DNA from: Oscillatoriales cyanobacterium
Lineage (GTDB): Bacteria; Cyanobacteriota; Cyanobacteriia; Cyanobacteriales; Microcoleaceae
Length of the DNA stretch: 64,000 nt
Assembly: GCA_004292955.1 (NCBI GenBank)
Contig: RDXX01000019.1
Location: 1-64,000 of the forward strand
Direction of reading: 5' to 3'
Part shown: positions 1 to 64,000 of the stretch, piece by piece
How positions within the stretch are numbered: position 1 is the stretch's first letter
Layout of the letters: every line of letters starts with the position of its first letter
Translations under genes and position numbers: made by a program
Notes under the pieces: model-generated
Told to the model about the DNA's origin: nothing
Databases searched by the model: none
Seen by the model: only the letters and a program-made list of their open reading frames with translations

Positions 1-161
1 TGCCAAAAAGAATGACCACTTTTGAGGTGCCAAGGTTTTCTTTTGTATGCTGAGTCCACGTTTGTCCAATTAATTGGCGATTAGAGGCGTAGCGATCGCA
101 ACATCAAAGCGTCAAACCCCAGCCCGATCGTTTTGATAGAAACCTATAGGAGAAAAAAAGA

Positions 162-1028
162 GTGAAACTCGCAGTTTACGGAAAAGGTGGAATTGGCAAA
201 TCGACAACAAGCTGCAACATCTCCGTTGCCCTAGCCAAACGCGGCAAGAAAGTTTTGCAAATCGGTTGCGATCCAAAGCACGACAGCACATTTACCCTCA
301 CGGGCTTCTTGATCCCCACAATTATTGACACCCTTCAGGAAAAGGACTATCACTACGAAGACGTTTGGCCCGAAGATGTCATCTACAAAGGCTACGGCGG
401 CGTTGACTGCGTAGAAGCAGGCGGCCCGCCCGCAGGAGCTGGTTGCGGCGGCTACGTAGTCGGAGAGACCGTTAAACTGCTCAAAGAACTCAACGCCTTT
501 GAGGAATACGACATCATCCTGTTCGACGTACTCGGCGACGTAGTGTGCGGCGGTTTTGCTGCCCCATTGAACTACGCCGACTACTGCATGATTGTGACCG
601 ACAACGGATTCGACGCATTATTTGCAGCCAACCGCATCGCCGCCTCAGTTCGCGAAAAAGCCCGCACTCACCCGTTGCGCCTCGCCGGTCTAATTGGCAA
701 CCGCACCTCCAAGCGCGATTTGATCGACAAGTACATCGACACTGTACCCATGCCAGTGCTCGAAGTCCTGCCGCTAATTGAAGACATCCGCGTTTCTCGC
801 GTCAAAGGCAAGACTTTGTTTGAGATGGCCGAGAGCGATCCCTCCCTCAACTACGTCTGCGATTACTACCTCAACATCGCCGACCAAATTTTGGCAATGC
901 CCGAAGGAGTAGTGCCCAACGACACGCCCGATCGCGAATTATTCTCCTTGTTGTCAGATTTTTATCTAAATCCTGTGCAACCAGTGGTCAAGAAGGAGGA
1001 AGATGAGCTAGACCTGATGATGGTTTAA
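162..1028 (+). CDS. chlL: Light-independent protochlorophyllide reductase iron protein ChlL
   Basis: ChlL is the NifH-like homodimeric ATPase that passes electrons from ferredoxin to the ChlN-ChlB component, reducing protochlorophyllide to chlorophyllide without light. The 288 residues are the normal family length. A P-loop GKGGIGKS lies at residues 7-14, and the two conserved cysteines that hold the inter-subunit 4Fe-4S cluster are visible as C95 (AGCGGY) and C129 (DVVCGG). The start is GTG, supported by an AGGAGA ribosome binding site about 9 bases upstream. It is followed on the same strand by a repeat-rich acidic gene after 34 bases and then chlN, so co-transcription is plausible. Identification is secure. 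Confidence 0.98.
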
Positions 1029-1062
1029 TAGGTCTAGCGATCAGGATGAGGATAAAGAGGTT

Positions 1063-2505
1063 ATGGCTTTTTTTGATACTTTTTCAGTTGCTCTCAAACA
1101 GAAGTGGTTGGACTACTACCAGGCAAATCGGACTTGGCTGCTCCTGCACATGACGGCTGACAACACGGTCGCCACACCCGACGGCGGGAAAAGGCCTGTT
1201 TCTTACCTCATCCTGGGAATTGCGGCTGCCCTGGAGCCGGAACTCCAGCAATTAATGCTGCCCTTCTCAAAACTCAAGCCGGATGCAGACAGCCTGATCG
1301 AAGTCTTGGGTCTAAATTTTGACCCGGATCTAGCACTGGGTATGCCTTCAAGTACCGTGCCACAGGTAGCCGGTCAACCTCCAACTGCAACTGCTGCACC
1401 CGCAGCCGCTCCAACTGCAACTGCTGCACCCGCAGCCACTCCAACTGCAACTGCTGCACCCGCAGCCGCTCCAACTGCAACTGCTGCACCCGCAGCCGCT
1501 CCAACTGCAACTGCTGCACCCGCAGCCGCTCCAACTGCTGATGCCAAATCTAATAAATTAGGCGGTGCGGCGTTAACAGCAGCCGGAGTAGTCGCCGGAG
1601 TCGCCGGAGTCGCTGGTCTGGCTGCTGCTGTTAACGCACTGAGACCGGATGAGGAAGAAGCAGTCTCTGACTTCGACATGGACGAGGACGAAGCAGAATC
1701 TATCTCCGACTTCGACATGGACGAGGACGAGGCAGAATCTATCTCTGACTTCGACATGGACGAGGATGAGGAAGAATCTGTCTCCGACTTCGACATGGAC
1801 GAGGATGAGGAAGAAGAAGCCTCGGCTTTGGACGGTCTCGCTCTCGGGGACGATGAGGAAGACTCCATATCAGACTTTGATATGAGCGAGGATGAGGAAG
1901 ACGGCATATCTGGCTTCGATATGGGCGAGGATGAGGAAGACGCCATATCAGACTTCGATATGGGCGATGACGAGGAAGATGAAGCCTCAGCTTTGGGCGG
2001 TCTCGACCTCGACGATGAGGAAGATGAAGCCTCAGCTTTGGGCGGTCTCGACCTCGATGATGAGGAAGATGAAGCCTCAGCTTTGGGCGGTCTCGACCTC
2101 GACGATGAGGAAGATGAAGGCTCGGCTTTGGGCGGTCTCGACCTCGATGACGAGGAAGATGAAGCCTCAGAATTTGGGACTTTGACCTCTGGGGATCTCG
2201 AAGCGGGGATATCCGATCCGTTTGGGGAAGAAGATGCAGAGTTTGTCGCCGAAGCAATACCCGATCCGTTTGGGGCTACGACCTCAGATGACCTAGATAT
2301 GGATCTGGGCGACTTGGACGAAGATGGTCTTGACGATTTCTCTGTATCTGATGACGATGACCTCGACGAACTCGGACTAGACGATTTGGGGGAAGCAACT
2401 ACCGGAGATCCTGATGAAGATGATTTAGATGCTCTAGGTCTCGGTGATTTGGATTCTGATGATGAGGATGAAGAGATTTCGGGCTTTTTGTCGGATTTTA
2501 AGTAA
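1063..2505 (+). CDS. Repeat-rich acidic protein between chlL and chlN (DUF5331-like N-terminus)
   Basis: Function unknown. The first ~95 residues form a compact domain (FFDTFSVALKQKWLDYY at the start) that I associate with DUF5331, a cyanobacterial family I recall beside chlL/chlN; this assignment is from memory. Residues ~105-160 are five 10-residue Pro/Thr/Ala units encoded by 30-bp DNA repeats. Residues ~166-192 are a hydrophobic Gly/Ala/Val stretch that could be a membrane segment. The remaining ~280 residues are extremely acidic, with SDFDMDEDE-type units followed by ASALGGLDLDDEEDE units of 15 residues (45-bp DNA repeats). No ATG nearer the domain competes with the chosen one. Its place inside the chl operon suggests a role linked to dark chlorophyll synthesis, but nothing catalytic is visible. 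Confidence 0.9.
   Translation: MAFFDTFSVALKQKWLDYYQANRTWLLLHMTADNTVATPDGGKRPVSYLILGIAAALEPELQQLMLPFSKLKPDADSLIEVLGLNFDPDLALGMPSSTVPQVAGQPPTATAAPAAAPTATAAPAATPTATAAPAAAPTATAAPAAAPTATAAPAAAPTADAKSNKLGGAALTAAGVVAGVAGVAGLAAAVNALRPDEEEAVSDFDMDEDEAESISDFDMDEDEAESISDFDMDEDEEESVSDFDMDEDEEEEASALDGLALGDDEEDSISDFDMSEDEEDGISGFDMGEDEEDAISDFDMGDDEEDEASALGGLDLDDEEDEASALGGLDLDDEEDEASALGGLDLDDEEDEGSALGGLDLDDEEDEASEFGTLTSGDLEAGISDPFGEEDAEFVAEAIPDPFGATTSDDLDMDLGDLDEDGLDDFSVSDDDDLDELGLDDLGEATTGDPDEDDLDALGLGDLDSDDEDEEISGFLSDFK
1381..1530 (+). repeat. Five 30-bp coding minisatellite units
   Basis: Five consecutive 30-base units beginning CCAACTGCAACTGCTG are identical except for one G-to-A change in the second unit. 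They encode a PTATAAPAAA-type linker inside the gene between chlL and chlN. Near identity at the DNA level implies recent copy-number change. Confidence 0.95.
1975..2170 (+). repeat. 45-bp coding repeats, about four units
   Basis: Tandem 45-base units encode DEASALGGLDLDDEE. They differ only at a few third positions and one Ala-to-Gly change. They lie in the acidic C-terminal half of the same gene and follow an older, more diverged 33-39 base series (1650-1975) encoding SDFDM-type units. Confidence 0.85.
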
Positions 2506-4310
<1,805 letters not shown>

Positions 4311-4330
4311 TAGTTTTTAGCCTTGAATAA

Positions 4331-4366
4331 AACCCCCGGTTTCTCCAAGAAGCCGGGGTTTTTATT
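4331..4366 (+). terminator. Rho-independent terminator after chlN
   Basis: A GC-rich stem (AACCCCCGGTTTCT pairing with AGAAGCCGGGGTT, one bulged base) is followed directly by a T tract, 20 bases after the chlN stop codon. Confidence 0.8.
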
Positions 4367-4393
4367 AAAATATTACTGAGATTTTCAGATTAA

Positions 4394-4726
4394 ATGAGTG
4401 GTATTAACCGTGAACTAACTATAGACAATAGACACATTGCCAAGCATCTCCCAGATACACTACAAATGCAAAGGTTATTGCAGCGAGGGGGATCTGCTCA
4501 TGTATTTAACAATGAAGCTACAATGATTAGAGTGGCACAAGCCATAATAGAAAATGGGGAATTCACAGGCATTATTCGCAATCACGAACGATATGGACTC
4601 TACTTTGCCAGCCCAATTGGTTATAGAATTGAGAGTGATGGCAGCCAAATTCCTTTACATTACGGTGAAATTAAAGTGATAGGAGATAAATATCATGTCA
4701 TCCCCCGTACCCAACCTAGCAAATAA
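4394..4726 (+). CDS. Small protein of unknown function (possibly DUF6972-like)
   Basis: 110 residues with no signal peptide or membrane segment. Distinctive stretches are RGGSAHVFNN, RNHERYGLYF and the C-terminal YHVIPRTQPS. From memory this resembles a cyanobacterial family (DUF6972) found as a stand-alone protein or as the tail of larger proteins; the biochemical role is not known to me. The compact basic-aromatic C-terminal half is the sort of fold seen in small nucleases or polymorphic toxin tails, but no catalytic set can be assigned. It overlaps the next gene by 32 bases, so the two are probably translated together. Confidence 0.7.
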   Translation: MSGINRELTIDNRHIAKHLPDTLQMQRLLQRGGSAHVFNNEATMIRVAQAIIENGEFTGIIRNHERYGLYFASPIGYRIESDGSQIPLHYGEIKVIGDKYHVIPRTQPSK

Positions 4727-4943
4727 CTGGCAGTTTACAGAAATATGGGTTGACCCTACCTCTGTCCCTCCTTATGTTTTGATGTTGCTCGGTGATGATA
4801 AAAATAATTTTTGCATTTTCGACCCGACTGAAGACTATAAGATTGTTTTTGCTTGTTCTAGCTATGAGGAAGCAAGGCTTTGGCTGCTTGAAGATGAATA
4901 TGAGCGGGTTGAAGGGCGGCTCAATGTTGAGCAAGTGGCTTAA
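4695..4943 (+). CDS. Small acidic partner protein overlapping the preceding gene
   Basis: 82 residues, acidic, no recognised family. The ATG lies inside the preceding gene in another frame (32-base overlap), a layout typical of two-gene modules whose products bind each other. The sequence is rich in aromatic and acidic residues (FDPTEDYKIVF, WLLEDEYERVEG), resembling small binding or immunity proteins, but that is inference from layout only. A HicB-type gene starts 10 bases after the stop. Confidence 0.65.
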   Translation: MSSPVPNLANNWQFTEIWVDPTSVPPYVLMLLGDDKNNFCIFDPTEDYKIVFACSSYEEARLWLLEDEYERVEGRLNVEQVA

Positions 4944-4953
4944 GTTATTGATG

Positions 4954-5328
4954 ATGAAAGTCAATTTTAAATCTCTAGATTATTACTTGAGCCTGAAATA
5001 TCCTATCAGTTTTTATCCAGAATCTGAAGGTTATACAGTGATAATCAAAGACCTTCCTGGTTGTATGTCTCAGGGTGAAACTTTATCGGAAGCGAGGGAG
5101 AATATTCAGGAAGCTAGGGAACTGTGGATAGAGACTGCTTATGAGTGCGGCGATGAGATTCCTTTACCTACTGCTGATGTTTAGTATAGCGGAAATTTAT
5201 CATTGCAAATTCCAAAATCTCTACACAGGAATTTAGCAGATCGTGCTGAGAGGGAGGGAATGAGTATTGAACAACATATTTTAGCTGTGTTGAGCACTGT
5301 TAATATGTGCTTTAAAAATAGAATTTAG
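4954..5328 (+). pseudogene. HicB-family antitoxin gene interrupted by an in-frame amber codon
   Basis: The first part encodes a classic HicB fold (YPISFYPESEGYTVIIKDLP followed by GCMSQGETLSEARENI). HicB proteins normally continue into a DNA-binding helix-turn-helix or ribbon-helix-helix tail. Here TAG occurs at 5182-5184, but the same frame stays open for 47 further codons and encodes the expected tail (LSLQIPKSLHRNLADRAERE, then GMSIEQHI). The simplest reading is one nonsense mutation in a once-complete antitoxin of about 124 residues. No HicA toxin is present on either side. The last 48 bases overlap the end of the convergent STAND gene. ATG 4951 and ATG 4954 are equally good starts. Confidence 0.8.
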
Positions 5329-6666
5329 CTGAAATTTTGCTGGCTCTTTTCTGGGAACTTTTTCTACTAAACCGCGTCTGGTTAAAGATTGTATAATGTG
5401 CATAAATTTAGCTTGAGATACTTCCATATTAGCAGGTTTTTGGGAAATATCTATCGGTTCATCTTGATTGGCTAACCAGTTTATCACATTTTTTTCTAAT
5501 TCTGATAACCGCTCTAACTGCGATTTTAAATTGGTTTCTATGTCACCTAAAAACAACTCATTTTCATCTGTTAGAAAAAGGGAAACGCTCCCGTTCAATA
5601 ATTCTATAATTATTGAACAAATAATATTTAGCCAAGCCGGATGACTTTGATATAGTGTTATTAATTCATCCCATTTTTCCTCATTTTGTAAATCTTTTTG
5701 TCTCAAGATTTCTTTTGCTTCTTCTCCTAATCCTTGAAGTTGTAATACTCTTGTGTATTTGTTTTCTTTTTCTAAAGTCTCTATTTCTCCAGGTTTTTCC
5801 CAACTAATTAAAATTAAGCAACTCTCATGAGATAAGGTAGCAATTTGCTGAAAAAATTTACAATAATCTTTATAGTCTGTTAAATACTGACCCGCTAAGT
5901 TACCAGTTTTAAAAATATTATGCACGTCATCAAGGATTACTAAACAACGAGATGAGCGAAAATAATTTATTATGTCTGGTAATGGATTTGCGTGGGATTG
6001 AGAAAAAAACTGTTTAAGTTCATCTTTAAGGTCGATCAGTTTAGGCAAATGCTCAAGACTGCGATAAATAATATAATCAAATGGTGTGTTAACTTCTGAG
6101 ATTAATTTCAGAGTTAAAGCTGTTTTTCCGATACCACTCAATCCATAAATTGTAATTAATCTAGTCTTATCTTTTAAAATCCATTCTTTAAGAGTATAAA
6201 CTTCTGAATTACGCCCGTAATTATAGTTTAATTCTGGTGCTGTTGTTAGATCGATGATTGGGAGTTGATTTTGGACTTGGGAAGAGGGCGATCGCTTTTC
6301 TATATCCTCTAAAGATTGAGGATTTTCTCTACAAATATTAACATGATTTTTATTAATGTTATGATTACTAATAATCAACGAAGAATTACCAAAACTGTAG
6401 ATAGTAGAACCAGCTTTATTTTCTAAAATAGAACGAACATTCTTTTGTTCAATCTCTTCTGAAAAAACATCGGAGAGAAGTTTCCATAATTTTGCTCCCT
6501 CTCTTTTAACATGATCGTAACTATAACCATTATTTCCCGCAATTTTATGAAAATTTTGACGTTGTAAAACACTTTCTAATATAGATTTGTGCAAAGAATC
6601 AAGATGTTGCCCTGTTTTATCGAATACCTGTTCATCAGTCCATTTTGACAATTCTTTAACGTCCAT
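5281..6666 (-). CDS. Short STAND-type NTPase (vMAP-like N-terminus plus NB-ARC)
   Basis: 461 residues. Residues 1-80 resemble the helical N-terminal domain of cyanobacterial vMAP/NB-ARC proteins (LESVLQRQNFHKIAGNNGYS, then DHVKREGAKLWKLLSD). The NB-ARC-like NTPase follows from about residue 145 with Walker A GLSGIGKTAL and Walker B CLVILDDVH. A winged-helix-like segment closes the protein (LSELEKNVINWLA to LVEKVPR). The long WD40 or TPR sensor array that usually follows in this family is absent. Proteins of this class act as signalling or defence switches; the role here is inference. AT-rich codon use and neighbouring broken or accessory genes suggest transferred DNA. Confidence 0.85.
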   Translation of the reverse strand: MDVKELSKWTDEQVFDKTGQHLDSLHKSILESVLQRQNFHKIAGNNGYSYDHVKREGAKLWKLLSDVFSEEIEQKNVRSILENKAGSTIYSFGNSSLIISNHNINKNHVNICRENPQSLEDIEKRSPSSQVQNQLPIIDLTTAPELNYNYGRNSEVYTLKEWILKDKTRLITIYGLSGIGKTALTLKLISEVNTPFDYIIYRSLEHLPKLIDLKDELKQFFSQSHANPLPDIINYFRSSRCLVILDDVHNIFKTGNLAGQYLTDYKDYCKFFQQIATLSHESCLILISWEKPGEIETLEKENKYTRVLQLQGLGEEAKEILRQKDLQNEEKWDELITLYQSHPAWLNIICSIIIELLNGSVSLFLTDENELFLGDIETNLKSQLERLSELEKNVINWLANQDEPIDISQKPANMEVSQAKFMHIIQSLTRRGLVEKVPRKEPAKFQLNSIFKAHINSAQHS

Positions 6667-6880
6667 ATATTTTTAACCTCACTCAATCTTTTTAGTTTAG
6701 CCACCAAAACCCACTTTTTGCCACGAAAAGTTAAGTTGTGTAAAATGTCACTAAAGATTAGCACCCAATGACACTATATCACACCAAGTCCCTATATCAA
6801 TTTTCCTACTAAATGCCACTCCAGTCTAAAAATTAGAAAGTACAATTTTAAATGTTAATTATTTTTCAAAAATAAATCAC

Positions 6881-7132
6881 ATGAAAACACAAACCTTGAA
6901 TAGACCTGCAAGTTCAGTGCCTTTCACTCTAAGTTTTGTAGAGAGACTCGACCCAGCATTGTACGATCAAGCGATTCAGGATTCAGAAGTCCTAAAACAA
7001 TCCTATGATCCGAAAACTCAAACATCGAATATTCCTGTTTCTGCTAATGATGGTACTTCCTTGACATATCGTGATACTCTTAGCGGTTTTCTTAATGCTT
7101 CTACAGATGATGCGGAACAATCTGATACTTAA
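6881..7132 (+). CDS. Putative graspetide (ATP-grasp RiPP) precursor peptide
   Basis: 83 residues, hydrophilic, no transmembrane segment. The leader contains VPFTLSFVERL (13-23), which recalls the PFFARFLE recognition helix of microviridin-type precursors, followed by a YDPKTQ motif (42-47). The C-terminal ~25 residues are rich in Thr/Ser and Asp/Glu (TYRDTLSGFLNASTDDAEQ), the residue types joined by ATP-grasp ligases as ester or amide macrocycles. It lacks the TxKxPSD core of true microviridins and has no Lys in the C-terminal part, so ester (lactone) rings are more likely than lactams. A gene for a matching ligase lies 203 bases downstream on the same strand. Confidence 0.7.
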   Translation: MKTQTLNRPASSVPFTLSFVERLDPALYDQAIQDSEVLKQSYDPKTQTSNIPVSANDGTSLTYRDTLSGFLNASTDDAEQSDT

Positions 7133-7192
7133 AGCAGACAGTGGCATTAGTTGAAAACCACGGGCTTTCTGTATCAAACAACATTGATTATA

Positions 7193-7227
7193 CGGTACGG
7201 TAGGGTGCGAAGCATTCTATCGTACCG
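7193..7227 (+). repeat. 16-bp RNA hairpin between RiPP precursor and ligase genes
   Basis: Arms 7193-7208 and 7212-7227 pair over 16 positions around a GAA loop. The three non-Watson-Crick positions are all G-U pairs on the plus-strand transcript, and the apex GCGAAGC is an exceptionally stable mini-hairpin. There is no T tract after it, so a processing or attenuation element, or an interspersed palindromic repeat, is more likely than a full terminator. Confidence 0.75.
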
Positions 7228-7335
7228 CTTTAAGCTGTTAGCTATCGTAAGTAGTAAAATCCTGATTTGGATACCGCAGAAAGATCAATCAACCAACATA
7301 TCTGATTACCCCAAAACGAGATTACAAATTAAAAT

Positions 7336-8307
7336 ATGATATTAATTTTTACGAACAAGCAGGATACACACACTGATGAAGTTATCAGAAAACTACATAA
7401 AAAAGGTATTGAAGTTTTTAGGTTGAATTCAGAAGATTTGCTTCGGAAATATCAGGTAAATCTTTACATTGATGAAAATGGTTTATGGAATGGAGAGATT
7501 ACTGACGAACTTGGTAGAATATTAAATTTAGCCAAACTAAAAGTAGCATGGTTGAGAAAACCTGACTTTGATTTTTTTGGGAAAATTGATCAATCTACAG
7601 AACAACAGTTTATAGCTTCAGAAACAAAAGCTTTTATCAATATACTATATTCTATACCCAGCATAAGATGGATAAACGATCCATTTATCGCCAATAAAGC
7701 GAAAGTAAAATTTCAACAACTTTTACTGGCTAATAAATACGGGGTCAAAATCCCTAAAACACTGATAACCACCCAGCCAGAAACAGCCAAAGAGTTTTTC
7801 ATAGAGTGCGGAGAAGAGGTTTTAGTTAAAACCATTTATACTGGAAATGTGACGATCGATGGGCTCAATCAAGGAATAGCGTCAAGAAAGATTGGCAAAG
7901 ATGATTTTTATAAATTCTATAAAAACATTTCTTTATCACCTACTCAATTGCAAGAATATATCGAAAAAGCTTTTGAATTAAGGATTACAATTATTGGTAA
8001 AAAGGTATTTGCCGTTAAAATTGATTCACAAGCCCATGAAGAGACCAAAATTGATTGGCGACTCCATACTCAAATTAATCCACATTCTATCTTTGAACTA
8101 CCGGCAAAAATAGAAAAATTCTGCATCGATTTTTTGGAGGAGCAAAAACTATTATATGGGGCGATGGATTTTATTGTGACTCCCAACAATGAATATGTGT
8201 TTTTAGAAAATAATCCTTTTGGTCAATACCTTTGGCTAGAAATAGAAACAAAAATACCATTGACGGAAGAGATTTGTAATTTATTAATAAACTATCTTGA
8301 TGCTTGA
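7336..8307 (+). CDS. ATP-grasp ribosomal peptide maturase (MvdC/MvdD-like)
   Basis: 323 residues, the usual length of RiPP-type ATP-grasp ligases. These enzymes activate side-chain carboxylates of a precursor peptide as acyl phosphates and form macrocyclic esters or amides with Thr, Ser or Lys. Diagnostic stretches are KVAWLRKPDF near residue 75, the central WINDPFIANKAKVKFQQLL and KIPKTLITTQPETA, DWRLH near 245, and the metal- and ATP-binding C-terminus MDFIVTPN with ENNPFGQYLWLE. No transporter or acetyltransferase gene follows, so export and trimming would have to come from elsewhere. Codon use is AT-rich, as in the neighbouring STAND gene. Confidence 0.9.
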   Translation: MILIFTNKQDTHTDEVIRKLHKKGIEVFRLNSEDLLRKYQVNLYIDENGLWNGEITDELGRILNLAKLKVAWLRKPDFDFFGKIDQSTEQQFIASETKAFINILYSIPSIRWINDPFIANKAKVKFQQLLLANKYGVKIPKTLITTQPETAKEFFIECGEEVLVKTIYTGNVTIDGLNQGIASRKIGKDDFYKFYKNISLSPTQLQEYIEKAFELRITIIGKKVFAVKIDSQAHEETKIDWRLHTQINPHSIFELPAKIEKFCIDFLEEQKLLYGAMDFIVTPNNEYVFLENNPFGQYLWLEIETKIPLTEEICNLLINYLDA

Positions 8308-8482
8308 TTACTGTTTTTTGGGCTTCGCCCTTCCAGTGCAGGGTAAGAGCATCTCAATCATGCTCGATCGCCCTTTCCCCCAACCTTTGCAGAATCCCAG
8401 CCTACACGCCCGCAACACGATCGCCCAAAACGCCGCCTATAATCAAAACTAGCCCCAAAATCTCATCAATTGACGAACCGCC

Positions 8483-9541
8483 ATGAGTCGAGACAGCGAA
8501 AAAATCAGCTATTCAGAGAAAACAGAACGTCTCAAAGTCATCACCCAGTTTATCAAAACCGTGACGCCGATGATTTGGACAGTTGTAATTATAGTAGTCA
8601 TCATTCCCCTACTAGGCAACTTTCTCATCTCCCAGTCGCTAACAAATACGGCAACCACAACCGTTGTAGTCTCACCGCCCCACGACTTCAGCAAAGTCAA
8701 CCAAGACATTAAAAACGCCATCCAAAAAGCCAATACAACAGCCGAGGCTTTCGCATCAAAAGAATTGGACAAATGGGAAACCGAAGTAATAGCACGAGTA
8801 GACAACAGCTTCCTCGATTGGTACTTCGATTACTTCAACCAAAAAAAGATGGAGTTTACAGTACCTTTCAACTTCGTCAAATCCGCCGTACTCAACCGAT
8901 TTGACATGACAGCAGCATCTCGCGCTGTTTCCGAAAAATTAACAGAAGACTTCCAAAGAGAATTTGCTAACCGCGTGCTGGTTCCCAAAAATGCTCAATT
9001 GAAATTTCAATTAATCACTCAAGATACTGCTAACTTGTACATAGCCGAAGTCAGCAAAAATGTCAAAGTAGTTCAAAACAACTATAACATCCCACAAGTA
9101 CAGTGGGACAAATATCTGAACGACATTGCCACCACAATTAGCGACAAAGGAAACGTCTCAAATTTATCATTAAAAGTATTAGTTGGCGGCAGCGGTTACT
9201 TAATTGCTAAACCATTAATATTGGGAGTAGCAACCAAAGTCGGCAGCAAAGTTACAGCAAAAGTTGCCAGCAAAGCCGCCGCCAAAATAGCAACAAAAAC
9301 AGGCGGTACAGTTGCAAGTCAGCTAGGAGTAGGTTTAATCGACCCGATTGTCGGTGTCGGGATTATCATGTGGGATTTGTGGGATTACAATCATACAGTC
9401 ACAATAGAAAGACCAATTTTGCGCGAACACCTTGTAAGTTACTTGAAAGATGTCAAAAAATCCCTGTTAACCAATCCTGAAACTGGAATTATGGCAGCGA
9501 TTTATCAATTAGAAAGTGGCATTTTAAAGTCACTTTCCTAG
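8483..9541 (+). CDS. Membrane-anchored protein of unknown function
   Basis: 352 residues, not recognised. A single strong transmembrane segment lies at about residues 29-51 (WTVVIIVVIIPLLGNFLI) after a short charged N-terminus. A long mainly helical, hydrophilic region follows (55-230). Residues 231-300 are rich in Gly, Ala and Lys with an amphipathic AKVASKAAAKIATK stretch and a hydrophobic GLIDPIVGVGIIMWDLW segment that could re-enter the membrane. It stands alone between the RiPP locus and a convergent acyltransferase-like gene. Confidence 0.8.
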   Translation: MSRDSEKISYSEKTERLKVITQFIKTVTPMIWTVVIIVVIIPLLGNFLISQSLTNTATTTVVVSPPHDFSKVNQDIKNAIQKANTTAEAFASKELDKWETEVIARVDNSFLDWYFDYFNQKKMEFTVPFNFVKSAVLNRFDMTAASRAVSEKLTEDFQREFANRVLVPKNAQLKFQLITQDTANLYIAEVSKNVKVVQNNYNIPQVQWDKYLNDIATTISDKGNVSNLSLKVLVGGSGYLIAKPLILGVATKVGSKVTAKVASKAAAKIATKTGGTVASQLGVGLIDPIVGVGIIMWDLWDYNHTVTIERPILREHLVSYLKDVKKSLLTNPETGIMAAIYQLESGILKSLS

Positions 9542-9685
9542 AAGTTACGCATGGGAGACCAAAAACCAGGTTTATGAACCCCGTGCGTAAGTCACGATCC
9601 ATTCTCTCCCTCTGCGTCCTCTGTGTTCTCTGCGGTTAAATCATTCCGCTACAATAGCTGAAGATAAACTCGCCCTTTAATTAAC

Positions 9686-11176
9686 TCACGTCCTCAAAAA
9701 CAGTTTCAACCTCGTAAATACCACCACAATTAACGCTAAAATCGCCGTATATCCAAAGCCCCTCAAAAAACCCATAAACGGATCGGTGGAAGTCATCTCA
9801 ATAATCACAGGTTCCCATTCATTTAACACCAGAATCGGCCAGATAATATTGGCAAATCCCGCATACCCAATCATCGGATTCACCCCGTTATCAATAAACA
9901 ACTGCAAAAAGCATCTCTTCTGAAACACATCGATAATTATCGTCAACCCAATTAACAGAAAAATCGCCATTCCAGTCGTTACAAAAAAGTAACTCATCGT
10001 CGCCGAATCTTTCTTAATTCCGCCTTCATAAGGCTCAAATAGCAAACCCAGAACCAGCCAATAAAAACCCCATTTGTAAAGACGGTTCAAGACATTTTCC
10101 GTGACATTCCGAGGCTTGCTCAACAAAAGCAAACCGCACAAACACAGTACCACCGTCACTAAGGTCGTCTGCCACACCAATCTAGATTGCAGTCCAACTA
10201 ACAAAACTAAATTGACAGCAAACATCAAAATCATAATGCTAAAATAGCGCCAACTTTTCCAGCTAGCATAAATCGCCTCTTCCGGCGAACGATACTCTAT
10301 CCACCTTGCAAGTAAATCTCCAACAATCGTACCAGGAATCACTACAAACAAATACTTTAAATAATCAAATTGAAACAGCCAAGGTGCAGGAGAGTACAGC
10401 CAAATAGACTGAATCCAACCATCAGTATGAGAAGACATCCGCGCTGCCAACAGCAAACCCAAAAATCCTACTCGCATCCACACATTTGAACGAGTAAACA
10501 GCCAAATTATCGATCCGAAAACCGCCACATTTGCCAGTACCATCAAGATAATATCGTTGCGTTCAAAAGAAATTCCCCTACCATCGGGATATTTGATATG
10601 AGAGATGAAGCTAATCCCGGCACTCCAACCAGCAACTGTCATCCCTCGCCACAGCCAAGTTGACCATTTTTGTGGCCAGCGAACGTACATTAAAAATAAT
10701 AGAAAAAAACCGCACAAAGCCAGCCACCACTTTTGTGGGCTGGGTTCGTCTGGATTAATTGTAGTCGGGCGAATGTGCTGGAGAAATATCGCAAATGATG
10801 CTAACAAAAAGCCTCTTTGCAAAATAGAGAATATTACTTTTTTAAAATCCCCTCCCTTGGCGATGCGGCGCGACAAAGCTAGCGGTATCGCGGCGCCCAT
10901 TGCAAACAAAAAGAAGGGGAAAACTAAGTCAACCCAGGTTAATCCTGGCAGTTTGTTATTGAAAATATGGTCTGGTGGTGGTAATTGGGCGTGATACATC
11001 CACGCTGGTAAGGTTTTGCGGGCTATTGTACCTGATAAAACCATTGCTAATACTGCTAGTCCGCGCAGCGCATCCAGTGCGTCGGCGCGTTGGGAAACGG
11101 CAGCAATTGCTAAGGGTTTTTGGTTTTCGATGCTATTTTGTGATTCCGATGTTGCGTGTTCCAATGCACTCACCAA
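9686..11176 (-). CDS. Polytopic DUF5009 / acyltransferase-like membrane protein
   Basis: 496 residues with about eleven or twelve hydrophobic segments. The N-terminus ADALDALRGLAVLAMVLSG and the following LTWVDLVFPFFLFAMGAAIP match the family that includes heparan-alpha-glucosaminide N-acetyltransferase-like and DUF5009 proteins. In bacteria these are thought to transfer acyl groups to sugars across the membrane; the substrate is unknown. It lies 33 bases downstream of a NodB-type deacetylase on the same strand, consistent with a shared job in modifying a surface polysaccharide. Confidence 0.85.
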   Translation of the reverse strand: MVSALEHATSESQNSIENQKPLAIAAVSQRADALDALRGLAVLAMVLSGTIARKTLPAWMYHAQLPPPDHIFNNKLPGLTWVDLVFPFFLFAMGAAIPLALSRRIAKGGDFKKVIFSILQRGFLLASFAIFLQHIRPTTINPDEPSPQKWWLALCGFFLLFLMYVRWPQKWSTWLWRGMTVAGWSAGISFISHIKYPDGRGISFERNDIILMVLANVAVFGSIIWLFTRSNVWMRVGFLGLLLAARMSSHTDGWIQSIWLYSPAPWLFQFDYLKYLFVVIPGTIVGDLLARWIEYRSPEEAIYASWKSWRYFSIMILMFAVNLVLLVGLQSRLVWQTTLVTVVLCLCGLLLLSKPRNVTENVLNRLYKWGFYWLVLGLLFEPYEGGIKKDSATMSYFFVTTGMAIFLLIGLTIIIDVFQKRCFLQLFIDNGVNPMIGYAGFANIIWPILVLNEWEPVIIEMTSTDPFMGFLRGFGYTAILALIVVVFTRLKLFLRT

Positions 11177-11209
11177 TTCTTCATTGAATAACTGTAAAAG
11201 CTGTCTAGC

Positions 11210-12145
11210 TTATTTTTTGCCAATTAGTTTGTGTAGCCAGCTTCCTGATGCTAGGCTGCTGAGTCTTTCTGCGGAGTGTTTTTTGTTGACTGTTAATCTC
11301 GAAACCCGGTATTTATTGGGTGGAAAAAACCGCAATTTTAATTTGAGACTGTCGTATAAGTATCCTGATGAGAAGTATTTGACGAGATATTTGTCAACTT
11401 CTTTGTTGACTGCGCCAAAGGGGTAGGCTATGTGAGACGCAACTATTTGATTTGGATCTAAGTCTTTGGTGCATTTTCTGAGTCTAATTTGGTCTTGAGA
11501 TAGTTCTCTGTCTAATGCTGTCATAGAAATTTTTGTAAGATTTTCGTGGTTCAGTCCGTGGGATTGAATGTCATAAAATCCTTTTTGCATTCCGTCTCTT
11601 AAGTCCTGACAAGTTACTTTTTTTATGAGTGAGTCTTGACGACCTAAAAAGCCGGAGTTGACAAATACAACTACTTTAGTTTTTCTGCTGTATTTATTTT
11701 CGAGTCTTTGTAAAATCGGGAGTAAGTGCGTATAAATGCTTTTGTTGCCATCGTCAAAGGTAATCATAACTTTTTTGCGATCGCGATATTCACTCGGCAC
11801 CGGCTTTTTGGGATTGGCGATGAAATACTCGTAAAGCTCTTGGGTTGACAAAAACCAATAGTTCTGCCTAACTAAGTCATCTAAAAAGGGTTCCAAGTTT
11901 TGCTGGCTGTAGTCGCCGGGAAAGTCTCGCCGCAGCGGCGGTATTTCCTGGGGATTCCGCAGGTCTACTATATCGTGAAAGCCGAAAATCGGAATTTCTA
12001 CTGTGATGATTTCTAGGATTGCTTGATAGGTGATGAAAGTTAGGAGGAATGCTAGTAAAAATCTAATAATACGTTTTTTTCGGGGCGTCATACCGGGTTG
12101 AAAATACTCGGGCCATTTGTTAACTAAATAATTTATCATTGACAA
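11210..12145 (-). CDS. Membrane-anchored polysaccharide deacetylase (NodB domain)
   Basis: 311 residues. An N-terminal transmembrane anchor lies at about 26-46 (IIRFLLAFLLTFITYQAIL). The catalytic domain shows the metal-binding TFDDG motif (MITFDDGNKSIYTHLLPIL) and the paired histidines SHGLNHENL. Enzymes of carbohydrate esterase family 4 remove acetyl groups from N-acetylated sugars of exopolysaccharide or peptidoglycan, here probably on the periplasmic side. It is divergent from the glycosyltransferase at 12424 and likely co-transcribed with the acyltransferase-like gene downstream. Confidence 0.9.
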   Translation of the reverse strand: MSMINYLVNKWPEYFQPGMTPRKKRIIRFLLAFLLTFITYQAILEIITVEIPIFGFHDIVDLRNPQEIPPLRRDFPGDYSQQNLEPFLDDLVRQNYWFLSTQELYEYFIANPKKPVPSEYRDRKKVMITFDDGNKSIYTHLLPILQRLENKYSRKTKVVVFVNSGFLGRQDSLIKKVTCQDLRDGMQKGFYDIQSHGLNHENLTKISMTALDRELSQDQIRLRKCTKDLDPNQIVASHIAYPFGAVNKEVDKYLVKYFSSGYLYDSLKLKLRFFPPNKYRVSRLTVNKKHSAERLSSLASGSWLHKLIGKK

Positions 12146-12423
12146 TTACAACCTCATAAGGTATATAGTTCAGGCGGTAGTATGACGGTTTTTCGAGTTC
12201 AGATGTTGGGAGTGTCTAGATTGTCGATCGCCCGTGTCGCCCCTAAAGATGAGCTAGGTCAAGCCTACCATGATACAATTTATGGCGATCGTACTTTTTC
12301 CGCAGCCCCCTTCAAACTTGACAAGATTTATTGTTGGCTAACTTTTTGACACCTGATGTCCTGTACTTGTGATTTCTTGCCCGAGGTGGTAGCATACTTC
12401 TGCGAAAGCGCGATCGAACAATA
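12146..12423. promoter_or_regulatory. Divergent intergenic region between two polysaccharide operons
   Basis: 278 bases separate the minus-strand deacetylase from the plus-strand glycosyltransferase, so promoters for both directions must lie here. I see several GCGATCGC-like octamers but cannot define -10 and -35 boxes with confidence. Confidence 0.4.
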
Positions 12424-13152
12424 ATGATGAAAATCGCAGTAATTCTGCCTGTTTACAACGAAGCAAATTGCATAGAGCCAACCTTTGACAGAATTTTAGA
12501 ATTTACTCAAAAAAATCATGCTTACAATTTTATCATTGTTAATGACGGCTCGACCGACAATACACTGGAAATTATAGAAAACAAACTCAAAGCTTTTCCC
12601 ACACATCACATAAAACTAATTTCTTACAGCAACCGTCAAGGCAAAGGGTATGCCGTCAAAAAAGGATGCGAAGATGCAGACGCCGACTGCATTTGCTTCA
12701 TGGATGGCGACTTAGCATACTCCCTCGAACATCTCGAACCCTTAGTAGAAAAATTAGAAAAATTTGATGTCGTAATTGGTTGCCGAAATCTCGATCGAGA
12801 CAACTTCCGAAATCTTACCTTACTCAGAAAAATAGCTGGCAAAATATTTAACTTAATTTCCAGAGCCATCCTGAATCTACCATATAGAGATATGCAAGCC
12901 GGACTCAAAGGCTTCAAGAAAATACCAGCCCAAGAAATATTTAAAAGACAAACAATTACCGGGTTTTCCTTTGATGCAGAACTGCTGTTTTTAGCTCACA
13001 AAAAAGGATATACAACTGGTGAGATACCCGCCCGAGTTTCACAAGAACATCTCTACAAACTTTCTCAAGTCAACATACTTAAAGATTCCCTAAAAATGCT
13101 GATCAGCTTGTTTAAAATTAGATACAACGACCGCGCAGGCTACTATGAATAA
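12424..13152 (+). CDS. Glycosyltransferase family 2 (dolichyl-phosphate mannosyltransferase-like)
   Basis: 242 residues. A GT-A fold with AVILPVYNEANCIEPT at the N-terminus, NDGSTDNT for nucleotide binding and FMDGDLAYSLEHL carrying the metal-binding DxD equivalent. The length and the YRDMQAGLKGFK stretch match DPM1/polyprenyl-phosphate sugar synthases, so the product may be a lipid-linked sugar donor. There is no C-terminal membrane segment. The stop overlaps the start of the following deacetylase by 8 bases, indicating translational coupling. Confidence 0.92.
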   Translation: MMKIAVILPVYNEANCIEPTFDRILEFTQKNHAYNFIIVNDGSTDNTLEIIENKLKAFPTHHIKLISYSNRQGKGYAVKKGCEDADADCICFMDGDLAYSLEHLEPLVEKLEKFDVVIGCRNLDRDNFRNLTLLRKIAGKIFNLISRAILNLPYRDMQAGLKGFKKIPAQEIFKRQTITGFSFDAELLFLAHKKGYTTGEIPARVSQEHLYKLSQVNILKDSLKMLISLFKIRYNDRAGYYE

Positions 13153-13939
13153 ATCAATATTGTTGAGTTTTGATCTAGAAGAATTTGACATCCCCGAAGA
13201 ATACGGTCAACGCCTGGAAGACGAGATTAAATTTGAAATATCTAGCCGAGGATTGTCAAATATTATTGCACTTCTCGACAGATTAGATATTACAGCCACA
13301 TTTTTTGTCACAGCCAACTTTGCACTCAACAACCGAGATACAATCAGAGAACTATCAAAACACCACGAAATCGCCTCCCACGGCTTTTACCACTCTCAAT
13401 TTAGCCTCGAAGATTTACAAAAATCAAAGCAAACCTTAGAAGAAATAACGAATACTCAAGTCACTGGATTCAGGATGGCAAGACTTCAGCCAGTTGACGA
13501 CATAGAAATAGAAAAAGCAGGCTACGAATACAACTCCTCAATGAATCCTACTTACATCCCCGGCAGATACAATAATCTATCTAAATCCAGAACTGCATAT
13601 TATACGAATAAACTGCTCAACCTTCCCATTTCAGTCACTCCTATGATCCGATTTCCGTTATTTTGGTTGAGCTTTAAAAACTTTCCTCTGTCAATGATAC
13701 AATTGGCAACCAAGCTAACGCTAGAAACAGACTCGTATCTGAACATCTACTTTCACCCCTGGGAATTCACAGATATTTCCCAGTTTAAATTACCCGGTTA
13801 CGTCAAAAAAGACTCAGGCAGCAAAATGGTTGACAAACTAGAAAAATACCTTACCAAGCTTAAAACCCAAGGCAAATTTATTTCTATTTCCGAATTTAAG
13901 CACAACTTCAGTCAACCAGGGCTTGATCGCTCCGACTAA
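13145..13939 (+). CDS. Polysaccharide deacetylase family protein (NodB-like)
   Basis: 264 residues, cytosolic-looking (no signal peptide). The NodB-type motif is present as LLSFDLEEFDIPEEYG, and the zinc-binding part as ASHGFYHSQFSLEDL. It resembles the deacetylases found next to exopolysaccharide glycosyltransferases. Because it overlaps the GT2 gene by 8 bases and precedes a DUF2079 membrane protein, a joint role in making a modified lipid-linked sugar is likely. The substrate is not known. Confidence 0.88.
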   Translation: MNKSILLSFDLEEFDIPEEYGQRLEDEIKFEISSRGLSNIIALLDRLDITATFFVTANFALNNRDTIRELSKHHEIASHGFYHSQFSLEDLQKSKQTLEEITNTQVTGFRMARLQPVDDIEIEKAGYEYNSSMNPTYIPGRYNNLSKSRTAYYTNKLLNLPISVTPMIRFPLFWLSFKNFPLSMIQLATKLTLETDSYLNIYFHPWEFTDISQFKLPGYVKKDSGSKMVDKLEKYLTKLKTQGKFISISEFKHNFSQPGLDRSD

Positions 13940-14006
13940 AGAAACCGGGTTTTTCAACTCTTATTAAGGGTTTGAGCCAAGTATTTTGGCGAAAAACCCG
14001 GTTTCT
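13940..14006. repeat. Perfect 16-bp inverted repeat (ACCGGGTTT family)
   Basis: Arms 13940-13955 and 13991-14006 are perfect complements (AGAAACCGGGTTTTTC) separated by 35 bases. A relative of the same palindrome occurs at 60663-60730. It directly follows the deacetylase stop codon and could fold in RNA, but there is no T tract. Confidence 0.85.
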
Positions 14007-14063
14007 GGCAACTTGTCGATAAGTCCTATCAACCTTAGAAAAAATATCGGTGCAGTAAAAAAT

Positions 14064-15692
14064 ATGAAATTCAAACCTCTCGACTCGTGGAACAATCAAA
14101 CAGGATTTCGTCAAGTTACAATCCTAGCAGCGATTTTTTTTATATTAGTTTTAACTTTCAGCATAATTCGCTACGAAAGCTTCTTAGCATCCTACGATCA
14201 CGGCCTATTTAACCAAGTATTTTGGAACAGCATACACGGCAGATTCTTTCAAAGTTCCCTGTCATCAGGCGCCTCCAGCGCCTCGCTGATAGACAGACAA
14301 CTGTCATCTCCATCTTACATCCATTTAGGGCAACACTTCGTTATCAATTTTCTAATTTGGATGCCGATTTATGCCTTGTTTCCATCCCCTGTTACCCTGA
14401 TAGTTTTGCAAGTAGCTTTAATCGCCGTCGCCGGAATAGTTTTGTATCTTTTAGCAAGACATTATCTATCTGTTCCCCTGTCGGTAATGATAGTAGCCAG
14501 TTATTACGGAGCAAATGGTGTAATAGGCCCGACGCTGGGAAATTTTTACGAACACTGCCAACTTCCTCTATTTATATTTAGTTTGCTGTTAGCTTTAGAA
14601 AAGCAAAAGTGGGTGTGGTTTTGGATTTTTGCAGCGCTGACGTTAGGAATTCGCGAAGAAACTGGAATTAGTTTGTTCGGAATCGGAGCTTATTTAATAG
14701 TAAGCCGCCGCTATCTGCGAGCCGGAATAGCGCTGTGCGTGTTGAGTTTTAGTTATGTTTCGCTGATTACCAATGTTGTGATGCCCATGTTTTCTGATGA
14801 CAATTCCCGGCTTTACTTAGCTAATTTTTTTAGGAAATTCGTCAAAACAGAAAATCCGTCTACGCTGGAACTGCTGTGGGGGATTGTTACCCAACCTCAA
14901 ATTATAATTGAGGTATTTTTTAACGATTTAGAAAGGCGGATCAGGTTTATTTTAGGTTTGTGGCTGCCGCTGGCATTTATACCTGTTGTTTCGCTGCCAG
15001 CTTGGATTATGTCAAGCTTTCCTTTGCTGGTTCTGCTGGTGCAAGTTTACAATAAATCAGCGACTTCTATCAATACTCGCTATACCTTAAGCGTGATTCC
15101 TTTACTGGTTTATGCTGTAATTTTATGGTGGTCGGAACATCCAGAAAGATTTAAACCGAGGCTGCACCGTTTTTGGATTGGATGTATTGGATTGTCGCTA
15201 TTATTTACCTTGACTTCCAATCCCTATGGGGCTTTGTATTTTCTGTCGCCTTATTCTTTTAATCCTTTGGTTTATCAATCCTTGCCGGAGCAATTAGAAC
15301 ACGCCACAGACCTGCAAACCGTGCTAAAATTGATTCCGCAAGCTGCTAGCGTTTCGACAAGCGGTTACATAGTTTCTCACCTTTCGGGTCGCAGAAACCT
15401 CATCCGTTTAGAAATGATGCAGTTTCGAGATGAAGAGGGAAAGGTAGTCGATGTCGATTATGCGCTGTTAGATTTGTGGCAGTTGCAGCAGCATAATTTA
15501 AAAGTTCCGCTGGATCGGGGTAGAGTTAGGGGGGCAGTGCGTTTTACAGACGAAGCTCTGCGGAACGGTTCTTACGGAATTGCTGAAGTATTGGACGGAG
15601 TTGTTTTGGTTCAAAAAGGGATTACTTCTAAGCCGGAAGTTTTGGCGGCTTGGTCGAAATTGCGGCAGGAAATTCAACCGTTGATGAAATAG
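14064..15692 (+). CDS. DUF2079 polytopic membrane protein
   Basis: 542 residues from the ATG at 14064; an upstream TTG would add 26 residues that lie inside an inverted repeat, so I prefer the ATG. About ten hydrophobic segments are visible. The N-terminal RYESFLASYDHGLFNQVFWN and FYEHCQLPLFIFS are typical of DUF2079, a family with a GT-C-like layout suspected to be membrane glycosyltransferases using lipid-linked sugars. This fits the preceding GT2 that could make such a donor. The activity is not proven for the family. Confidence 0.88.
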   Translation: MKFKPLDSWNNQTGFRQVTILAAIFFILVLTFSIIRYESFLASYDHGLFNQVFWNSIHGRFFQSSLSSGASSASLIDRQLSSPSYIHLGQHFVINFLIWMPIYALFPSPVTLIVLQVALIAVAGIVLYLLARHYLSVPLSVMIVASYYGANGVIGPTLGNFYEHCQLPLFIFSLLLALEKQKWVWFWIFAALTLGIREETGISLFGIGAYLIVSRRYLRAGIALCVLSFSYVSLITNVVMPMFSDDNSRLYLANFFRKFVKTENPSTLELLWGIVTQPQIIIEVFFNDLERRIRFILGLWLPLAFIPVVSLPAWIMSSFPLLVLLVQVYNKSATSINTRYTLSVIPLLVYAVILWWSEHPERFKPRLHRFWIGCIGLSLLFTLTSNPYGALYFLSPYSFNPLVYQSLPEQLEHATDLQTVLKLIPQAASVSTSGYIVSHLSGRRNLIRLEMMQFRDEEGKVVDVDYALLDLWQLQQHNLKVPLDRGRVRGAVRFTDEALRNGSYGIAEVLDGVVLVQKGITSKPEVLAAWSKLRQEIQPLMK

Positions 15693-15845
15693 TCGGAAGA
15701 AATCGATCGCCCACAACGACTAAAATCAAATAAAATTGCCAAAAGGTCGATCGACCCCCGCCACGAGGCTATATTTGGATTCAAGGTTTGCTATACTCCA
15801 GAAATAGACACATATTAACCTTTGGAAAATCAATAGGCCGGAGCT

Positions 15846-16514
15846 ATGACATCCTATGCAACCTCTACAGCAAGAGCCGAGATGAGTGAGATCCGGCGCT
15901 TGAAAAATATACTGCCCCCAGAACTCCAAAGTTGGGTAACAGTAGAAAAAACAATAGAAGTTAATCCCACCCTAATCCGTAGCGAAGAAATAGGCAAAGA
16001 CCAGGTAGAAATACAGATAGACCTGATCCGCTGGGAACAGCTAGCAATGGATCAGCGCAACCTCCTATTTTGGCATGAAGTCGCCCGCATCCAAAACGAC
16101 ACCATCCCCAGAGACGGTTGGGAAATGGCTGCTCTGGCGATCGGTTTAGGCGGCGCCGTCGGCGAACTTTGGGTGCAAGACGGCTTGCTGCTGGTACTGG
16201 CCCTATCTTTGTGCGGCGTCTCCGGCTGGAGACTTTACCAAAAAAACAACGGAGACAAAAGTTTAAAAGAAGCAGTAGACGCTGACGAAAAAGCTCTCAC
16301 CCTCGCCACTCGCTTCGGCTACACTCTGCCAAACGCTTATAAAAGCCTCGGTAGTGCCTTAAAAACCTTAATCGAGCAAACCTCCAAAAAAACTCAACGG
16401 GCTAAATACGAAGCTCGTCTCCAGGCCCTGAAACGCAACGCAGCCAAAGCCAAAGCCAAAGTGCAACCCATCAGCCGCGAAACCTCCCAGTCAGAAAACG
16501 TCTACAATTCTTGA
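15846..16514 (+). CDS. DUF3318 domain protein
   Basis: 222 residues, a cyanobacterium-specific family of unknown function. The N-terminal part is hydrophilic (EIRRLKNILPPELQSWV), two hydrophobic helices follow around 105-135 (MAALAIGLGGAVGELWV, DGLLLVLALSLCGVSGW), and the C-terminus is a basic Ala/Lys-rich helix. It probably sits in a membrane with both ends in the cytoplasm. Monocistronic in appearance. Confidence 0.88.
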   Translation: MTSYATSTARAEMSEIRRLKNILPPELQSWVTVEKTIEVNPTLIRSEEIGKDQVEIQIDLIRWEQLAMDQRNLLFWHEVARIQNDTIPRDGWEMAALAIGLGGAVGELWVQDGLLLVLALSLCGVSGWRLYQKNNGDKSLKEAVDADEKALTLATRFGYTLPNAYKSLGSALKTLIEQTSKKTQRAKYEARLQALKRNAAKAKAKVQPISRETSQSENVYNS

Positions 16515-16752
16515 CCTACTCCTCTGACTTCTGGTGCGGAGTTTTCCAGTTAACGGTTAACTGTTGACATTCCTGTTACACAGTTAACCGTTAACTTTTA
16601 GCTGTTCGCTGCGGTAACTTTCCCCCTGCAAGACAGGCTCGAAAATTCTTAACGACAAGATTAATCGCTCTGAATCCACAAAAATCTTGATTCGGATTTG
16701 ACAGATACTTCCAGCCCGGGGGTGCATCTCAATTTGGCATTCTTAGGATCGC

Positions 16753-16861
16753 GAATTAAATAATTTACACATATTTGTGGGATGGGCGTCCCGCCTGTCC
16801 AGAAAGGACGGGCGGGACGCCCATCCCACAACAACAATAAAAATTGTAAGTTATTTAATTC
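16753..16861. repeat. Nested palindrome with a 25-bp inner stem
   Basis: The inner arms 16776-16800 and 16806-16830 pair at 24 of 25 positions around AGAAA, the exception being a G-T pair. The outer arms 16753-16769 and 16845-16861 (GAATTAAATAAyTTACA) pair at 16 of 17 positions. The whole is flanked by the 16-bp direct repeat at 16704 and 16949. This is a non-coding mobile palindrome by appearance. Confidence 0.85.
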
Positions 16862-16868
16862 TCATTCC

Positions 16869-16958
16869 TTTGTGCAGTCGCCGCTCTGGTGCTATACATA
16901 GCACGCGAGCGGGGACTGCACTAAAAAAAATCCTTTTTGCAAAAATGAGATACTTCCA
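16869..16958. mobile_element. Diverged, partial relative of the 121-bp MITE
   Basis: Read on the minus strand this stretch starts TATCTCATTTTTGCA and then follows the same order of A/T-rich spacer, CCCCGCTCGC stem and TGCTAT loop as the MITE at 20668. The far terminal repeat is replaced by the nested palindrome, so this copy appears truncated or re-inserted into. Confidence 0.55.
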
Positions 16959-17201
16959 GCCCGGACAGTTGGGTAGCTGATGGGTTCAAAATTTTTCCGC
17001 CAAAACTTGGACGGGTTGATGACCGGTAGACTTGAGTCTACCCTGACCTGTGATATGGCGAGGCTCGGCGGCCACATTTTTAGGGTTTTTGTAAAGTTTG
17101 TATAAAGCTGGGCTTTAGATCGGAACAATATTTGGTAAACGTGGAGCGGCTAGGACACAATAGGCTAAAGACATCAGCTTGAAATTTGAAACTAGGACTT
17201 C

Positions 17202-18200
17202 ATGGTCAGCCAAACCCCAGAGACAGATTTTCGGGTTACATACTTGGACGAGATTCCCTCGGTTCACATACCCGTGCGCTTGAGCGTACTTGAAGCCGTA
17301 AACTTCAAGACAACCTGCCAGCAACTTTTCTCTGAAAACACCGTTCCCAGCAAAATTGTCCTAGACTTCAGTCAGACGACATTCATTGACAGTAGCGGGA
17401 TCGGTGCTTTAGTCAGCAATCTGAAATTTTCCAAACAGCGCGGCAGCGACTTGGTGCTCCGAAGCCTCAAGCCACAGGTGATGGCAGTATTTGCTCTCAC
17501 CAGCCTAGATCAAGTGCTGACAATCGAGCAGCCTTCTGCAACGTCAACTCCCATAGAGACACACCCCTCCGACAATCAGCTACCGATGACGCATCCCTCG
17601 GTGCAGTCGTTGGTGAAACGGGTGATAGATGTCGTTGGGGCGATCGTCGGTTTGATAATTACAGGAATTTTGTTTGTACCCATAGCGGCAGCCATCACGA
17701 TTAACGATCCGGGCCCGATATTGTTTGCACAAACCCGCTGCGGCTGGATGGGCAGAAGATTTCGGATTTGGAAATTTCGATCGATGTGTACTAATGCCGA
17801 AGCCATGAAAGCCGAAATTAAAAACCAAGCTTCTGGCGCATTTTTCAAAAATGACAACGACCCGCGGATTACCAAAGTCGGACGCATCTTGCGGAAAACG
17901 AGTCTCGACGAACTGCCACAGTTTTGGAACGTGCTCAAAGGCGAAATGAGTCTAGTCGGCACCAGACCGCCTACTCCAGACGAAGTTGAGCGCTACGAAG
18001 TCCCTCAGTGGCAGCGTTTTGATGTCAAACCTGGAATGACAGGCGAATGGCAAGTCAACGGTCGCTCTAAAGTCCGCGATTTTGAAGATGTCATCCGTTT
18101 AGATTTAAAATACCAACAAGACTGGAGCCTGATGTATGACCTGAAACTAATTGTTAAAACCATAACTGTGCTGTTTAACAAAAATAGTGGCGCTATGTAG
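17202..18200 (+). CDS. STAS domain - bacterial sugar transferase fusion
   Basis: 332 residues with two clear parts. Residues ~10-110 are a STAS (anti-anti-sigma factor-like) domain, with the phosphoacceptor region DFSQTTFIDSSGIGALV. After a Pro/Thr/Ser-rich linker, residues ~132-330 are a polyprenyl-phosphate sugar transferase of the WcaJ/CpsE type, with one membrane helix (VVGAIVGLIITGILFVPIAA) and the motifs KFRSMC, KTSLDELPQFWNVLKGEMS and LVGTRPP. Such transferases start exopolysaccharide repeat units by loading a sugar phosphate on undecaprenyl phosphate. The STAS domain implies control by reversible serine phosphorylation; an RsbW-type kinase gene follows at 18744. Confidence 0.93.
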   Translation: MVSQTPETDFRVTYLDEIPSVHIPVRLSVLEAVNFKTTCQQLFSENTVPSKIVLDFSQTTFIDSSGIGALVSNLKFSKQRGSDLVLRSLKPQVMAVFALTSLDQVLTIEQPSATSTPIETHPSDNQLPMTHPSVQSLVKRVIDVVGAIVGLIITGILFVPIAAAITINDPGPILFAQTRCGWMGRRFRIWKFRSMCTNAEAMKAEIKNQASGAFFKNDNDPRITKVGRILRKTSLDELPQFWNVLKGEMSLVGTRPPTPDEVERYEVPQWQRFDVKPGMTGEWQVNGRSKVRDFEDVIRLDLKYQQDWSLMYDLKLIVKTITVLFNKNSGAM

Positions 18201-18318
18201 AGCGGTCAACAACCGATTGCTGAAATTTTAGTTGCTGTTGATTTCTCGACAGCCGGAACTCGAACTTGATACTTAGTCAAGTAGGCGATCGATCGCGATA
18301 CTTACGTTAGTATTAAGT

Positions 18319-18432
18319 GTTAAAATTCACACAGAAAATGTGCATCTATTTACCAGCTCTGCGATCGGAGCATTAATTAGCAATTGGCGAGTTCGAGGTC
18401 GTACTCGAATGACTCCAGCAGGGTTTTCGAGG
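18319..18432 (+). pseudogene. Probable STAS-domain remnant
   Basis: A reading frame encodes VKIHTENVHLFTSSAIGALI followed by SNWRVRGR. It lines up with KIVLDFSQTTFIDSSGIGAL-VSNL of the STAS fusion just upstream (F, SS, IGAL and SN conserved). No start codon or complete domain surrounds it. It looks like the decayed relic of a second STAS gene between the fusion and its presumed kinase. Confidence 0.4.
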
Positions 18433-18743
18433 ACGACAAGAACTCAGGTGTGTTGAGAAAAGTACCGACTGCTAACACGGTCGAAGCTGAAATAACTCAT
18501 CGCAAGCTGCTGAGTCGGGAAATTTTCCGATTTAAACGTCCTACCGAAGCGGGTTACAGTATCGGAAGTCTCTCATTTTCGCGATCGAGTAAATGGTGCG
18601 AAAGGAATGCTCACCTTGAGGCAAAACGGGCTTCTTCAATTCAAGCTTGACTAAACTAATATGTTGCCAAGACCTTGCCCTCCTTTTCCTCTCCAACCTG
18701 CGCTGGCTACAGCGGTGGTGGGGGGCGACCAGGGAGAAGAAAA

Positions 18744-19181
18744 ATGAAAGACGAGCAACCAATTGCCGAGTTTGACCTTCAGGTTACAACAGACCTGAAC
18801 GCTCTGACACAAGTTTCGGAATGGTTGGAGAATATTGTTCTGCCGCTGATACCACAGGACTTGTGGTGGCAGTGCAGCCTGATTGTTAATGAAGGGTTTA
18901 CAAATGCTGTCCGCCATGCTCACCAGAACTTGCCCCCCGAGACGCCGATCGACATTGACGTAAAAGTGTTTGCAGACTACTTAGAAATTAGGATTTGGGA
19001 CAGAGGTCAACCCTTCAACCTGGAATCAAAGCTGCGCTCGATCCTGCAAGAGCAGCGCGATCCGTTGGATAGAGAAGGAGAAAGGGGACTGGTGTTTATG
19101 TACAAGCTCACCGACGAGCTGCACTATATCCGTACCGACGATCGCTCCAACTGCCTGGTAATGCGGAAAAACCTTACCTGA
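18744..19181 (+). CDS. RsbW-type anti-sigma factor / serine kinase (HATPase_c_2)
   Basis: 145 residues from the ATG at 18744, chosen because AGGGAGAAG lies 5-13 bases upstream; a longer frame has no such signal. It has the GHKL ATPase boxes of partner-switching kinases: N-box VNEGFTNAVRHAH, G1 WDRGQPF and G2 EGERGLVFM. RsbW/SpoIIAB proteins phosphorylate a serine on a STAS partner. The neighbouring STAS-sugar transferase is the obvious candidate substrate. A WcaI-like glycosyltransferase follows. Confidence 0.92.
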   Translation: MKDEQPIAEFDLQVTTDLNALTQVSEWLENIVLPLIPQDLWWQCSLIVNEGFTNAVRHAHQNLPPETPIDIDVKVFADYLEIRIWDRGQPFNLESKLRSILQEQRDPLDREGERGLVFMYKLTDELHYIRTDDRSNCLVMRKNLT

Positions 19182-19345
19182 GGGCGCCGGCAGGGCCCTC
19201 CCCTGGGCGGCTTCTGGCGATCGTCGGCAGGGCCGGGCGCCGCCCCTGCGATGCTCCCTGACACCCAACCACATCCTCTGCAATTCACCGGGTGGACGAT
19301 CGAGTAGAGGAGCGGCAGGACTATTTGCTTCAAACTAAATATATT

Positions 19346-20614
19346 ATGCGTATTCTAATTTATTCCTATAACTACTATCCAGAGCCGATCGGCATTGCCC
19401 CCTTGATGACAGAACTAGCCCAAGGCCTAGTCAAGCGAGGGCACCAAGTTCGAGTCGTCACCGGAATGCCCAACTATCCCCAGCGGCGAATTTATCCGCA
19501 ATATCGGGGCAAATTTTACCTCACCGAAGAACACAACGGCGTCACTATTCAGCGGAGTTACCTGCGCGTCAACGGCCCTCACCCCAGCCTGCTAGACCGA
19601 CTTTTGCTAGACGGTAGTTTTGTCGTATCCAGCGCCGTCCAAGCATTCAGAGGCTGGCGTCCCGACGTGATTTTCTCAACAATGCCACCTTTACCGATTT
19701 GCGTCCCAGTGGCATTTTACGGCTGGACTCGCAATATCCCGATCGTCCTCAACGTACAGGATATCGTCTCAGAAGCAGCAGTGCGCGTCGGCTTGGTGAA
19801 AAAAAACGGACTGCTAATTCAGATTGCGGACGCCTTAGAAAAATTTGCCTACAGCACAGCCAGCCAAGTCAGCGTTATCGACAGCGGTTTTGTCAGCAAA
19901 TTGCACTCTCAGGGAGTACCCCCGGAAAAAATAGTTTGCCTTCCGAATTGGGTTGATGTCAATTTCATCCGCCCTTTACCAAAAGAAAATAACCCCTTTC
20001 GCGAAACCCACAAACTAAATGGCAAGTTTGTGGTTCTTTATGCTGGAAATATTGCCCTTACCCAAGGCTTACAAACAGTGGTCAAAGCAGCGACCCGTTT
20101 GAAGCACATACCTGAAATTGCTTTTGTAATTGTGGGGGAATCAACAGCACTGACGCGCTTGCAAAAAGATTGCGAAACTTACAAAGCTACTAATGTAATG
20201 TTACTGTCGTTTGAACCGCGAGAAAAATTGCCCGAAATGTTAGCTGCTGCGGATGTTAGTTTAGTCGTACAAAAGCGCCGGGTAACTAACTTTAATATGC
20301 CTTCAAAAATTCAAGTGCTGCTGGCGAGCGGTCGGGCAATTTTGGCGTCCGTTCCCGAAACTGGTACGGCGCATAAAGCAGTGCAGCAAAGCGGTGGCGG
20401 GGTGGTGGTAGCGCCGGAAGATCCGCAGGCTTTGGCTGATGCTGTGGAGGATTTGTTCTTAAATCGCGATCGGGTGGATGCGTTGGGCGAGCAAGGTAGA
20501 AAGTATGCTGTGGAGAATTACGGATTTGAGGAAGCTTTGAATCATTATGAGGCTTTATTTGCGGCGGTGGCGGCAAGTCATGCTGAGAAAATATTGCAAC
20601 CGCTGCCAAAGTAG
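19346..20614 (+). CDS. WcaI-like glycosyltransferase (GT4)
   Basis: 422 residues from the ATG at 19346, where family similarity begins (MRILIYSYNYYPEPIGIAPL). A GT-B fold: N-terminal acceptor domain with GHQVRVVTGMPNYPQ, and C-terminal nucleotide-sugar domain with VVLYAGNIALTQGL and VVAPEDPQALADAV. It matches the WcaI family involved in colanic-acid-like exopolysaccharide assembly. It is transcribed with the STAS-sugar transferase and the RsbW-type kinase and would add a later sugar to the unit started by that transferase. Confidence 0.92.
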   Translation: MRILIYSYNYYPEPIGIAPLMTELAQGLVKRGHQVRVVTGMPNYPQRRIYPQYRGKFYLTEEHNGVTIQRSYLRVNGPHPSLLDRLLLDGSFVVSSAVQAFRGWRPDVIFSTMPPLPICVPVAFYGWTRNIPIVLNVQDIVSEAAVRVGLVKKNGLLIQIADALEKFAYSTASQVSVIDSGFVSKLHSQGVPPEKIVCLPNWVDVNFIRPLPKENNPFRETHKLNGKFVVLYAGNIALTQGLQTVVKAATRLKHIPEIAFVIVGESTALTRLQKDCETYKATNVMLLSFEPREKLPEMLAAADVSLVVQKRRVTNFNMPSKIQVLLASGRAILASVPETGTAHKAVQQSGGGVVVAPEDPQALADAVEDLFLNRDRVDALGEQGRKYAVENYGFEEALNHYEALFAAVAASHAEKILQPLPK

Positions 20615-20667
20615 ACGAGCAATTGCATACATCTGCGATCGATCGCAGATTTAAGGCAGACGCAACA

Positions 20668-20788
20668 GGGAGCATCTCATTTTTGCAAGAAGCATTTTTT
20701 ATTGCAGTGCGAGCGTCCCCGCTCGCCTGCTATATCAATCAGCACGCGAGCGGGGACAGCACTACAGATGCAAAACTGAGATGCTCCC
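20668..20788. mobile_element. 121-bp MITE with 20-bp TIRs and 9-bp target duplication
   Basis: Terminal arms 20668-20687 and 20769-20788 are inverted copies at 19 of 20 positions (GGGAGCATCTCATTTTTGCA). GACGCAACA occurs directly on both sides (20659-20667 and 20789-20797), a 9-bp target duplication. The interior carries a second perfect 12-bp inverted repeat, GTCCCCGCTCGC (20715-20726 with 20746-20757). Removing the element and one duplicate restores a sequence resembling the interspersed repeat at about 58250-58305. There is no coding capacity. Confidence 0.85.
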
Positions 20789-20861
20789 GACGCAACACAG
20801 ATGAACACCGATAATTTTAAGAAAAGCGAGATAATGAATGTAAGATATCTCTTAATTTTGG

Positions 20862-22184
20862 TTAATTTTTATGAGGTGCCTTAGCCAGTTTCAGTTGAAT
20901 CAAATTAAATAAAGGAATCAGATATAAATAAAACGCATAGGGTATAAAATCCGAATTGACACCCAAGACAGTTGCTGGAACTAATCCTGCAATATTCCAA
21001 GGAATTAAGGGGGAAATCACAACAGCGGTATTTTCTAAGTCTACAGCAAGTTGATAATCATCTAATTTTTGTTGGCGGTACTTTGATTCCACTAATTGAT
21101 GGGTCAAGATAATTGCGATCGTCTGGGTACAACCAAAGGCTGCTGAAAAAATGCTAATTACTGTTGTGGCAAAAAATAAATCTCCTCTGGTTCGAGCTTT
21201 ATTGAGAGACACTTCCACAAATTCTAAAATTCTGGTGCCGGCAAAAATGCCAGCAAATGCTGTCGAGACAACTACAACTAATGAAACTTTTGCCATAGAC
21301 AAAATTCCTCCTCCTGCTACAATATCTTTTAAACTAGAAGTTGATTCTAATTTAAATCCTGCGATCGCAAATTGCAGAATCTCGATCGCCGAATAACCTT
21401 GAACGAAAAAGGCGATCGCACTTCCGGTAATGATACTAACAGCCATCGCGATTTTGACTTCGACTCGCAGTACACAAAGTATGAGAATTGTCAAGGCTGG
21501 CAGCAAAGTTATCGAATTAAGATTGAAGGCTGTGCCTAGTTCCAAAGCCAAATTGTTGCCGGAAAGTTCGACGGGATTAAAAGCCGATAAAATTAAATAC
21601 AACAAGCTGGAAACGAGCAGCGGTAATAAGCCCGTCACCGCCATATTTTTGAGATTGGTATAAATTTCGGTTTTGGTAAGGATGGCAATCAAAATAGCGC
21701 TCGAAGACATCGGAGAACACCGATCGCCCACATAAGCTCCCGCCACAATCGCCCCGGCGATCGGATTCGGATTTACACCGCTGCCGTTGGCGATTATCAT
21801 CAAAGCAATGCCGATCGTGCTCGCAGCACCAAAAGATGTTCCCAGTAGTACAGAAAAAACGCTGGTTAAGATAAACGCCCAAAAAATGAAATACTGAGGG
21901 TCGATCGATTTAATTCCCCAATATACCAGAACCGGAACAGTCCCCGCAGCCATCCACACAGCCATGACTGCGCCGATTAAAAGTAAAATAGCGATGACTG
22001 AAAAAGATTTTTGACTGCCAGCAACAGCCATTTTGATTAAGGTTTTTAGCGGAAATCCCCTCCGCAACAAAATGACCGTCAAAATTGCCATCGAAGCTAG
22101 AAGCGGAGCAACTATAAAATAACCTTTGATGGCACTGATTAAAAGTAGAATAAATGAGAACGATACAAAAAATAGCAAATCCAT
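20862..22184 (-). CDS. NhaC-family Na+/H+ antiporter
   Basis: 440 residues with about eleven membrane segments. SFGAASTIGIALMIIANGSG and GAYVGDRCSPMSSSAIL are typical of NhaC proteins, which exchange sodium for protons at the cytoplasmic membrane. The start codon is fused to the stop of the preceding BrnA-like gene (TAATG), so translation is probably coupled. The ATG is the only sensible start. Confidence 0.9.
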   Translation of the reverse strand: MDLLFFVSFSFILLLISAIKGYFIVAPLLASMAILTVILLRRGFPLKTLIKMAVAGSQKSFSVIAILLLIGAVMAVWMAAGTVPVLVYWGIKSIDPQYFIFWAFILTSVFSVLLGTSFGAASTIGIALMIIANGSGVNPNPIAGAIVAGAYVGDRCSPMSSSAILIAILTKTEIYTNLKNMAVTGLLPLLVSSLLYLILSAFNPVELSGNNLALELGTAFNLNSITLLPALTILILCVLRVEVKIAMAVSIITGSAIAFFVQGYSAIEILQFAIAGFKLESTSSLKDIVAGGGILSMAKVSLVVVVSTAFAGIFAGTRILEFVEVSLNKARTRGDLFFATTVISIFSAAFGCTQTIAIILTHQLVESKYRQQKLDDYQLAVDLENTAVVISPLIPWNIAGLVPATVLGVNSDFIPYAFYLYLIPLFNLIQLKLAKAPHKN

Positions 22185-22459
22185 TATTGATGGGCTTTCA
22201 TGTATTCTCGCAGTAACGTGTTAATCTGAGTTTGATAACCTCGACCTTGAGATTTAAACCACTCCAAAACATCACGGTCAATGCGTAAGGTCACTTGAGC
22301 TTTCGTCTTAGGGTTGCGTAAGCCTCGCCGAACTAATGCTTTGGCAAACGTTTCAGGCGTAATTTCAGGGCAATCAAAGAAATCAATATCTTCATCAGTC
22401 ATGGCATCTAGGCGTTGCCAGTCAGTTTGAGATTTGCTCGAAGTAAATTCGTTGTTCAT
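22184..22459 (-). CDS. BrnA-like antitoxin without a BrnT partner
   Basis: 91 residues. The C-terminal half has the BrnA ribbon-helix-helix pattern (KAQVTLRIDRDVLEWFKSQG then RGYQTQINTLLREYM). BrnA normally follows and neutralises the RelE-like toxin BrnT. Here nothing resembling BrnT lies upstream (22460-22730 is non-coding) and the downstream gene is an antiporter joined through TAATG. It may be an orphan regulator, or answer to a toxin elsewhere. Confidence 0.88.
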   Translation of the reverse strand: MNNEFTSSKSQTDWQRLDAMTDEDIDFFDCPEITPETFAKALVRRGLRNPKTKAQVTLRIDRDVLEWFKSQGRGYQTQINTLLREYMKAHQ

Positions 22460-22476
22460 TGATTGTTACTAAATAT

Positions 22477-22547
22477 TAGACTTCTGGCATAATTATTGTG
22501 GAACAGGCATCCTGCCTGTTCTTGACTGTCTTTTTGCCAGATGTCTA
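22477..22547. repeat. 71-bp nested palindrome
   Basis: Outer arms 22477-22489 and 22535-22547 (TAGACTTCTGGCA) are complementary at 12 of 13 positions. An inner palindrome AACAGGCATCCTGCCTGTT sits at 22502-22520. It shares its architecture, and part of the GTGG..GGC.TCC.GCCTGT core, with the palindrome at 16753. It lies immediately upstream of the BrnA-like gene. Confidence 0.75.
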
Positions 22548-22730
22548 TGGTAACTACAATTTGTCGTTACAGCCACCGACTTTAACAGATTTTTGAATGG
22601 TTTAGGTAGAGCCGATCGCCCCCTTCACCTCTCCCCATCCCAGAAGCCACCGCACCCCTGTCAGCCCTACACCGCAGTCCATTAAAACAAAACGCTAAAA
22701 TAATAGATCCTACAAGTTGGGAGTTAATAT

Positions 22731-23369
22731 TTGACACTTGCACTCGATCGCGAAAAAGTCCTAGCTTGGCTCACACAGCGCGTTCCTGCCGCCCGCATCA
22801 CACACATCCTCGGAGTCGAACAGACAGCAGGAGACTTGGCTCGCCATTACGGCCTCGACGAAGCAAAAGCCCGATCGGCAGGACTGCTGCACGACTTGGC
22901 AAAATACTTCAAACCCCAAATGCTGCTGCAAATGGCTCAGAAGGAAGGTTTAGAGTTAGACTCAGTGTTGGAAGCACACCCGCATTTGCTGCACGCAGAC
23001 GCGAGCGCGATCGTCGCTAGAGACGAATTCGGGGTGGTCGATCGAGAAATTTTGGACGCAATCGCCAATCATACCCTCGGCCGACCAAACATGAGCCAGC
23101 TCAGTTGTACCGTATTTATAGCAGACACTATAGAACCCAGCCGCGGCAACACAGCCGAACTAGAAGCACTGCGCGAGACAAGCGTCCAAAATCTTTATGC
23201 AGCCGTGTGGCAAACTAGCGATCATTCTCTCAAATATTTGCTAGAAACTCGCTGCTACATCCACCCGCGCACCGTACTTACGCGGAATTGGGCGCTGCAA
23301 ATGGCCCGCGCCCAATCGCCCGAAATAGGAAATTCGACATCCAAGTCGATCGAACAAATCACAAGTTAA
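22731..23369 (+). CDS. yqeK: YqeK-type HD-domain hydrolase (Ap4A hydrolase)
   Basis: 212 residues. YqeK proteins symmetrically cleave diadenosine tetraphosphate to two ADP. The HD-domain metal ligands are seen as ITHILGVEQTA, GLLHDLAKY, HADASA and NHTLG, ending in DTIEPSRG. The start is TTG with GGGAG 8 bases upstream; no ATG is available before the first conserved histidine. The next gene is rsfS after 138 bases, the usual bacterial order. Confidence 0.92.
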   Translation: MTLALDREKVLAWLTQRVPAARITHILGVEQTAGDLARHYGLDEAKARSAGLLHDLAKYFKPQMLLQMAQKEGLELDSVLEAHPHLLHADASAIVARDEFGVVDREILDAIANHTLGRPNMSQLSCTVFIADTIEPSRGNTAELEALRETSVQNLYAAVWQTSDHSLKYLLETRCYIHPRTVLTRNWALQMARAQSPEIGNSTSKSIEQITS

Positions 23370-23507
23370 ACGTAAAATTTACCAGCAATCCTGTACTTAC
23401 TTTTGGCTTGAATTTAACTCCTATTTCCAGTCTCAAACTGCCAACAACCGAAAGCCAATAGCGCACCAATTCCCCCTTACCGTATCAATTAGGAACTTAA
23501 ACACTTA

Positions 23508-23942
23508 ATGTCAGATCTAACCCAACTCGAATACTCCCGGGCCCAGTCCACAGTAACCGACGCCACCATCCCAGACGAAGCCCGCGGCCTGATATTGACC
23601 GCTGCACAAGCTGCCGACGACCGCAAAGCAGTTGATATTGTATTGCTGGGCGTCGCAGAAGTATGCTATCTCGCTGACTACTTTGCGATCGTCACCGGAT
23701 TCTCCAACGTCCAGGTACGAGCCATCTCCCAAGCCATCGCCGACCAAGTAGAAGAAGAATGGGGACGCTTGCCGCTGCGTACACAAGGGCTATCAGACGC
23801 CAGTTGGGTCGTCATGGACTACGGCGACGTGATTATCCACATCTTGAAACCTCAAGAGCGCGAATTTTACAATTTAGAAGCGTTCTGGGGACACGCCGAA
23901 CGCATTGAATTTTCCACCGCGCCGAGAGGATCGCTAATGTGA
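23508..23942 (+). CDS. rsfS: Ribosome silencing factor RsfS
   Basis: 144 residues. RsfS binds ribosomal protein L14 and blocks subunit joining in starvation. The core DIVLLGVAEVCYLADYFAIV followed by TGFSNVQVRAI, and the C-terminal WVVMDYGDVIIHIL, are diagnostic. About 35 residues precede the domain, as is common in cyanobacteria. The stop overlaps the GTG start of the next gene by 4 bases. Confidence 0.95.
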   Translation: MSDLTQLEYSRAQSTVTDATIPDEARGLILTAAQAADDRKAVDIVLLGVAEVCYLADYFAIVTGFSNVQVRAISQAIADQVEEEWGRLPLRTQGLSDASWVVMDYGDVIIHILKPQEREFYNLEAFWGHAERIEFSTAPRGSLM

Positions 23943-24439
23943 AAGACACTTCTGTTTCTATTTGTCCTGTTCCCCAGGAACAACGCCCGGTTAATGAATA
24001 TCAAGAACTTACAGAATCCTGGTTTTTTAGCTGGGTAACTCTCGATTTGCCCGCATATCTGGCAAAACTTGCTTGGGTATGGGGTTGGAGTTGCTTGGTA
24101 TCCGGGCCCTTAGCAGCAGCCAGCTTTGCTCCGCTGAAGTATCCAGTTCAGTTTGCCCTGTGCGCTGCCGCTGGTGCCGGTTTTATTCTAGGATTAGCTT
24201 TGCTGCGGCTTTACTTGGGTTGGTTCTACGTGCGATCGCGACTTTCCAATCCCACAGTCGTCTACGAAGAGTCTGGCTGGTACGATTGTCAATCTTGGCC
24301 TAAAACTCCCGAAGTTTTAGCTCAAGACCAATTGATAGTCAACTACGAACTAGAACCAATTCTCAGGCGTCTGCGGCAGACATTTTATGGTTTGACAGTA
24401 TTGCTGGTTGGCGGGGGACTAATTTGGAGTTTTGTGTAA
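23939..24439 (+). CDS. CGLD27 (DUF1230) family membrane protein
   Basis: 166 residues, conserved in cyanobacteria and plastids (CGLD27 / Ycf36). Two hydrophobic pairs surround residues 45-100, one hydrophobic segment is C-terminal, and the conserved NEYQELTESWFFSW and VYEESGWYDCQSWPKTPE stretches are present. In algae the family is reported in photosynthetic or iron-related acclimation; the molecular role is unsettled. The GTG start overlaps rsfS by 4 bases, showing translational coupling. Confidence 0.92.
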   Translation: MKDTSVSICPVPQEQRPVNEYQELTESWFFSWVTLDLPAYLAKLAWVWGWSCLVSGPLAAASFAPLKYPVQFALCAAAGAGFILGLALLRLYLGWFYVRSRLSNPTVVYEESGWYDCQSWPKTPEVLAQDQLIVNYELEPILRRLRQTFYGLTVLLVGGGLIWSFV

Positions 24440-24531
24440 TCGGAAGTTGTAACAGGGAAGTTTTGAGTCGTAGGGGCGGTGCCCCGTGCCCGCCCCGTTG
24501 TGACAAGGGGATCAAAACTTCCACGGGCCCC

Positions 24532-24559
24532 AATCTAAAATCTAAAATCTAAAATCTAA
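24532..24559. repeat. Heptamer tandem repeat AATCTAA x4
   Basis: Four perfect 7-base units end 7 bases before the asparaginase ATG, so they occupy the ribosome binding region; no Shine-Dalgarno is left there. Confidence 0.9.
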
Positions 24560-24566
24560 AATTGAT

Positions 24567-25520
24567 ATGACAAGGGGAAAACGAACCCAAGCTCCCGAAC
24601 TCGAAGTCACACTGCTGCGCGAAGGTATTCCAGAATCTAGGCATCGCGCCCAAGCCGCTGTCTGCGACAAGCGCGGCCGCGTTCTTTCCGTTGCCGGTAA
24701 CTCGGAAACGGCGACATTTGTCCGTTCTTCACTCAAACCTTTTCAAGCTTTGGCTGTGACGGCGACGGGATCTTTAGAGCGCTACGAATTGACCGATCGA
24801 GATTTAGCGATTATTTGCAGTTCTCATCAAGGTACGATCGAGCAATCGCGGCAGGTATTTAACGTCCTGTGGCGCTGCGACATTGACCCCTCTAAACTTC
24901 AATGCCCCATTCCCGAAGGCAAAAAGAGCGCCCTGCAATACAACTGTTCTGGCAAACACGCCGGAATGCTAGCTGTCTGTCAGCAACTGCACTGGCCGCT
25001 GGAAACTTATTTGCGGCGCAAACATCCCGTCCAGCAGCTTATTTTGGGCAAAGTGGCTGACTTGCTGGCCATGCCTGCCGAAGAGTTTATCAGCGCTCGC
25101 GACGACTGCGGCGCTCCTACCTATCTGTTGCAGTTGGGGCAAATGGCGTCTTTGTACGCTAAATTAGCCTCCGGTGACAATGTGGATATGGAGCGGATTG
25201 TCCGCGCTATGACTCATCACCCGATGATGGTTGCTGGTGAGGGGAGATTTGACACGGAACTGATGCGCTTGACTCAAGGCGAATTGGTGAGCAAATCCGG
25301 TGCTGAAGGGGTTCAGTGTATTGGCCGGGTTGGCGAAGGTATGGGTTTGGCAATTAAGGTAACTGATGGAGGAAAGCGCGCTAAATTTGCTGTGGCGATT
25401 CACTTGCTCAAGCAGTTGGGCTGGATTACTGCGACGATCGCCGAAACTCTTTCGGACACTTACCTGACTCTCAGCGATTTTAAGCGTTTGGAGGTAGTCG
25501 GCGAAGTTTCGATGCTCTGA
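24567..25520 (+). CDS. L-asparaginase II family protein (PF06089-type)
   Basis: 317 residues. The family hydrolyses asparagine to aspartate. Landmarks are the N-terminal VTLLREGIPESRHRAQAAVC, FVRSSLKPFQALA, the CSSHQGT motif and NCSGKHAGMLAVC, with GEGRFDTELM near the C-terminus. It starts 127 bases after CGLD27 and the two are on the same strand; heptamer repeats AATCTAA lie between them just before the start. Confidence 0.92.
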   Translation: MTRGKRTQAPELEVTLLREGIPESRHRAQAAVCDKRGRVLSVAGNSETATFVRSSLKPFQALAVTATGSLERYELTDRDLAIICSSHQGTIEQSRQVFNVLWRCDIDPSKLQCPIPEGKKSALQYNCSGKHAGMLAVCQQLHWPLETYLRRKHPVQQLILGKVADLLAMPAEEFISARDDCGAPTYLLQLGQMASLYAKLASGDNVDMERIVRAMTHHPMMVAGEGRFDTELMRLTQGELVSKSGAEGVQCIGRVGEGMGLAIKVTDGGKRAKFAVAIHLLKQLGWITATIAETLSDTYLTLSDFKRLEVVGEVSML

Positions 25521-25566
25521 GTTGTTCCGCATTACAATTCTCTATCTAGATAACCAGATCAAAAAT

Positions 25567-25614
25567 CCCCTCCCCCTCTCCCCCTCTTCCCCTCTCCCCC
25601 TCTCCCCCTCTCCC
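25567..25614. repeat. Pyrimidine-rich heptamer array (CCCCTCT)
   Basis: About seven imperfect 7-base CCCCTCT/CCCTCTT units lie between the asparaginase gene and the initiator tRNAs. Confidence 0.8.
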
Positions 25615-25734
25615 TATCAGATCGACACTTATTCGCCAATTTCAGCAACCCCTACCACAACCTCAAAAGTTTTTTTGATTGAGGGGTTGCAATTTCCAGA
25701 AAGATGTGTTTATATTAGAGAGTAGACAAAACGA

Positions 25735-25811
<77 letters not shown>

Positions 25812-25823
25812 ACTTGAAACAAG

Positions 25824-25857
25824 CCCTGCAATCTTTGAGGATGCAGGGTTTGATTTT
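25824..25857 (+). terminator. Terminator-like hairpin after initiator tRNA 1
   Basis: CCCTGCA (25824-25830) pairs with TGCAGGG (25842-25848) and is followed by TTTGATTTTT. Confidence 0.65.
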
Positions 25858-25881
25858 TGAGAATAGATAGACAGACAGCGA

Positions 25882-25958
<77 letters not shown>

Positions 25959-25969
25959 AATTCAATCGA

Positions 25970-26010
25970 ACAAGCCCCGGCAAACCTAAAAGTTGCTGGG
26001 GCTTGTTTTA
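25970..26010 (+). terminator. Rho-independent terminator after initiator tRNA 2
   Basis: ACAAGCCCCGGCAA (25970-25983) pairs with TTGCTGGGGCTTGT (25993-26006) at 13 of 14 positions, then TTTTA. Confidence 0.8.
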
Positions 26011-26030
26011 TGCTGTCTGGAGTTATAGCA

Positions 26031-26059
26031 ATAGGGACACAGCAGTGCTGTGTCCCTAT
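26031..26059. repeat. 29-bp perfect palindrome
   Basis: ATAGGGACACAGCA and its exact complement are separated by one G. It sits between the tRNA terminator and the right end of the TnpB element. Confidence 0.9.
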
Positions 26060-26130
26060 CGCATATTTAGATCTTACCCAAAGGTAAAAAATCAACCTCA
26101 ACCTCAACCTCAACACTCAACCCTATACTT

Positions 26131-26260
26131 TTATTTAGACGACCGTTTGTTTGACACTCCCCGGCTTGAACGCGCAGGGATTCTTGGTTCAACCAGTCGG
26201 CTTGCCCGTTGATGTCACCACCAATGGGTAGAGGTCGGTCTGTCCCCAAGCGTTAATTCC
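26131..26260 (-). ncRNA. Predicted omega RNA region (scaffold plus guide) of TnpB
   Basis: By analogy with characterised TnpB systems, the omega RNA overlaps the 3' end of tnpB, runs through the right end ending ...GGGGAGTGTCAA at 26151, and continues into flanking DNA as guide. The guide would then be the minus-strand sequence 26150 to 26131 (ACAAACGGTCGTCTAAATAA). The extent of the scaffold is a guess; only the position of the right end is read from sequence. Confidence 0.4.
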
Positions 26261-27480
26261 GGTGTGCCCCACCGTATTTAAATTAATTCCTGCACGGGCT
26301 TTCAATCCTTTAGCCAAAATATTCAAAGCTGCATTGTGGTCGCGGTCTAACACCGCACCGCACAGGCAAATATGAGTTCTGACCGATAGGGATTTCTGAA
26401 CGCGATTGCCACAACTTGAGCAATCTTGGGAAGTGTACCCAGGTGCTACAGCAACTACTGTTTTACCGTACACTTTCCCAAAATATTGCAACCATTGGGC
26501 AAACTGTGACCACGCTGCATCGCTAATTGATTTGGCAAGCTTATGGTTCTTCACCATATTTTTCACCTGAAGGTCTTCGTAGGCTACGAAATCGTTAGAT
26601 TTCACTACGCACAACGCCGTCTTGATGGCGAAGTCTTTACGCTGCCTACTGACTTTTAAGTGCTTTCTGCCTAACTTATTTATCGCTTTCTTGCGATTAC
26701 TCGAACCTTTCTTTTTCCGAGAAACTCGTTTCTGCAACCGCTTTAAAGCTTTTTCACTTTTACGCAAATGCCGAGGATTTGGAACTGTTTCTCCTGTACT
26801 ATCGGTGTAGAAATGGTTCAATCCCACATCTATGCCAATCGTTTTCCCCGTAGGAACTATTTCTTCTGTTCGCTCTACATTGATGCAAAACTGAGCGTAG
26901 TAACCATCGGCTCGACGAATTACTCTGACTCGTTTAATCTCAGTAGGTGCATAGAAGTGCAAGTCTCGACTACCGAGTAACCTAAAGGTACCCGCCGCAA
27001 AACCGTCCGTGAATGTTAGACATTTTTTGTCGGTGGAAATCGCCCATCCGGAAGTTTTGTATTCTACGGAATGAGTGTGTTTTTTGAATTGTGGGTATCC
27101 TTTTTTTCCTGGTTTCTTAGCTTGGCAATTAGAAAAGAAACGTTGAATAGCAAAAATGGCACGCTCAGCCGAAGCTTGACGCGCCATTGAGTTAAGTTTT
27201 CCGGCCCATTCAAACTCTTTCGCCATGATGGCGCATTGTTTGTATAAATCCGATAGCTTAACTCTGGAATTGTCGATCCAATATCTGAGAGCTTTGTTTC
27301 GGACAAACTGAGCTGTGCGGATCATTTCGTCTACGATCCGGTATTGCTGTGGCTTGCCTTTTAACTTGAACTCTAGTACAATCATGGAATTATTCTATGA
27401 CGCTTATGGGCAATTGTAGCTATAAACTTGATTGGAAAGTAATCTTTAGACTTTGAATTCAAGCCGTCCTATAATGACGG
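26151..27480 (-). mobile_element. IS200/IS605-type element carrying only tnpB (limits approximate at 27480)
   Basis: Read on the minus strand, the sequence after tnpB ends in a hairpin-like GAATCCCTGCGCG...CCGGGGAGTGTCAA, the form I know for right ends of cyanobacterial IS605-type elements; I place that end at 26151. The left end is less clear; CCGTC-ATTATA-GGACGG near 27465-27480 could be its subterminal hairpin. No tnpA is present, so transposition would need a transposase in trans. Confidence 0.65.
26189..27385 (-). CDS. tnpB: TnpB, RNA-guided endonuclease / OrfB of an IS605-type element
   Basis: 398 residues, full length for the family. An N-terminal helix-turn-helix-like region (IVDEMIRTAQFVRNKALRYW) precedes the split RuvC nuclease: the first Asp in TIGIDVGLNHF, the Glu in VAYEDLQVKNM and the last Asp in LDRDHNAALNIL. 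The zinc ribbon CSSCG...CLCG is intact between the last two. All catalytic residues are present, so the enzyme is probably active. TnpB uses an omega RNA made from the 3' end of the element, and its guide comes from the adjoining genomic DNA. Confidence 0.93.
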   Translation of the reverse strand: MIVLEFKLKGKPQQYRIVDEMIRTAQFVRNKALRYWIDNSRVKLSDLYKQCAIMAKEFEWAGKLNSMARQASAERAIFAIQRFFSNCQAKKPGKKGYPQFKKHTHSVEYKTSGWAISTDKKCLTFTDGFAAGTFRLLGSRDLHFYAPTEIKRVRVIRRADGYYAQFCINVERTEEIVPTGKTIGIDVGLNHFYTDSTGETVPNPRHLRKSEKALKRLQKRVSRKKKGSSNRKKAINKLGRKHLKVSRQRKDFAIKTALCVVKSNDFVAYEDLQVKNMVKNHKLAKSISDAAWSQFAQWLQYFGKVYGKTVVAVAPGYTSQDCSSCGNRVQKSLSVRTHICLCGAVLDRDHNAALNILAKGLKARAGINLNTVGHTGINAWGQTDLYPLVVTSTGKPTG

Positions 27481-27567
27481 GGTTCTAGACCCAATCTTTT
27501 GGTAAGCTTTATTTCTCAAAAATCTGGAATCAGATATCCATATTTTAAAATTCGGAATTTTAAATTA

Positions 27568-27765
27568 TTAAGCCGACTGAGTTTCCAGCCAATCAAAAAT
27601 CAGGTCTAACTGTTCCAAGGTAACTAACCCGTACTGCCACAGAACCATCGGCAGTTGGCCGGCATCTTGTTCATCGTGTCTCAGAGCAACGGCGATCGCA
27701 GAATTCGATATCGCCAACTCTCCCCGCAAATAATCGATTAGTTGAGCCTTTCCCATGACCTTCAC
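27568..27765 (-). CDS. DUF2949 small protein
   Basis: 65 residues, a cyanobacterial family of unknown function. The pattern MGKAQLIDYLRGELAIS, QLPMVLWQYGLVTLEQLD and the final IFDWLE is characteristic. No membrane segment. It could start at the second Met (residue 4). Isolated gene. Confidence 0.85.
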   Translation of the reverse strand: MKVMGKAQLIDYLRGELAISNSAIAVALRHDEQDAGQLPMVLWQYGLVTLEQLDLIFDWLETQSA

Positions 27766-27990
27766 CGCCAGTTTTATGCGCTATTGTAAAGATACGTATC
27801 TAATTGGGATGCGTCTGATGTTTAATAGCCCCAATTGTAGATTGAGAATAAAGACTCTCCTGTGATACAAGCCGCACAAAACTTGTGATAAAATTCAGAG
27901 AAACGAGCGATCGCAGTCACAAGAACTCCCAGCCTCAAAAATCGGGCTGTGCGATCGCTCGTTTGCTTGACATCAATTCATTCAAAATTG

Positions 27991-28374
27991 CTAAAGTCCT
28001 AGCTGAAGCTGAACTCCAGCTCCTGTACCACTGTCGTTGGGTTGGAGAGGAACGGGATTTCCTTGGCGCTGGGCGTCGGAAGGAGTAGTGATAAATTCCA
28101 ATTCGGGGCCGATTTTGAGGCGAAATGTATCCCCCAAGCTGCGCTGCCGAATAGCAGCATTAGCCGCCGTTTCTCGTTCACCAATCAAGTTTTGGTAGTC
28201 CGAGTCTACGGTTCTGTCCTCCACAGTTCTGAGGGAATCTCCTGATAAAGTCGTTTCTGAATTTTGGGGCGCTGGTTGCAGCCTTTGTTGGGCGATAACC
28301 GCCGGGGTCAAACCGATAAAAATTGAGCTCAGTCCGAGAGCAGTGCCAAGAGTAGCAATAACTGCGTTCATCAT
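27991..28374 (-). CDS. Small secreted protein of unknown function
   Basis: 127 residues from MMNAVIATLG; a start 7 codons upstream is possible but would add charged residues before the signal peptide. Residues 1-29 form a signal peptide with cleavage likely after VIAQQ or earlier. The mature part is polar, Gln/Asn/Thr-rich, with LGDTFRLKIGPELEFITT near the centre and a C-terminal GAGVQLQLGL that could be a beta strand. No family recognised. Confidence 0.65.
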   Translation of the reverse strand: MMNAVIATLGTALGLSSIFIGLTPAVIAQQRLQPAPQNSETTLSGDSLRTVEDRTVDSDYQNLIGERETAANAAIRQRSLGDTFRLKIGPELEFITTPSDAQRQGNPVPLQPNDSGTGAGVQLQLGL

Positions 28375-28395
28375 CCATGCCTCCGCTAGTTGCAT

Positions 28396-28979
28396 CCTAC
28401 TATACTTATTCTACCCAGCCGGAATTAAGTTGCGCTCTATCAAAAGTAGCTTGTTGTGGAGATATCAAGTGAATTTATTGTAAATATTTATAACTTGCGA
28501 TCGCGCTCCGACTCTCAGAAACCTGCTTGTTTAGTGCATCTGGCGGATGCAATGAAGTAGACGCGAGAAAAAAAACAGTTTCTGATGCTGGGAGTGCGAT
28601 CGCAAACTACCCAATTTCAAATGTAAAATCTCAAATAGTATCAGCGCCTACATTCATTCCAGGAGTGATAAGTAAATCCACCTAATTAAACATAAAATAT
28701 GAATCAAGCTCAAGCTTGCTGTGTCTGTCTTCTTCCTTCTTCCTTCTTCCTTCTTCCTTCTTCCTTCTTCCTTATACTTACTGCATTAATCTCGATCGCC
28801 CTGACCAAGCACGCGATCGCGCTAAGATAACGGTGGCAGTCGTTAAAAATTAAGTTACTAGCGGCAGATTCCCAGTTTTTAACAGCACTCTGCCACAGAA
28901 AACGGTCTCATTCAAAATCTGCGCTCATCAGGTTGTACTTTACCGAAACTTTGTGGGTTCGTAATATTTCTGCTTCATC
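28396..28979. other. 584-base spacer with a small inverted-repeat element and heptamer array
   Basis: No gene seen. Imperfect inverted arms at 28496-28522 and 28578-28604 (TGCGATCGC...CAGAAAC) enclose a TGCATC-TGGC-GGATGCA hairpin, giving a ~109-bp MITE-like unit. Six TCTTCCT units lie at 28731-28772. HIP1-type octamers are frequent. The promoter of the sensor kinase at 28980 should be near the end. Confidence 0.6.
28731..28772. repeat. Heptamer tandem repeat TCTTCCT x6
   Basis: Six perfect contiguous 7-base units. The complementary motif AAGGAAG forms another array at 37729-37753. Confidence 0.95.
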
Positions 28980-31868
28980 ATGCCAATCAGACATCTGAGC
29001 GACCATATTTTTAAAATGTCGCGCCAAGTGCCAATTCGCCTCGTCCTTGTAGTGCCTTTTGCCATCCAGACTTTCGCTGCGGTGGGGCTGACGGGGTGGC
29101 TGTCCCTGCGCCACGGGCGCATAGCTGTCAACGATGTTGCCGCGCAACTGCGGGCCGAAGTCACATCGCGCATCCAGCAACACATTTATAGTTATATCGA
29201 AAGGCCGCACCAAATCAATCAACTGAATCTCGATGCCATCCGTCTGGGTATTTTGAACGTGCAGGATGAAGCCAGTTTACTCAGCTACTTCTCCAAACAA
29301 CTCGAAACCTTTAATACAATTAGCTACATTCAATTCGGCTCCGAACAAAAAATTTTTACGGGAGTTGAAAGGCTTGACGATGGCAATTTGCAAATTCGGA
29401 TTTCTAATAAGTCTAGTGGCTATAATTTGCACAGCTACACGCCGTCTAAGTTCGGCGAAGCAACTAAGCTTTTAAAAACTACTCCTAACTACGACCCTCG
29501 CACCCGACCTTGGTATGTAGCTCCGGTGCGGGCTGGCAAGCCGACATGGACTAAAATTTATACTTATTTTGACACTCCCAAACTAGCAATTACTGCTGCT
29601 CAACCCGTTTACGGAAAGAATAATAAACTGATTGGAATTCTTGGTTCTGATTTGACACTCTCTGATATTCATCAATTTTTGGAAAAACTGAAGATTGGTA
29701 AATCAGGACAAACTTTTATTGTCGAAAGGTCTGGAGAATTGGTTGCAAATTCAACTCCAGAAGCGCCATTTATTGTGAGCAAAGGCGTTCCACAACGGAT
29801 TGGGGCAGCGAATAGCAAAAATGTTCTAATTCGATCGACTGCCCGCTATTTGACACAACGCTTCGGGCATTTGAGCAAGATTGACAGCTCTCAGCAGTTA
29901 GATTTTACCATCGACGGTCAACGGCAATTTCTACAGGTAACGCCCTTCTCAGACAGGAGGGGCCTCGATTGGTTGATTGTAGTGGCGGTTCCCGAAGCCG
30001 ATTTTATGGAAGCGATTAACGCCAATACTCGCTACACAATTTTGCTCTGTTTCGGTGCTTTGGTGCTGGCGACGGCTCTAGGATGTGTGACTTCGAGGTG
30101 GATTGTCATGCCAATTCATCGTCTGAGCAAGGCTGCGGAGGCTTTGTCGCGGGGAGAATGGGACTCAATGGCGGTAGATCCCCGCTTGATGGCGTCTGTA
30201 GAGCGGGAGGATGAGGTGGGTGTCCTGGCTCGCTCTTTTAATACGATGGCAGATCAATTGGAAGAGTCGTTTACTACTCTCGAAGAGCGGGTGGAAGCTG
30301 CGATTGCTGATAAAACTCAATTAATTCGCTCTCTGAAACTATCTCAGGAAAAACTCGCTTTTCACCTCTATCAAACTCCTTTGGGGGCGATCGAATGGAA
30401 TCTCAATTTTGAAGTTGCGGACTGGAATTTGTCAGCAGAAAGAATTTTTGGATTCAATCGCTTGGAAGCAATGGGACGCCACGGAGTAGATCTCATAGTT
30501 CCTGAAAATGCTAAGGAGTATGTCAGGCAACTATCTATAACTTTGCTCACTAATCAAGGAGGAATTAGTAGCATTAACGAGAACATTAGAAAGGACGGCA
30601 AAATTATTCTTTGCGAGTGGTACAATACGACTTTGGTTGATGCTGAGGGCTGTATAATTGGGGTGGCATCGCTGGTTCAAGACGTGACAGAGTTTCACCG
30701 TGCTGTGGATCAGTTGCGCGCCAGCGAGGAACGGTTTCGCCAGTTGGCAGAAAATATTCATGAGGTATTTTGGATTAGAGAACCGAATCAAAAGCACATA
30801 ATTTATGTGAGCCCTGCTTGCGAGAAAATATGGAATTTAAGCTATCGGAGTTTGCTGTCACATCCGGAGGCTTTTTGGGATGCTATTCACCGAGACGATC
30901 GCGATCGCGTTAAGGCTGCCTTTGAAAAACAGGTGCAGGGGGATTATGATGAGGAGTATCGGGTAGTGCGATCCGACGGTTCAGTTTGCTGGGTGCGCGA
31001 TCGGGCTTTTCCAGTCCGCAACGAAACAGGAGAAATTTACCGTATAGTCGGCATTGCCGAAGACATTACCCAACGCAAACTAGCAGAAGAATTCCAACAA
31101 GTCGCTCAAACCGCTCAAGCAGCCAGCCAAGCCAAAAGCTCATTCTTAGCCAATATGAGCCACGAATTGCGAACTCCCCTCAACGCCATTATCGGTTACA
31201 GCGAGATGCTCAAAGAAGACGCCGAGGATTTGGGCTGCGAAGATTTTATCCCAGACTTGCACAAAATTCAAACTGCCGGCAAACACTTGCTATCTTTAAT
31301 TAGCGACATTCTCGATATTTCTAAAATTGAAGCGGGGCGGATGGAACTTTATTTAGAAACTTTCAACCCGGTTAATTTAATTGACGAGGTAGTTTCTACT
31401 GCCGAACCCTTGGTAGAGAAAAAATTTAATAAATTTGAAGTTAATTGTGCTAATGACTTGGGAGTGATGTATGCTGACATTACCAAAACTCGTCAAATAT
31501 TGCTCAACCTGCTGAGCAATGCAGCAAAATTTACCGAAGGCGGGACTATTACCCTGTCCATTGAAAGAGTTAAACATGACAGCTTAACAACTCAAGAAAT
31601 AGCAGAACCTTCCGATTTAATAATTTTCCGCGTAGCTGATACTGGTATTGGGATTCCCCCCGAACAAATGCAGCATTTATTTCAAGCTTTTATGCAGGGT
31701 GACGCCTCAACTACGCGCAAGTACGGCGGCACGGGTTTGGGATTGACTATTAGCCGTCACTTTTGTTTGATGATGGGCGGTGATATGCAAGTTCAAAGCC
31801 AGTTAGGTGGCGGTTCGGTTTTTACTGTGTGCTTGCCGGCGCAAGTAGAATTATTAGTAAGCAGTTAG
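28980..31868 (+). CDS. Membrane sensor histidine kinase (dCache-HAMP-PAS-PAS-HisKA-HATPase)
   Basis: 962 residues. A first membrane helix lies at ~20-42 and a periplasmic dCache-type sensor at ~50-350 (RTRPWYVAPVRAGKPTWT is typical). A second helix (~356-376) leads to HAMP (~377-430), PAS domains at ~455-575 and ~585-700, then HisKA with the phosphorylated His728 in MSHELRTPLN. The ATPase domain shows N-box LLNLLSNAAKF, G1 DTGIGIPPEQ and G2 GGTGLGL. It presumably senses a small ligand outside the membrane. No response regulator is adjacent, so the partner is unknown. Two in-frame ATGs (28980 and 29016) are possible starts. Confidence 0.93.
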   Translation: MPIRHLSDHIFKMSRQVPIRLVLVVPFAIQTFAAVGLTGWLSLRHGRIAVNDVAAQLRAEVTSRIQQHIYSYIERPHQINQLNLDAIRLGILNVQDEASLLSYFSKQLETFNTISYIQFGSEQKIFTGVERLDDGNLQIRISNKSSGYNLHSYTPSKFGEATKLLKTTPNYDPRTRPWYVAPVRAGKPTWTKIYTYFDTPKLAITAAQPVYGKNNKLIGILGSDLTLSDIHQFLEKLKIGKSGQTFIVERSGELVANSTPEAPFIVSKGVPQRIGAANSKNVLIRSTARYLTQRFGHLSKIDSSQQLDFTIDGQRQFLQVTPFSDRRGLDWLIVVAVPEADFMEAINANTRYTILLCFGALVLATALGCVTSRWIVMPIHRLSKAAEALSRGEWDSMAVDPRLMASVEREDEVGVLARSFNTMADQLEESFTTLEERVEAAIADKTQLIRSLKLSQEKLAFHLYQTPLGAIEWNLNFEVADWNLSAERIFGFNRLEAMGRHGVDLIVPENAKEYVRQLSITLLTNQGGISSINENIRKDGKIILCEWYNTTLVDAEGCIIGVASLVQDVTEFHRAVDQLRASEERFRQLAENIHEVFWIREPNQKHIIYVSPACEKIWNLSYRSLLSHPEAFWDAIHRDDRDRVKAAFEKQVQGDYDEEYRVVRSDGSVCWVRDRAFPVRNETGEIYRIVGIAEDITQRKLAEEFQQVAQTAQAASQAKSSFLANMSHELRTPLNAIIGYSEMLKEDAEDLGCEDFIPDLHKIQTAGKHLLSLISDILDISKIEAGRMELYLETFNPVNLIDEVVSTAEPLVEKKFNKFEVNCANDLGVMYADITKTRQILLNLLSNAAKFTEGGTITLSIERVKHDSLTTQEIAEPSDLIIFRVADTGIGIPPEQMQHLFQAFMQGDASTTRKYGGTGLGLTISRHFCLMMGGDMQVQSQLGGGSVFTVCLPAQVELLVSS

Positions 31869-31893
31869 TCTTACTTTTCGGGATGCAATTGTA

Positions 31894-31959
31894 AGGTACG
31901 TAGTTGCGCTTCAGCGCTCTTTTCTATAGCAATGAGCGCTGAAGCGCAACAACGTACCT
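31894..31959. terminator. 26-bp stem between convergent genes
   Basis: Arms 31894-31919 and 31934-31959 (AGGTACGTAGTTGCGCTTCA to GCGCTC) are complementary at 25 of 26 positions. The hairpin separates the sensor kinase from the convergent rhomboid gene and could terminate both, although T tracts are weak. It may equally be an interspersed palindrome. Confidence 0.6.
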
Positions 31960-31992
31960 AAGGTCATAATACGATGCAGCATAAGTCTTATC

Positions 31993-32583
31993 CTAGTTGA
32001 TTTGCCGTTTCTGCCGCCCCAAAAGTTGAGCTGCTAATACGCCGCCGACAAAGCCAAAGAAATGCGCTTGCCAGGAAACTCCAGGCTGCGAGGGCAAAAC
32101 TCCCCAGATTAAACCGCCGTAGAAGAAACCGACAATTAAAGATACCATAATAGACGTAAAACTGCGTTCAAAAAAGCCCCGCAATAGCAAAAATCCGAAG
32201 TAACCAAAGATTAATCCGCTGGCACCAATGTGCACGGAATTGGGCGCGCCTGTCAGCCAAACTCCCAATCCGCTGATGAGTACAGTAACGGCACTGACAA
32301 CAAAAAAGTCGCTAATTTCTTGCAGCATGATCAGCCAACCAAATGTCAGAAACGGGAGGGTATTGGCGGCTAAGTGAGCAAAACTGCCGTGCAGAAAAGG
32401 CATGAATAGGATGCCTTCAAGTCCGTCGATGCTGCGGGGGCGGACTCCGTAGGAATTCAGCGCGCCTCGAAATATGAATACATCGAGAATCTCAATAATC
32501 CAGAGGAGGGAGACGAAGCCGCCGAGAATGGCGACGTGGCTTTGCAATTCGCGGGTGATAGATTTGGTTTCTGGGTTGCTCAT
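31993..32583 (-). CDS. Rhomboid-family intramembrane serine protease
   Basis: 196 residues with six hydrophobic segments. The catalytic serine is in GASGLIFGYFGF and the catalytic histidine in WQAHFFGFVGG, the two halves of the rhomboid dyad. The HGSFAHLAANTLPFLTFG stretch in helix 2 is also conserved. Rhomboids cleave single-pass membrane proteins within the bilayer; the substrate is unknown. Isolated gene. Confidence 0.92.
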   Translation of the reverse strand: MSNPETKSITRELQSHVAILGGFVSLLWIIEILDVFIFRGALNSYGVRPRSIDGLEGILFMPFLHGSFAHLAANTLPFLTFGWLIMLQEISDFFVVSAVTVLISGLGVWLTGAPNSVHIGASGLIFGYFGFLLLRGFFERSFTSIMVSLIVGFFYGGLIWGVLPSQPGVSWQAHFFGFVGGVLAAQLLGRQKRQIN

Positions 32584-33083
32584 GGGTGGTGAGGGCGGTA
32601 ATGCCGATTATTTATAATTGTAGGAGTTTCTGGCCGATTCACGCTCGGGATAGCTACGATTCACGCACGCAGCGACAGTGGGCGCTGGGTTTCAGGGTTT
32701 TTTGCAGCGCCGTGCTTATTTGAAACTATTATAACTTTGATTGAAAATTCCGCATTTTCACGCAGGGAATTATTGACCTCGATGCGTCATTATCGTAGAG
32801 GAAGTACAAAAGGAGAGTTAACTGAAGGTTGAAGGTTTAAGGTTTAAGGCAGAGTTTTTACCCCATAGATAAATCCTTGGGCTGGCAATGAGGACACTTT
32901 TGCGATCGCACACCGTCTCTCAAAAATAATCAGGAACTACTTTTCTCGGATCAAGTCATTAATTCAAGAAGTTTCATCCGGTAAAGCAAAACGAGCTGCT
33001 GTAGGTACTTATTGTAGACAAAATCTCGTACAAGCTCTACAAAGAGTTCTTGGCACCTCGTTGTAAAAGAGGAACAGAGAAAT
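32584..33083. other. 500-base spacer carrying one arm of a long inverted repeat
   Basis: No convincing gene. 32632-32658 (GGCCGATTCACGCTCGGGAT, then AGCTACG) is repeated inverted at 33565-33590, on the other side of the Mo-nitrogenase-domain gene. The rest shows short AAGGTTTAAGG repeats near 32826-32848 and nothing else I recognise. Confidence 0.5.
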
Positions 33084-33461
33084 ATGAACGTATTTGAGAA
33101 TACACAGTCCGATCGAATTCTGCCAATTTGGGTATGGCATGGCAAAGAAGAAACCCCTGTTAGTGTCGCTACAAATCCTCAACCTTACGGCCACAAGCCG
33201 CGCTTTGACTTGTTGAATCCGCTGAAACAGTGGCTTGACAATAGTGCAATTAAAAGTCAAAAGTTAGCTCGGTTTCTGTGCAAGTTTATTCCCAGCCAGT
33301 GTCCGTTTGAGCGGGAAGTCAAAATTTGCGATCGCACTTTATTTTACATTCCGCCGCTGTGCAAGTTAAATCCGCTTTACGAGCAAGTGGTGGGGCTGCG
33401 CTTTCGTGCTTTGTGTTATTTGGCCGATGAGTGCGGCGAGGATGTGACTCATTATTGTTAA
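33084..33461 (+). CDS. Mo-dependent nitrogenase C-terminal domain protein
   Basis: 125 residues. The Pfam family is named for its occurrence at the C-terminus of some nitrogenase-related proteins but in cyanobacteria is mostly stand-alone and of unknown function. Typical features are LLNPLKQWLDN, ARFLCKFIPSQCPFEREVK and the C-terminal KLNPLYEQVVGLRFRALCYL followed by ADECGED. There are no nif genes in the window, so this is not evidence for nitrogen fixation. The ATG is preceded by AGAGGAA. A hairpin terminator follows. Confidence 0.88.
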   Translation: MNVFENTQSDRILPIWVWHGKEETPVSVATNPQPYGHKPRFDLLNPLKQWLDNSAIKSQKLARFLCKFIPSQCPFEREVKICDRTLFYIPPLCKLNPLYEQVVGLRFRALCYLADECGEDVTHYC

Positions 33462-33496
33462 TTCGGAAAAAACTTAAATTTCTAACTCTCTTTTTC

Positions 33497-33527
33497 ACCC
33501 TCCCTTCTCCTTGTTGGGGAGGGTTTC
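33497..33527 (+). terminator. Terminator after the Mo-nitrogenase-domain gene
   Basis: ACCCTCCC (33497-33504) pairs with GGGAGGGT (33517-33524), followed by TTCTT. Confidence 0.6.
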
Positions 33528-33599
33528 TTGTTTGGTGCGGGCGAATCTGGGTTCGGAAGTGCCGCGTAGCTATCCCGATCGTGAATCGCCCTTCTTTAC

Positions 33600-33866
33600 C
33601 TAATCTAGAGCCTTCACCTTAATATCAGTTGGTGCGTGCTGAGAATCTCCCCAAATTTCAGGTAGCGGTGTCACCCAAGAAATCGGTACAGAAATCACAT
33701 CTAAAGTTTCACCATTTTTAAAGACTTCTAAAGTATATCCAGATTCGGGCTGCTTGTTCGTGGGTGGCAGATAATCTAAAACAACTCCTGTGTCCCCTTT
33801 CTTTACTGGACTATTAGGAATATCTTGCTTGAGTCTTACCCACTGAAATAATGTTGCTGTTGTCAT
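33600..33866 (-). CDS. DUF4926-like small protein
   Basis: 88 residues. The SH3-like pattern RLKQDIPNSPVKKGDTGVVL, DYLP and GYTLEVFKNGETLDVISVP fits DUF4926, a small beta-barrel family often paired with DUF6883 or toxin-like genes. It sits 12 bases downstream of a DUF6883-like frame on the same strand, a combination I have seen together; the shared function is unknown. Confidence 0.8.
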   Translation of the reverse strand: MTTATLFQWVRLKQDIPNSPVKKGDTGVVLDYLPPTNKQPESGYTLEVFKNGETLDVISVPISWVTPLPEIWGDSQHAPTDIKVKALD

Positions 33867-33878
33867 TGTTGAGCCTCC

Positions 33879-34199
33879 CTATGACTTGTCAGGATAAAGG
33901 GTGATAAATTTAACCATCTCGGATGCCTCATCTTGTTGCCAGATAGTAACAACTTTAACTAATCGATTGTTAGGGCCATACCACTGAATTTTGACTTTAA
34001 AGCGAGTACCCCAACCTGTAGAGGTAACTTCTGCCACTTCAGCACCCTCTACAGCTTCCATTATATCTCTCTTGAGAATTTGCCAATTTTCTTGGTTGTA
34101 ACCCGCTAGAGCTAAATACTCCGATTTATCATCTTTAGGCTGGTAAACAAGTAAGTAGTTTGCGCTCTTCTGGTCTTGAATGAGTAAGTTTGAAGGTAT
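33879..34199 (-). CDS. DUF6883-like protein, 5' end uncertain
   Basis: The first ATG (34061) gives only 60 residues, but the frame stays open and family-like for 46 more codons upstream (YLLVYQPKDDKSEYLALAGY, NQENW), up to a TGA at 34200-34202. That whole open stretch matches DUF6883, including the C-terminal VVTIWQQDEASEMVKFITLY and PDK. No ATG, GTG or TTG begins it, so either a rare ATA/ATT start is used or the true 5' end was lost (the preceding codons read ATG TGA). The coordinates give the maximal open frame. It pairs with the DUF4926-like gene downstream. Confidence 0.6.
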   Translation of the reverse strand: MPSNLLIQDQKSANYLLVYQPKDDKSEYLALAGYNQENWQILKRDIMEAVEGAEVAEVTSTGWGTRFKVKIQWYGPNNRLVKVVTIWQQDEASEMVKFITLYPDKS

Positions 34200-34424
34200 T
34201 CACATTAATTGCGCCCTAATCCCTAGCTCAAGCATATCATTGATGAGAAGTGCGATCGCCCTTTCGGAAGCTAATACAGCAGATTTCACATTTGTAGAGG
34301 CGGTTCTCAGAGTTCCCGCCCGCGATGATATGAAATGGGTGCATCTGGGTTTTGAAGAGGACTCTCGCATCGCATGACCGCATATCAGTTATTAGTTATA
34401 ATTTCATATTGACGGAGGTCAATC

Positions 34425-34459
34425 GATTTTAGATTTTAGATTTTAGATTTTAGATTTTA
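34425..34459. repeat. Heptamer tandem repeat GATTTTA x5
   Basis: Five perfect 7-base units in non-coding DNA between small decayed genes. Confidence 0.92.
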
Positions 34460-34615
34460 GAGGCGACCCCACGGATAAATTCGGGGGAAGAGAGGATTTT
34501 AGATTTTCGATTTGGGATTGATTCCACGGACTACGCACATATTTGTCAAACCAAAATGCACCCCATGAAATTTGCTGCGACGATCCAACGGAGGACTAAA
34601 GTCCTTACTACGAAC

Positions 34616-34813
34616 CTATTTGGAGTGACTATCCCTGTCTTCTTCGTCTTCTTCTCTAATATCCTGGAAAATATGCCAAACCAAGCAAACCATACCAATC
34701 CCCAATCCTGAAACTGGATCTAACCAGGAGATTAAATTGACGATGCCAAACTCGGTCAATTGTCCAACAATGCAGGTGAATTTGTGATTTTTTACAATAG
34801 GTTTGAACTTCAT
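34616..34813 (-). CDS. Doubtful small hypothetical protein
   Basis: 65 residues, one hydrophobic stretch (ISWLDPVSGLGIGMVCLVW) and a strongly acidic tail (DIREEDEEDRDS). No family recognised, no clear ribosome binding site, and decayed sequence on both sides. It may be a remnant or spurious. Confidence 0.3.
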   Translation of the reverse strand: MKFKPIVKNHKFTCIVGQLTEFGIVNLISWLDPVSGLGIGMVCLVWHIFQDIREEDEEDRDSHSK

Positions 34814-34828
34814 GTCGGTGCTAACAGC

Positions 34829-34905
34829 GACAGCCCTAAAAGTAAGGGGAAACGCCTTGCTGTCATCGGCGAACCGAGTGCGGGAAACACTACTTCGCTG
34901 ATACG
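34829..34905 (+). pseudogene. Possible NACHT-type NTPase P-loop remnant
   Basis: One frame reads SPKSKGKRLAVIGEPSAGNT followed by TSL. This is close to the GKRLAVLGEPGAGKTT pattern at the start of cyanobacterial NACHT NTPases, but the Walker lysine is replaced by Asn. The frame ends shortly after and no further motifs follow. Probably a scar of a larger signalling NTPase. Confidence 0.35.
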
Positions 34906-35009
34906 ATGTGGCTGTATTTTAATATCATTTTTACATAATTTTAGTACAAAATTTGTGTTGGTTTGTTTATCTTGGATCGCATATAGCCTTTCTCAGAAAG
35001 GTGAGAACG

Positions 35010-35058
35010 GGGAATAGGGAATAGGGAATAGGGAATAGGGCATAGGGCATAGGGCATA
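35010..35058. repeat. Heptamer array GGGAATA x4 then GGGCATA x3
   Basis: Seven 7-base units with a single variant base separating two homogeneous blocks, as expected from stepwise slippage after a point change. Confidence 0.92.
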
Positions 35059-35232
35059 CCTCACTTTTTTGAGAACCGCTATAGGTGCGTCGCTATCAGA
35101 TTGTCGATATGCAAGTCAGAGATTTTGGGTGGCGACGCACCCTACTAACTGCTATCCGATTTCGTAAGGAAAAATTAGATCCTGCTGATTCGTGAAGTTG
35201 TACAGGAAGCTATTGCCGCTGGCTATCTAAGT

Positions 35233-35418
35233 TTGGAAGCGGAAAATCAAATGCAGCATCTTTTTGCCTCAGCCAAGTGGGATTTGGAAGATTTGAATGC
35301 TTTTATGAGTTTGCAGTTAGCATCTATGGCTTGTCGCGTCAAACAAGAGTCTTTGGAATTGAGTAATTTGCGCGATTTATCGGAAAAAAATCTTACTCAA
35401 ACAATAGGGGAACACTAA
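35233..35418 (+). CDS. Small hypothetical protein, start uncertain
   Basis: The frame is open from 35179 (after TAG) to 35418 and reads LLIREVVQEAIAAGYLSLEA then ENQMQHLF and FMSLQLASMACRVKQESLEL. It looks like real helical protein sequence and resembles short hypothetical proteins of filamentous cyanobacteria. The only conventional start is TTG at 35233, which would cut off the first helix, so the 5' end may have been lost. Confidence 0.4.
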   Translation: MEAENQMQHLFASAKWDLEDLNAFMSLQLASMACRVKQESLELSNLRDLSEKNLTQTIGEH

Positions 35419-35460
35419 TGCGCTTCAATTGAAAAACGCATTAGTGAATATTTTTTCTGC

Positions 35461-36519
35461 TTAAATTGTGGCGAGACGATCGCCCTCGGGCGGATATTTG
35501 ATGTTTGTCACACTTTGAGTGTGCGAGTTGGGGGTTGCACCGCCGTAATAGTCTAAATACCACTCTACAAATTGATGGATGCCTTGTTCTATCGGGGTAC
35601 TAGGCTTAAACCCTACATCCGCCATCAAATCATCTACATCTGCATAGGTAGAAGGTACATCACCAGGCTGCATTGGTAACAAATTTTTAACCGCTTTTTT
35701 GCCCATTGCCGTTTCAACTACTTCAATAAATGCCAGCAATTCCACTGGGGAATTATTGCCAATATTGTAAATTTTATAGGGAACGGTGCTTGATGTTTCT
35801 GAATTGGATTGAGGAGGCTTTTCCATGACTCGCACAACTCCTTCAATGACATCATCAATATAAGTGAAGTCGCGCTGCATTTTGCCGAAATTGTAAACAT
35901 CAATGGGTTTGTTTTCCGCGATCGCCTTTACGAACTTAAAATATGCCATATCCGGTCGTCCCCAAGCCCCATACACTGTAAAAAAGCGTAATCCCGTCAT
36001 TGGCAAGTTGTACAAGTGGCTGTAGGAATGAGCCATCAATTCGTTAGCTTTTTTTGTGGCGGCGTAAAGCGATATGGGATGATCCACATTATCGCTAACA
36101 GCAAAGGGAATCTTGGTATTATTGCCATAAACGGAACTGGAAGAAGCAAAGACTAAATGTTTGATTTTGCTGTGACGACAACCTTCTAAGATATTCAAAA
36201 ATCCCATTAGGTTGCTGTCTGCATAAGCATGGGGATTTTCCAGGGAATAGCGCACACCAGCTTGGGCTGCGAGGTGGACAACTCGGTCAAATGTTTGATT
36301 TTGGAAGAGTTGGGATACTAAAGTGCGATCGCTCAAATCTAACTGCTGAAAAGTAAATTCTGAATGCGGCTGGAGTTGAGCCAAACGCGCTTTTTTGAGA
36401 TTGACATCATAATAGTCATTTAAGTTGTCTATACCGTAAACCTGTTCACCTTGGGACAATAATCTTTGGGCTAAATGGTACCCTATAAAGCCTGCTGCGC
36501 CTGTGACTAAAATTTTCAT
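35461..36519 (-). CDS. UDP-glucuronate 4-epimerase-like NAD-dependent epimerase
   Basis: 352 residues. A short-chain dehydrogenase fold with GAAGFIGYHL for NAD at the N-terminus and the catalytic SLYAATKKANELMAHSY (YxxxK). GIDNLNDYYDVNLKKARL and the overall length match UDP-glucuronate 4-epimerases, which make UDP-galacturonate. It is the last gene of a long minus-strand polysaccharide cluster whose first gene is ugd, the enzyme that makes UDP-glucuronate, so substrate supply fits. Confidence 0.93.
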   Translation of the reverse strand: MKILVTGAAGFIGYHLAQRLLSQGEQVYGIDNLNDYYDVNLKKARLAQLQPHSEFTFQQLDLSDRTLVSQLFQNQTFDRVVHLAAQAGVRYSLENPHAYADSNLMGFLNILEGCRHSKIKHLVFASSSSVYGNNTKIPFAVSDNVDHPISLYAATKKANELMAHSYSHLYNLPMTGLRFFTVYGAWGRPDMAYFKFVKAIAENKPIDVYNFGKMQRDFTYIDDVIEGVVRVMEKPPQSNSETSSTVPYKIYNIGNNSPVELLAFIEVVETAMGKKAVKNLLPMQPGDVPSTYADVDDLMADVGFKPSTPIEQGIHQFVEWYLDYYGGATPNSHTQSVTNIKYPPEGDRLATI

Positions 36520-36557
36520 TGTGGGTAATTGGTGATGGAAATAATTTCAAGGGATCT

Positions 36558-37718
36558 CTAACTAATTTGACCGGAGAGATTCATCGCTTGCAATACAGGA
36601 TATTTCGCGGAAGCAGGATAGTGTAAAATGTTGATAGTTCCGGGTTGAACCTTGAGAGATTCCTGTTGAATTGGCAAGCCTAAAACTTGATTTAATGCTC
36701 CCTGAATTTCGCCAATTTCGGCAACAACTAATCCGGTACAAAGAGAGGAAGTTTCGCGCGATCGCCCAGAAATTGTCTGATGCCAAGTCTGCATGAATTT
36801 TTCGGTTGAGATGGATAACTGCACTGTGGGCTGGGAACACGATCGAATTAGTTTTTCTGCCATTTGTGCGGAATTGGCTCCCTCACTGTTAAGGCAAAAA
36901 TTGAGAGGGCTTTTCTCGATAATTCTGGCAATACTGTCGATATAAACGTCTTTTTCACTGTCTGCGGGTACTAGCAACAAACGCAGTCCTTGTTTGCCTT
37001 CTTTCAGTTTAGGTAAAATTTCTCCTAAATGATTTGTCAAATTCATCGCTTCTAATTCAGCCTGATATTCTGCACCAACAAAACTCAGAATGCTAATCCC
37101 ACAATTAGACTGCTGTAGGGTATGAAAGTCTTGACATTTCATCCCGATCGCGGTACTGATTAATGCTTTGATTGTCCCGCCGTGAGTGACAATTAAGATT
37201 GTTTTACCAGCATATTTTGGCAGAATATCAGCCCAAAAATTTTGAGCTTGGCGGTAGAGATTTTGGACTGGAAAATTTTGTGGTTTGACTAAAGTGGTAA
37301 CTGAATTGCTACCGGAGGAATTATCCTCAGTTTCAGCAGACATCTGAAATTCGTGAGGGCGTTCTCTCCAACAGCGGTAATCTTCAGCAAGGTGTTCTCG
37401 AACGTATTTGAATGATAAACCATTCCAAGCGGGTAAGTCAATTTCTTTTAAGTTTTCATGGATGTGCAATTCTGGGTGACTGTCGGCTATAGTTGCGATC
37501 GCACTTAAAATCTCGCTAGTTGTCTCTCTAGCGCGCTGAAGTGGGCTGCTGTAAACAAAATCTATGGGAATGGTGCTTAAAGAAAGTCCTGTTTGATAGG
37601 CGGTTAAACGACCTTTTTCAGTTAGGAAAGAATCGTCGCAGCAGCCTTGATAAAGTCCTTGCTGATTATAAATACTTTGACCGTGACGGACGAGGATAAC
37701 GCGAGTTGTATTGTTCAT
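36558..37718 (-). CDS. Histidine phosphatase family protein with a C-terminal extension
   Basis: 386 residues. The N-terminal ~215 residues are a phosphoglycerate-mutase-like phosphatase with the phosphohistidine in VILVRHGQSIYNQQG, SSPLQRARETTSEI and the second histidine in LIVTHGGTIKALIS. The C-terminal ~170 residues (VPADSEKDVYIDSIARIIEK onwards) are an extra domain I do not recognise; cyanobacterial proteins of this form are common. The substrate is unknown. It lies 38 bases upstream of the epimerase gene and probably shares its transcript. Confidence 0.9.
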   Translation of the reverse strand: MNNTTRVILVRHGQSIYNQQGLYQGCCDDSFLTEKGRLTAYQTGLSLSTIPIDFVYSSPLQRARETTSEILSAIATIADSHPELHIHENLKEIDLPAWNGLSFKYVREHLAEDYRCWRERPHEFQMSAETEDNSSGSNSVTTLVKPQNFPVQNLYRQAQNFWADILPKYAGKTILIVTHGGTIKALISTAIGMKCQDFHTLQQSNCGISILSFVGAEYQAELEAMNLTNHLGEILPKLKEGKQGLRLLLVPADSEKDVYIDSIARIIEKSPLNFCLNSEGANSAQMAEKLIRSCSQPTVQLSISTEKFMQTWHQTISGRSRETSSLCTGLVVAEIGEIQGALNQVLGLPIQQESLKVQPGTINILHYPASAKYPVLQAMNLSGQIS

Positions 37719-37728
37719 GATTGTAATG

Positions 37729-37753
37729 AAGGAAGAAGGAAGAAGGAATAAGG
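37729..37753. repeat. Heptamer array AAGGAAG
   Basis: Three and a half 7-base units between the porin and phosphatase genes, with one unit changed to AAGGAAT. Confidence 0.85.
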
Positions 37754-37781
37754 AAGTTTTTTACTTTTTTATTGGTTATTC

Positions 37782-39587
37782 TCAAAAACTAAAAGTTGTG
37801 CGTAAAGTACCGATGTAAATTGGATCATTATTGCTGTTATGTTCTGGATTAGTTATCGCCAACAAACCCAAAGTTACTGCTAGATTATCTGTTAATTGCC
37901 TCCGATAAAATGCTTCTAAATGCAGTGATGTGTCCGAGTCGATATATTCTCGATCGTCTTCGATAAAATCGCTGTTTATTACTTTAGGTTGTTGGCCTAT
38001 AACTATGCCTCCTACACTATCTTCTGAACCCAAATTGGGGAAGGCTAAAGTTACCGCCCAGTTAAACATACTAGCTTGAGGTCGATCGCGCAAATCAAGG
38101 GCCTGGGCGCGGGTATATCCCACCCAACCTCCGGCTGTGACTTGGCGACTGAGTTTGACAGTGGATTGAATGCCGAAGGAATTGGCTGCAATTGCATCGC
38201 TTTCGCCGTCAAAAGGATCATTTGCCCGATCGCTCCCTGTTCCCGTATCCAGGCTATTATAAGAACGGACGTAGGTTAAACCAACTCCGATATTATTAGT
38301 TGGACGGAGAGTTAATTGGGCGATCGCACCATAAGCTGCTTTCCCGAAACCAATTGCCGGATCATTTACTTTATCAGCCACAAATCCGACATCTAAACTA
38401 ACATTTTTACTAACAGCATAACTCACTCCAACACCGCTACCTTCGCCGTGACGATAGATCGGATTTCGCTGTCCAAAACGGGATACCGCACCCCGACTGC
38501 TGCCGCTTAAATTAGGATTAAGAGTATCAGTATAGTCGTTGAGACTGCCGCCGACAGCTTCCACATAAACTACGGCTTGATTGTTGATGGGAAACCGATA
38601 TTCTAATCGACTGAGTTCAAATTGATTTTTGCTTTCGCCTTGAAAACTCAAATTAGCCATGTCTGTTCCCGCAGCGTCGCTAACTTTAGGAATGTTGTTA
38701 GCTTGCAGTCTCGTTCTGAGTCGATCTTTCCCCGTAAAACTCGTGTCAAAATTCAATCTGACTCGATAGCCAAAAGTAAGATTACTATCAACATCACCTT
38801 CACCATCTGCCTTTTCATTTCCCTCAACTCCAATAACTCCTAACAGCGCCTCTCCTTCCAATTTGGTAGTAGTTGAAAATTGCTGCACGGCATCTAAACG
38901 TTGTGACAAAGTTTCGATTCTACCCCGCAAACTTGCCAACTCTCCCTGGAATTCTGTTTGCAGTTTACTCAGAATTTCCAAGTCTTCGCGGGTGATTAAA
39001 TTAGCAGTATTAGTCCCAATTTGCTGATTTAGGCGATCGAGGGCTGCATTCAAAGCTGCGGCAAATTCGTAGCGGGTTAAAGCACGATTGCCACGAAAAG
39101 TGCGATCGGGATATCCGACAATTAACCCGTAACGTTCTACCAAAGATTGAAGGGCTTGAAATGCCCAATCCGTAGGTTTAACATCGGATAATTCGGAGAC
39201 GGAGGTAATGTTTGCTAAAGATTCATCCTTTCGTGTTTCCTTCATTTCTGAGTCCACGAAGGTGGACTTTGTTTGTGTAGATGCGGTTTCAACCGCCGAT
39301 TCTATTTGTGCGGTTTCAACCGCCGATTCTATTTGTGTAGATGGGTTTTCAACCGATGATTCTATTGGTGTAGATGGGTTTTCAACCGATGATTCTATTT
39401 GTGCAGTTTCAACCGATGATTCTATTTGTGCAGTTTCAACCACCGACTCCGATCTAACTTGATTGAGAGAAATTTGACTATTAGTGATAGAAGATAAATC
39501 GCCATCTATCTCAGCCAACTCGCTGGCATAAACCGGAGTAGCTGTCGTCAAAGCAATTAGAATAACTACGGAAAATTGAGAAACCAT
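37782..39587 (-). CDS. Iron uptake porin (SLH domain plus cyanobacterial outer-membrane barrel)
   Basis: 601 residues. A signal peptide (VVILIALTTATPVYAS) is followed by a repetitive linker (residues ~45-110) of ETAQIESSV-type units, then one SLH domain (VKPTDWAFQALQSLVERYGL through RALTRYEFAAALNAALDRL) that anchors to peptidoglycan-linked polymer, a coiled coil (~185-235), and a ~360-residue beta barrel ending in F (TLRTTFSF). This is the Slr1841-type cyanobacterial porin family, implicated in iron and inorganic ion uptake. The repetitive linker is unusual and appears derived from an interspersed palindromic repeat (see findings). Confidence 0.93.
   Translation of the reverse strand: MVSQFSVVILIALTTATPVYASELAEIDGDLSSITNSQISLNQVRSESVVETAQIESSVETAQIESSVENPSTPIESSVENPSTQIESAVETAQIESAVETASTQTKSTFVDSEMKETRKDESLANITSVSELSDVKPTDWAFQALQSLVERYGLIVGYPDRTFRGNRALTRYEFAAALNAALDRLNQQIGTNTANLITREDLEILSKLQTEFQGELASLRGRIETLSQRLDAVQQFSTTTKLEGEALLGVIGVEGNEKADGEGDVDSNLTFGYRVRLNFDTSFTGKDRLRTRLQANNIPKVSDAAGTDMANLSFQGESKNQFELSRLEYRFPINNQAVVYVEAVGGSLNDYTDTLNPNLSGSSRGAVSRFGQRNPIYRHGEGSGVGVSYAVSKNVSLDVGFVADKVNDPAIGFGKAAYGAIAQLTLRPTNNIGVGLTYVRSYNSLDTGTGSDRANDPFDGESDAIAANSFGIQSTVKLSRQVTAGGWVGYTRAQALDLRDRPQASMFNWAVTLAFPNLGSEDSVGGIVIGQQPKVINSDFIEDDREYIDSDTSLHLEAFYRRQLTDNLAVTLGLLAITNPEHNSNNDPIYIGTLRTTFSF
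39251..39445. repeat. Repeat-derived linker inside the porin gene
   Basis: 39251-39299 matches intergenic 42959-43007 at 41 of 49 positions. It is followed by about six further imperfect 24-30 base units containing TTTCAACCGnnGATTCTATT, which encode the ETAQIESSVE / NPSTPIESSVE repeats of the porin. Confidence 0.85.
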
Positions 39588-39739
39588 GAGTAAAATAAAA
39601 ACGGCAATAATTCAAGATAGAAAATTCACATTTACCGAAAATAATTGGTTGAAAGCCTCTCCCTTTGAGGGAGACATAAAAACCAGACTATTCATTACTC
39701 CAATCCTCTTCCTTTTAGGTAGAAGTTGCTCTCAAACTG

Positions 39740-39767
39740 TCAACTGTCAACTGTCAACTGTCAACTG
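39740..39767. repeat. Heptamer tandem repeat TCAACTG x4
   Basis: Four perfect 7-base units between the porin and ABC transporter genes. It is the complement of the CAGTTGA array at 46925. Confidence 0.95.
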
Positions 39768-39776
39768 TTGAACGCA

Positions 39777-41627
39777 TTAACGGGAAATAGCAAAGGAATC
39801 CGCTTCATCCGGCAAATTATTGCCGGCAGATTGTACAGCATACATTGCTGCGTATTTGTCGCCCAAACGTAGCAGTTCAGAATGAGCACCCTGTTCCAAA
39901 ACTTTGCCACCTTCAATATACAGAATTGTGTCAGCTTGTTCGGCTGCTTTCAAATTGTGAGTAATCCAAAAAGTCGTGCAATTCTGAGTCAATCTTTCCA
40001 AGGCTTCGCTAACCTCACGTTCGTTTTCTTGGTCTAAACCAGTTGTCGGTTCGTCTAAAATGACGATCGGAGATTGACGCACAGCCGCACGAGCGATCGC
40101 AATTCGCTGCCTTTGTCCCCCCGAAAGCGTCGATCCTCGTTCTCCTAAAATAGTATCGTAGCCGAGAGGTAATGCTTCGATAAAATCGTGAGCATTAGCC
40201 AAACGGGAGGCCGCTTCAATTTCAGCATCAGTTGCATTCAAACATCCGTAAGCAATATTATCCTTGACGCTGACAGCAAACAAAACACTCTCTTGTAACA
40301 CGATACTAATCTGTTGTCGCAACGAATCAACTTTGTATTCGCGCAAGTCATGTCCATCAATTAAAATGCCTCCTTCCACAGGATCGTAAAGCCGAAGTAA
40401 CAGACTGACTAAACTCGATTTGCCACCGCCAGAAGGCCCGACTAAAGCAACTTGCTGACCTGCTTTTATTTGAAAACTCATGTTTTGCAAAATCACTTTT
40501 TCCGCATCATAAGCAAACATTACATTTTTAAATTCAACTCCACCTCGGAAACGTGGTGCTGTCACTGTACCCCGCAAATCGCGAATTTCGGGTACCGTAT
40601 CAAGGAGGTCGATAATCCGTTCTCCCGAAGCCGTGGCTTTAGAAATTTGGGCGGTATATTTTGCCAACTGCCGCATCGGTTTAAATGCTGTTTTGAGGTA
40701 ATTAATGAATACCAATAATTCCCCAGGTGAAACCATTTTATCCAGCACTAATTGCACGCCACGCCATAAAATTATAGCTGTTGCAACTGCAACCAACATC
40801 TCTACAGTTCGCTCCAATCCCGCTGCTAGTTTTTGCGATTCTGCTCCTTCATGTAAGCTTTTTTGGTTGTCTTTATTAAAGGAACTTTCTAACATTCCTT
40901 GGAGCGAAAGAGCTTGCACTACTTTAATGGCACCCATTGCTTCGGCGGCGGTGGCGGCCATCGCTCCTTCGCGCTTGCGCTGCTTGCGAGCTACTTTTTG
41001 AATCTGCTTGGAAAGGTGAGCGGAAACGAGGATAAATAGCGGAAAAACTGCGATCGCAATTATCGCCAATTCCCAATTCATCCACAGCATCACCCCCAGC
41101 ATTCCCGTGAGTGTAAAAATATTGGTAAATAGTGGCAGTGCTGCGGTGACAGTAGCTTCACGAATGCGCTCTACATCGTAGGTAACGCGGGTAATTAAAT
41201 CCCCACTTTTAGCTTTACTATGAAATGACAAAGAAAGCCGTTGCAAGTGACTGTAAAGAGTCCCCCGAATTTCGGTCATGATGTGAGTAGCAGCTAAAGC
41301 CATGCCGATCGTACTAATATAAGCGCAAGCGGCCCGCAAAGCTGCGATCGCCACAATTGCCACAGCGATGACTGTTAACAACTCAATGGTGCTGAGATTT
41401 CTAATAATTGGAAATGTTTGAGAAGCGGTTTCAAATCCCGACAGCAGAATGTAGTCAAAGATTATTTTCAGAGGCCAAGGTTCTAGCAAACGAAAGGCCG
41501 TTTCAGCGATTAGTGCTAAAAATGAAATTAAAAGCAAAACCTTTTGATGGCGAATCTGTGGCCAGAACTTTTGGATAATTCGTCCCAGTCCGGGTATAGT
41601 TTCTTTAACACTTTTAGTTTCCGGCAT
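39777..41627 (-). CDS. ABC transporter, fused permease and ATPase (MsbA/flippase type)
   Basis: 616 residues. Six membrane helices in residues ~30-330, then an ATPase domain with Walker A LVGPSGGGKSSLV, signature LSGGQRQRIAIARA and Walker B PIVILDEPTTGLD followed by the switch histidine WITHNLKAA. A half-transporter that works as a homodimer. In the middle of a glycosyltransferase cluster it most likely flips a lipid-linked saccharide or glycolipid across the cytoplasmic membrane, though a peptide or lipid substrate cannot be excluded. Confidence 0.93.
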   Translation of the reverse strand: MPETKSVKETIPGLGRIIQKFWPQIRHQKVLLLISFLALIAETAFRLLEPWPLKIIFDYILLSGFETASQTFPIIRNLSTIELLTVIAVAIVAIAALRAACAYISTIGMALAATHIMTEIRGTLYSHLQRLSLSFHSKAKSGDLITRVTYDVERIREATVTAALPLFTNIFTLTGMLGVMLWMNWELAIIAIAVFPLFILVSAHLSKQIQKVARKQRKREGAMAATAAEAMGAIKVVQALSLQGMLESSFNKDNQKSLHEGAESQKLAAGLERTVEMLVAVATAIILWRGVQLVLDKMVSPGELLVFINYLKTAFKPMRQLAKYTAQISKATASGERIIDLLDTVPEIRDLRGTVTAPRFRGGVEFKNVMFAYDAEKVILQNMSFQIKAGQQVALVGPSGGGKSSLVSLLLRLYDPVEGGILIDGHDLREYKVDSLRQQISIVLQESVLFAVSVKDNIAYGCLNATDAEIEAASRLANAHDFIEALPLGYDTILGERGSTLSGGQRQRIAIARAAVRQSPIVILDEPTTGLDQENEREVSEALERLTQNCTTFWITHNLKAAEQADTILYIEGGKVLEQGAHSELLRLGDKYAAMYAVQSAGNNLPDEADSFAISR

Positions 41628-41721
41628 TTTAGAGTCCTTGAAATGATGAATTGTGCAATTTTATCTCCCTTTTGATAGATGCTGAAAAAACTAGATTGGT
41701 TGGGTAGTTCGCTTATCCGAC

Positions 41722-41855
41722 AGTCCGCCAGGGAATGAATTCCCTGGCTCATAGCTAAAGTCCTCTGAAGAGGACTAATGAGTTGAAAATTATTCTTCTC
41801 AGTCCTCTTTAGAGGACTTTCGCTTTGAGGCAGGGGTTTAAACCCCTGGCGGACT
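41722..41855. repeat. 134-bp interspersed element made of four palindromes
   Basis: Outer ends AGTCCGCC (41722) and GGCGGACT (41848) are complementary. Inside are GGGAATGAATTCCC, AGTCCTCTGAAGAGGACT, AGTCCTCTTTAGAGGACT and GGGGTTTAAACCCC, each self-complementary. It occupies the spacer between two glycan genes. Confidence 0.85.
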
Positions 41856-41879
41856 ACTGGAGAGCAAATTTGACTATTC

Positions 41880-42938
41880 TTACAAAACAGAAGATGCTGC
41901 TTCCAAAACCTGCGATCGCTCCGGTTGTAATACCTTAACTTCCACTTTACGATCGCCCGTTCGATCGAACCGAGAAGTAATATAACGGTTGATTGTGCGA
42001 TCGACTGAAATAAACATTTTTTCCAACAGCGGATTGCGATTTCCGAAGGCAATTTTGCGTACAAAAGGTCGAACAATCGCCTGATGGCGGCGCTGTCCCA
42101 ATCTGCTGTAGCGCTTTTTGAAATACTTGTCTTCAGTCAGATTCCATTTAGTGCGGAAATGTTCCAAACTTGCCACTTCCCAAGCATCGCTCCAGCGTAG
42201 CATGAAAAAGGAAAAATCAGACCATTGCAGCGGACCAGGAACGTAAGTAACTACCGAGTCAGTTTCGCAATAAATAGTGCCGCCCGCATTCGTCACACTC
42301 ATGCAGAAATCAATGTGTTCGCGCGTGCTCAGCAACGCTTCATCTAGTTTGCCGATGCGAGTAAATATTTCGGTGCGGACTAACATACAGTGAAATTCGG
42401 CAAATTCGCACTGGCTTCTGTGGAGTTGTTCGCGCACTTCAGCCACCGGACGATTGACGAAATGATGTTTTTCATGTACCTTCCGCTTGACTTTAGTTTT
42501 GCCCGGTTTTTGTTCCAAGACAATCCGCGCTTCTCCTCCCGCTAAATGGATGGTTTCATGCAGTGGATTGCCGATGCAGGTGAGGGGACAAACGACAGAG
42601 GCTTTGGTTTCGGTGGCACATTCCAAAAGGCGATCGAGCCAGCCGGGAGTGACAACAACGTCGTTGTCAATGAACAGCACGTATTCAGTTTCAACTCGAT
42701 CTAAAGCGAGATTTCTAGCTTCATTGGGCGCTAAATAAGTTTCTGTCCGCAATAGTTGAAAGCCTTTTTCTTTTGCCTGTAATTCCAAATATTGCTGTAT
42801 CATTGATGGTGAGTTGCCATCAACATATATTAGGGAAAACGGCGTTTCTGTATGTTCGTACAGACTTTCTAAAGACTCGCGAGAGTAACTAAAACGTTCG
42901 CGGGGTGAGACAACGATCGTAACTTTTGGTGATATCAC
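41880..42938 (-). CDS. Glycosyltransferase family 2
   Basis: 352 residues. A GT-A domain with KVTIVVSPRERFSYSRESL, YVDGNSPS and the metal-binding VLFIDNDVVVTPGWLD near residue 95. The C-terminal third (after SDFSFFMLRWSDAWEVASLE) lacks membrane helices, so it is a soluble or peripheral transferase. It is part of the ugd-epimerase polysaccharide cluster. Confidence 0.92.
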   Translation of the reverse strand: MISPKVTIVVSPRERFSYSRESLESLYEHTETPFSLIYVDGNSPSMIQQYLELQAKEKGFQLLRTETYLAPNEARNLALDRVETEYVLFIDNDVVVTPGWLDRLLECATETKASVVCPLTCIGNPLHETIHLAGGEARIVLEQKPGKTKVKRKVHEKHHFVNRPVAEVREQLHRSQCEFAEFHCMLVRTEIFTRIGKLDEALLSTREHIDFCMSVTNAGGTIYCETDSVVTYVPGPLQWSDFSFFMLRWSDAWEVASLEHFRTKWNLTEDKYFKKRYSRLGQRRHQAIVRPFVRKIAFGNRNPLLEKMFISVDRTINRYITSRFDRTGDRKVEVKVLQPERSQVLEAASSVL

Positions 42939-42958
42939 AGTGGTAACTCCTATTCTTC

Positions 42959-43007
42959 AGTCCGCGCAGGCGGACTTCGTTTGTGTAGTAGCGATTTCAA
43001 TCGCCGA
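42959..43007. repeat. Interspersed two-stem palindrome, intergenic copy
   Basis: Two adjacent hairpins, AGTCCGCGCAGGCGGACT and GCGATTTCAATCGC, are separated by TCGTTTGTGTAGTA. A related copy lies within the porin gene at 39251-39299 with paired (compensatory) base changes in both stems. Confidence 0.85.
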
Positions 43008-43040
43008 GTAATCAAAGCAAAAACAAACTCAGATTTGCCA

Positions 43041-44282
43041 TTAAATGCTGTTAGTAAGAGCAAACTTTTGGCTGATACTATTAGTGGCGATAATTGGCTT
43101 GGATGACTCTAAAACTTCCTGATAAACGGTTTGCCAATTAGCTTGTTCGACAGCGGGATTTAGGTGTTCGATCGCCTTTTTTCTAGCAACTAAGCCGAGT
43201 TTTTGTCGCAGTTCGGGTTTGAGGGCAAGTTGTCGCAAAGCAACTGCTAATTCTGCTGCTGAACCTGGATTGACTAACAGTGCATCCACCTCGTTTTCCA
43301 GAATGTCGCCGATCGCATCTACCTTTGTACCCACGATCGCCTTTCCTGCTAACATTGCCTCTAACATGGCGTTGGGACAGCCATCGTGCAGGGAAGGAAT
43401 GGCAAAAATATCGATAATTGGCAGGTAAGCAAGGGCCGTTTCTCGGCTGACAAGTCCAGTGATAATCAGCCGATCGCCCAATCCGCTGTTTTGCACTTCT
43501 TGCTGCCAGTAATCCCGTTCGCGATCGGCAAAATCCCCGATTAAAAGCAGCGTTAAATCAACGTCGGCGCTGATTTTGCCGCAAGCTTCCATCAAATATT
43601 CGATGCCCTTCTTGTCGCGAAAACGACCAACTGAGCCGATGACAGTGCCCCGCAATTCACCGGGCACAACAGGAGCCGACAGTTGGGTAAAGTCGATCGC
43701 ACCGATCGAATTCCAAAACGCCGAAGATTTGTGCTGAATGCTGGGGGCTAAAATGCGGCCTCTCGTTTGCAAATCGCGGCTAACAAACGTTACCCAATCC
43801 GAATTTTCTAAGATCCAAACAGTTTGGCCATGCTGTTTGGCATTGAAAATATGTTTGTGCAAATCGCTACCCCGAATGCTGTTGATAACCGGCACATTTT
43901 GTTCGCGGGCTAGCAAAGTAGTAATAAAACCAGTTTCATTGATAAAAAAAGCATGAAACAGATTGTAATTGTATTTTTGATGCAAGTTTTTTAATTGAGA
44001 ATAAATCTCGCTCAAAAAATCCTGCATAATCGGCTCACTCGATCGCACAGGCGGATACAAACGGTGTACCAAAACACCATCTCGATCGACAGTTTCGATC
44101 CTCGCCCGCTGGGGTTCACCGGCCACAAACTTCCGCTGTTTGGAATGAAAAACAGCAACGTGAACTTCGTATCCCGCATCCAACATCATGTGAGCAATTC
44201 GGTGTACCGACTCTCCCACTCCACCCACTTCTGGCGGATATTCCAAACTTGCAATACAAACTTTAACTGTCATTAAATTCAC
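43041..44282 (-). CDS. Glycosyltransferase family 4 (GT-B)
   Basis: 413 residues. The N-terminal VCIASLEYPPEVGGVGESVH and the C-terminal sugar-nucleotide domain (GSVGRFRDKKGIEYLMEAC, then IPSLHDGCPNAMLEAMLAGK) are those of retaining GT-B enzymes; the E-x7-E-like pair is in the latter stretch. Soluble. It is followed, toward the window start, by the GT2 gene after about 100 bases. Confidence 0.93.
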   Translation of the reverse strand: MNLMTVKVCIASLEYPPEVGGVGESVHRIAHMMLDAGYEVHVAVFHSKQRKFVAGEPQRARIETVDRDGVLVHRLYPPVRSSEPIMQDFLSEIYSQLKNLHQKYNYNLFHAFFINETGFITTLLAREQNVPVINSIRGSDLHKHIFNAKQHGQTVWILENSDWVTFVSRDLQTRGRILAPSIQHKSSAFWNSIGAIDFTQLSAPVVPGELRGTVIGSVGRFRDKKGIEYLMEACGKISADVDLTLLLIGDFADRERDYWQQEVQNSGLGDRLIITGLVSRETALAYLPIIDIFAIPSLHDGCPNAMLEAMLAGKAIVGTKVDAIGDILENEVDALLVNPGSAAELAVALRQLALKPELRQKLGLVARKKAIEHLNPAVEQANWQTVYQEVLESSKPIIATNSISQKFALTNSI

Positions 44283-44320
44283 TCCTCAATTTGATAATTT
44301 TTGTGCTTATGCAGGGCTTC

Positions 44321-44401
44321 GATCCCCCCTAGCCCCCCTTAAGAAGGGGGGGGGCCGGAAGCAGTCAAAGTCCCCCTTCTTAAGGGGGATTTAGGGGGAT
44401 C
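44321..44401. repeat. C/G-rich interspersed inverted repeat
   Basis: Arms 44321-44350 and 44372-44401 (GATCCCCCCTAGCCCCCCTT, then AAGAAGGGGG) are complementary with a few mismatches around a 21-base loop. Each arm also contains the CCCCCTTCTTAAGGGGG palindrome. Located between two glycosyltransferase genes. Confidence 0.85.
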
Positions 44402-44435
44402 TAGACTTAGGTAAAAGCGAGATTTCCCAAGGATT

Positions 44436-45623
44436 TTATGCGGCAACAGCCGGTACTTTCAGTAAAGCTTTCAAGAAAACAGCAGTTTTATCTACTCCCT
44501 GCAAGTCAAACCTCACCGGATTTGGCGTTTCCATCAAACATTTCACAATCTTGAGAGCCAACTTTTTTGGTTCTAAATCGGCTGGATGAATCACGTTTAA
44601 AATTCCCAATTTTTCCAGCTTTTGGCTTCTGATAGTTTGTTCGAGATCGCCATTTCCAACAAATGGCAACATCATGGCTCGCACCCCAGTTGTCAAAATA
44701 TTCATGGTAGTGTTGTAGCCTCCCATACTAATAGACATATCCGCTTTTTCCATGTATGTCAGCAGATTTGGTGTATATCGCTGAATGTTAATGTTGGGTT
44801 GAGTGGATACCAAAAGCTGCATTTGAGCAAACTTTGCTTCAGGAAAAAACGGCCCCGTAAATATCTGGATTTGATGGGGAACAATCTGCTGCAAAATCGG
44901 AGCTGCTTCTACTAAAGACTCTAGCAGTTCGTGTCCGAATCTACCGCCGCCGATACTCGCCAAGATTAGCGGTTTGTCGGAGTCGATCGCAGCTTTGTCC
45001 TCATCATTAAGGACTGGATTTTCCGGCGAAGACTGAACCACGTATCCCGTGTAATGGACTGGACAGTTTAAGTCGCTAATTCGGGAGAAGCTTTCCTCCA
45101 AGGGTTGAAATTGCCGATCGCCGTGAATCAATAATAGATCGAAGTATTGATTCATTAGTTTACAAATCTTTTCTTCATGCCTTTCTTGGTCTTGTTTGGT
45201 GACAACAATATCCCGCAAACTGCAAACTACTTTTGTCACTCTTCCTTTGGCTTTTACTTGTTCTAAAAGTGGAATCAGCTCAAAAGAAAACCGCCTCCTA
45301 CCAAAGGGAAATAACTCGATCATCAAAATATCCGGTTGAAAAAAGTTGAAAATCTCTAAAAGTCGCTCCTTCCTAAAGTCTTGAACTTCTTCAAGACTGC
45401 GATTGTCGTCAACAACCGCAAGATTTTGAAATTCTGGATCGGTTTCGATCGCAGGCAAATTCACAACTTCAACTCCAGCAGGAATTTCAAATCCGGCAAT
45501 CGCTTTTCCACCGTTGACAAAACAAATCTCGAAGTCTGCAACTAAACCGCGCACAATTTCCATACTGCGGACTAGGTGTCCGATACCTAAGATGTGCTGA
45601 CAGTAAAACATGAGCTTTTTCAT
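44436..45623 (-). CDS. MurG-like glycosyltransferase (GT28 C-terminal type)
   Basis: 395 residues. The N-terminus MFYCQHILGIGHLVRSMEIV and the C-terminal SMGGYNTTMNILTTGVRAMM with LPFVGNGDLEQTIRSQKLEK have the GT28/MurG layout in which the second stretch binds the UDP part. It is a distant paralogue of the gene at 47108. Its start overlaps the stop of the following upstream gene (45623) by one base, so translation is coupled. Confidence 0.9.
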   Translation of the reverse strand: MKKLMFYCQHILGIGHLVRSMEIVRGLVADFEICFVNGGKAIAGFEIPAGVEVVNLPAIETDPEFQNLAVVDDNRSLEEVQDFRKERLLEIFNFFQPDILMIELFPFGRRRFSFELIPLLEQVKAKGRVTKVVCSLRDIVVTKQDQERHEEKICKLMNQYFDLLLIHGDRQFQPLEESFSRISDLNCPVHYTGYVVQSSPENPVLNDEDKAAIDSDKPLILASIGGGRFGHELLESLVEAAPILQQIVPHQIQIFTGPFFPEAKFAQMQLLVSTQPNINIQRYTPNLLTYMEKADMSISMGGYNTTMNILTTGVRAMMLPFVGNGDLEQTIRSQKLEKLGILNVIHPADLEPKKLALKIVKCLMETPNPVRFDLQGVDKTAVFLKALLKVPAVAA

Positions 45624-46918
45624 CAGACTTTTACCTCTACTTTTGCTGTAAATTCTATTGTTGGCTGCGGGTTTTCTACTTGAGTTGAGTTCAAGAGTCC
45701 ATCGAACAATTCGCGAATTTCACCCACGTTTCGTTCCAGGGAAAACTGTTGCAAAACCCGCTGTCTTCCGGCTTTGCCAAACTGCGCCATCAATTCAGGC
45801 TGAGTTAGCAATTTTGCTAAAGCCTCGGCTAAAGCTGGCGGATTTTTTTCTGGAACCAAAAAGCCATTTTCCCCGCTTTCTACCAGTTCGCTAATGCCAG
45901 AAATATCGGTAGAAACAACCGGAATTTTCATTGCCATTGCTTCTAATAAAACATTGGGAATTCCATCGCGATCGCCATTTTCCATGACTTGACAAGGTAG
46001 CACAAATATGCTTGCTCTCTGATATACTTTGACTAGCTCATCTTGAGTCATTTTCCCGGCTAGAGAGACAACATCCGCTACATCCAAATCGGCGATTAAT
46101 TGTTCGAGTTCTGCTTGCAGAGGCCCGTAACCAACGATGTCGCACTGAAATTTATAACCTTGCTGTTTCAACTGCTGGCAAGCTTGGATCAAGTAAGGAA
46201 ATCCTTTTTTTTCGCAATACCTACCGACGCTCAAAATCAAGGAAATTTCAGTTTTGTGTTTGGCAAATGCTGAGGTGAAGCGGGTTAAATCGATGCCATG
46301 ATAGGACAAGTAAATCGGCGTGTTGCTTTGGGAAACAGAGCGCAAATAGCGGTGATTGAATCCAGTACAGGTAAGTACAAATTCTGCACTGCTAATTCTG
46401 CGATCGAGCACTTCCGGTTCTGTCAAGTAAATATCCTTAGCGTGAGCAAAGATATTGTAAGAGAAATTGCCAAAAATCTTAGCGATTTCCGTCGTTGCTG
46501 TCGGAATGTTGGCAAAGTGTGCTTGCAGGTGAGAAAGTCCCAATTCCTGCATTTTTGCTGCCAAATATCCCGCTTGCAAAAATTCATTCCAGCGCTTCTT
46601 TTCCGGCCGCTGCAAGTGAAATTGCAGCGCTTGCCAATATTGCCTCGGACTTTGAGACAAAAGTCGCCCGTGAACTTTTAGCAAACTAATTAAATCTTGA
46701 AAGCTGAAATTCGGCAGCAGTGTCGGAATGTAAGTAACGCTAGCTTTGACTTTATCCACATCGGGATGATTTTTTTCATCCGTCGGTTTGCGGAGAGAAA
46801 ACAAGTGCAAGGATACTCCTTGACGTTCTAATTCCAGAATTTCATTCAAGATGAAAGTTTCCGAAAGTTTCGGGTAAGTTTTGAGCAGGTAGCCTGCGGT
46901 TTTGCGATTTTTAGACAT
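45623..46918 (-). CDS. WcaL/AmsK-like glycosyltransferase (GT4)
   Basis: 431 residues. The opening GYLLKTYPKLSETFILNEIL is the signature of colanic acid WcaL-type transferases. The donor-binding half has LSVGRYCEKKGFPYLIQAC and GDRDGIPNVLLEAMAMKIPV. No membrane helices. The gene directly precedes and overlaps the MurG-like transferase by one base. A long CAGTTGA heptamer array lies 7 bases upstream of its start codon, which leaves no room for a normal leader, so expression may depend on the upstream transcript. Confidence 0.93.
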   Translation of the reverse strand: MSKNRKTAGYLLKTYPKLSETFILNEILELERQGVSLHLFSLRKPTDEKNHPDVDKVKASVTYIPTLLPNFSFQDLISLLKVHGRLLSQSPRQYWQALQFHLQRPEKKRWNEFLQAGYLAAKMQELGLSHLQAHFANIPTATTEIAKIFGNFSYNIFAHAKDIYLTEPEVLDRRISSAEFVLTCTGFNHRYLRSVSQSNTPIYLSYHGIDLTRFTSAFAKHKTEISLILSVGRYCEKKGFPYLIQACQQLKQQGYKFQCDIVGYGPLQAELEQLIADLDVADVVSLAGKMTQDELVKVYQRASIFVLPCQVMENGDRDGIPNVLLEAMAMKIPVVSTDISGISELVESGENGFLVPEKNPPALAEALAKLLTQPELMAQFGKAGRQRVLQQFSLERNVGEIRELFDGLLNSTQVENPQPTIEFTAKVEVKV

Positions 46919-46924
46919 ATATAG

Positions 46925-47008
46925 CAGTTGACAGTTGACAGTTGACAGTTGACAGTTGACAGTTGACAGTTGACAGTTGACAGTTGACAGTTGACAGTTG
47001 ACAGTTGA
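46925..47008. repeat. Heptamer tandem repeat CAGTTGA x12
   Basis: Twelve perfect 7-base units plus a partial one, immediately upstream of the WcaL-like gene (which reads on the minus strand). The longest of the heptamer arrays in the window. Confidence 0.97.
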
Positions 47009-47107
47009 CAGTTACATTGTTTCCTGTAGGGGCGGGTTCGCCAATATTTCCCGTACAAATCCGAGATCTAATAAACCCGCCCCGGCTGGATATTATGGTC
47101 GATTGCC

Positions 47108-48352
47108 TTATTGAACAGTGACAATTGGCTTTGGCTTGAGTGCTGAAAAATCGAACTCAATGGAAGTTACCGGGTTAGATAACAGGTGAGAAATATAATG
47201 AGAAATTCGCGGCAGTCCACCCAAATCTAAACCGGGAGCCACAGCGCAATAAAGAGTTTTCTCTAATTTAGTTAAAAGCAAATCCATCAAATTTTCTGGA
47301 GTCACTTCGCAGGGATGAATCATTTTCAGCAAACCGAGTTTAGACATTTTTTCAGCTCGCATCAATTGCTCGCTAGCGGGTTTTATTCTGGGAATTGCGA
47401 TCGTCCTTTTTCCCAAAGAAAGCACTTCCGTAATTGTGTTGTACCCGCTCATACAAACGACGACATCCGCTGCATCTATATAACTCATCAAATCGTCGGT
47501 AAAATCCAACATTTCAACTTGAGGATTTAACGCAGCTTTTTGATAAAGTTGCTCTCGATGTTCGGCGGGCATTTCCGAACCGCAAATAATTACGCTGCGA
47601 ATTTTTTTTGTTGTTTGTTGCGCCACTCCTGTTAAGTAAGTGTCAACGACATGATAGCCATCTTCGCCGCCGCCCGGTGTCACCAAAACTAACTGTTCGT
47701 ACTCTTGTACTTGCAATTCTTGCCGTCTGGCTTCTCGACTTTTCAACCCCGGTTCTTTGCGGATATAGCCGCAATAGCGCACCTTTTGAGCAACTGCCGG
47801 CGGAAATTGATACTCGCGACAAATATCAAATACTTCCGGCATACCGACTACCAAAATCTGGTCGTAAAACTTCTCGACTGCTTGGTAAAAACCGTGTTCT
47901 TGCCACTCACTAATTGTCTTTTCTGGTGCATCCAAAATGTCGCGCAGCAGCAGTAAAAGTTTGGTTTGCGGCAACTGTTTTTTCAAGAATTTAAGTGTTG
48001 TCACCAACTCATTTTTGATGCCGTAAGGCTTTTTATCGACTAAAATAGCATCGGGTTTAAAGTTGATTGCTGCCATCAAAATCAAGTCCGATCGCATTTT
48101 GATAGTTTCAGAAATGTCAGTCTTCAAATATTTGACTGATATTTCCCCACTTTCGCCCCGATTCAAACAGGGAATTTTGATGTAGTCAAGTCTCGGCGGC
48201 AGTCTAAAACTTTGCAGCATCGGCGAACCGGATACTACCAAAATGGAAAGTTCGGGAATAGAACTTAGTAAATGTTCGCAAATGGTCAGCATTCTACGGA
48301 TGTTGCCGAGACCAAATGCGTCGTGGGAGTAAACCATCAGTCTCATAGTCAA
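47108..48352 (-). CDS. MurG-like glycosyltransferase, paralogue of the 44436 gene
   Basis: 414 residues. The N-terminus RLMVYSHDAFGLGNIRRMLT mirrors the opening of the 44436 product. The C-terminal CMSGYNTITEVLSLGKRTIA with IPRIKPASEQLMRAEKMSKL is the UDP-sugar-binding half of GT28-type enzymes. VLVTPGGGEDGYHV at mid-length is the loop binding the diphosphate. Soluble. It lies directly downstream of ugd. A start at the second Met (residue 3) is equally good. Confidence 0.9.
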   Translation of the reverse strand: MTMRLMVYSHDAFGLGNIRRMLTICEHLLSSIPELSILVVSGSPMLQSFRLPPRLDYIKIPCLNRGESGEISVKYLKTDISETIKMRSDLILMAAINFKPDAILVDKKPYGIKNELVTTLKFLKKQLPQTKLLLLLRDILDAPEKTISEWQEHGFYQAVEKFYDQILVVGMPEVFDICREYQFPPAVAQKVRYCGYIRKEPGLKSREARRQELQVQEYEQLVLVTPGGGEDGYHVVDTYLTGVAQQTTKKIRSVIICGSEMPAEHREQLYQKAALNPQVEMLDFTDDLMSYIDAADVVVCMSGYNTITEVLSLGKRTIAIPRIKPASEQLMRAEKMSKLGLLKMIHPCEVTPENLMDLLLTKLEKTLYCAVAPGLDLGGLPRISHYISHLLSNPVTSIEFDFSALKPKPIVTVQ

Positions 48353-48435
48353 TGTGCCTCAATTTAGTCAGCAGTCATTGGTCATCAGTCATTAGTTGAA
48401 AAAGAGCGCAACTAACAGTCAACTGTTTGCTAAGC

Positions 48436-49869
48436 TCAAGCAAGAACAGTGCAAGAATTTTCTGAGACTGAATAATTAATTTTGGCATTAATTTTTTCTT
48501 TGGCAATTGGCACGCTGCCCGTACCAGAACGACCGATGCCAAGGTAATAAAAACCAGCTTTTTCTAGAAGGTCTGGGTCGAGAAAATTGCGACCGTCGAT
48601 GACGATCGGATTGGCCATGTGGCGGGCAATTTTGCTGTAGTTTAACTTGCGAAACTCTTGCCAATCTGTCACCAATACTAAGGCATCGCAACCATCGGCA
48701 AGTTGTTCGGCATCAGCAGTTAGGGTAACTTGCGACAGGTTGGAATGCGTGCTGTCGGGGGAAATAATCGGGTCGTAGGCTTTGACTTTGGCACCCAAAC
48801 GATTGAGTTGCAAAATCAAATCTAAAGCTGGTGCATCGCGCATATCGTCGGTGTCTGGTTTGAATGTTAAACCTAATAATCCGATGGTTTTGCCTTTGAG
48901 GATTTTCAGAACTTGCTGGAGTTTTTCGATCGCAATTAATCTCTGATATTCGTTAGTTCTGACGGCAGCATTGAGTAATTGAGCTTCGTAACCGTAGTCT
49001 CTGGCGGTGTGAATTAAAGCAGAAACATCTTTGGGAAAACAGGAACCTCCCCAACCGATGCCGGCTTGCAGAAATTTGTTGCCGATGCGGGAGTCGAGTC
49101 CGATTCCTTTCGCTACTTGAGTAACATCTGCACCAACTCGATCGCAAATATTTGCTACTTCATTAATGAAACTAATTTTAGTTGCCAAAAACGCATTAGC
49201 CGCGTATTTGATCGTTTCTGCCGAACTCAAATCGGTAACGACGACGGGAACGGGAGGCAAAGAAGGAGCGGCAGCAAATTTGCGTTCTATAATTGGAGTG
49301 TAGAGTTGTTGCATCAACTCGATCGCCCGTTCGCTGTTGCTACCTAAAACAATGCGATCGGGATTGAAAGTATCGGCAACTGCTGAACCTTCCCGTAAAA
49401 ATTCCGGGTTGCTGACGACATCAAAACCTGCAATTGTCTGCTGGCTTTCGGCAACACCATCGAGCACGATCCCGCGCACCCAATCTCCCGAACCAATGGG
49501 AACAGTGGATTTATTTACTATTACTTTGTAGCCGCCGTTGAGATGAGTTCCGATGCCGCGGGCCACTGCTTCAACATAGCGAGTATCGCTTTCACCGGTT
49601 GGCAAAGCCGGAGTACCCACAGCAATGAACAAAATGTCGCCGTGTTCCACGCCAGCAGCTAAGTCTGTCGTGAATTCCAGCAGTCCGCTTTCCATCGCAG
49701 AGTGCATGATTTCTGTCAATCCGGGTTCAAAAATTGGAGATTTTCCCGACTGCATCAGGGCTACTTTTTCAGCATTATTGTCTATACAGATTACGTGATG
49801 TCCTATTTCTGCCAAGCAAGCTCCTGTTACCAGACCAACATATCCTGTACCGATGACACAAACGCGCAT
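48436..49869 (-). CDS. ugd: UDP-glucose 6-dehydrogenase
   Basis: 477 residues. It oxidises UDP-glucose to UDP-glucuronate with two NAD. Visible motifs are the NAD-binding GTGYVGLVTGACLAEIGHHV at the N-terminus, ADVTQVAKGIGLDSRIG, the catalytic cysteine in GIGWGGSCFPKDVSAL, and GLTFKPDTDDMRDAPAL. The first gene of the minus-strand cluster 49.9-35.5 kb; its product feeds the epimerase at the other end. A C-terminal tail of ~25 residues extends past the usual family end. Confidence 0.96.
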   Translation of the reverse strand: MRVCVIGTGYVGLVTGACLAEIGHHVICIDNNAEKVALMQSGKSPIFEPGLTEIMHSAMESGLLEFTTDLAAGVEHGDILFIAVGTPALPTGESDTRYVEAVARGIGTHLNGGYKVIVNKSTVPIGSGDWVRGIVLDGVAESQQTIAGFDVVSNPEFLREGSAVADTFNPDRIVLGSNSERAIELMQQLYTPIIERKFAAAPSLPPVPVVVTDLSSAETIKYAANAFLATKISFINEVANICDRVGADVTQVAKGIGLDSRIGNKFLQAGIGWGGSCFPKDVSALIHTARDYGYEAQLLNAAVRTNEYQRLIAIEKLQQVLKILKGKTIGLLGLTFKPDTDDMRDAPALDLILQLNRLGAKVKAYDPIISPDSTHSNLSQVTLTADAEQLADGCDALVLVTDWQEFRKLNYSKIARHMANPIVIDGRNFLDPDLLEKAGFYYLGIGRSGTGSVPIAKEKINAKINYSVSENSCTVLA

Positions 49870-50400
49870 GAGGGCAATTCTCCTATGGGGTTAAGTTGAG
49901 GACAGCCTCTCGGGTAAGTTGCGATCGCCCTTGGGTGTCTTTAAGTTTTATGACGACTTTCTAAATATAATTTCCCAATTCTTTATGAAGTCTTCATGAA
50001 GCTTTGATGAGAAAACTCTCACGAAACTCCGGTGATTTACTGACAAATTGGGAATTTGGGCAGCTAATTTGGTAGCATATGTAACATAGGTACGGCCGAT
50101 CGACAATGAGAAACCGCCCGATGCTTGCGAAAAAAATATTCGCACATTCGAGAAAGACAAAAAGATTAGTTCGCAGTAAGGACTCTAGTTCTTTTTTTGA
50201 GGACTGAAGTCCTCACTACAAACCCGATCGCGGGCGCGTTCGGGAATCGATCGGACATGACACAACAAAAATCTCACAAAAATCCCCCTCAGTGAGGGGG
50301 ATTATGTCAAAGTTGTCTCAGTAATTACACTGAGAATTGCCTAACAAAAATTACATTGGTTAGGTTGAAAAAATTTATGAACTTTACCGAAATTTATTAA
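49870..50400. other. 531-base spacer upstream of ugd
   Basis: No gene seen. It should hold the promoter of the ugd-headed cluster in its first ~150 bases. It contains a GAGGACTGAAGTCCTC palindrome near 50201, related to the AGTCCTC stems at 41722, and a perfect 10-bp hairpin at 50281-50303. Confidence 0.5.
50281..50303 (-). terminator. Hairpin downstream of the two-component operon
   Basis: AATCCCCCTC and GAGGGGGATT pair perfectly around AGT. On the minus strand it is followed by TTTGTG, about 100 bases beyond the last gene of the two-component operon. Confidence 0.55.
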
Positions 50401-50784
50401 TTAGGTCAGGGACAGACAAGAATTTGTTTCTTTTAAGTGCGATCGCACCCGCAAGAGCAAGTCATTGAAACTAAAAGGCTTAGTAACGCATTCGCTAGCG
50501 CCAGATTCCAATGCCGAAACCAATTCTTGTCGGTCAGTACGGGCTGTTACCACAATAATCGGCCGCTGTTCTCCTCGGTTGCGCAGTTCCCGGAGTACCG
50601 TCATACCGTCGATCGCAGGCAACCCCAAATCCAGCAATAATAGGTCAAATTCGCTCTCTGTTGCCATTGACAGAGCTTGCGGGCCATTTTCCGCTACCGC
50701 AGTAGCAAATCCTTGTTTTTTGAAGCCTTTCTCCATAAAAGCAGCGATTTTAACTTCATCTTCCGCAATCAAAATTCGGTACAT
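50401..50784 (-). CDS. Stand-alone response regulator receiver domain
   Basis: 127 residues from MYRILIAEDE; an upstream in-frame start would add 19 residues that do not match the family. A complete receiver: acidic pair AEDE, phosphoacceptor Asp in LLLLDLGLP, switch Thr in VVTARTD and Lys in VTKPF. The DNA-binding winged helix of OmpR-type regulators is absent and no remnant follows. It is clearly a paralogue of the adjacent regulator (ILIAEDE..IA.F.EKG). It may act as a phosphate sink or protein-protein output for the same kinase. Confidence 0.9.
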   Translation of the reverse strand: MYRILIAEDEVKIAAFMEKGFKKQGFATAVAENGPQALSMATESEFDLLLLDLGLPAIDGMTVLRELRNRGEQRPIIVVTARTDRQELVSALESGASECVTKPFSFNDLLLRVRSHLKETNSCLSLT

Positions 50785-50873
50785 AATTTTTGTATTAAAT
50801 GACAAGCCACCTATAACCTTTAAATTATGACAAATTCCCATGAATAAATTGTGAAATTATTATGAGATTTTTT

Positions 50874-51542
50874 TCACGATCGCAGCCGATACCCCATGCC
50901 GCGAACAGTTTCAATTAGACTAGAGCCTAATTTCTTCCGCAAATAACCAACATAAACATCGACAATATTGGAACCGGGATCGTAATCGTAACCCCAAACT
51001 CGATCCAACAACTGTTCCCGACTCATCACCTGTCCGGGATGGCGAAAGAAGGTTTCTGCGAGGGTAAATTCTCGGGCGGGCAAGTCAATAGTGCGATCGT
51101 CCACTTTCACTTTTCGAGTTCGCAAATCGAGTGTTATGTTGCCAATTTTAAGTAGCATTTCCTCTGAAATGCTGCGATCTTCCCGACCGCGCAAGCGCGC
51201 GCGCAACCGCACCAACAACTCTTCAAAACGGAAAGGTTTAGTTAAATAATCGTCAGCACCGCCCTCAAATCCGGCTACTTTAGTTTGAATATCATCGCGC
51301 CCGCTCAAGATAATAATCGGCAATTCTTCTCCCTGTCCGCGCAATTCCTCAAGAATTTGCAATCCATCCTTGCCGGGGAGTCCTAAATCGAGAATCATTA
51401 AATCGAATTCGCCTTCTATAACCATTATTAAGGCATCGCGAGCATCAGCAGCAACGGCAGTCATAAAACCGTGCGATCGCAGACCTTTTTCGATAAAAGT
51501 AGCGATTCTGGGTTCGTCTTCAGCAATTAGAATTCTACTCAT
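50874..51542 (-). CDS. OmpR-family response regulator
   Basis: 222 residues. The receiver domain (1-118) has LIAEDEPRIA, the acceptor Asp in LMILDLGLPGKDG and YLTKPFRFEELLVR. The DNA-binding winged helix (128-222) ends in VWGYDYDPGSNIVDVYVGYL then RKKLG and GMGYRL. It directly follows its likely kinase (51617) on the same strand. The leader between them is a degenerate heptamer array. Confidence 0.95.
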   Translation of the reverse strand: MSRILIAEDEPRIATFIEKGLRSHGFMTAVAADARDALIMVIEGEFDLMILDLGLPGKDGLQILEELRGQGEELPIIILSGRDDIQTKVAGFEGGADDYLTKPFRFEELLVRLRARLRGREDRSISEEMLLKIGNITLDLRTRKVKVDDRTIDLPAREFTLAETFFRHPGQVMSREQLLDRVWGYDYDPGSNIVDVYVGYLRKKLGSSLIETVRGMGYRLRS

Positions 51543-51598
51543 GAGTTGAGAGTTAAGAGTTGAGAGTTAAGAGTTGAGAGTTAAGAGTTGAGAGTTGA
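51543..51598. repeat. Heptamer array GAGTTGA/GAGTTAA x8
   Basis: Eight 7-base units in which GAGTTGA and GAGTTAA alternate, giving a 14-base super-period. It fills the 74-base gap between the kinase stop and the OmpR-type regulator start and adjoins the start codon itself. Confidence 0.92.
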
Positions 51599-51616
51599 TA
51601 GCAGTATAATTAGATG

Positions 51617-53140
51617 CTACTTTCTAGATTCAGATGGTTCATCGATCGGCAAAACGACAGCGAAAGTCGAGCCAGTACCTAATTGACTGTTAACATATAC
51701 TTTGCCACCGTGAGCTTCTGCGATCGCCCTGACAATAGACAAACCCAAGCCAGCCCCTTCAGAACGGCGGCGGCTGTTTGCAGCCCTCGCAAACCTATCA
51801 AAAATTCGCTGTTGGTCGATCGGGGCAATACCTTCTCCAGTATCGCGCACCCAAAATCGCACGTTACTGCCGCTAACAACAGATCCGATCGCGATCGAAT
51901 CCTCATAAATCGTGTGCTGCACGGCATTTTGAGCCAAATTCATCATAGCTTGAGTAATGCGCTGGCGATCGGCAACAATCCGACATAAGGCTATACCATC
52001 TAATTCCCAATTCCGATTTCCTAGGGCTTGTGCTTTAGCAAAAAGTTCCTCAGTTAGCGTGCCGATATCCACAGTTTCTAGCTGTAAAAAATCTGGATGT
52101 TCCGCCTTAGCCAGCAGCACTAAATCCTCCACAAATCGACTCATGCGATCGAGTTCGTCCATCACCAACGCTATCGTTTCTTGCTGTTCCTGGGGATCGT
52201 CGCCCATCAATTCCAAATGCCCCCGAATTATCGTAATCGGAGTGCGCAGTTCGTGTCCCGCATCGTTAATAAAATTGCGCTGGGTAGCAAAAGATTCCTC
52301 AATCCGATCCATCATTTGATTAAAAGTAGTTGCCAGTTCCGCAATTTCCCCTTTTCCTTCCACTGCAATCCGCTGAGTCAAATCCGACTCTTCGATCGTG
52401 CGAGCAGTTGCTGTTAGCACGCGCAGAGGAGCCAGCAGTTTTCCAGCAGCTATCCAAGCGAGCAAAGCAACTAAGATCATGGCAACCAAAATTACCTCAA
52501 TCATAACTTGGAAAGCTTCCAGTGCTTCTTGGCGTTCCCCCGCAGTCAGGTGAGCCACAACGAATACTCCCACAGTTTTGCCTTGAATATTAATAGGTTT
52601 GGCAACGTAGAGAATGCTCCCAACCCTACTGTCTGAGACCTTGTATTCGCCGCGAATTGACTGGCTAAATTTTCCCCAACTTTTTACCAATTCCGAATCC
52701 GGCTGAAGCAGTTTTGGCAGTGCCTTGGAACTGGCTCTATAAAATTTTCCTTCTATGATAGCGATGAGAAATGTATCATCTTCAGTGATTTGCCGGGAAA
52801 GGTGAATATCCAAGAGTGCCGACAATTTTTGAGAATTCGAGTAAGTTTTAAGAGATCTGTATTTTTCTTTTAATTGTTTTTCTACGTCTCCGTTTTTAGA
52901 GTCAAATTCAGCAGCCAGCACTTCATCAAATATGATAATTTCTTCAACTAACTCCGCATTGACGCGCCCATCTACCAGCAAAAACAAGCGATGGCGAATT
53001 GCAGGAATAGAAAGGGACAGGAAGAATGCCATTAACAAAACGTACCAGAGCAGAATCCGGGTACGCGCTTCGCCAAAAAATCTGTGCCAATTGAGGTGCA
53101 AGTAGTTTTCCTGTTTCTGTGAATTGCGTTCGTTATTCAT
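51617..53140 (-). CDS. Membrane sensor histidine kinase (HAMP-HisKA-HATPase)
   Basis: 507 residues from the ATG at 53140; a longer frame adds 26 residues without support. A first membrane helix at ~22-42 (ILLWYVLLMAFFLSLSIPAI), a periplasmic region of ~160 residues, a second helix at ~210-232, HAMP, then HisKA with phosphorylated His in NDAGHELRTPITII. The ATPase has N-box MMNLAQNAVQHT, G1 RDTGEGIAP and G2 GAGLGLSIV. EnvZ/BaeS-like architecture. Its regulator and a receiver-only protein follow on the same strand. Confidence 0.94.
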   Translation of the reverse strand: MNNERNSQKQENYLHLNWHRFFGEARTRILLWYVLLMAFFLSLSIPAIRHRLFLLVDGRVNAELVEEIIIFDEVLAAEFDSKNGDVEKQLKEKYRSLKTYSNSQKLSALLDIHLSRQITEDDTFLIAIIEGKFYRASSKALPKLLQPDSELVKSWGKFSQSIRGEYKVSDSRVGSILYVAKPINIQGKTVGVFVVAHLTAGERQEALEAFQVMIEVILVAMILVALLAWIAAGKLLAPLRVLTATARTIEESDLTQRIAVEGKGEIAELATTFNQMMDRIEESFATQRNFINDAGHELRTPITIIRGHLELMGDDPQEQQETIALVMDELDRMSRFVEDLVLLAKAEHPDFLQLETVDIGTLTEELFAKAQALGNRNWELDGIALCRIVADRQRITQAMMNLAQNAVQHTIYEDSIAIGSVVSGSNVRFWVRDTGEGIAPIDQQRIFDRFARAANSRRRSEGAGLGLSIVRAIAEAHGGKVYVNSQLGTGSTFAVVLPIDEPSESRK

Positions 53141-53601
53141 ATCGGATCCGATCGATTGCCGATCGCGAACAAAGCTAACTTTTTTCAGCAGTTTTGTGAT
53201 AAGTAAGCTGTTGCACATTTAAATTGTGTGTCAAGAATCAATCAAATTCTTGTGGCGTCGGCTTTGAGCAGCGCGCCGAATATGCAATTTAAAAGCAGAA
53301 AAGCTTATAGTATGGTTTCCCTCACATAGGTAAGCGCTCGGCGAATGCTCGCCAATTACCAAGGGTAGCTCATATCAAACAGAACTGCTATGTTAAGTTA
53401 TCACTTCTTGCAGACCGAGTTTTCGCATTTTTTTGTCAGATCCGCAGCGCTAACCTCACAGATGGCAGCGCAAATTAGTCATACCATGTCCGGGTTGTTT
53501 ACCCATTTGAGGAATCCTCAATTATTGCCAAAGTCTTTGCGATTGCTTTCACGTAGCGCTCAGGACAATAAACTGGAGTTGAGACTAAGCAAGCTTTTAA
53601 G
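53141..53601. other. 461-base spacer, decayed sequence
   Basis: No intact gene seen. The promoter of the two-component operon should lie in the first ~150 bases. The right part reads weakly as protein in shifting frames, leading into the Uma2-like remnant. Confidence 0.4.
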
Positions 53602-53772
53602 GTCGAGCAATATGCTAAAACCGAGCACAAAAGATGGTTGTATTCCGAGTATGATGAGGAAGATACCGGATTAGTGTTTAATTCGTTTCAGCTAGAAGTT
53701 CCTCTATCTGCTATTTATAAGAAAGTGAATTTTGAGGAAGTTGAAAAAGACAATAATCAGAATGAGGTGTGA
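53602..53772 (+). pseudogene. C-terminal remnant resembling a Uma2-family endonuclease
   Basis: One frame, bounded upstream by a stop at 53569, reads VEQYAKTEHKRWLYSEYDEE then GLVFNSFQLEVPLSAIYKKV and NFEE. This resembles the C-terminal end of Uma2-type proteins (LxxIYxxVxF at the end). There is no start codon and the catalytic N-terminal part is missing. Identification is moderate; that it is a fragment is clear. Confidence 0.5.
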
Positions 53773-53838
53773 GGGCGATTACCTACGGGATAGCTTCGCT
53801 TCACGCTCCTAGTTCGTGTTAAACTGAATCTGGCGGTC

Positions 53839-54159
53839 GTGTTAAGCAAGGAAAAAATAGCCGTGATACCTATCCAAGCAAAAATTGTTGAAAAACTGAA
53901 AAATTTCTCGGAAATCGAACTGCAAGAAATCCTCAACTTTGCAGATTTCCTGTTATGGCAGCGGAGAAACCAGGAAGTAGTTTCGCCGCCCGATGAAACT
54001 GGCAACAGCGAACCGGCTAATATGGATGAAGAGTGCGAGGTTTATTATGTTGGTGGAGTCTTAGTCGTCAAAGCATCATCAATAAAAAATCAAGAACTGA
54101 TTAATTGGGATACAATTATTCCCCATATGCGCGAAGAAAGAATCGGGAAATTTATCTAA
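53839..54159 (+). CDS. Antitoxin-like protein (DUF2281-like) preceding a truncated VapC
   Basis: 106 residues from GTG; a second GTG at 53863 (giving MIPIQAK) is at least as likely, since family similarity starts there. The first part VEKLKNFSEIELQEILNFAD is DUF2281-like. The second, YYVGGVLVVKASS, with the C-terminal IPHMREERIGKFI, is the toxin-binding tail usual for partners of PIN-domain toxins. One base separates its stop from a truncated PIN gene. A near-identical copy of its first ~85 codons lies at 55120. Confidence 0.8.
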   Translation: MLSKEKIAVIPIQAKIVEKLKNFSEIELQEILNFADFLLWQRRNQEVVSPPDETGNSEPANMDEECEVYYVGGVLVVKASSIKNQELINWDTIIPHMREERIGKFI

Positions 54160-54160
54160 A

Positions 54161-54256
54161 ATGAACGTTTTATTTGATACATCCGTTCTGATAGCAGCGT
54201 TGATAGAATGTCATCCCAGTCACTCTCAAAGCTTATCTTGGATTGAAAAGACATGA
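54161..54256 (+). pseudogene. VapC-type PIN toxin, truncated to 31 residues
   Basis: ATG at 54161 starts MNVLFDTSVLIAALIECHPS, the opening strand of a PIN domain with its first catalytic Asp, spaced correctly after the antitoxin. The frame then ends at TGA after 31 codons; the rest of the ~130-residue toxin is missing. The stop codon is shared with the start of the DUF433 gene, as if a deletion joined two toxin-antitoxin modules. Confidence 0.85.
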
Positions 54257-54513
54257 CTCAAAATAATTTACTGTCTCGGATCTCAATCGACTCGAATATC
54301 TGCTTTGGCAAACCCTGTATTCGCGGCCATCGCATCTGGGTTTCTCTGATTCTTGACTTTCTTGCTAGTGGCATGACTTTGGAAGAATTGCTTGAGGAAT
54401 ATCCGGGAATTGAACGAGAAGACGTTTTGGCTTGTATTGCTTATGGGGCTGAGTTGGCAAGAGATTGTTATGTCGAAATTCCTGTGGGTGAAAAAAAGGT
54501 AGTTTTAAAGTGA
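54253..54513 (+). CDS. DUF433 antitoxin-like protein
   Basis: 86 residues. ISIDSNICFGKPCIRGHRIW and GMTLEELLEEYPGIEREDVL are diagnostic for DUF433, a helix-turn-helix family that pairs with DUF5615 PIN-like nucleases as a type II toxin-antitoxin module. Its stop overlaps the next gene by 4 bases (GTGA). The module is complete. Confidence 0.93.
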   Translation: MTQNNLLSRISIDSNICFGKPCIRGHRIWVSLILDFLASGMTLEELLEEYPGIEREDVLACIAYGAELARDCYVEIPVGEKKVVLK

Positions 54514-54893
54514 AGTTAAAACTTGATGAAAATTTGGGCAGCATCCGCGTTGTTTCGATGTTACGTTTGGCTGGCCACGATGTTGCGACTGTACGAGAAC
54601 AAAATTTGAGTTCAACACCGGATGAATTATTAATTGATATCTGTCGGAGAGAAGGTAGATGTTTGGTGACTTTGGATAGGGGGTTTGGCAATCGCCTCCG
54701 CTACAATCCTTCTGATTATTGTGGGATTGTGTTACTGCGTCTGCCTTCTCAAGCGAAACCGCAAGATTTACAAGCGGGAATAGAAATATTAATTCGCGGA
54801 TTGGATGCCGCAGAAGTTGTAGGTAAATTGTGGATTATCAGAGGGGAAAAGCTTTTGGAGTATCAAGCAATATCAGAAGATGAATCTGACTAA
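54510..54893 (+). CDS. DUF5615 PIN-like toxin
   Basis: 127 residues from a GTG overlapping the DUF433 gene by 4 bases. KLKLDENLGSIRVVSML contains the first acidic residue, GHDVATVREQNLSSTPDELL the middle and RCLVTLDRGFGN the last, giving the acidic set of a PIN-like ribonuclease. All appear present, so the toxin is probably functional and neutralised by the DUF433 protein. Confidence 0.92.
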   Translation: MKLKLDENLGSIRVVSMLRLAGHDVATVREQNLSSTPDELLIDICRREGRCLVTLDRGFGNRLRYNPSDYCGIVLLRLPSQAKPQDLQAGIEILIRGLDAAEVVGKLWIIRGEKLLEYQAISEDESD

Positions 54894-55098
54894 AAAGTTA
54901 TCACAGATACCGAGCTGGTGCGTTGCGATCGACAATCTTGAAATAGTGATCGACTAATTTTCTTGTAGCAATATCGATCGGAGCAAGGTTGGCTCATCTG
55001 ATATTATAGCAAATGGGGAAGCGATCGCACTGTCTCTAATTATCGCGATTTAAGCCGATCGCACGCTTGCTGGAAAAGGGATCTCGCTCTGACCTTAT

Positions 55099-55377
55099 GT
55101 TAAACTGAATCTAGCGGTCGTGTTAAGCAAGGAAAAAATAGCAGTGACACCTATCCAAGAAAAACTTGTTGAAAAACTGAAAAACTTCTCGGAAATTGAA
55201 CTGCAAGAAATCCTCAACTTTGCAGATTTCCTGTTATGGCAGCGGAGAAACCAGGAAGTAGTTTCGCCTCCCGATGAAACTGGCAACAGCGAACCGGCTA
55301 ATACGGATGAAGAGTGCGAGGTTCATTATGTTGGTGGAGTCTTAGTCGTCAAAGCATCATCAATCAAAACTGAATAG
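55099..55377 (+). repeat. Segmental duplication of the 53818 antitoxin region
   Basis: About 270 bases are nearly identical to 53818-54088 (roughly 15 differences), beginning with TGTTAAACTGAATCT before the gene and ending inside the antitoxin at the codons for VVKASSIK. Confidence 0.92.
55120..55377 (+). pseudogene. Second, C-terminally truncated copy of the antitoxin
   Basis: 85 residues, collinear with the 53839 gene until VVKASSIK, then TE and stop. The ~20-residue C-terminal tail (INWDTIIPHMREERIGKFI in the other copy) and any PIN gene are missing. Several differences are synonymous, so it may have stayed under selection for a time. It could still be translated and bind DNA or act as a decoy. 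Confidence 0.75.
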
Positions 55378-55380
55378 CTG

Positions 55381-55524
55381 TCATTCGTAATTACCGAGTA
55401 AATCAGCTTTCAATTGTTCTATAGTGGCACGCTTGACATTCCCTGATTTGAACGCAGCTAGGGTTTCTCTAGCATTTCTAGCAATTTCTTTACGACGTTT
55501 TTTTATTATAGCAATTTTCCTCAT
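55381..55524 (-). CDS. Small basic protein of 47 residues
   Basis: Reads MRKIAIIKKRRKEIARNARE then TLAAFKSGNVKRATIEQLKA and DLLGNYE. Too short for many gene finders but clearly protein-like: a strongly basic N-terminus followed by an amphipathic helix, the profile of small antitoxins or RNA-binding regulators. It is the third gene of a minus-strand trio with the DUF2283/DUF2188 and nuclease-like genes; 23 bases separate it from the former. Confidence 0.6.
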   Translation of the reverse strand: MRKIAIIKKRRKEIARNARETLAAFKSGNVKRATIEQLKADLLGNYE

Positions 55525-55547
55525 AGGCGTACTTTACCTCCCTGCAT

Positions 55548-56027
55548 CTAAACACTTTCCAAACATTCACGTTTACCAGACTCAAACTCCTCCCGACTTC
55601 TACGCTGCAACAGGGCATCTATTGCGGGATTAATCACTTCCTCAACTTCCCCATTTTCATCATAAATTACCACCTCAAGCCATCGAGCTTTTGCCAAACC
55701 AACGGCATATTTAAAAGCTGCTTCCTGAGTAGCAAACACCTTCTCACTTGACTCTAGATTTTCCTCAGTCACCGCCCACCCATTTGGATGAGGTAATACG
55801 TGCAGTTTCCGATTTAATTCCTTCAATACCCGCTGCCGCAACCCAATTAAAGTAATGCCGACAATTGTTTCACTATCCTCATTATAGCGGGCGATAACTC
55901 CATCGCTAATGTCCACAGCTACAGCCTCTCGCGGTTCTCCCAGCGAGAGATAGAGAACATCCGCTTCCTTATCGTAAAAACCTGTAATATTTGTGGAGTC
56001 TTCGAGAATTTTTACTGTTGTGTCCAT
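55548..56027 (-). CDS. DUF2283-DUF2188 fusion protein
   Basis: 159 residues. Residues ~10-70 are DUF2283 (GFYDKEADVLYLSLGEPREA, VDISDGVIARYNE, ETIVGITLIGL). Residues ~78-125 look like DUF2188 (VLPHPNGWAVTEENLESSEK, VFATQEAAFKYAVGLAK). DUF2283 proteins often follow RelE- or Barnase-like toxins and are suspected antitoxins; DUF2188 is a small stress-linked domain. I have not seen this fusion described. The gene overlaps the preceding nuclease-like gene by 16 bases. Confidence 0.8.
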   Translation of the reverse strand: MDTTVKILEDSTNITGFYDKEADVLYLSLGEPREAVAVDISDGVIARYNEDSETIVGITLIGLRQRVLKELNRKLHVLPHPNGWAVTEENLESSEKVFATQEAAFKYAVGLAKARWLEVVIYDENGEVEEVINPAIDALLQRRSREEFESGKRECLESV

Positions 56028-56350
56028 ATTATTCGCTTATTTGATGATGGCTGTCTTCTGAGGTAAGCTGTTGTGATAAATCCATCAGAATCATTTATTT
56101 CTAGATACACCACTACCACAAATTTTCTACTTTCGGGAATCAATGGATAGAAGCGTAGGGCTAGTAATCCGCCTGTAACGTCATCTATTTGAATCAGATC
56201 GGGATTTTCTAAAGTTTCTAAAACTCGCTCATATTGAGCTTGCATTTCAGGGTGTTCTTTCAAGATATGTTGCCATCGCTCTTTGGTGAGGCGTATTGGA
56301 ACATTATTGAATGAACGGCTCGTCCAAAGTAGATTGCTATCTTCCGTCAT
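56012..56350 (-). CDS. Barnase/RelE-like toxin candidate (PBECR/DUF4258-like)
   Basis: 112 residues from MTEDSNLLW (an earlier ATG would add 11 residues). PIRLTKERWQHILKEHPEM near the start, VLETLENPDLIQID and the C-terminal FVVVVYLEINDSDGFITTAY then LRR are typical of the Barnase-EndoU-ColicinE5-RelE class of small nucleases encoded in phages and cyanobacteria. It overlaps the DUF2283-type gene by 16 bases, the toxin-first layout of many such modules. Activity is inferred from family and layout. Confidence 0.75.
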   Translation of the reverse strand: MTEDSNLLWTSRSFNNVPIRLTKERWQHILKEHPEMQAQYERVLETLENPDLIQIDDVTGGLLALRFYPLIPESRKFVVVVYLEINDSDGFITTAYLRRQPSSNKRIIWTQQ

Positions 56351-56410
56351 TTTATCTGAAATTTCATAAATAAGCAAGGGCATCTACAAGAGATGCCCCG
56401 TACTGCGTAA

Positions 56411-57934
56411 CTACGCGCCGACAGCTTCCTTGGCCGCGTACAACACCTCAGCATTAATTAGAGCAATACCGCGCTCGCGAGCAAACTTCTCAGTATTCCG
56501 CTTGACTTTCCCGCGCACAAAACCGGGGATTTTGTTCAATTCTGCCTGTCCGTCCTTCGTCCAATTCATATCAGAATCAGCCGAAATTCCCTTGGTAATA
56601 ACTTCCTTAGTATCGTGGCCGCCGAAGATTTCTAGCAAGTGGTCTTCCATGCCCAAAGTAAAGGAATTGTAGACCAAATCTACGCACTGATTTGTGCCTT
56701 CATAGCCCAAAAATGGCTTGTAGCCGATCGGGAAATTTTGCACGTGAATCGGCGCAGCAATCACACCGCACGGAATATCAAGCCTTTTACCCACGTGGCG
56801 TTCCATCTGCGTGCCGAAAATCGCCGAAGGTTCGGCTTTGGCGATCGCATCCCCGATCGCCCCATGATCCTCCGTCACCAGCACTTCATCGCAATATCCT
56901 TTTACCTCTTCCCGGAACCAATCAGCATCGTGTTTGCAGTAGGTTCCTGCCCACACAACGTGGATACCCATCTCGCGAGCCAAAATCTTCGTCATCGCCG
57001 CAGCGTGCGTATTATCGCCAAATACGACGGCTTTTTTGCCGGTTAAGTTTTGGCAGTCGATCGACCTTGAGAACCAAGCAGCCTGAGACACAAACCGCGT
57101 TTGTTGGTCAATAAACTCTTCATAATTAACATCCGCACCTTGAGCATTCAGAACTTCCTGAATCTTCCGAATGCAGCGCGCAGTTTCCACCACACCCATC
57201 GGCGTAATATCCACCATCGGCGTGCCGAATTCTTTTTGCAAATACTCCCCGGCTGCCATCCCCAATTCCCGATAAGGAACAAGGTTAAACCAAGCGCGCG
57301 GCAGTCTTTTTAAGTTGTGAACCGAAGCACCTTCGGGAATAACTTCGTTGACTTCGATTCCCAAATCTGCCATCAAACGCTTCAACTCGGTGCAGTCGTG
57401 CTGGTTGTGGAAACCCAGCGTAGACATACCGATAATATTCACCGATGGTTTTTCGCTTTTACCTTCCAAATCGCCTTTTTTGCGAGCTTTGTTAATGTAA
57501 AGTTGGACGATTTGATCCAAAGTCCGATCGGCAGCTTGGAGTTCGTTAAACCGATAATGGTTAACATCCGCCAGCATCACATCGCCTTTGGCATCCAATT
57601 GAGCTCGGTTAACAAAGTTTTCCAAGTCTTCTTGCAGAATGCTGGAGGTGCAAGTCGGGGTAAGTACAATTAAATCGGGGTGCTCTTCTCTGTCTTTGCG
57701 GGTGATATTGTCCACCACCCGTTCCTGCGAGCCCCGCGCCAGTACGTGTCTGTCAACCACGCTGGTAGTTACCGGAGTGAAGTCCCGTTCCCTCTCCAGC
57801 ATCGATCGCATCACGTTAAAATAGTCGTCTCCAATCGGTGCGTGCATGATCGCGTGGACGTTTTTGAAGGAAGTCGCAACGCGCAGAGTGCCGATGTGGG
57901 CTGGGCCTGCGTACATCCAATAAGCCAATTTCAT
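56411..57934 (-). CDS. chlB: Light-independent protochlorophyllide reductase subunit B (ChlB)
   Basis: 507 residues, the family length. ChlB pairs with ChlN to form the catalytic component. The unusual aspartate ligand of the NB-cluster is seen as D36 in [46 protein letters not shown], and the C-terminal DUF3571-like [20 protein letters not shown] with [11 protein letters not shown] are all present. It is unlinked to chlLN in transcription, 52 kb away and on the other strand, as in many cyanobacteria. Confidence 0.98.
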
Positions 57935-58524
57935 AGGTATTTTCCCTTATGCTGGTTGAGATTTGCCCGATCGGGCGATTACTGCTAAATTTTAAGGTTG
58001 TTTGAGATTTTCTCACCAGATGAATCCTTTAGAAATAGTAACTTTCTGAAGATTTACAGATGGGAAAAATCCTCAAACGCTTTTGCTGGTTGGGCTTTGA
58101 CTCGCCATTGCCACAACTTTACCTTTGTTTTATGGCAATAATTCTTAATTTATTGTCAAGTTTCGTTAAGAAGCTGACACATCTTATCAAACTCGGGTGC
58201 TTATGGCGAACCTTGCTCAATACAGCTCTTGCATAAGTCTGCGATCGACACACAAACCGCAGATTTCAGGCAGATAAATACAGATAAACGCAGATAATTT
58301 TAGGGTAGGAAAGCTTAGGAGTGGAAGAGGTCTAATTTCCTTAAGCAACAGACAAATCATACCAAATTAGGATGCTAAATGCACACTTTACACATAAAAG
58401 ATACGTTAGTTGACTTTTTAGGCAATACGGGCTACACTATTAATTAATCCACTATTTCCTCGACACCGAAACTTGCAAAGATCGGGAAATATTGACGTAA
58501 AACAAATCCTTGTTGACAAAACCC
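57935..58524. other. 590-base spacer between chlB and the KTSC gene
   Basis: It contains the chlB promoter region and, at about 58240-58310, an interspersed repeat (GCAGATTTCAGGCAGATAAA, then TACAGATAAACGCAGATAAT) that resembles the sequence into which the MITE at 20668 inserted. No gene is seen. Confidence 0.5.
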
Positions 58525-58812
58525 ATGAAACTATCCAAAATAGACTTGAGCAATGTCTTAGCAGTCGGTCACTCTAACGGCCAGCTAGGACTGTTGATCG
58601 ATCGCGGGGAATGCCTCGAATTTATCGAAATTGCCGCACCCGAAGCTGCAATGCACGGCCTGCACATGGTTGATTTCATAGCCAATACAGATTCTACCGA
58701 ACTCAGTGGCGGTATTGAATTAACAGAAATTGCCCCAGCCGACGAACCCATTGCTATGATGCCGGTTGATTCGGCAATGGCGGCTCTCCTGACTTTATGG
58801 TGTATAATGTAA
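58525..58812 (+). pseudogene. KTSC-protein gene, 5' part, cut by an insertion sequence
   Basis: Starts MKLSKIDLSNVLAVGHSNGQ and runs through EPIAMMPVDSAMA at 58781, where an ISL3-type element begins; the next 10 codons belong to the element. Joined to 60028-60217 it gives a continuous 148-residue protein. The 5' part alone encodes the N-terminal domain without the KTSC fold. The ATG at 58525 is preferred over TTG codons upstream because the cyanobacterial family starts there. Confidence 0.9.
58774..58781. repeat. 8-bp target site duplication, left copy
   Basis: GCAATGGC here is repeated at 60020-60027, on the other side of the insertion sequence. Confidence 0.95.
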
Positions 58813-60019
58813 CAAACAATACATTTACTGTCATGGACTTTTATTTAGACTATATATTAGACTTGCCTGGAGTCAAGATTGAAAGTTGTACTCAAATTGA
58901 GGGAAAAATTTTCTTAGGACTGAGAATTGTAGGAGAAGGTATGGTTTGTCATCACTGTCAAAATTATACCGAACAATTGCATCAGAATCGACCAATCTTA
59001 GTAAGAGATTTGCCAGTCTTTGGTCGTCCTGTTTATTTAAAAATCCCACGACGGCAGTTTTACTGTCCTAATTGCCAACGATATCCCACAGAAAAAATAC
59101 ATTTTCTGGACAAAAAAAGAAGGCATACTCAACGATATGAGCAAAACATTTATGAGCGCGTTAAACAATCGAATATAGAACAGATTGGGCGAGAAGAGCA
59201 ACTAAGTTATGACGAAATAAAAGGAATATTCGATCAAGTAATTAAGCAAAAAAAAAACAACAACTTGGAAGCCAGCTAAGCGAATCTCTTTGGATGAAAT
59301 AAGTATGCGGAAAGGTCAAGGAAAGTTTGTGACTGTTGTTAGTGATATTTCTGAAGGTGATTTGATTGAAATGATTGACTCTCACCGCCAGCAAGAAATC
59401 ATTGAAGTCCTTATGGAGCAACCAGTTGAGGTTCGTGAGCAAGTTGAAGAAGTGAGTGTTGATATGTGGGGAGGATTCCCTAAAGTTATCAAAGAAGTAT
59501 TTCCAAATGCTCAAATTGTCATTGACCGTTTTCATGTCATGAAAGTGGTAAATCGAGATTTAAATAAATTACGTAGAGCAGCAGGCATTACAGATAGATG
59601 TAGTAAATATTTATTATTAAGTAATGGGGAAGCTCTTAATCCTCTTCAGCTTGATAAATTAGAATTGATCTTAAAAAAATCAGAATGTTTGAGGATTGCA
59701 TATCAGATGAAGGAAGATTTTAGGGAAATATATGAAACTAATTTAACTGTCAAAAAAGGGCAGGAAAAATTAAAAAAATGGCTAAATCATGCACGATTAT
59801 TTTTTAGAGAATCTGCATCAACAATTGAGAATCATTTTGAAGGTATCTGCAACTACTTTGTTCATCGCACAACCAGTGGAGTGATGGAAGGAATTAATAA
59901 TAAAATTAAGTTAATTATGCGACAAGGGTATGGCTTTTCTAATTTTGATAATTTTAGAAATCGCGTATTAGCTTGTTTCTTGCATTAGATAAAATTATCA
60001 CCATAAGTTCTGGAGAGCC
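58782..60019 (+). mobile_element. ISL3-family insertion sequence, 1238 bp, complete ends
   Basis: The terminal inverted repeats GGCTCTCCTGACTTTATGGTG (left) and GGCTCTCCAGAACTTATGGTG (right, complement) match at 18 of 21 positions. The 8-bp duplication GCAATGGC flanks them, the size typical of ISL3. Removing the element and one duplicate restores the host reading frame exactly. Confidence 0.95.
58833..59988 (+). CDS. ISL3-family transposase in two frames
   Basis: The first frame (58833-59279) encodes the zinc-finger N-terminus (CHHCQNYTEQLH, FYCPNCQRYPTEKI). The second (in frame from about 59251 to 59988) encodes the DDE catalytic domain, with acidic residues in ISLDEIS, IVIDRFHVMK and GVMEGINNKIK. 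The frames meet at ten consecutive A residues (59248-59257). One base fewer, or transcriptional slippage, would join them into a normal ~385-residue ISL3 transposase. Either a programmed slippage site or an inactivating indel. Confidence 0.85.
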
Positions 60020-60027
60020 GCAATGGC
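60020..60027. repeat. 8-bp target site duplication, right copy
   Basis: GCAATGGC; its internal ATG (60023) is now the first possible start codon of the separated KTSC fragment. Confidence 0.95.
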
Positions 60028-60217
60028 TAGCGCGATCGGATACAATGAAGAGGATCAAGTTTTGCAAATAGAATTTAGCAGCGGGTCAGTCTATCAATAC
60101 AGCGACGTAGAATCGGAAATTTGGGAATCTCTGCAAGAAGCTGATTCTACAGGCCGATTTTTTAACTCCGAGATTAAAGGTTATTATTCCAGCCGGTGCG
60201 TAGATGACTCGCTCTAA
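60023..60217 (+). pseudogene. KTSC domain, 3' part of the split gene
   Basis: 64 residues: SAIGYNEEDQVLQIEFSSGS, VYQYSDVESEIWESL and STGRFFNSEIKGYYSS form a complete KTSC domain (a small RNA- or protein-binding domain, function poorly known). Because the ATG lies in the duplicated target and GGAGAG of the IS end sits 5 to 10 bases upstream, this fragment could be translated alone. Confidence 0.85.
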
Positions 60218-60795
60218 AACGGATACAAGCCCTCGACTCCTATCCTGGAGAGATTAAAATTTTACACTTAAGTTCGGAATCGGGTGATTCACAGCGCTGC
60301 AATTAAATCTCAAATCGAAAAATGGAAAATCGACTGACGGGCGTGTAGTTAGCAGTCGCACAGTGAAGCGGTTTGATTGAAGTGTGAATACTTGCGTAAT
60401 TTGACCGAAAACATAGATGCGAGGCTAAATTCAAGCAATCTCCTAAAAGCTGAGATTGTTTTTTTGTCAGCCGTGCGATCGATCGCCACACCAAATCATT
60501 GCACAAATCCTGTATCTGTGCTTTTGTTTACCTAACTGCTGAGGTGAAAAAGCCCCAGGCCCATGCAAGTCAGCAACAGCTCTTTGCTGGATACGGCGTG
60601 TCTTCCCACACATCCCAAAACATAGCTCTTGAGTGATAATGAAGAATAACATAGGATTTACGGAAAAAACCCGGTTCATAGGAAAAAATCTTGAGATTGT
60701 CAGCAACTACCAACAAAGAAACCGGGTTTCTAGCCCGCCGCGCGTAAGTCCTGTAATATTGACCAACAAGCACACCTAATTTGAGAGAACCAACT
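60218..60795. other. 578-base spacer before the large kinase gene
   Basis: No gene seen. Inverted ACCCGGTT / AACCGGGT arms at 60663-60676 and 60718-60730 belong to the same palindrome family as 13940-14006. A GCGATCGATCGC palindrome lies near 60476. Confidence 0.5.
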
Positions 60796-63700
60796 ATGAT
60801 GGCAATTCCCGGCGTTGCAGTTCTCGCTCTCATTTATGAAAGCAGCACTTCCCTGGTTTACCGCGGCCGCAACGAGCAAGACAACCAACCTGTTATTATC
60901 AAAATTCTCAAAGAAGACTATCCGACTCCCGAAGAACTGAATAGATACAAACGGGAATATGACATCACTGCCAACTTAAACCAGCTCGACGGAGTTGTTA
61001 AAATGCACAGGTTGCAGCAGGTTAGAAATAGTCTGGCAATGATTTTAGAAGATTTTGGTGGCGAATCTTTAAAAATATTTATGGCTACCCAAAAATTTAC
61101 CTCTTTGGGATTTTTGACCACAGCCATCAAAGTTGCTGAAACTTTGGGAGAGATTCACGCAAAAAATGTAATTCATAAAGATATAAACCCCTCTAATATA
61201 GTTTTTAATCCCGCGACTGGACAAGTTAAAGTCATAGATTTTAGCATCTCAAGTGACTCAAATCAGGAAAACGTTGCCAATAAAAATCCCAACTTTTTAG
61301 AAGGGACTTTAGCCTATATGTCGCCGGAACAAACTGGCAGAATGAACCGGGTAATCGATTACCGCACGGACTTTTATTCTCTTGGCGTCACCTTCTATGA
61401 AGTCCTGGCAGGACAGCTCCCTTTTACCACTACCGATCCCATGGAGTTAGTTCACTGTCACATCGCCAAACAGCCAGTACCTCTCGCTGAACTTTCACCA
61501 GAAATTCCTCAAGCTATTTCAGACATTGTGATGAAATTGCTAGCAAAAGCGGCTGAGGATCGCTATCAAAGTGCTTGGGGACTGAAAGCGGATTTGGAAT
61601 CCTGTCTGTTTCAGTTGCAAACATCTGGGGTTATTTCCGAGTTTGCTCTCGGCAGCCAAGATATTTCTGACAAATTTCAAATTCCTCAAAAACTTTACGG
61701 CAGACAGCGAGAAGTTGAAACTCTTTTAGCGGCATTTGAACGGGTAGCAGCAACAAATAATCGAGCCTACCGCATCGAACAGTCCCAAATTTCTGTCATC
61801 AAGAAAGAGAGCAAATCGCGCAAAGAAAGTTCCCTGTCAGTGCTCGCGAGAGGACAGCATAAATCCCGCAGCGAGATGATGCTGATTGCTGGTTATTCCG
61901 GCATTGGCAAATCTGCAATGGTGAAGATTTTAGACAAACCTATTACCCGCAGGCGCGGCTATTTTATTTGGGGAAAATTTGACCAGTACAAGCGGACTAT
62001 TCCTTACTCAGCAGTTGTTAGCGCCTTTTCGGAATTGGTGCGACAACTCTTAACTGAAAGCGAAGCTCAATTGGCAGTTTGGCGCGAAAAACTCCGTACT
62101 GCTTTCGGGCAAAACGGGCAAATTATTATTGATGTAATTCCCGAAGTAGAACTAATTGTCGGAGCTCAGTCTCCTGTAGCTGAATTGGGGCCGACGGAAT
62201 CTCTCAACCGCTTTAATTTAGTCTTTCAAAATTTCATTCGCGTATTTTGCCAGCCCGAACATCCGCTGGTAATTTTTCTCGACGATTTGCAGTGGGCTGA
62301 TTCTGCTACACTCAAATTGATCGAATTGATGATGACAGATGAAGCGACACAATATCTGTTTTTAATTGGCGCTTATCGGGATAATGAAGTCAGTCCCACT
62401 CATCCTTTAATGATGACTGTGGAGACGCTGCGAAATCAGGAAGCCATCATTAATGAAATTGCTCTGTCGCCGCTGGGGGTGGACAACATCACTCATTTGA
62501 TTGCCGAGACTTTGCACAGCGATCGCAAATCGGTCAAACCCTTAGCTGAACTGGTTGTCAGTAAAACAGACGGCAATCCTTTTTTTGTTAATCAATTCCT
62601 ACAAACATTGTATCAAGAAAATCTGCTAGTTTTTCATCCGCCACAGTTGGGGAGCAAGGGCGGCTGGCATTGGGATATGACTCAAATTGAGCAGTGCGCT
62701 ATCACTGACAATGTAGTAGATTTGATGGTGCAGAAGTTGAGAAAACTGCCAAGTTCAACGCAGCAGGTTTTGCGTTTAGTGGCTTGTTTGGGCAACGAAT
62801 TTGACTTAAATACTCTTTCTTTAATTAATGAGAAAGAAGCGTCGGAAACTTTTTCTCACCTGTTGCCGGCGATTAAGTCGGGGCTGATTCTGCCGACTTC
62901 GGAATTGGAAAGCAAGTCATTAGATTACGTGCTGTTTCCGCTGTTAATTCTCAATTATAAATTTTTGCACGATCGCGTACAACAAGCAGCTTATGCTTTA
63001 ATTGATGATTCGCAAAAAAAAGACGTTCACCTGAAAATCGGCAGGCAAATCCTCGAAAATACTCCTGCTGAATATCGCGCTGACAGAATCTTTGAGTTAG
63101 TCGATCACTTGAATGTAGCGCGATCGCTAATTCGAGACGAGCGAGAACTAATCGAACTGGCAACCCTGAATTTAGACGCCGCCCGCAGAGCCAAAGATGC
63201 CACTGCTTATGTTGCTGCGTTGCAGTATTTAACCGCAGGTATGGACGGTTTAACCGCCGATATCTGGGATTCCCACTACGATTTAGCCTTTGCTCTGCAC
63301 ATGGAGCGCGCTAACGTTGAGTATCTGAACGGCTATTTCGAGCATTCAGAAGAATTTATCAACATAACTTTGCAAAAAGCGCGATCGCCTTTAGAAAAAG
63401 TAGAAATTTACAACCTCCTGATCGTGCAGTACACCCTGCGAGCCAAATACGAGGAAGCAGTTAAAGCTGGAATCAAAGCCTTGAACTTGCTGGGCATTGA
63501 CTTGCCGCTAGACGGGCTGCAAAAAGTCATAGCCGAAGAATTTGCAGCAGCCACAAACTTTTTAGCAGGTAGAGAAATAGCTTCCCTGATTGACGCTCCC
63601 GAAATGACAGTACCCGACAAAAAAGTCGCAGTCAAATTAATCACCAACTTCTTAACATCAGCTTACCTCAGCAATCCCGACTTGTGGAAAGTCAGCGTTT

Positions 63701-64000
63701 TAAAAGGAGTCAATCTTTCTCTCACCTACGGTTTAGTACCCGAAGCATCTCTCTGCTACGCAGGCTACGGTATGTTCTTAAACGCTGTTTCGGGAGATTA
63801 CAAAGCCGCGTATCAATTTGCCATGCTATCGCTGAATTTGAGTGAAAAATCTGGCAATATCGGCTTGAAGTGCAGAGCTTGTTCTTCGCTGGTTAGTATT
63901 TTTCATTACTGGTTCAACCATATTAAAGAGGCACACGCAATCAGTAATGAAGGATATCAAGCAGCTTTAGAATCAGGAGATTTAGAATATGCCGGTTATA
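60796..64000 (+). CDS. Giant Ser/Thr kinase - AAA ATPase sensor protein (partial, runs off the window)
   Basis: At least 1068 residues, open to the last base. A Hanks-type kinase domain (~12-275) has the ATP lysine in PVIIKILKED, a catalytic loop VIHKDINPSNIVF (HKD for the usual HRD) and VIDFSIS (DFS instead of DFG), then GTLAYMSPEQTGRMNR. An AAA_16 ATPase follows with LYGRQREVETLL, Walker A GYSGIGKSA and Walker B VIFLDDLQWAD, then an alpha-helical TPR-like region. Known relatives continue into GAF and histidine kinase domains. About 35 residues rich in Lys and Ser are inserted between the ATPase start and the P-loop. Confidence 0.93.
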   Translation, partial: MMAIPGVAVLALIYESSTSLVYRGRNEQDNQPVIIKILKEDYPTPEELNRYKREYDITANLNQLDGVVKMHRLQQVRNSLAMILEDFGGESLKIFMATQKFTSLGFLTTAIKVAETLGEIHAKNVIHKDINPSNIVFNPATGQVKVIDFSISSDSNQENVANKNPNFLEGTLAYMSPEQTGRMNRVIDYRTDFYSLGVTFYEVLAGQLPFTTTDPMELVHCHIAKQPVPLAELSPEIPQAISDIVMKLLAKAAEDRYQSAWGLKADLESCLFQLQTSGVISEFALGSQDISDKFQIPQKLYGRQREVETLLAAFERVAATNNRAYRIEQSQISVIKKESKSRKESSLSVLARGQHKSRSEMMLIAGYSGIGKSAMVKILDKPITRRRGYFIWGKFDQYKRTIPYSAVVSAFSELVRQLLTESEAQLAVWREKLRTAFGQNGQIIIDVIPEVELIVGAQSPVAELGPTESLNRFNLVFQNFIRVFCQPEHPLVIFLDDLQWADSATLKLIELMMTDEATQYLFLIGAYRDNEVSPTHPLMMTVETLRNQEAIINEIALSPLGVDNITHLIAETLHSDRKSVKPLAELVVSKTDGNPFFVNQFLQTLYQENLLVFHPPQLGSKGGWHWDMTQIEQCAITDNVVDLMVQKLRKLPSSTQQVLRLVACLGNEFDLNTLSLINEKEASETFSHLLPAIKSGLILPTSELESKSLDYVLFPLLILNYKFLHDRVQQAAYALIDDSQKKDVHLKIGRQILENTPAEYRADRIFELVDHLNVARSLIRDERELIELATLNLDAARRAKDATAYVAALQYLTAGMDGLTADIWDSHYDLAFALHMERANVEYLNGYFEHSEEFINITLQKARSPLEKVEIYNLLIVQYTLRAKYEEAVKAGIKALNLLGIDLPLDGLQKVIAEEFAAATNFLAGREIASLIDAPEMTVPDKKVAVKLITNFLTSAYLSNPDLWKVSVLKGVNLSLTYGLVPEASLCYAGYGMFLNAVSGDYKAAYQFAMLSLNLSEKSGNIGLKCRACSSLVSIFHYWFNHIKEAHAISNEGYQAALESGDLEYAGY

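Follow-up and report, generated by a model that had tools for sequence, protein, structure and literature searches.

The window, a 64,000-nucleotide stretch of a contig from an Oscillatoriales cyanobacterium, probably carries a three-gene graspetide cassette in which a MalT-like STAND switch acts on 10-base direct repeats and gates the synthesis of an ester-ringed peptide. Our analysis established the genes and their conservation, the repeats and their link to one regulator family, and the presence of the three genes as a block in different surroundings. The first-pass annotation had described a two-gene locus, a description that missed the divergent gene at 5281-6666 and the operator-like repeats at 6700-6819. 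The features are listed below by window position and strand.

5295-8337, no strand: whole cassette of about 3.04 kb (regulator, repeat array, precursor and ligase), delimited by blastn
5281-6666, minus: HTH-NB-ARC (STAND, NLR-like) regulator, 461 aa
6397-6666, minus: N-terminal HTH-like domain of the regulator, residues 1-90, from homology to a stand-alone 164 aa protein and from helices
5752-6204, minus: NB-ARC NTPase domain of the regulator, residues 155-305, Pfam PF00931 above cut-off
6667-6880, no strand: 214 bases between the divergent genes; the repeats coincide with conserved blocks in a 5-genome alignment
6700-6729, plus: three direct 10-base units, GCCACCAAAA CCCACTTTTT GCCACGAAAA, with C[CTG]AC at 6701, 6711 and 6721; conserved
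6770-6784, plus: degenerate pair GACAC-N5-CACAC; block ACTATATCACAC in 5/5 aligned genomes
6805-6819, plus: pair CCTAC-N5-GCCAC, with C[CTG]AC at 6806 and 6816; block largely kept in five genomes
6881-7132, plus: graspetide precursor, 83 aa, ATG start; 58 homologues, dN/dS below 1 in 7/7 comparisons
7004-7030, plus: YDPKTQTSN block of the precursor, residues 42-50, common to family B precursors, from alignment conservation
7040-7129, plus: predicted core, residues 54-83, from conservation, entropy and core dN above leader dN; predicted donors T59, T62 and T66, variable loop 67-75, predicted acceptors D76, D77 and D82
7133-7335, plus: spacer between precursor and ligase, 203 bases, with an imperfect hairpin seen by eye
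7336-8307, plus: ATP-grasp ligase, 323 aa, ATG start; TIGR04187 best match, five PDB ATP-grasp chains

The ligase and its precursor

That the ligase and the precursor are a graspetide-type pair, as proposed at first pass, we regard as close to certain. The ligase scored 250 bits against TIGR04187, 184 against MvdC and 175 against MvdD, all three under the curated cut-offs of 350, 425 and 475 bits, while its MvdD pre-ATP-grasp domain reached 34.8 bits against a Pfam cut-off of 27. Its solved relatives by sequence were CdnC, the 5ig9 and 5ig8 ATP-grasp ligases, AMdnB and 9bou (E 2e-35 to 6e-28), and the ELR, DWR, GAxD and ExN blocks, read by eye, were kept in the four alignments inspected. By scores, structures and tree it is an ATP-grasp ligase of the graspetide synthetase superfamily, and its dN/dS was 0.09-0.15 in six comparisons. 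The earlier label of an MvdC/MvdD-like enzyme agrees with these matches but is too narrow, as TIGR04187 is the best match and the tree sets the ligase apart from both the microviridin-type ligases and TgmB. In PHROGs the ligase matched phrog_2599, “ribosomal protein S6 glutaminyl transferase” (E 3.6e-22), which is a generic RimK-like name, and PADLOC returned zero matches to it. A decayed copy of the same ligase family, 94% identical and with an internal stop, lies elsewhere at G037:C1:805056-805691, with neither precursor nor regulator within the 3.6 kb around it.

The precursor gene was as first described, with PFTLSFVERL, YDPKTQ and a Thr/Ser/Asp/Glu-rich tail devoid of Lys, and the 203-base gap to the ligase was confirmed. 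The hairpin in this spacer (GGTACGGTAG...CTATCGTACC), read by eye, is putative and may set the ratio of precursor to ligase expression; the spacer measures 198-212 bases in four of the seven loci of this precursor family (family A) and 225-338 in the other three (G004, G195, G333). Searching about 5.8 billion proteins returned the 58 homologues at E <= 0.01, and the precursor ORF is therefore more than chance; the named hosts are Microcoleus, Tychonema, Limnospira, Oscillatoria, Laspinema, Aerosakkonema and Anabaena PCC 7108, which makes the window's host probably a relative of Microcoleus. The precursor had zero Pfam or NCBIfam matches and zero matches on plasmids.

Among the 58 precursors, P14, F15, Y28, A31, I32, S35, L38, Y42, P44, T46-S49 and N50 are invariant, so that the YDPxTQTSN block is near-invariant as a whole (Y42, P44, T46, Q47, T48, S49 and N50 in all 58, D43 in 57). 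Ser or Thr occupies positions 59, 62 and 66 in 58/58, Asp77 and Asp82 are likewise invariant, and Asp76 is found in 56; donors and acceptors of the kinds expected of a graspetide precursor (Ser/Thr/Lys and Asp/Glu) are thus conserved in the peptide adjoining the ligase. Between them lies a hypervariable loop, with 52 distinct versions among the 58 precursors and a length of 8 residues in 43, 9 in ten, 7 in three and 5 in two. Mean column entropy was 0.25 bits for residues 42-53, 0.77 for 54-66, 2.01 for 67-75 and 0.66 for 76-83. We also compared the window precursor with the precursors of six genomes in seven comparisons, and dN/dS of 0.15-0.63 shows that it changes under constraint. Core dN exceeded leader dN in all seven (0.41 and 0.14 against G195, for example), while synonymous change was similar in both parts (pS 0.28-0.80 in the core, 0.21-0.65 in the leader). 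The G065 locus has family A precursors on both sides of its ligase gene, with similar leaders and different loops. Compared with each other, these two gave a leader dN of 0.08 and a core dN of 0.52, which is weak evidence because synonymous change in the core was also higher and saturated.

Taken from the alignment, the pattern is that of a conserved recognition part followed by a putative stem-loop core, predicted to carry two or three nested ester rings. The inner ring is predicted to join Thr66 to Asp77 (or 76) and the outer ring Thr62 or Thr59 to Asp82, with three rings at most; the two precursors lacking Asp76 argue for two as the minimum. We would put this ring pattern at about an even chance. 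The first-pass annotation was right that the TxKxPSD core is absent and that the peptide is not a microviridin, and the predicted donors and acceptors support its view that the rings are probably ester-linked and of another topology. Its reasoning from the missing Lys holds for the window peptide but is weak for the family, in which 33 of the 58 relatives carry a single Lys, at varying positions between 58 and 75; the ester reading stands because the invariant donor positions are Ser/Thr.

Related loci and the ligase tree

Scanning contigs with a profile of the precursor alignment gave 29 pattern matches and only two confirmed loci, and we therefore relied on whole-genome searches. A full-length family A precursor was present in seven of the 388 genomes searched, and three weak matches in others (G062, G087, G358), as well as one in G177 (31%, two stops), were taken as chance. 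A lack of homologous precursors beside homologous ligases, which the earlier annotation had named as grounds for abandoning its reading, did not occur, as a family A ligase adjoins the precursor in all seven. In six of them (the window, G004, G006, G183, G195 and G065) a divergent HTH-NB-ARC gene lies 5' of the precursor, the G065 regulator being 29% identical with an NB-ARC score of 20.9 bits, under the cut-off. In the seventh, at locus L058, a GerE-AAA-TPR_MalT protein takes the regulator's place; in PADLOC it matches HTH-containing CARF models (E 9e-9) and TPR.

In the window's own genome (7.29 Mb, 163 contigs) the ligase query detected one other ligase, 29% identical, on contig C149. Upstream of it is a 72-residue precursor of a second family, B, containing YDPSTQTSN and the tail DDDQQEDD. 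The family A profile found family B through about residues 40-80 alone, and a search with the family B precursor returned 54 proteins. The two families have YDPxTQTSN in common and little else, the block being near-invariant in an A and B alignment of 20 sequences. A stand-alone HTH protein of 160-186 residues is present in all nine family B loci with upstream sequence; this lineage has the HTH without NB-ARC, which suggests that the ATP switch is dispensable in some relatives.

Across the 388 genomes of the order, 96 had a ligase match at E 1e-30 or better, and we read the neighbours of the best matches in these genomes, together with the B loci found by precursor profile. Among the best ligase matches were two further lineages with a divergent HTH gene and a YNPxxQ precursor: C (L078, L079, L080 and L083, with SYNPVFQ in L079) and D (L081, L082 and L084), in which precursor and ligase are separated by a gene with weak similarity to GNAT (one scanned, under cut-off). 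In all 23 loci examined, from four ligase lineages and not independent because of shared ancestry, a regulator homologue, or in one case the LuxR/MalT-like replacement, is divergent from the precursor. The HTH gene is divergent from its neighbour in 22/22 HTH-linked graspetide loci, and the distance between regulator and precursor is 196-219 bases in 17 of these 22 as called. This count leaves out duplicates (L100, L101, L103, L108, L110), contig-end loci (L055, L065) and L058, which lacks the HTH-NB-ARC gene.

At 15 further loci (L085-L099), about 1.5 kb on each side of the ligases yielded no called HTH or STAND gene; PFFARFL (PFFERYL in L094) is visible in eight of these loci. A 386 aa ORF at L086 partially matched residues 99-160 of the HTH-only protein (E 7e-4), outside its HTH part, and was taken as chance. 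We built a maximum-likelihood tree of 55 ligases, in which the 24 rows of lineages A-D fall on one side of a branch with 98/94 support and the other side holds 22 microviridin-type ligases, five TgmB and four others; the tree is midpoint-rooted and some long branches meet. The window ligase therein groups with the three other HTH-linked cyanobacterial lineages.

The divergent regulator

The regulator is a STAND protein by Pfam, profile and fold matches to its NB-ARC/NACHT-type domain, with a profile match to the plant NLR Sr35 (E 3.6e-7). Among its structural matches was 8bob_C (E 4.3e-6), a chain of a maltose-system regulator entry that we take to be MalT. Its N-terminus is homologous to the 164 aa stand-alone protein of the genome's second graspetide locus (36% over 123 residues, E 2e-21), and this HTH-like domain has predicted helices at 23-33, 38-45 and 49-67 with pLDDT of about 90. 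Zero matches to the domain passed a Pfam cut-off; at E up to 10, 14 members gave weak HTH matches to Sigma70_r4 (six, best E 0.0027), HTH_23 (four, 0.003) and GerE (three, 0.00056). Aligned by hhalign with the GerE domain of the L058 protein, it reached a probability of 15%, and searches of solved structures with the HTH-only protein and the HTH profile gave zero credible matches. The C-terminus is predicted to consist of helices and a short winged-helix-like segment. In PHROGs the regulator matched ATPase families only.

Direct repeats between the divergent genes

The repeat blocks are conspicuous in an alignment of five orthologous regions, even though two of the regulators are only 67-69% identical to that of the window. 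We analyzed up to 240 bases 5' of HTH genes, read outward, in region sets thinned by shared 8-mers. In the 29 non-redundant regions of one set we counted 36 C[CTG]AC pairs spaced by exactly 10 bases, compared with a mean of 0.45 and a maximum of 4 in 200 shuffles. Minor peaks were seen at 19, 20 and 29, and 106 half-sites pointed from regulator to cargo and 18 the opposite way. This set leaves out the duplicates, contig-end loci and L058, as above, and four loci without a called divergent neighbour (L111, L116, L119 and L123, of which L123 carries repeats). At least one pair was present in 17/32 non-redundant regions and in 6/157 upstream regions of other genes in the same loci, used as controls (Fisher P 5e-11); at least two pairs occurred in 11/32 and 0/157. 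In the graspetide regions of the thinned set, 6/12 had a pair.

Identical 5-mers of any sequence 10 bases apart were also in excess, with 108 found, 7.4 expected and a maximum of 24 in 200 shuffles. The 15 of 32 regions without a C[CTG]AC pair still had 36 (3.35 expected, maximum 15), and 11 of these 15 have another 5-mer repeated at this distance; different regulators thus seem to use different half-sites at one pitch. No 5-mer was repeated at 10 bases in L111, L116, L119 or L122. Locus L058, with its LuxR/MalT-like regulator, has neither a C[CTG]AC pair nor a 5-mer repeated at 10 bases, so that here, in a single case, the repeats track the regulator rather than the precursor. Across the whole of the window's genome the triple pattern was not enriched (7 matches, 18 in the backward control), and we accordingly restrict the claim of a regulator site to the intergenic regions. 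The same genome also has two triple C[CT]AC arrays at a 10-base pitch (C33:5441-5523, L130/L133) 5' of a 309 aa gene without a recognized HTH. The 10-base direct repeats are an operator-like array and a feature of this HTH-NB-ARC regulator family, and it is likely that the regulator acts through them by binding DNA.

A movable block

Because their divergence is conserved in relatives, because of the repeats and because they form a block in other surroundings in G006, we consider it very likely that regulator, precursor and ligase form one cassette. In G006 (L060), blastn found block 5295-8337 at 93% identity amid unrelated surroundings with other genes around it, and there were zero window matches on either side. 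The regulator's stop codon lies just outside this common block, in flanking DNA shortly past a HicB-like gene (4792-5184); in empty loci the reading frame of that gene seems to run on. At E 1e-60 or better, 27 of 29 genomes of the genus contain a match to the gene 3' of the ligase (8483-9541), and we compared 19 loci with a homologue of it to the first 12 kb of the window. L156 (G023) has both flanks, matching to 5294 and 8374, only 165 bases apart and without the cassette, and in L147 (G002) matches to 5188 and 8374 are 157 bases apart, again without it. L155 (G027) has about 1.1 kb of other DNA between the flanks, and in L139 (G004) the cassette is present. In the remaining 15 the cassette does not adjoin the gene, and the left flank has no match within the stretch retrieved. 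The cassette is small and movable: some relatives lack it at this site, and one has it in different surroundings. A search for terminal repeats gave only chance-like pairs.

In keeping with the first-pass annotation, Pfam identified neither a transporter nor an acetyltransferase family among the 14 ORFs scanned (162-15,692). The ORF at 9686-11176, outside the cassette, encodes a DUF5009 membrane protein, from a family that we take to be related to acyltransferases. The ORF at 1063-2505 encodes a 480 aa protein (DUF5331) that contains Ala-Pro-Thr repeats as well as numerous, almost identical acidic repeats of the SDFDMDEDE type.

Other cargo of the switch family

Relatives of the switch at E <= 1e-25 were found in 177 of 196 genomes. 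A divergent neighbour is present at 21 of the 25 non-graspetide switch loci examined, 19 of them at 196-300 bases. Pfam names among 17 cargo proteins scanned were TM2, vWA, DUF3825, radical SAM (two), RTX repeats and GUN4, and the others had no credible match. Facing two paralogues (L120:1-1263 and L127:1-1249) are genes for a short peptide and a radical SAM protein, which makes these further RiPP-like loci with the same kind of regulator. Three close relatives of the switch (L102, L105 and L107, at 93%, 85% and 71%) face a small gene for a glycine-rich, membrane-like peptide, with no graspetide, and in L121 the divergent cargo is a homologue of the window gene at 8483-9541 (38%, E 2e-66). The graspetide looks like one of several interchangeable loads of the switch.

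Discussion

We infer the DNA binding, the direction of control, the formation and connectivity of the rings, the export and the role of the peptide as follows. The HTH-NB-ARC protein would be a MalT-like STAND switch that is silent, or repressing, at rest. On sensing a signal it would bind ATP, multimerize and array itself along the 10-base direct repeats of the divergent intergenic region, turning on precursor and ligase. The ligase would recognize the leader through the PFTLSFVERL region, the YDPKTQTSN block or both, and would esterify Thr66, Thr62 and possibly Thr59 to Asp77 (or 76) and Asp82. The product would be a nested stem-loop whose variable loop, mostly of 8-9 residues, carries specificity, and housekeeping proteases and exporters would finish the peptide.

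The HTH-NB-ARC protein could instead be a defence sensor of NLR type that is itself active as an oligomer, with the graspetide as its ligand, inhibitor or toxin and the repeats serving only to autoregulate the pair. We find this unlikely, as the C-terminus is made of helices and a short winged-helix-like segment with no effector domain recognized by Pfam, lineage B keeps only the HTH, and a MalT-like regulator stands at the same place in L058. PADLOC, moreover, gave the regulator a single weak match, to PDC-S27 (E 0.00089) in the NTPase region. It is far less probable still that the pair is an ordinary constitutive graspetide locus and the STAND gene an unrelated neighbour. In its favour, STAND paralogues are abundant, with at least one in most of the relatives searched, but the divergent arrangement at every locus examined in four lineages, its spacing of 196-219 bases in most of them, the conserved repeats and the occurrence of one block in two surroundings speak against it.

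ATP-grasp ligases also make amides, and the Lys found in over half of the relatives could point to amide rings, or the ligase might link the peptide to another molecule rather than form intramolecular ester rings. Such a product is improbable, as the Lys positions vary and the window tail has none, while the Ser/Thr and Asp positions named above (59, 62 and 66; 77 and 82) are invariant. The preferred reading remains that of an ester-ringed peptide under a MalT-like switch.

Among known systems, the graspimiditides (group 13; fuscimiditide and amycolimiditide) are alike in having N-terminal Thr donors, a loop and C-terminal Asp acceptors joined by nested esters, which here are predicted; fuscimiditide has Thr3-Asp22 and Thr7-Asp18 esters around a 10-residue loop (PMC12291112). 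Five actinobacterial tgmA peptides beside tgmB have LDPVTQ (L072), YDPDRQ (L071) or YDxxRQ (three), and the YDPxTQ-type block may, by this resemblance, be an old recognition element. However, the window locus has no methyltransferase gene among the 14 ORFs scanned, its ligase falls outside the TgmB group, it lies below the TIGR04186 and TIGR04187 cut-offs and it has a STAND regulator. The search against TIGR04186 suggested at first pass left the precursor unmatched, with one of 27 family A alignment members at E 0.11 and none in the window's genome at E <= 1, and membership by profile was rejected. Microviridins (MvdC/MvdD) have the MvdD pre-ATP-grasp domain and a cyanobacterial host in common with the window locus, whereas its leader and core are different, it has one ligase in a separate tree group, and its scores are far under the MvdC and MvdD equivalog cut-offs. 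Neither the microviridin TxKxPSD core named at first pass nor the PFFARFL leader of microviridins (PMC8939145) is in the window precursor.

MalT/LAL-type STAND activators likewise combine an HTH, a candidate one in the window regulator, with a STAND NTPase and use direct repeats, and one of their kind, the GerE-AAA-TPR_MalT protein, replaces the regulator in L058. MalT boxes are direct-repeat sites. The window regulator differs in its N-terminal HTH, diverged from GerE, and in its short C-terminal winged-helix-like end, and no TPR sensor was recognized in its 461 aa; with neither a GerE HTH nor a MalT-type TPR sensor it falls outside that class. The VMAP/STAND conflict systems of multicellular prokaryotes are alike in their STAND switch and in the vWA and GUN4 cargo beside its paralogues, and Pfam found no MoxR or vWA in the 14 ORFs (162-15,692), which places the window locus outside the VMAP ternary systems, whose loci unite a MoxR ATPase, a vWA protein and VMAP. 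“ATP-grasp”, “RiPP” and “microviridin” are absent from the main text of their 2020 description (PMC7159879). PMC8939145 names AcrR, OmpR and a DUF5753-fused helix-turn-helix domain among the regulators of graspetide loci; its main text contains neither “HTH” nor “NTPase”. That study counted same-directon genes only, so a divergent regulator would be missed. PMC13097080 describes 21,584 predicted graspetides in 24 earlier and 19 new groups, with groups 27, 28 and 35 consisting of ligase and precursor only. In the open-licence papers searched we found no report of STAND-linked graspetides, which is not proof of novelty; NB-ARC together with helix-turn-helix in cyanobacteria came up in a paper about sigma factors extended by NB-ARC and TPR_MalT.

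What is new is the STAND switch with its repeat address and exchange of cargo. We tentatively propose, as a possibility short of even chances, that filamentous cyanobacteria have a large NLR-like HTH-NB-ARC family in which each member has its own 10-base repeat address and a divergent, exchangeable cargo. An old ligase lineage (A-D) would have brought graspetides in as one cargo alongside radical-SAM peptides, vWA, GUN4, TM2 and membrane proteins. The peptide would then not be a constitutive metabolite; its production would be induced, and it would act as an effector in a response to conflict between cells or with phage. Of this proposal, the conflict role of the graspetide cassette itself is somewhat more doubtful. 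If the overall reading is true, it would add a cyanobacterial graspetide branch with an uncharacterized core pattern and, more importantly, would connect RiPP synthesis with an NLR-like switch whose operator can be read. With the help of the repeat address, the cargo of many switches could then be listed from sequence, and what bacterial STAND switches sense and control would become testable by a short reporter construct.
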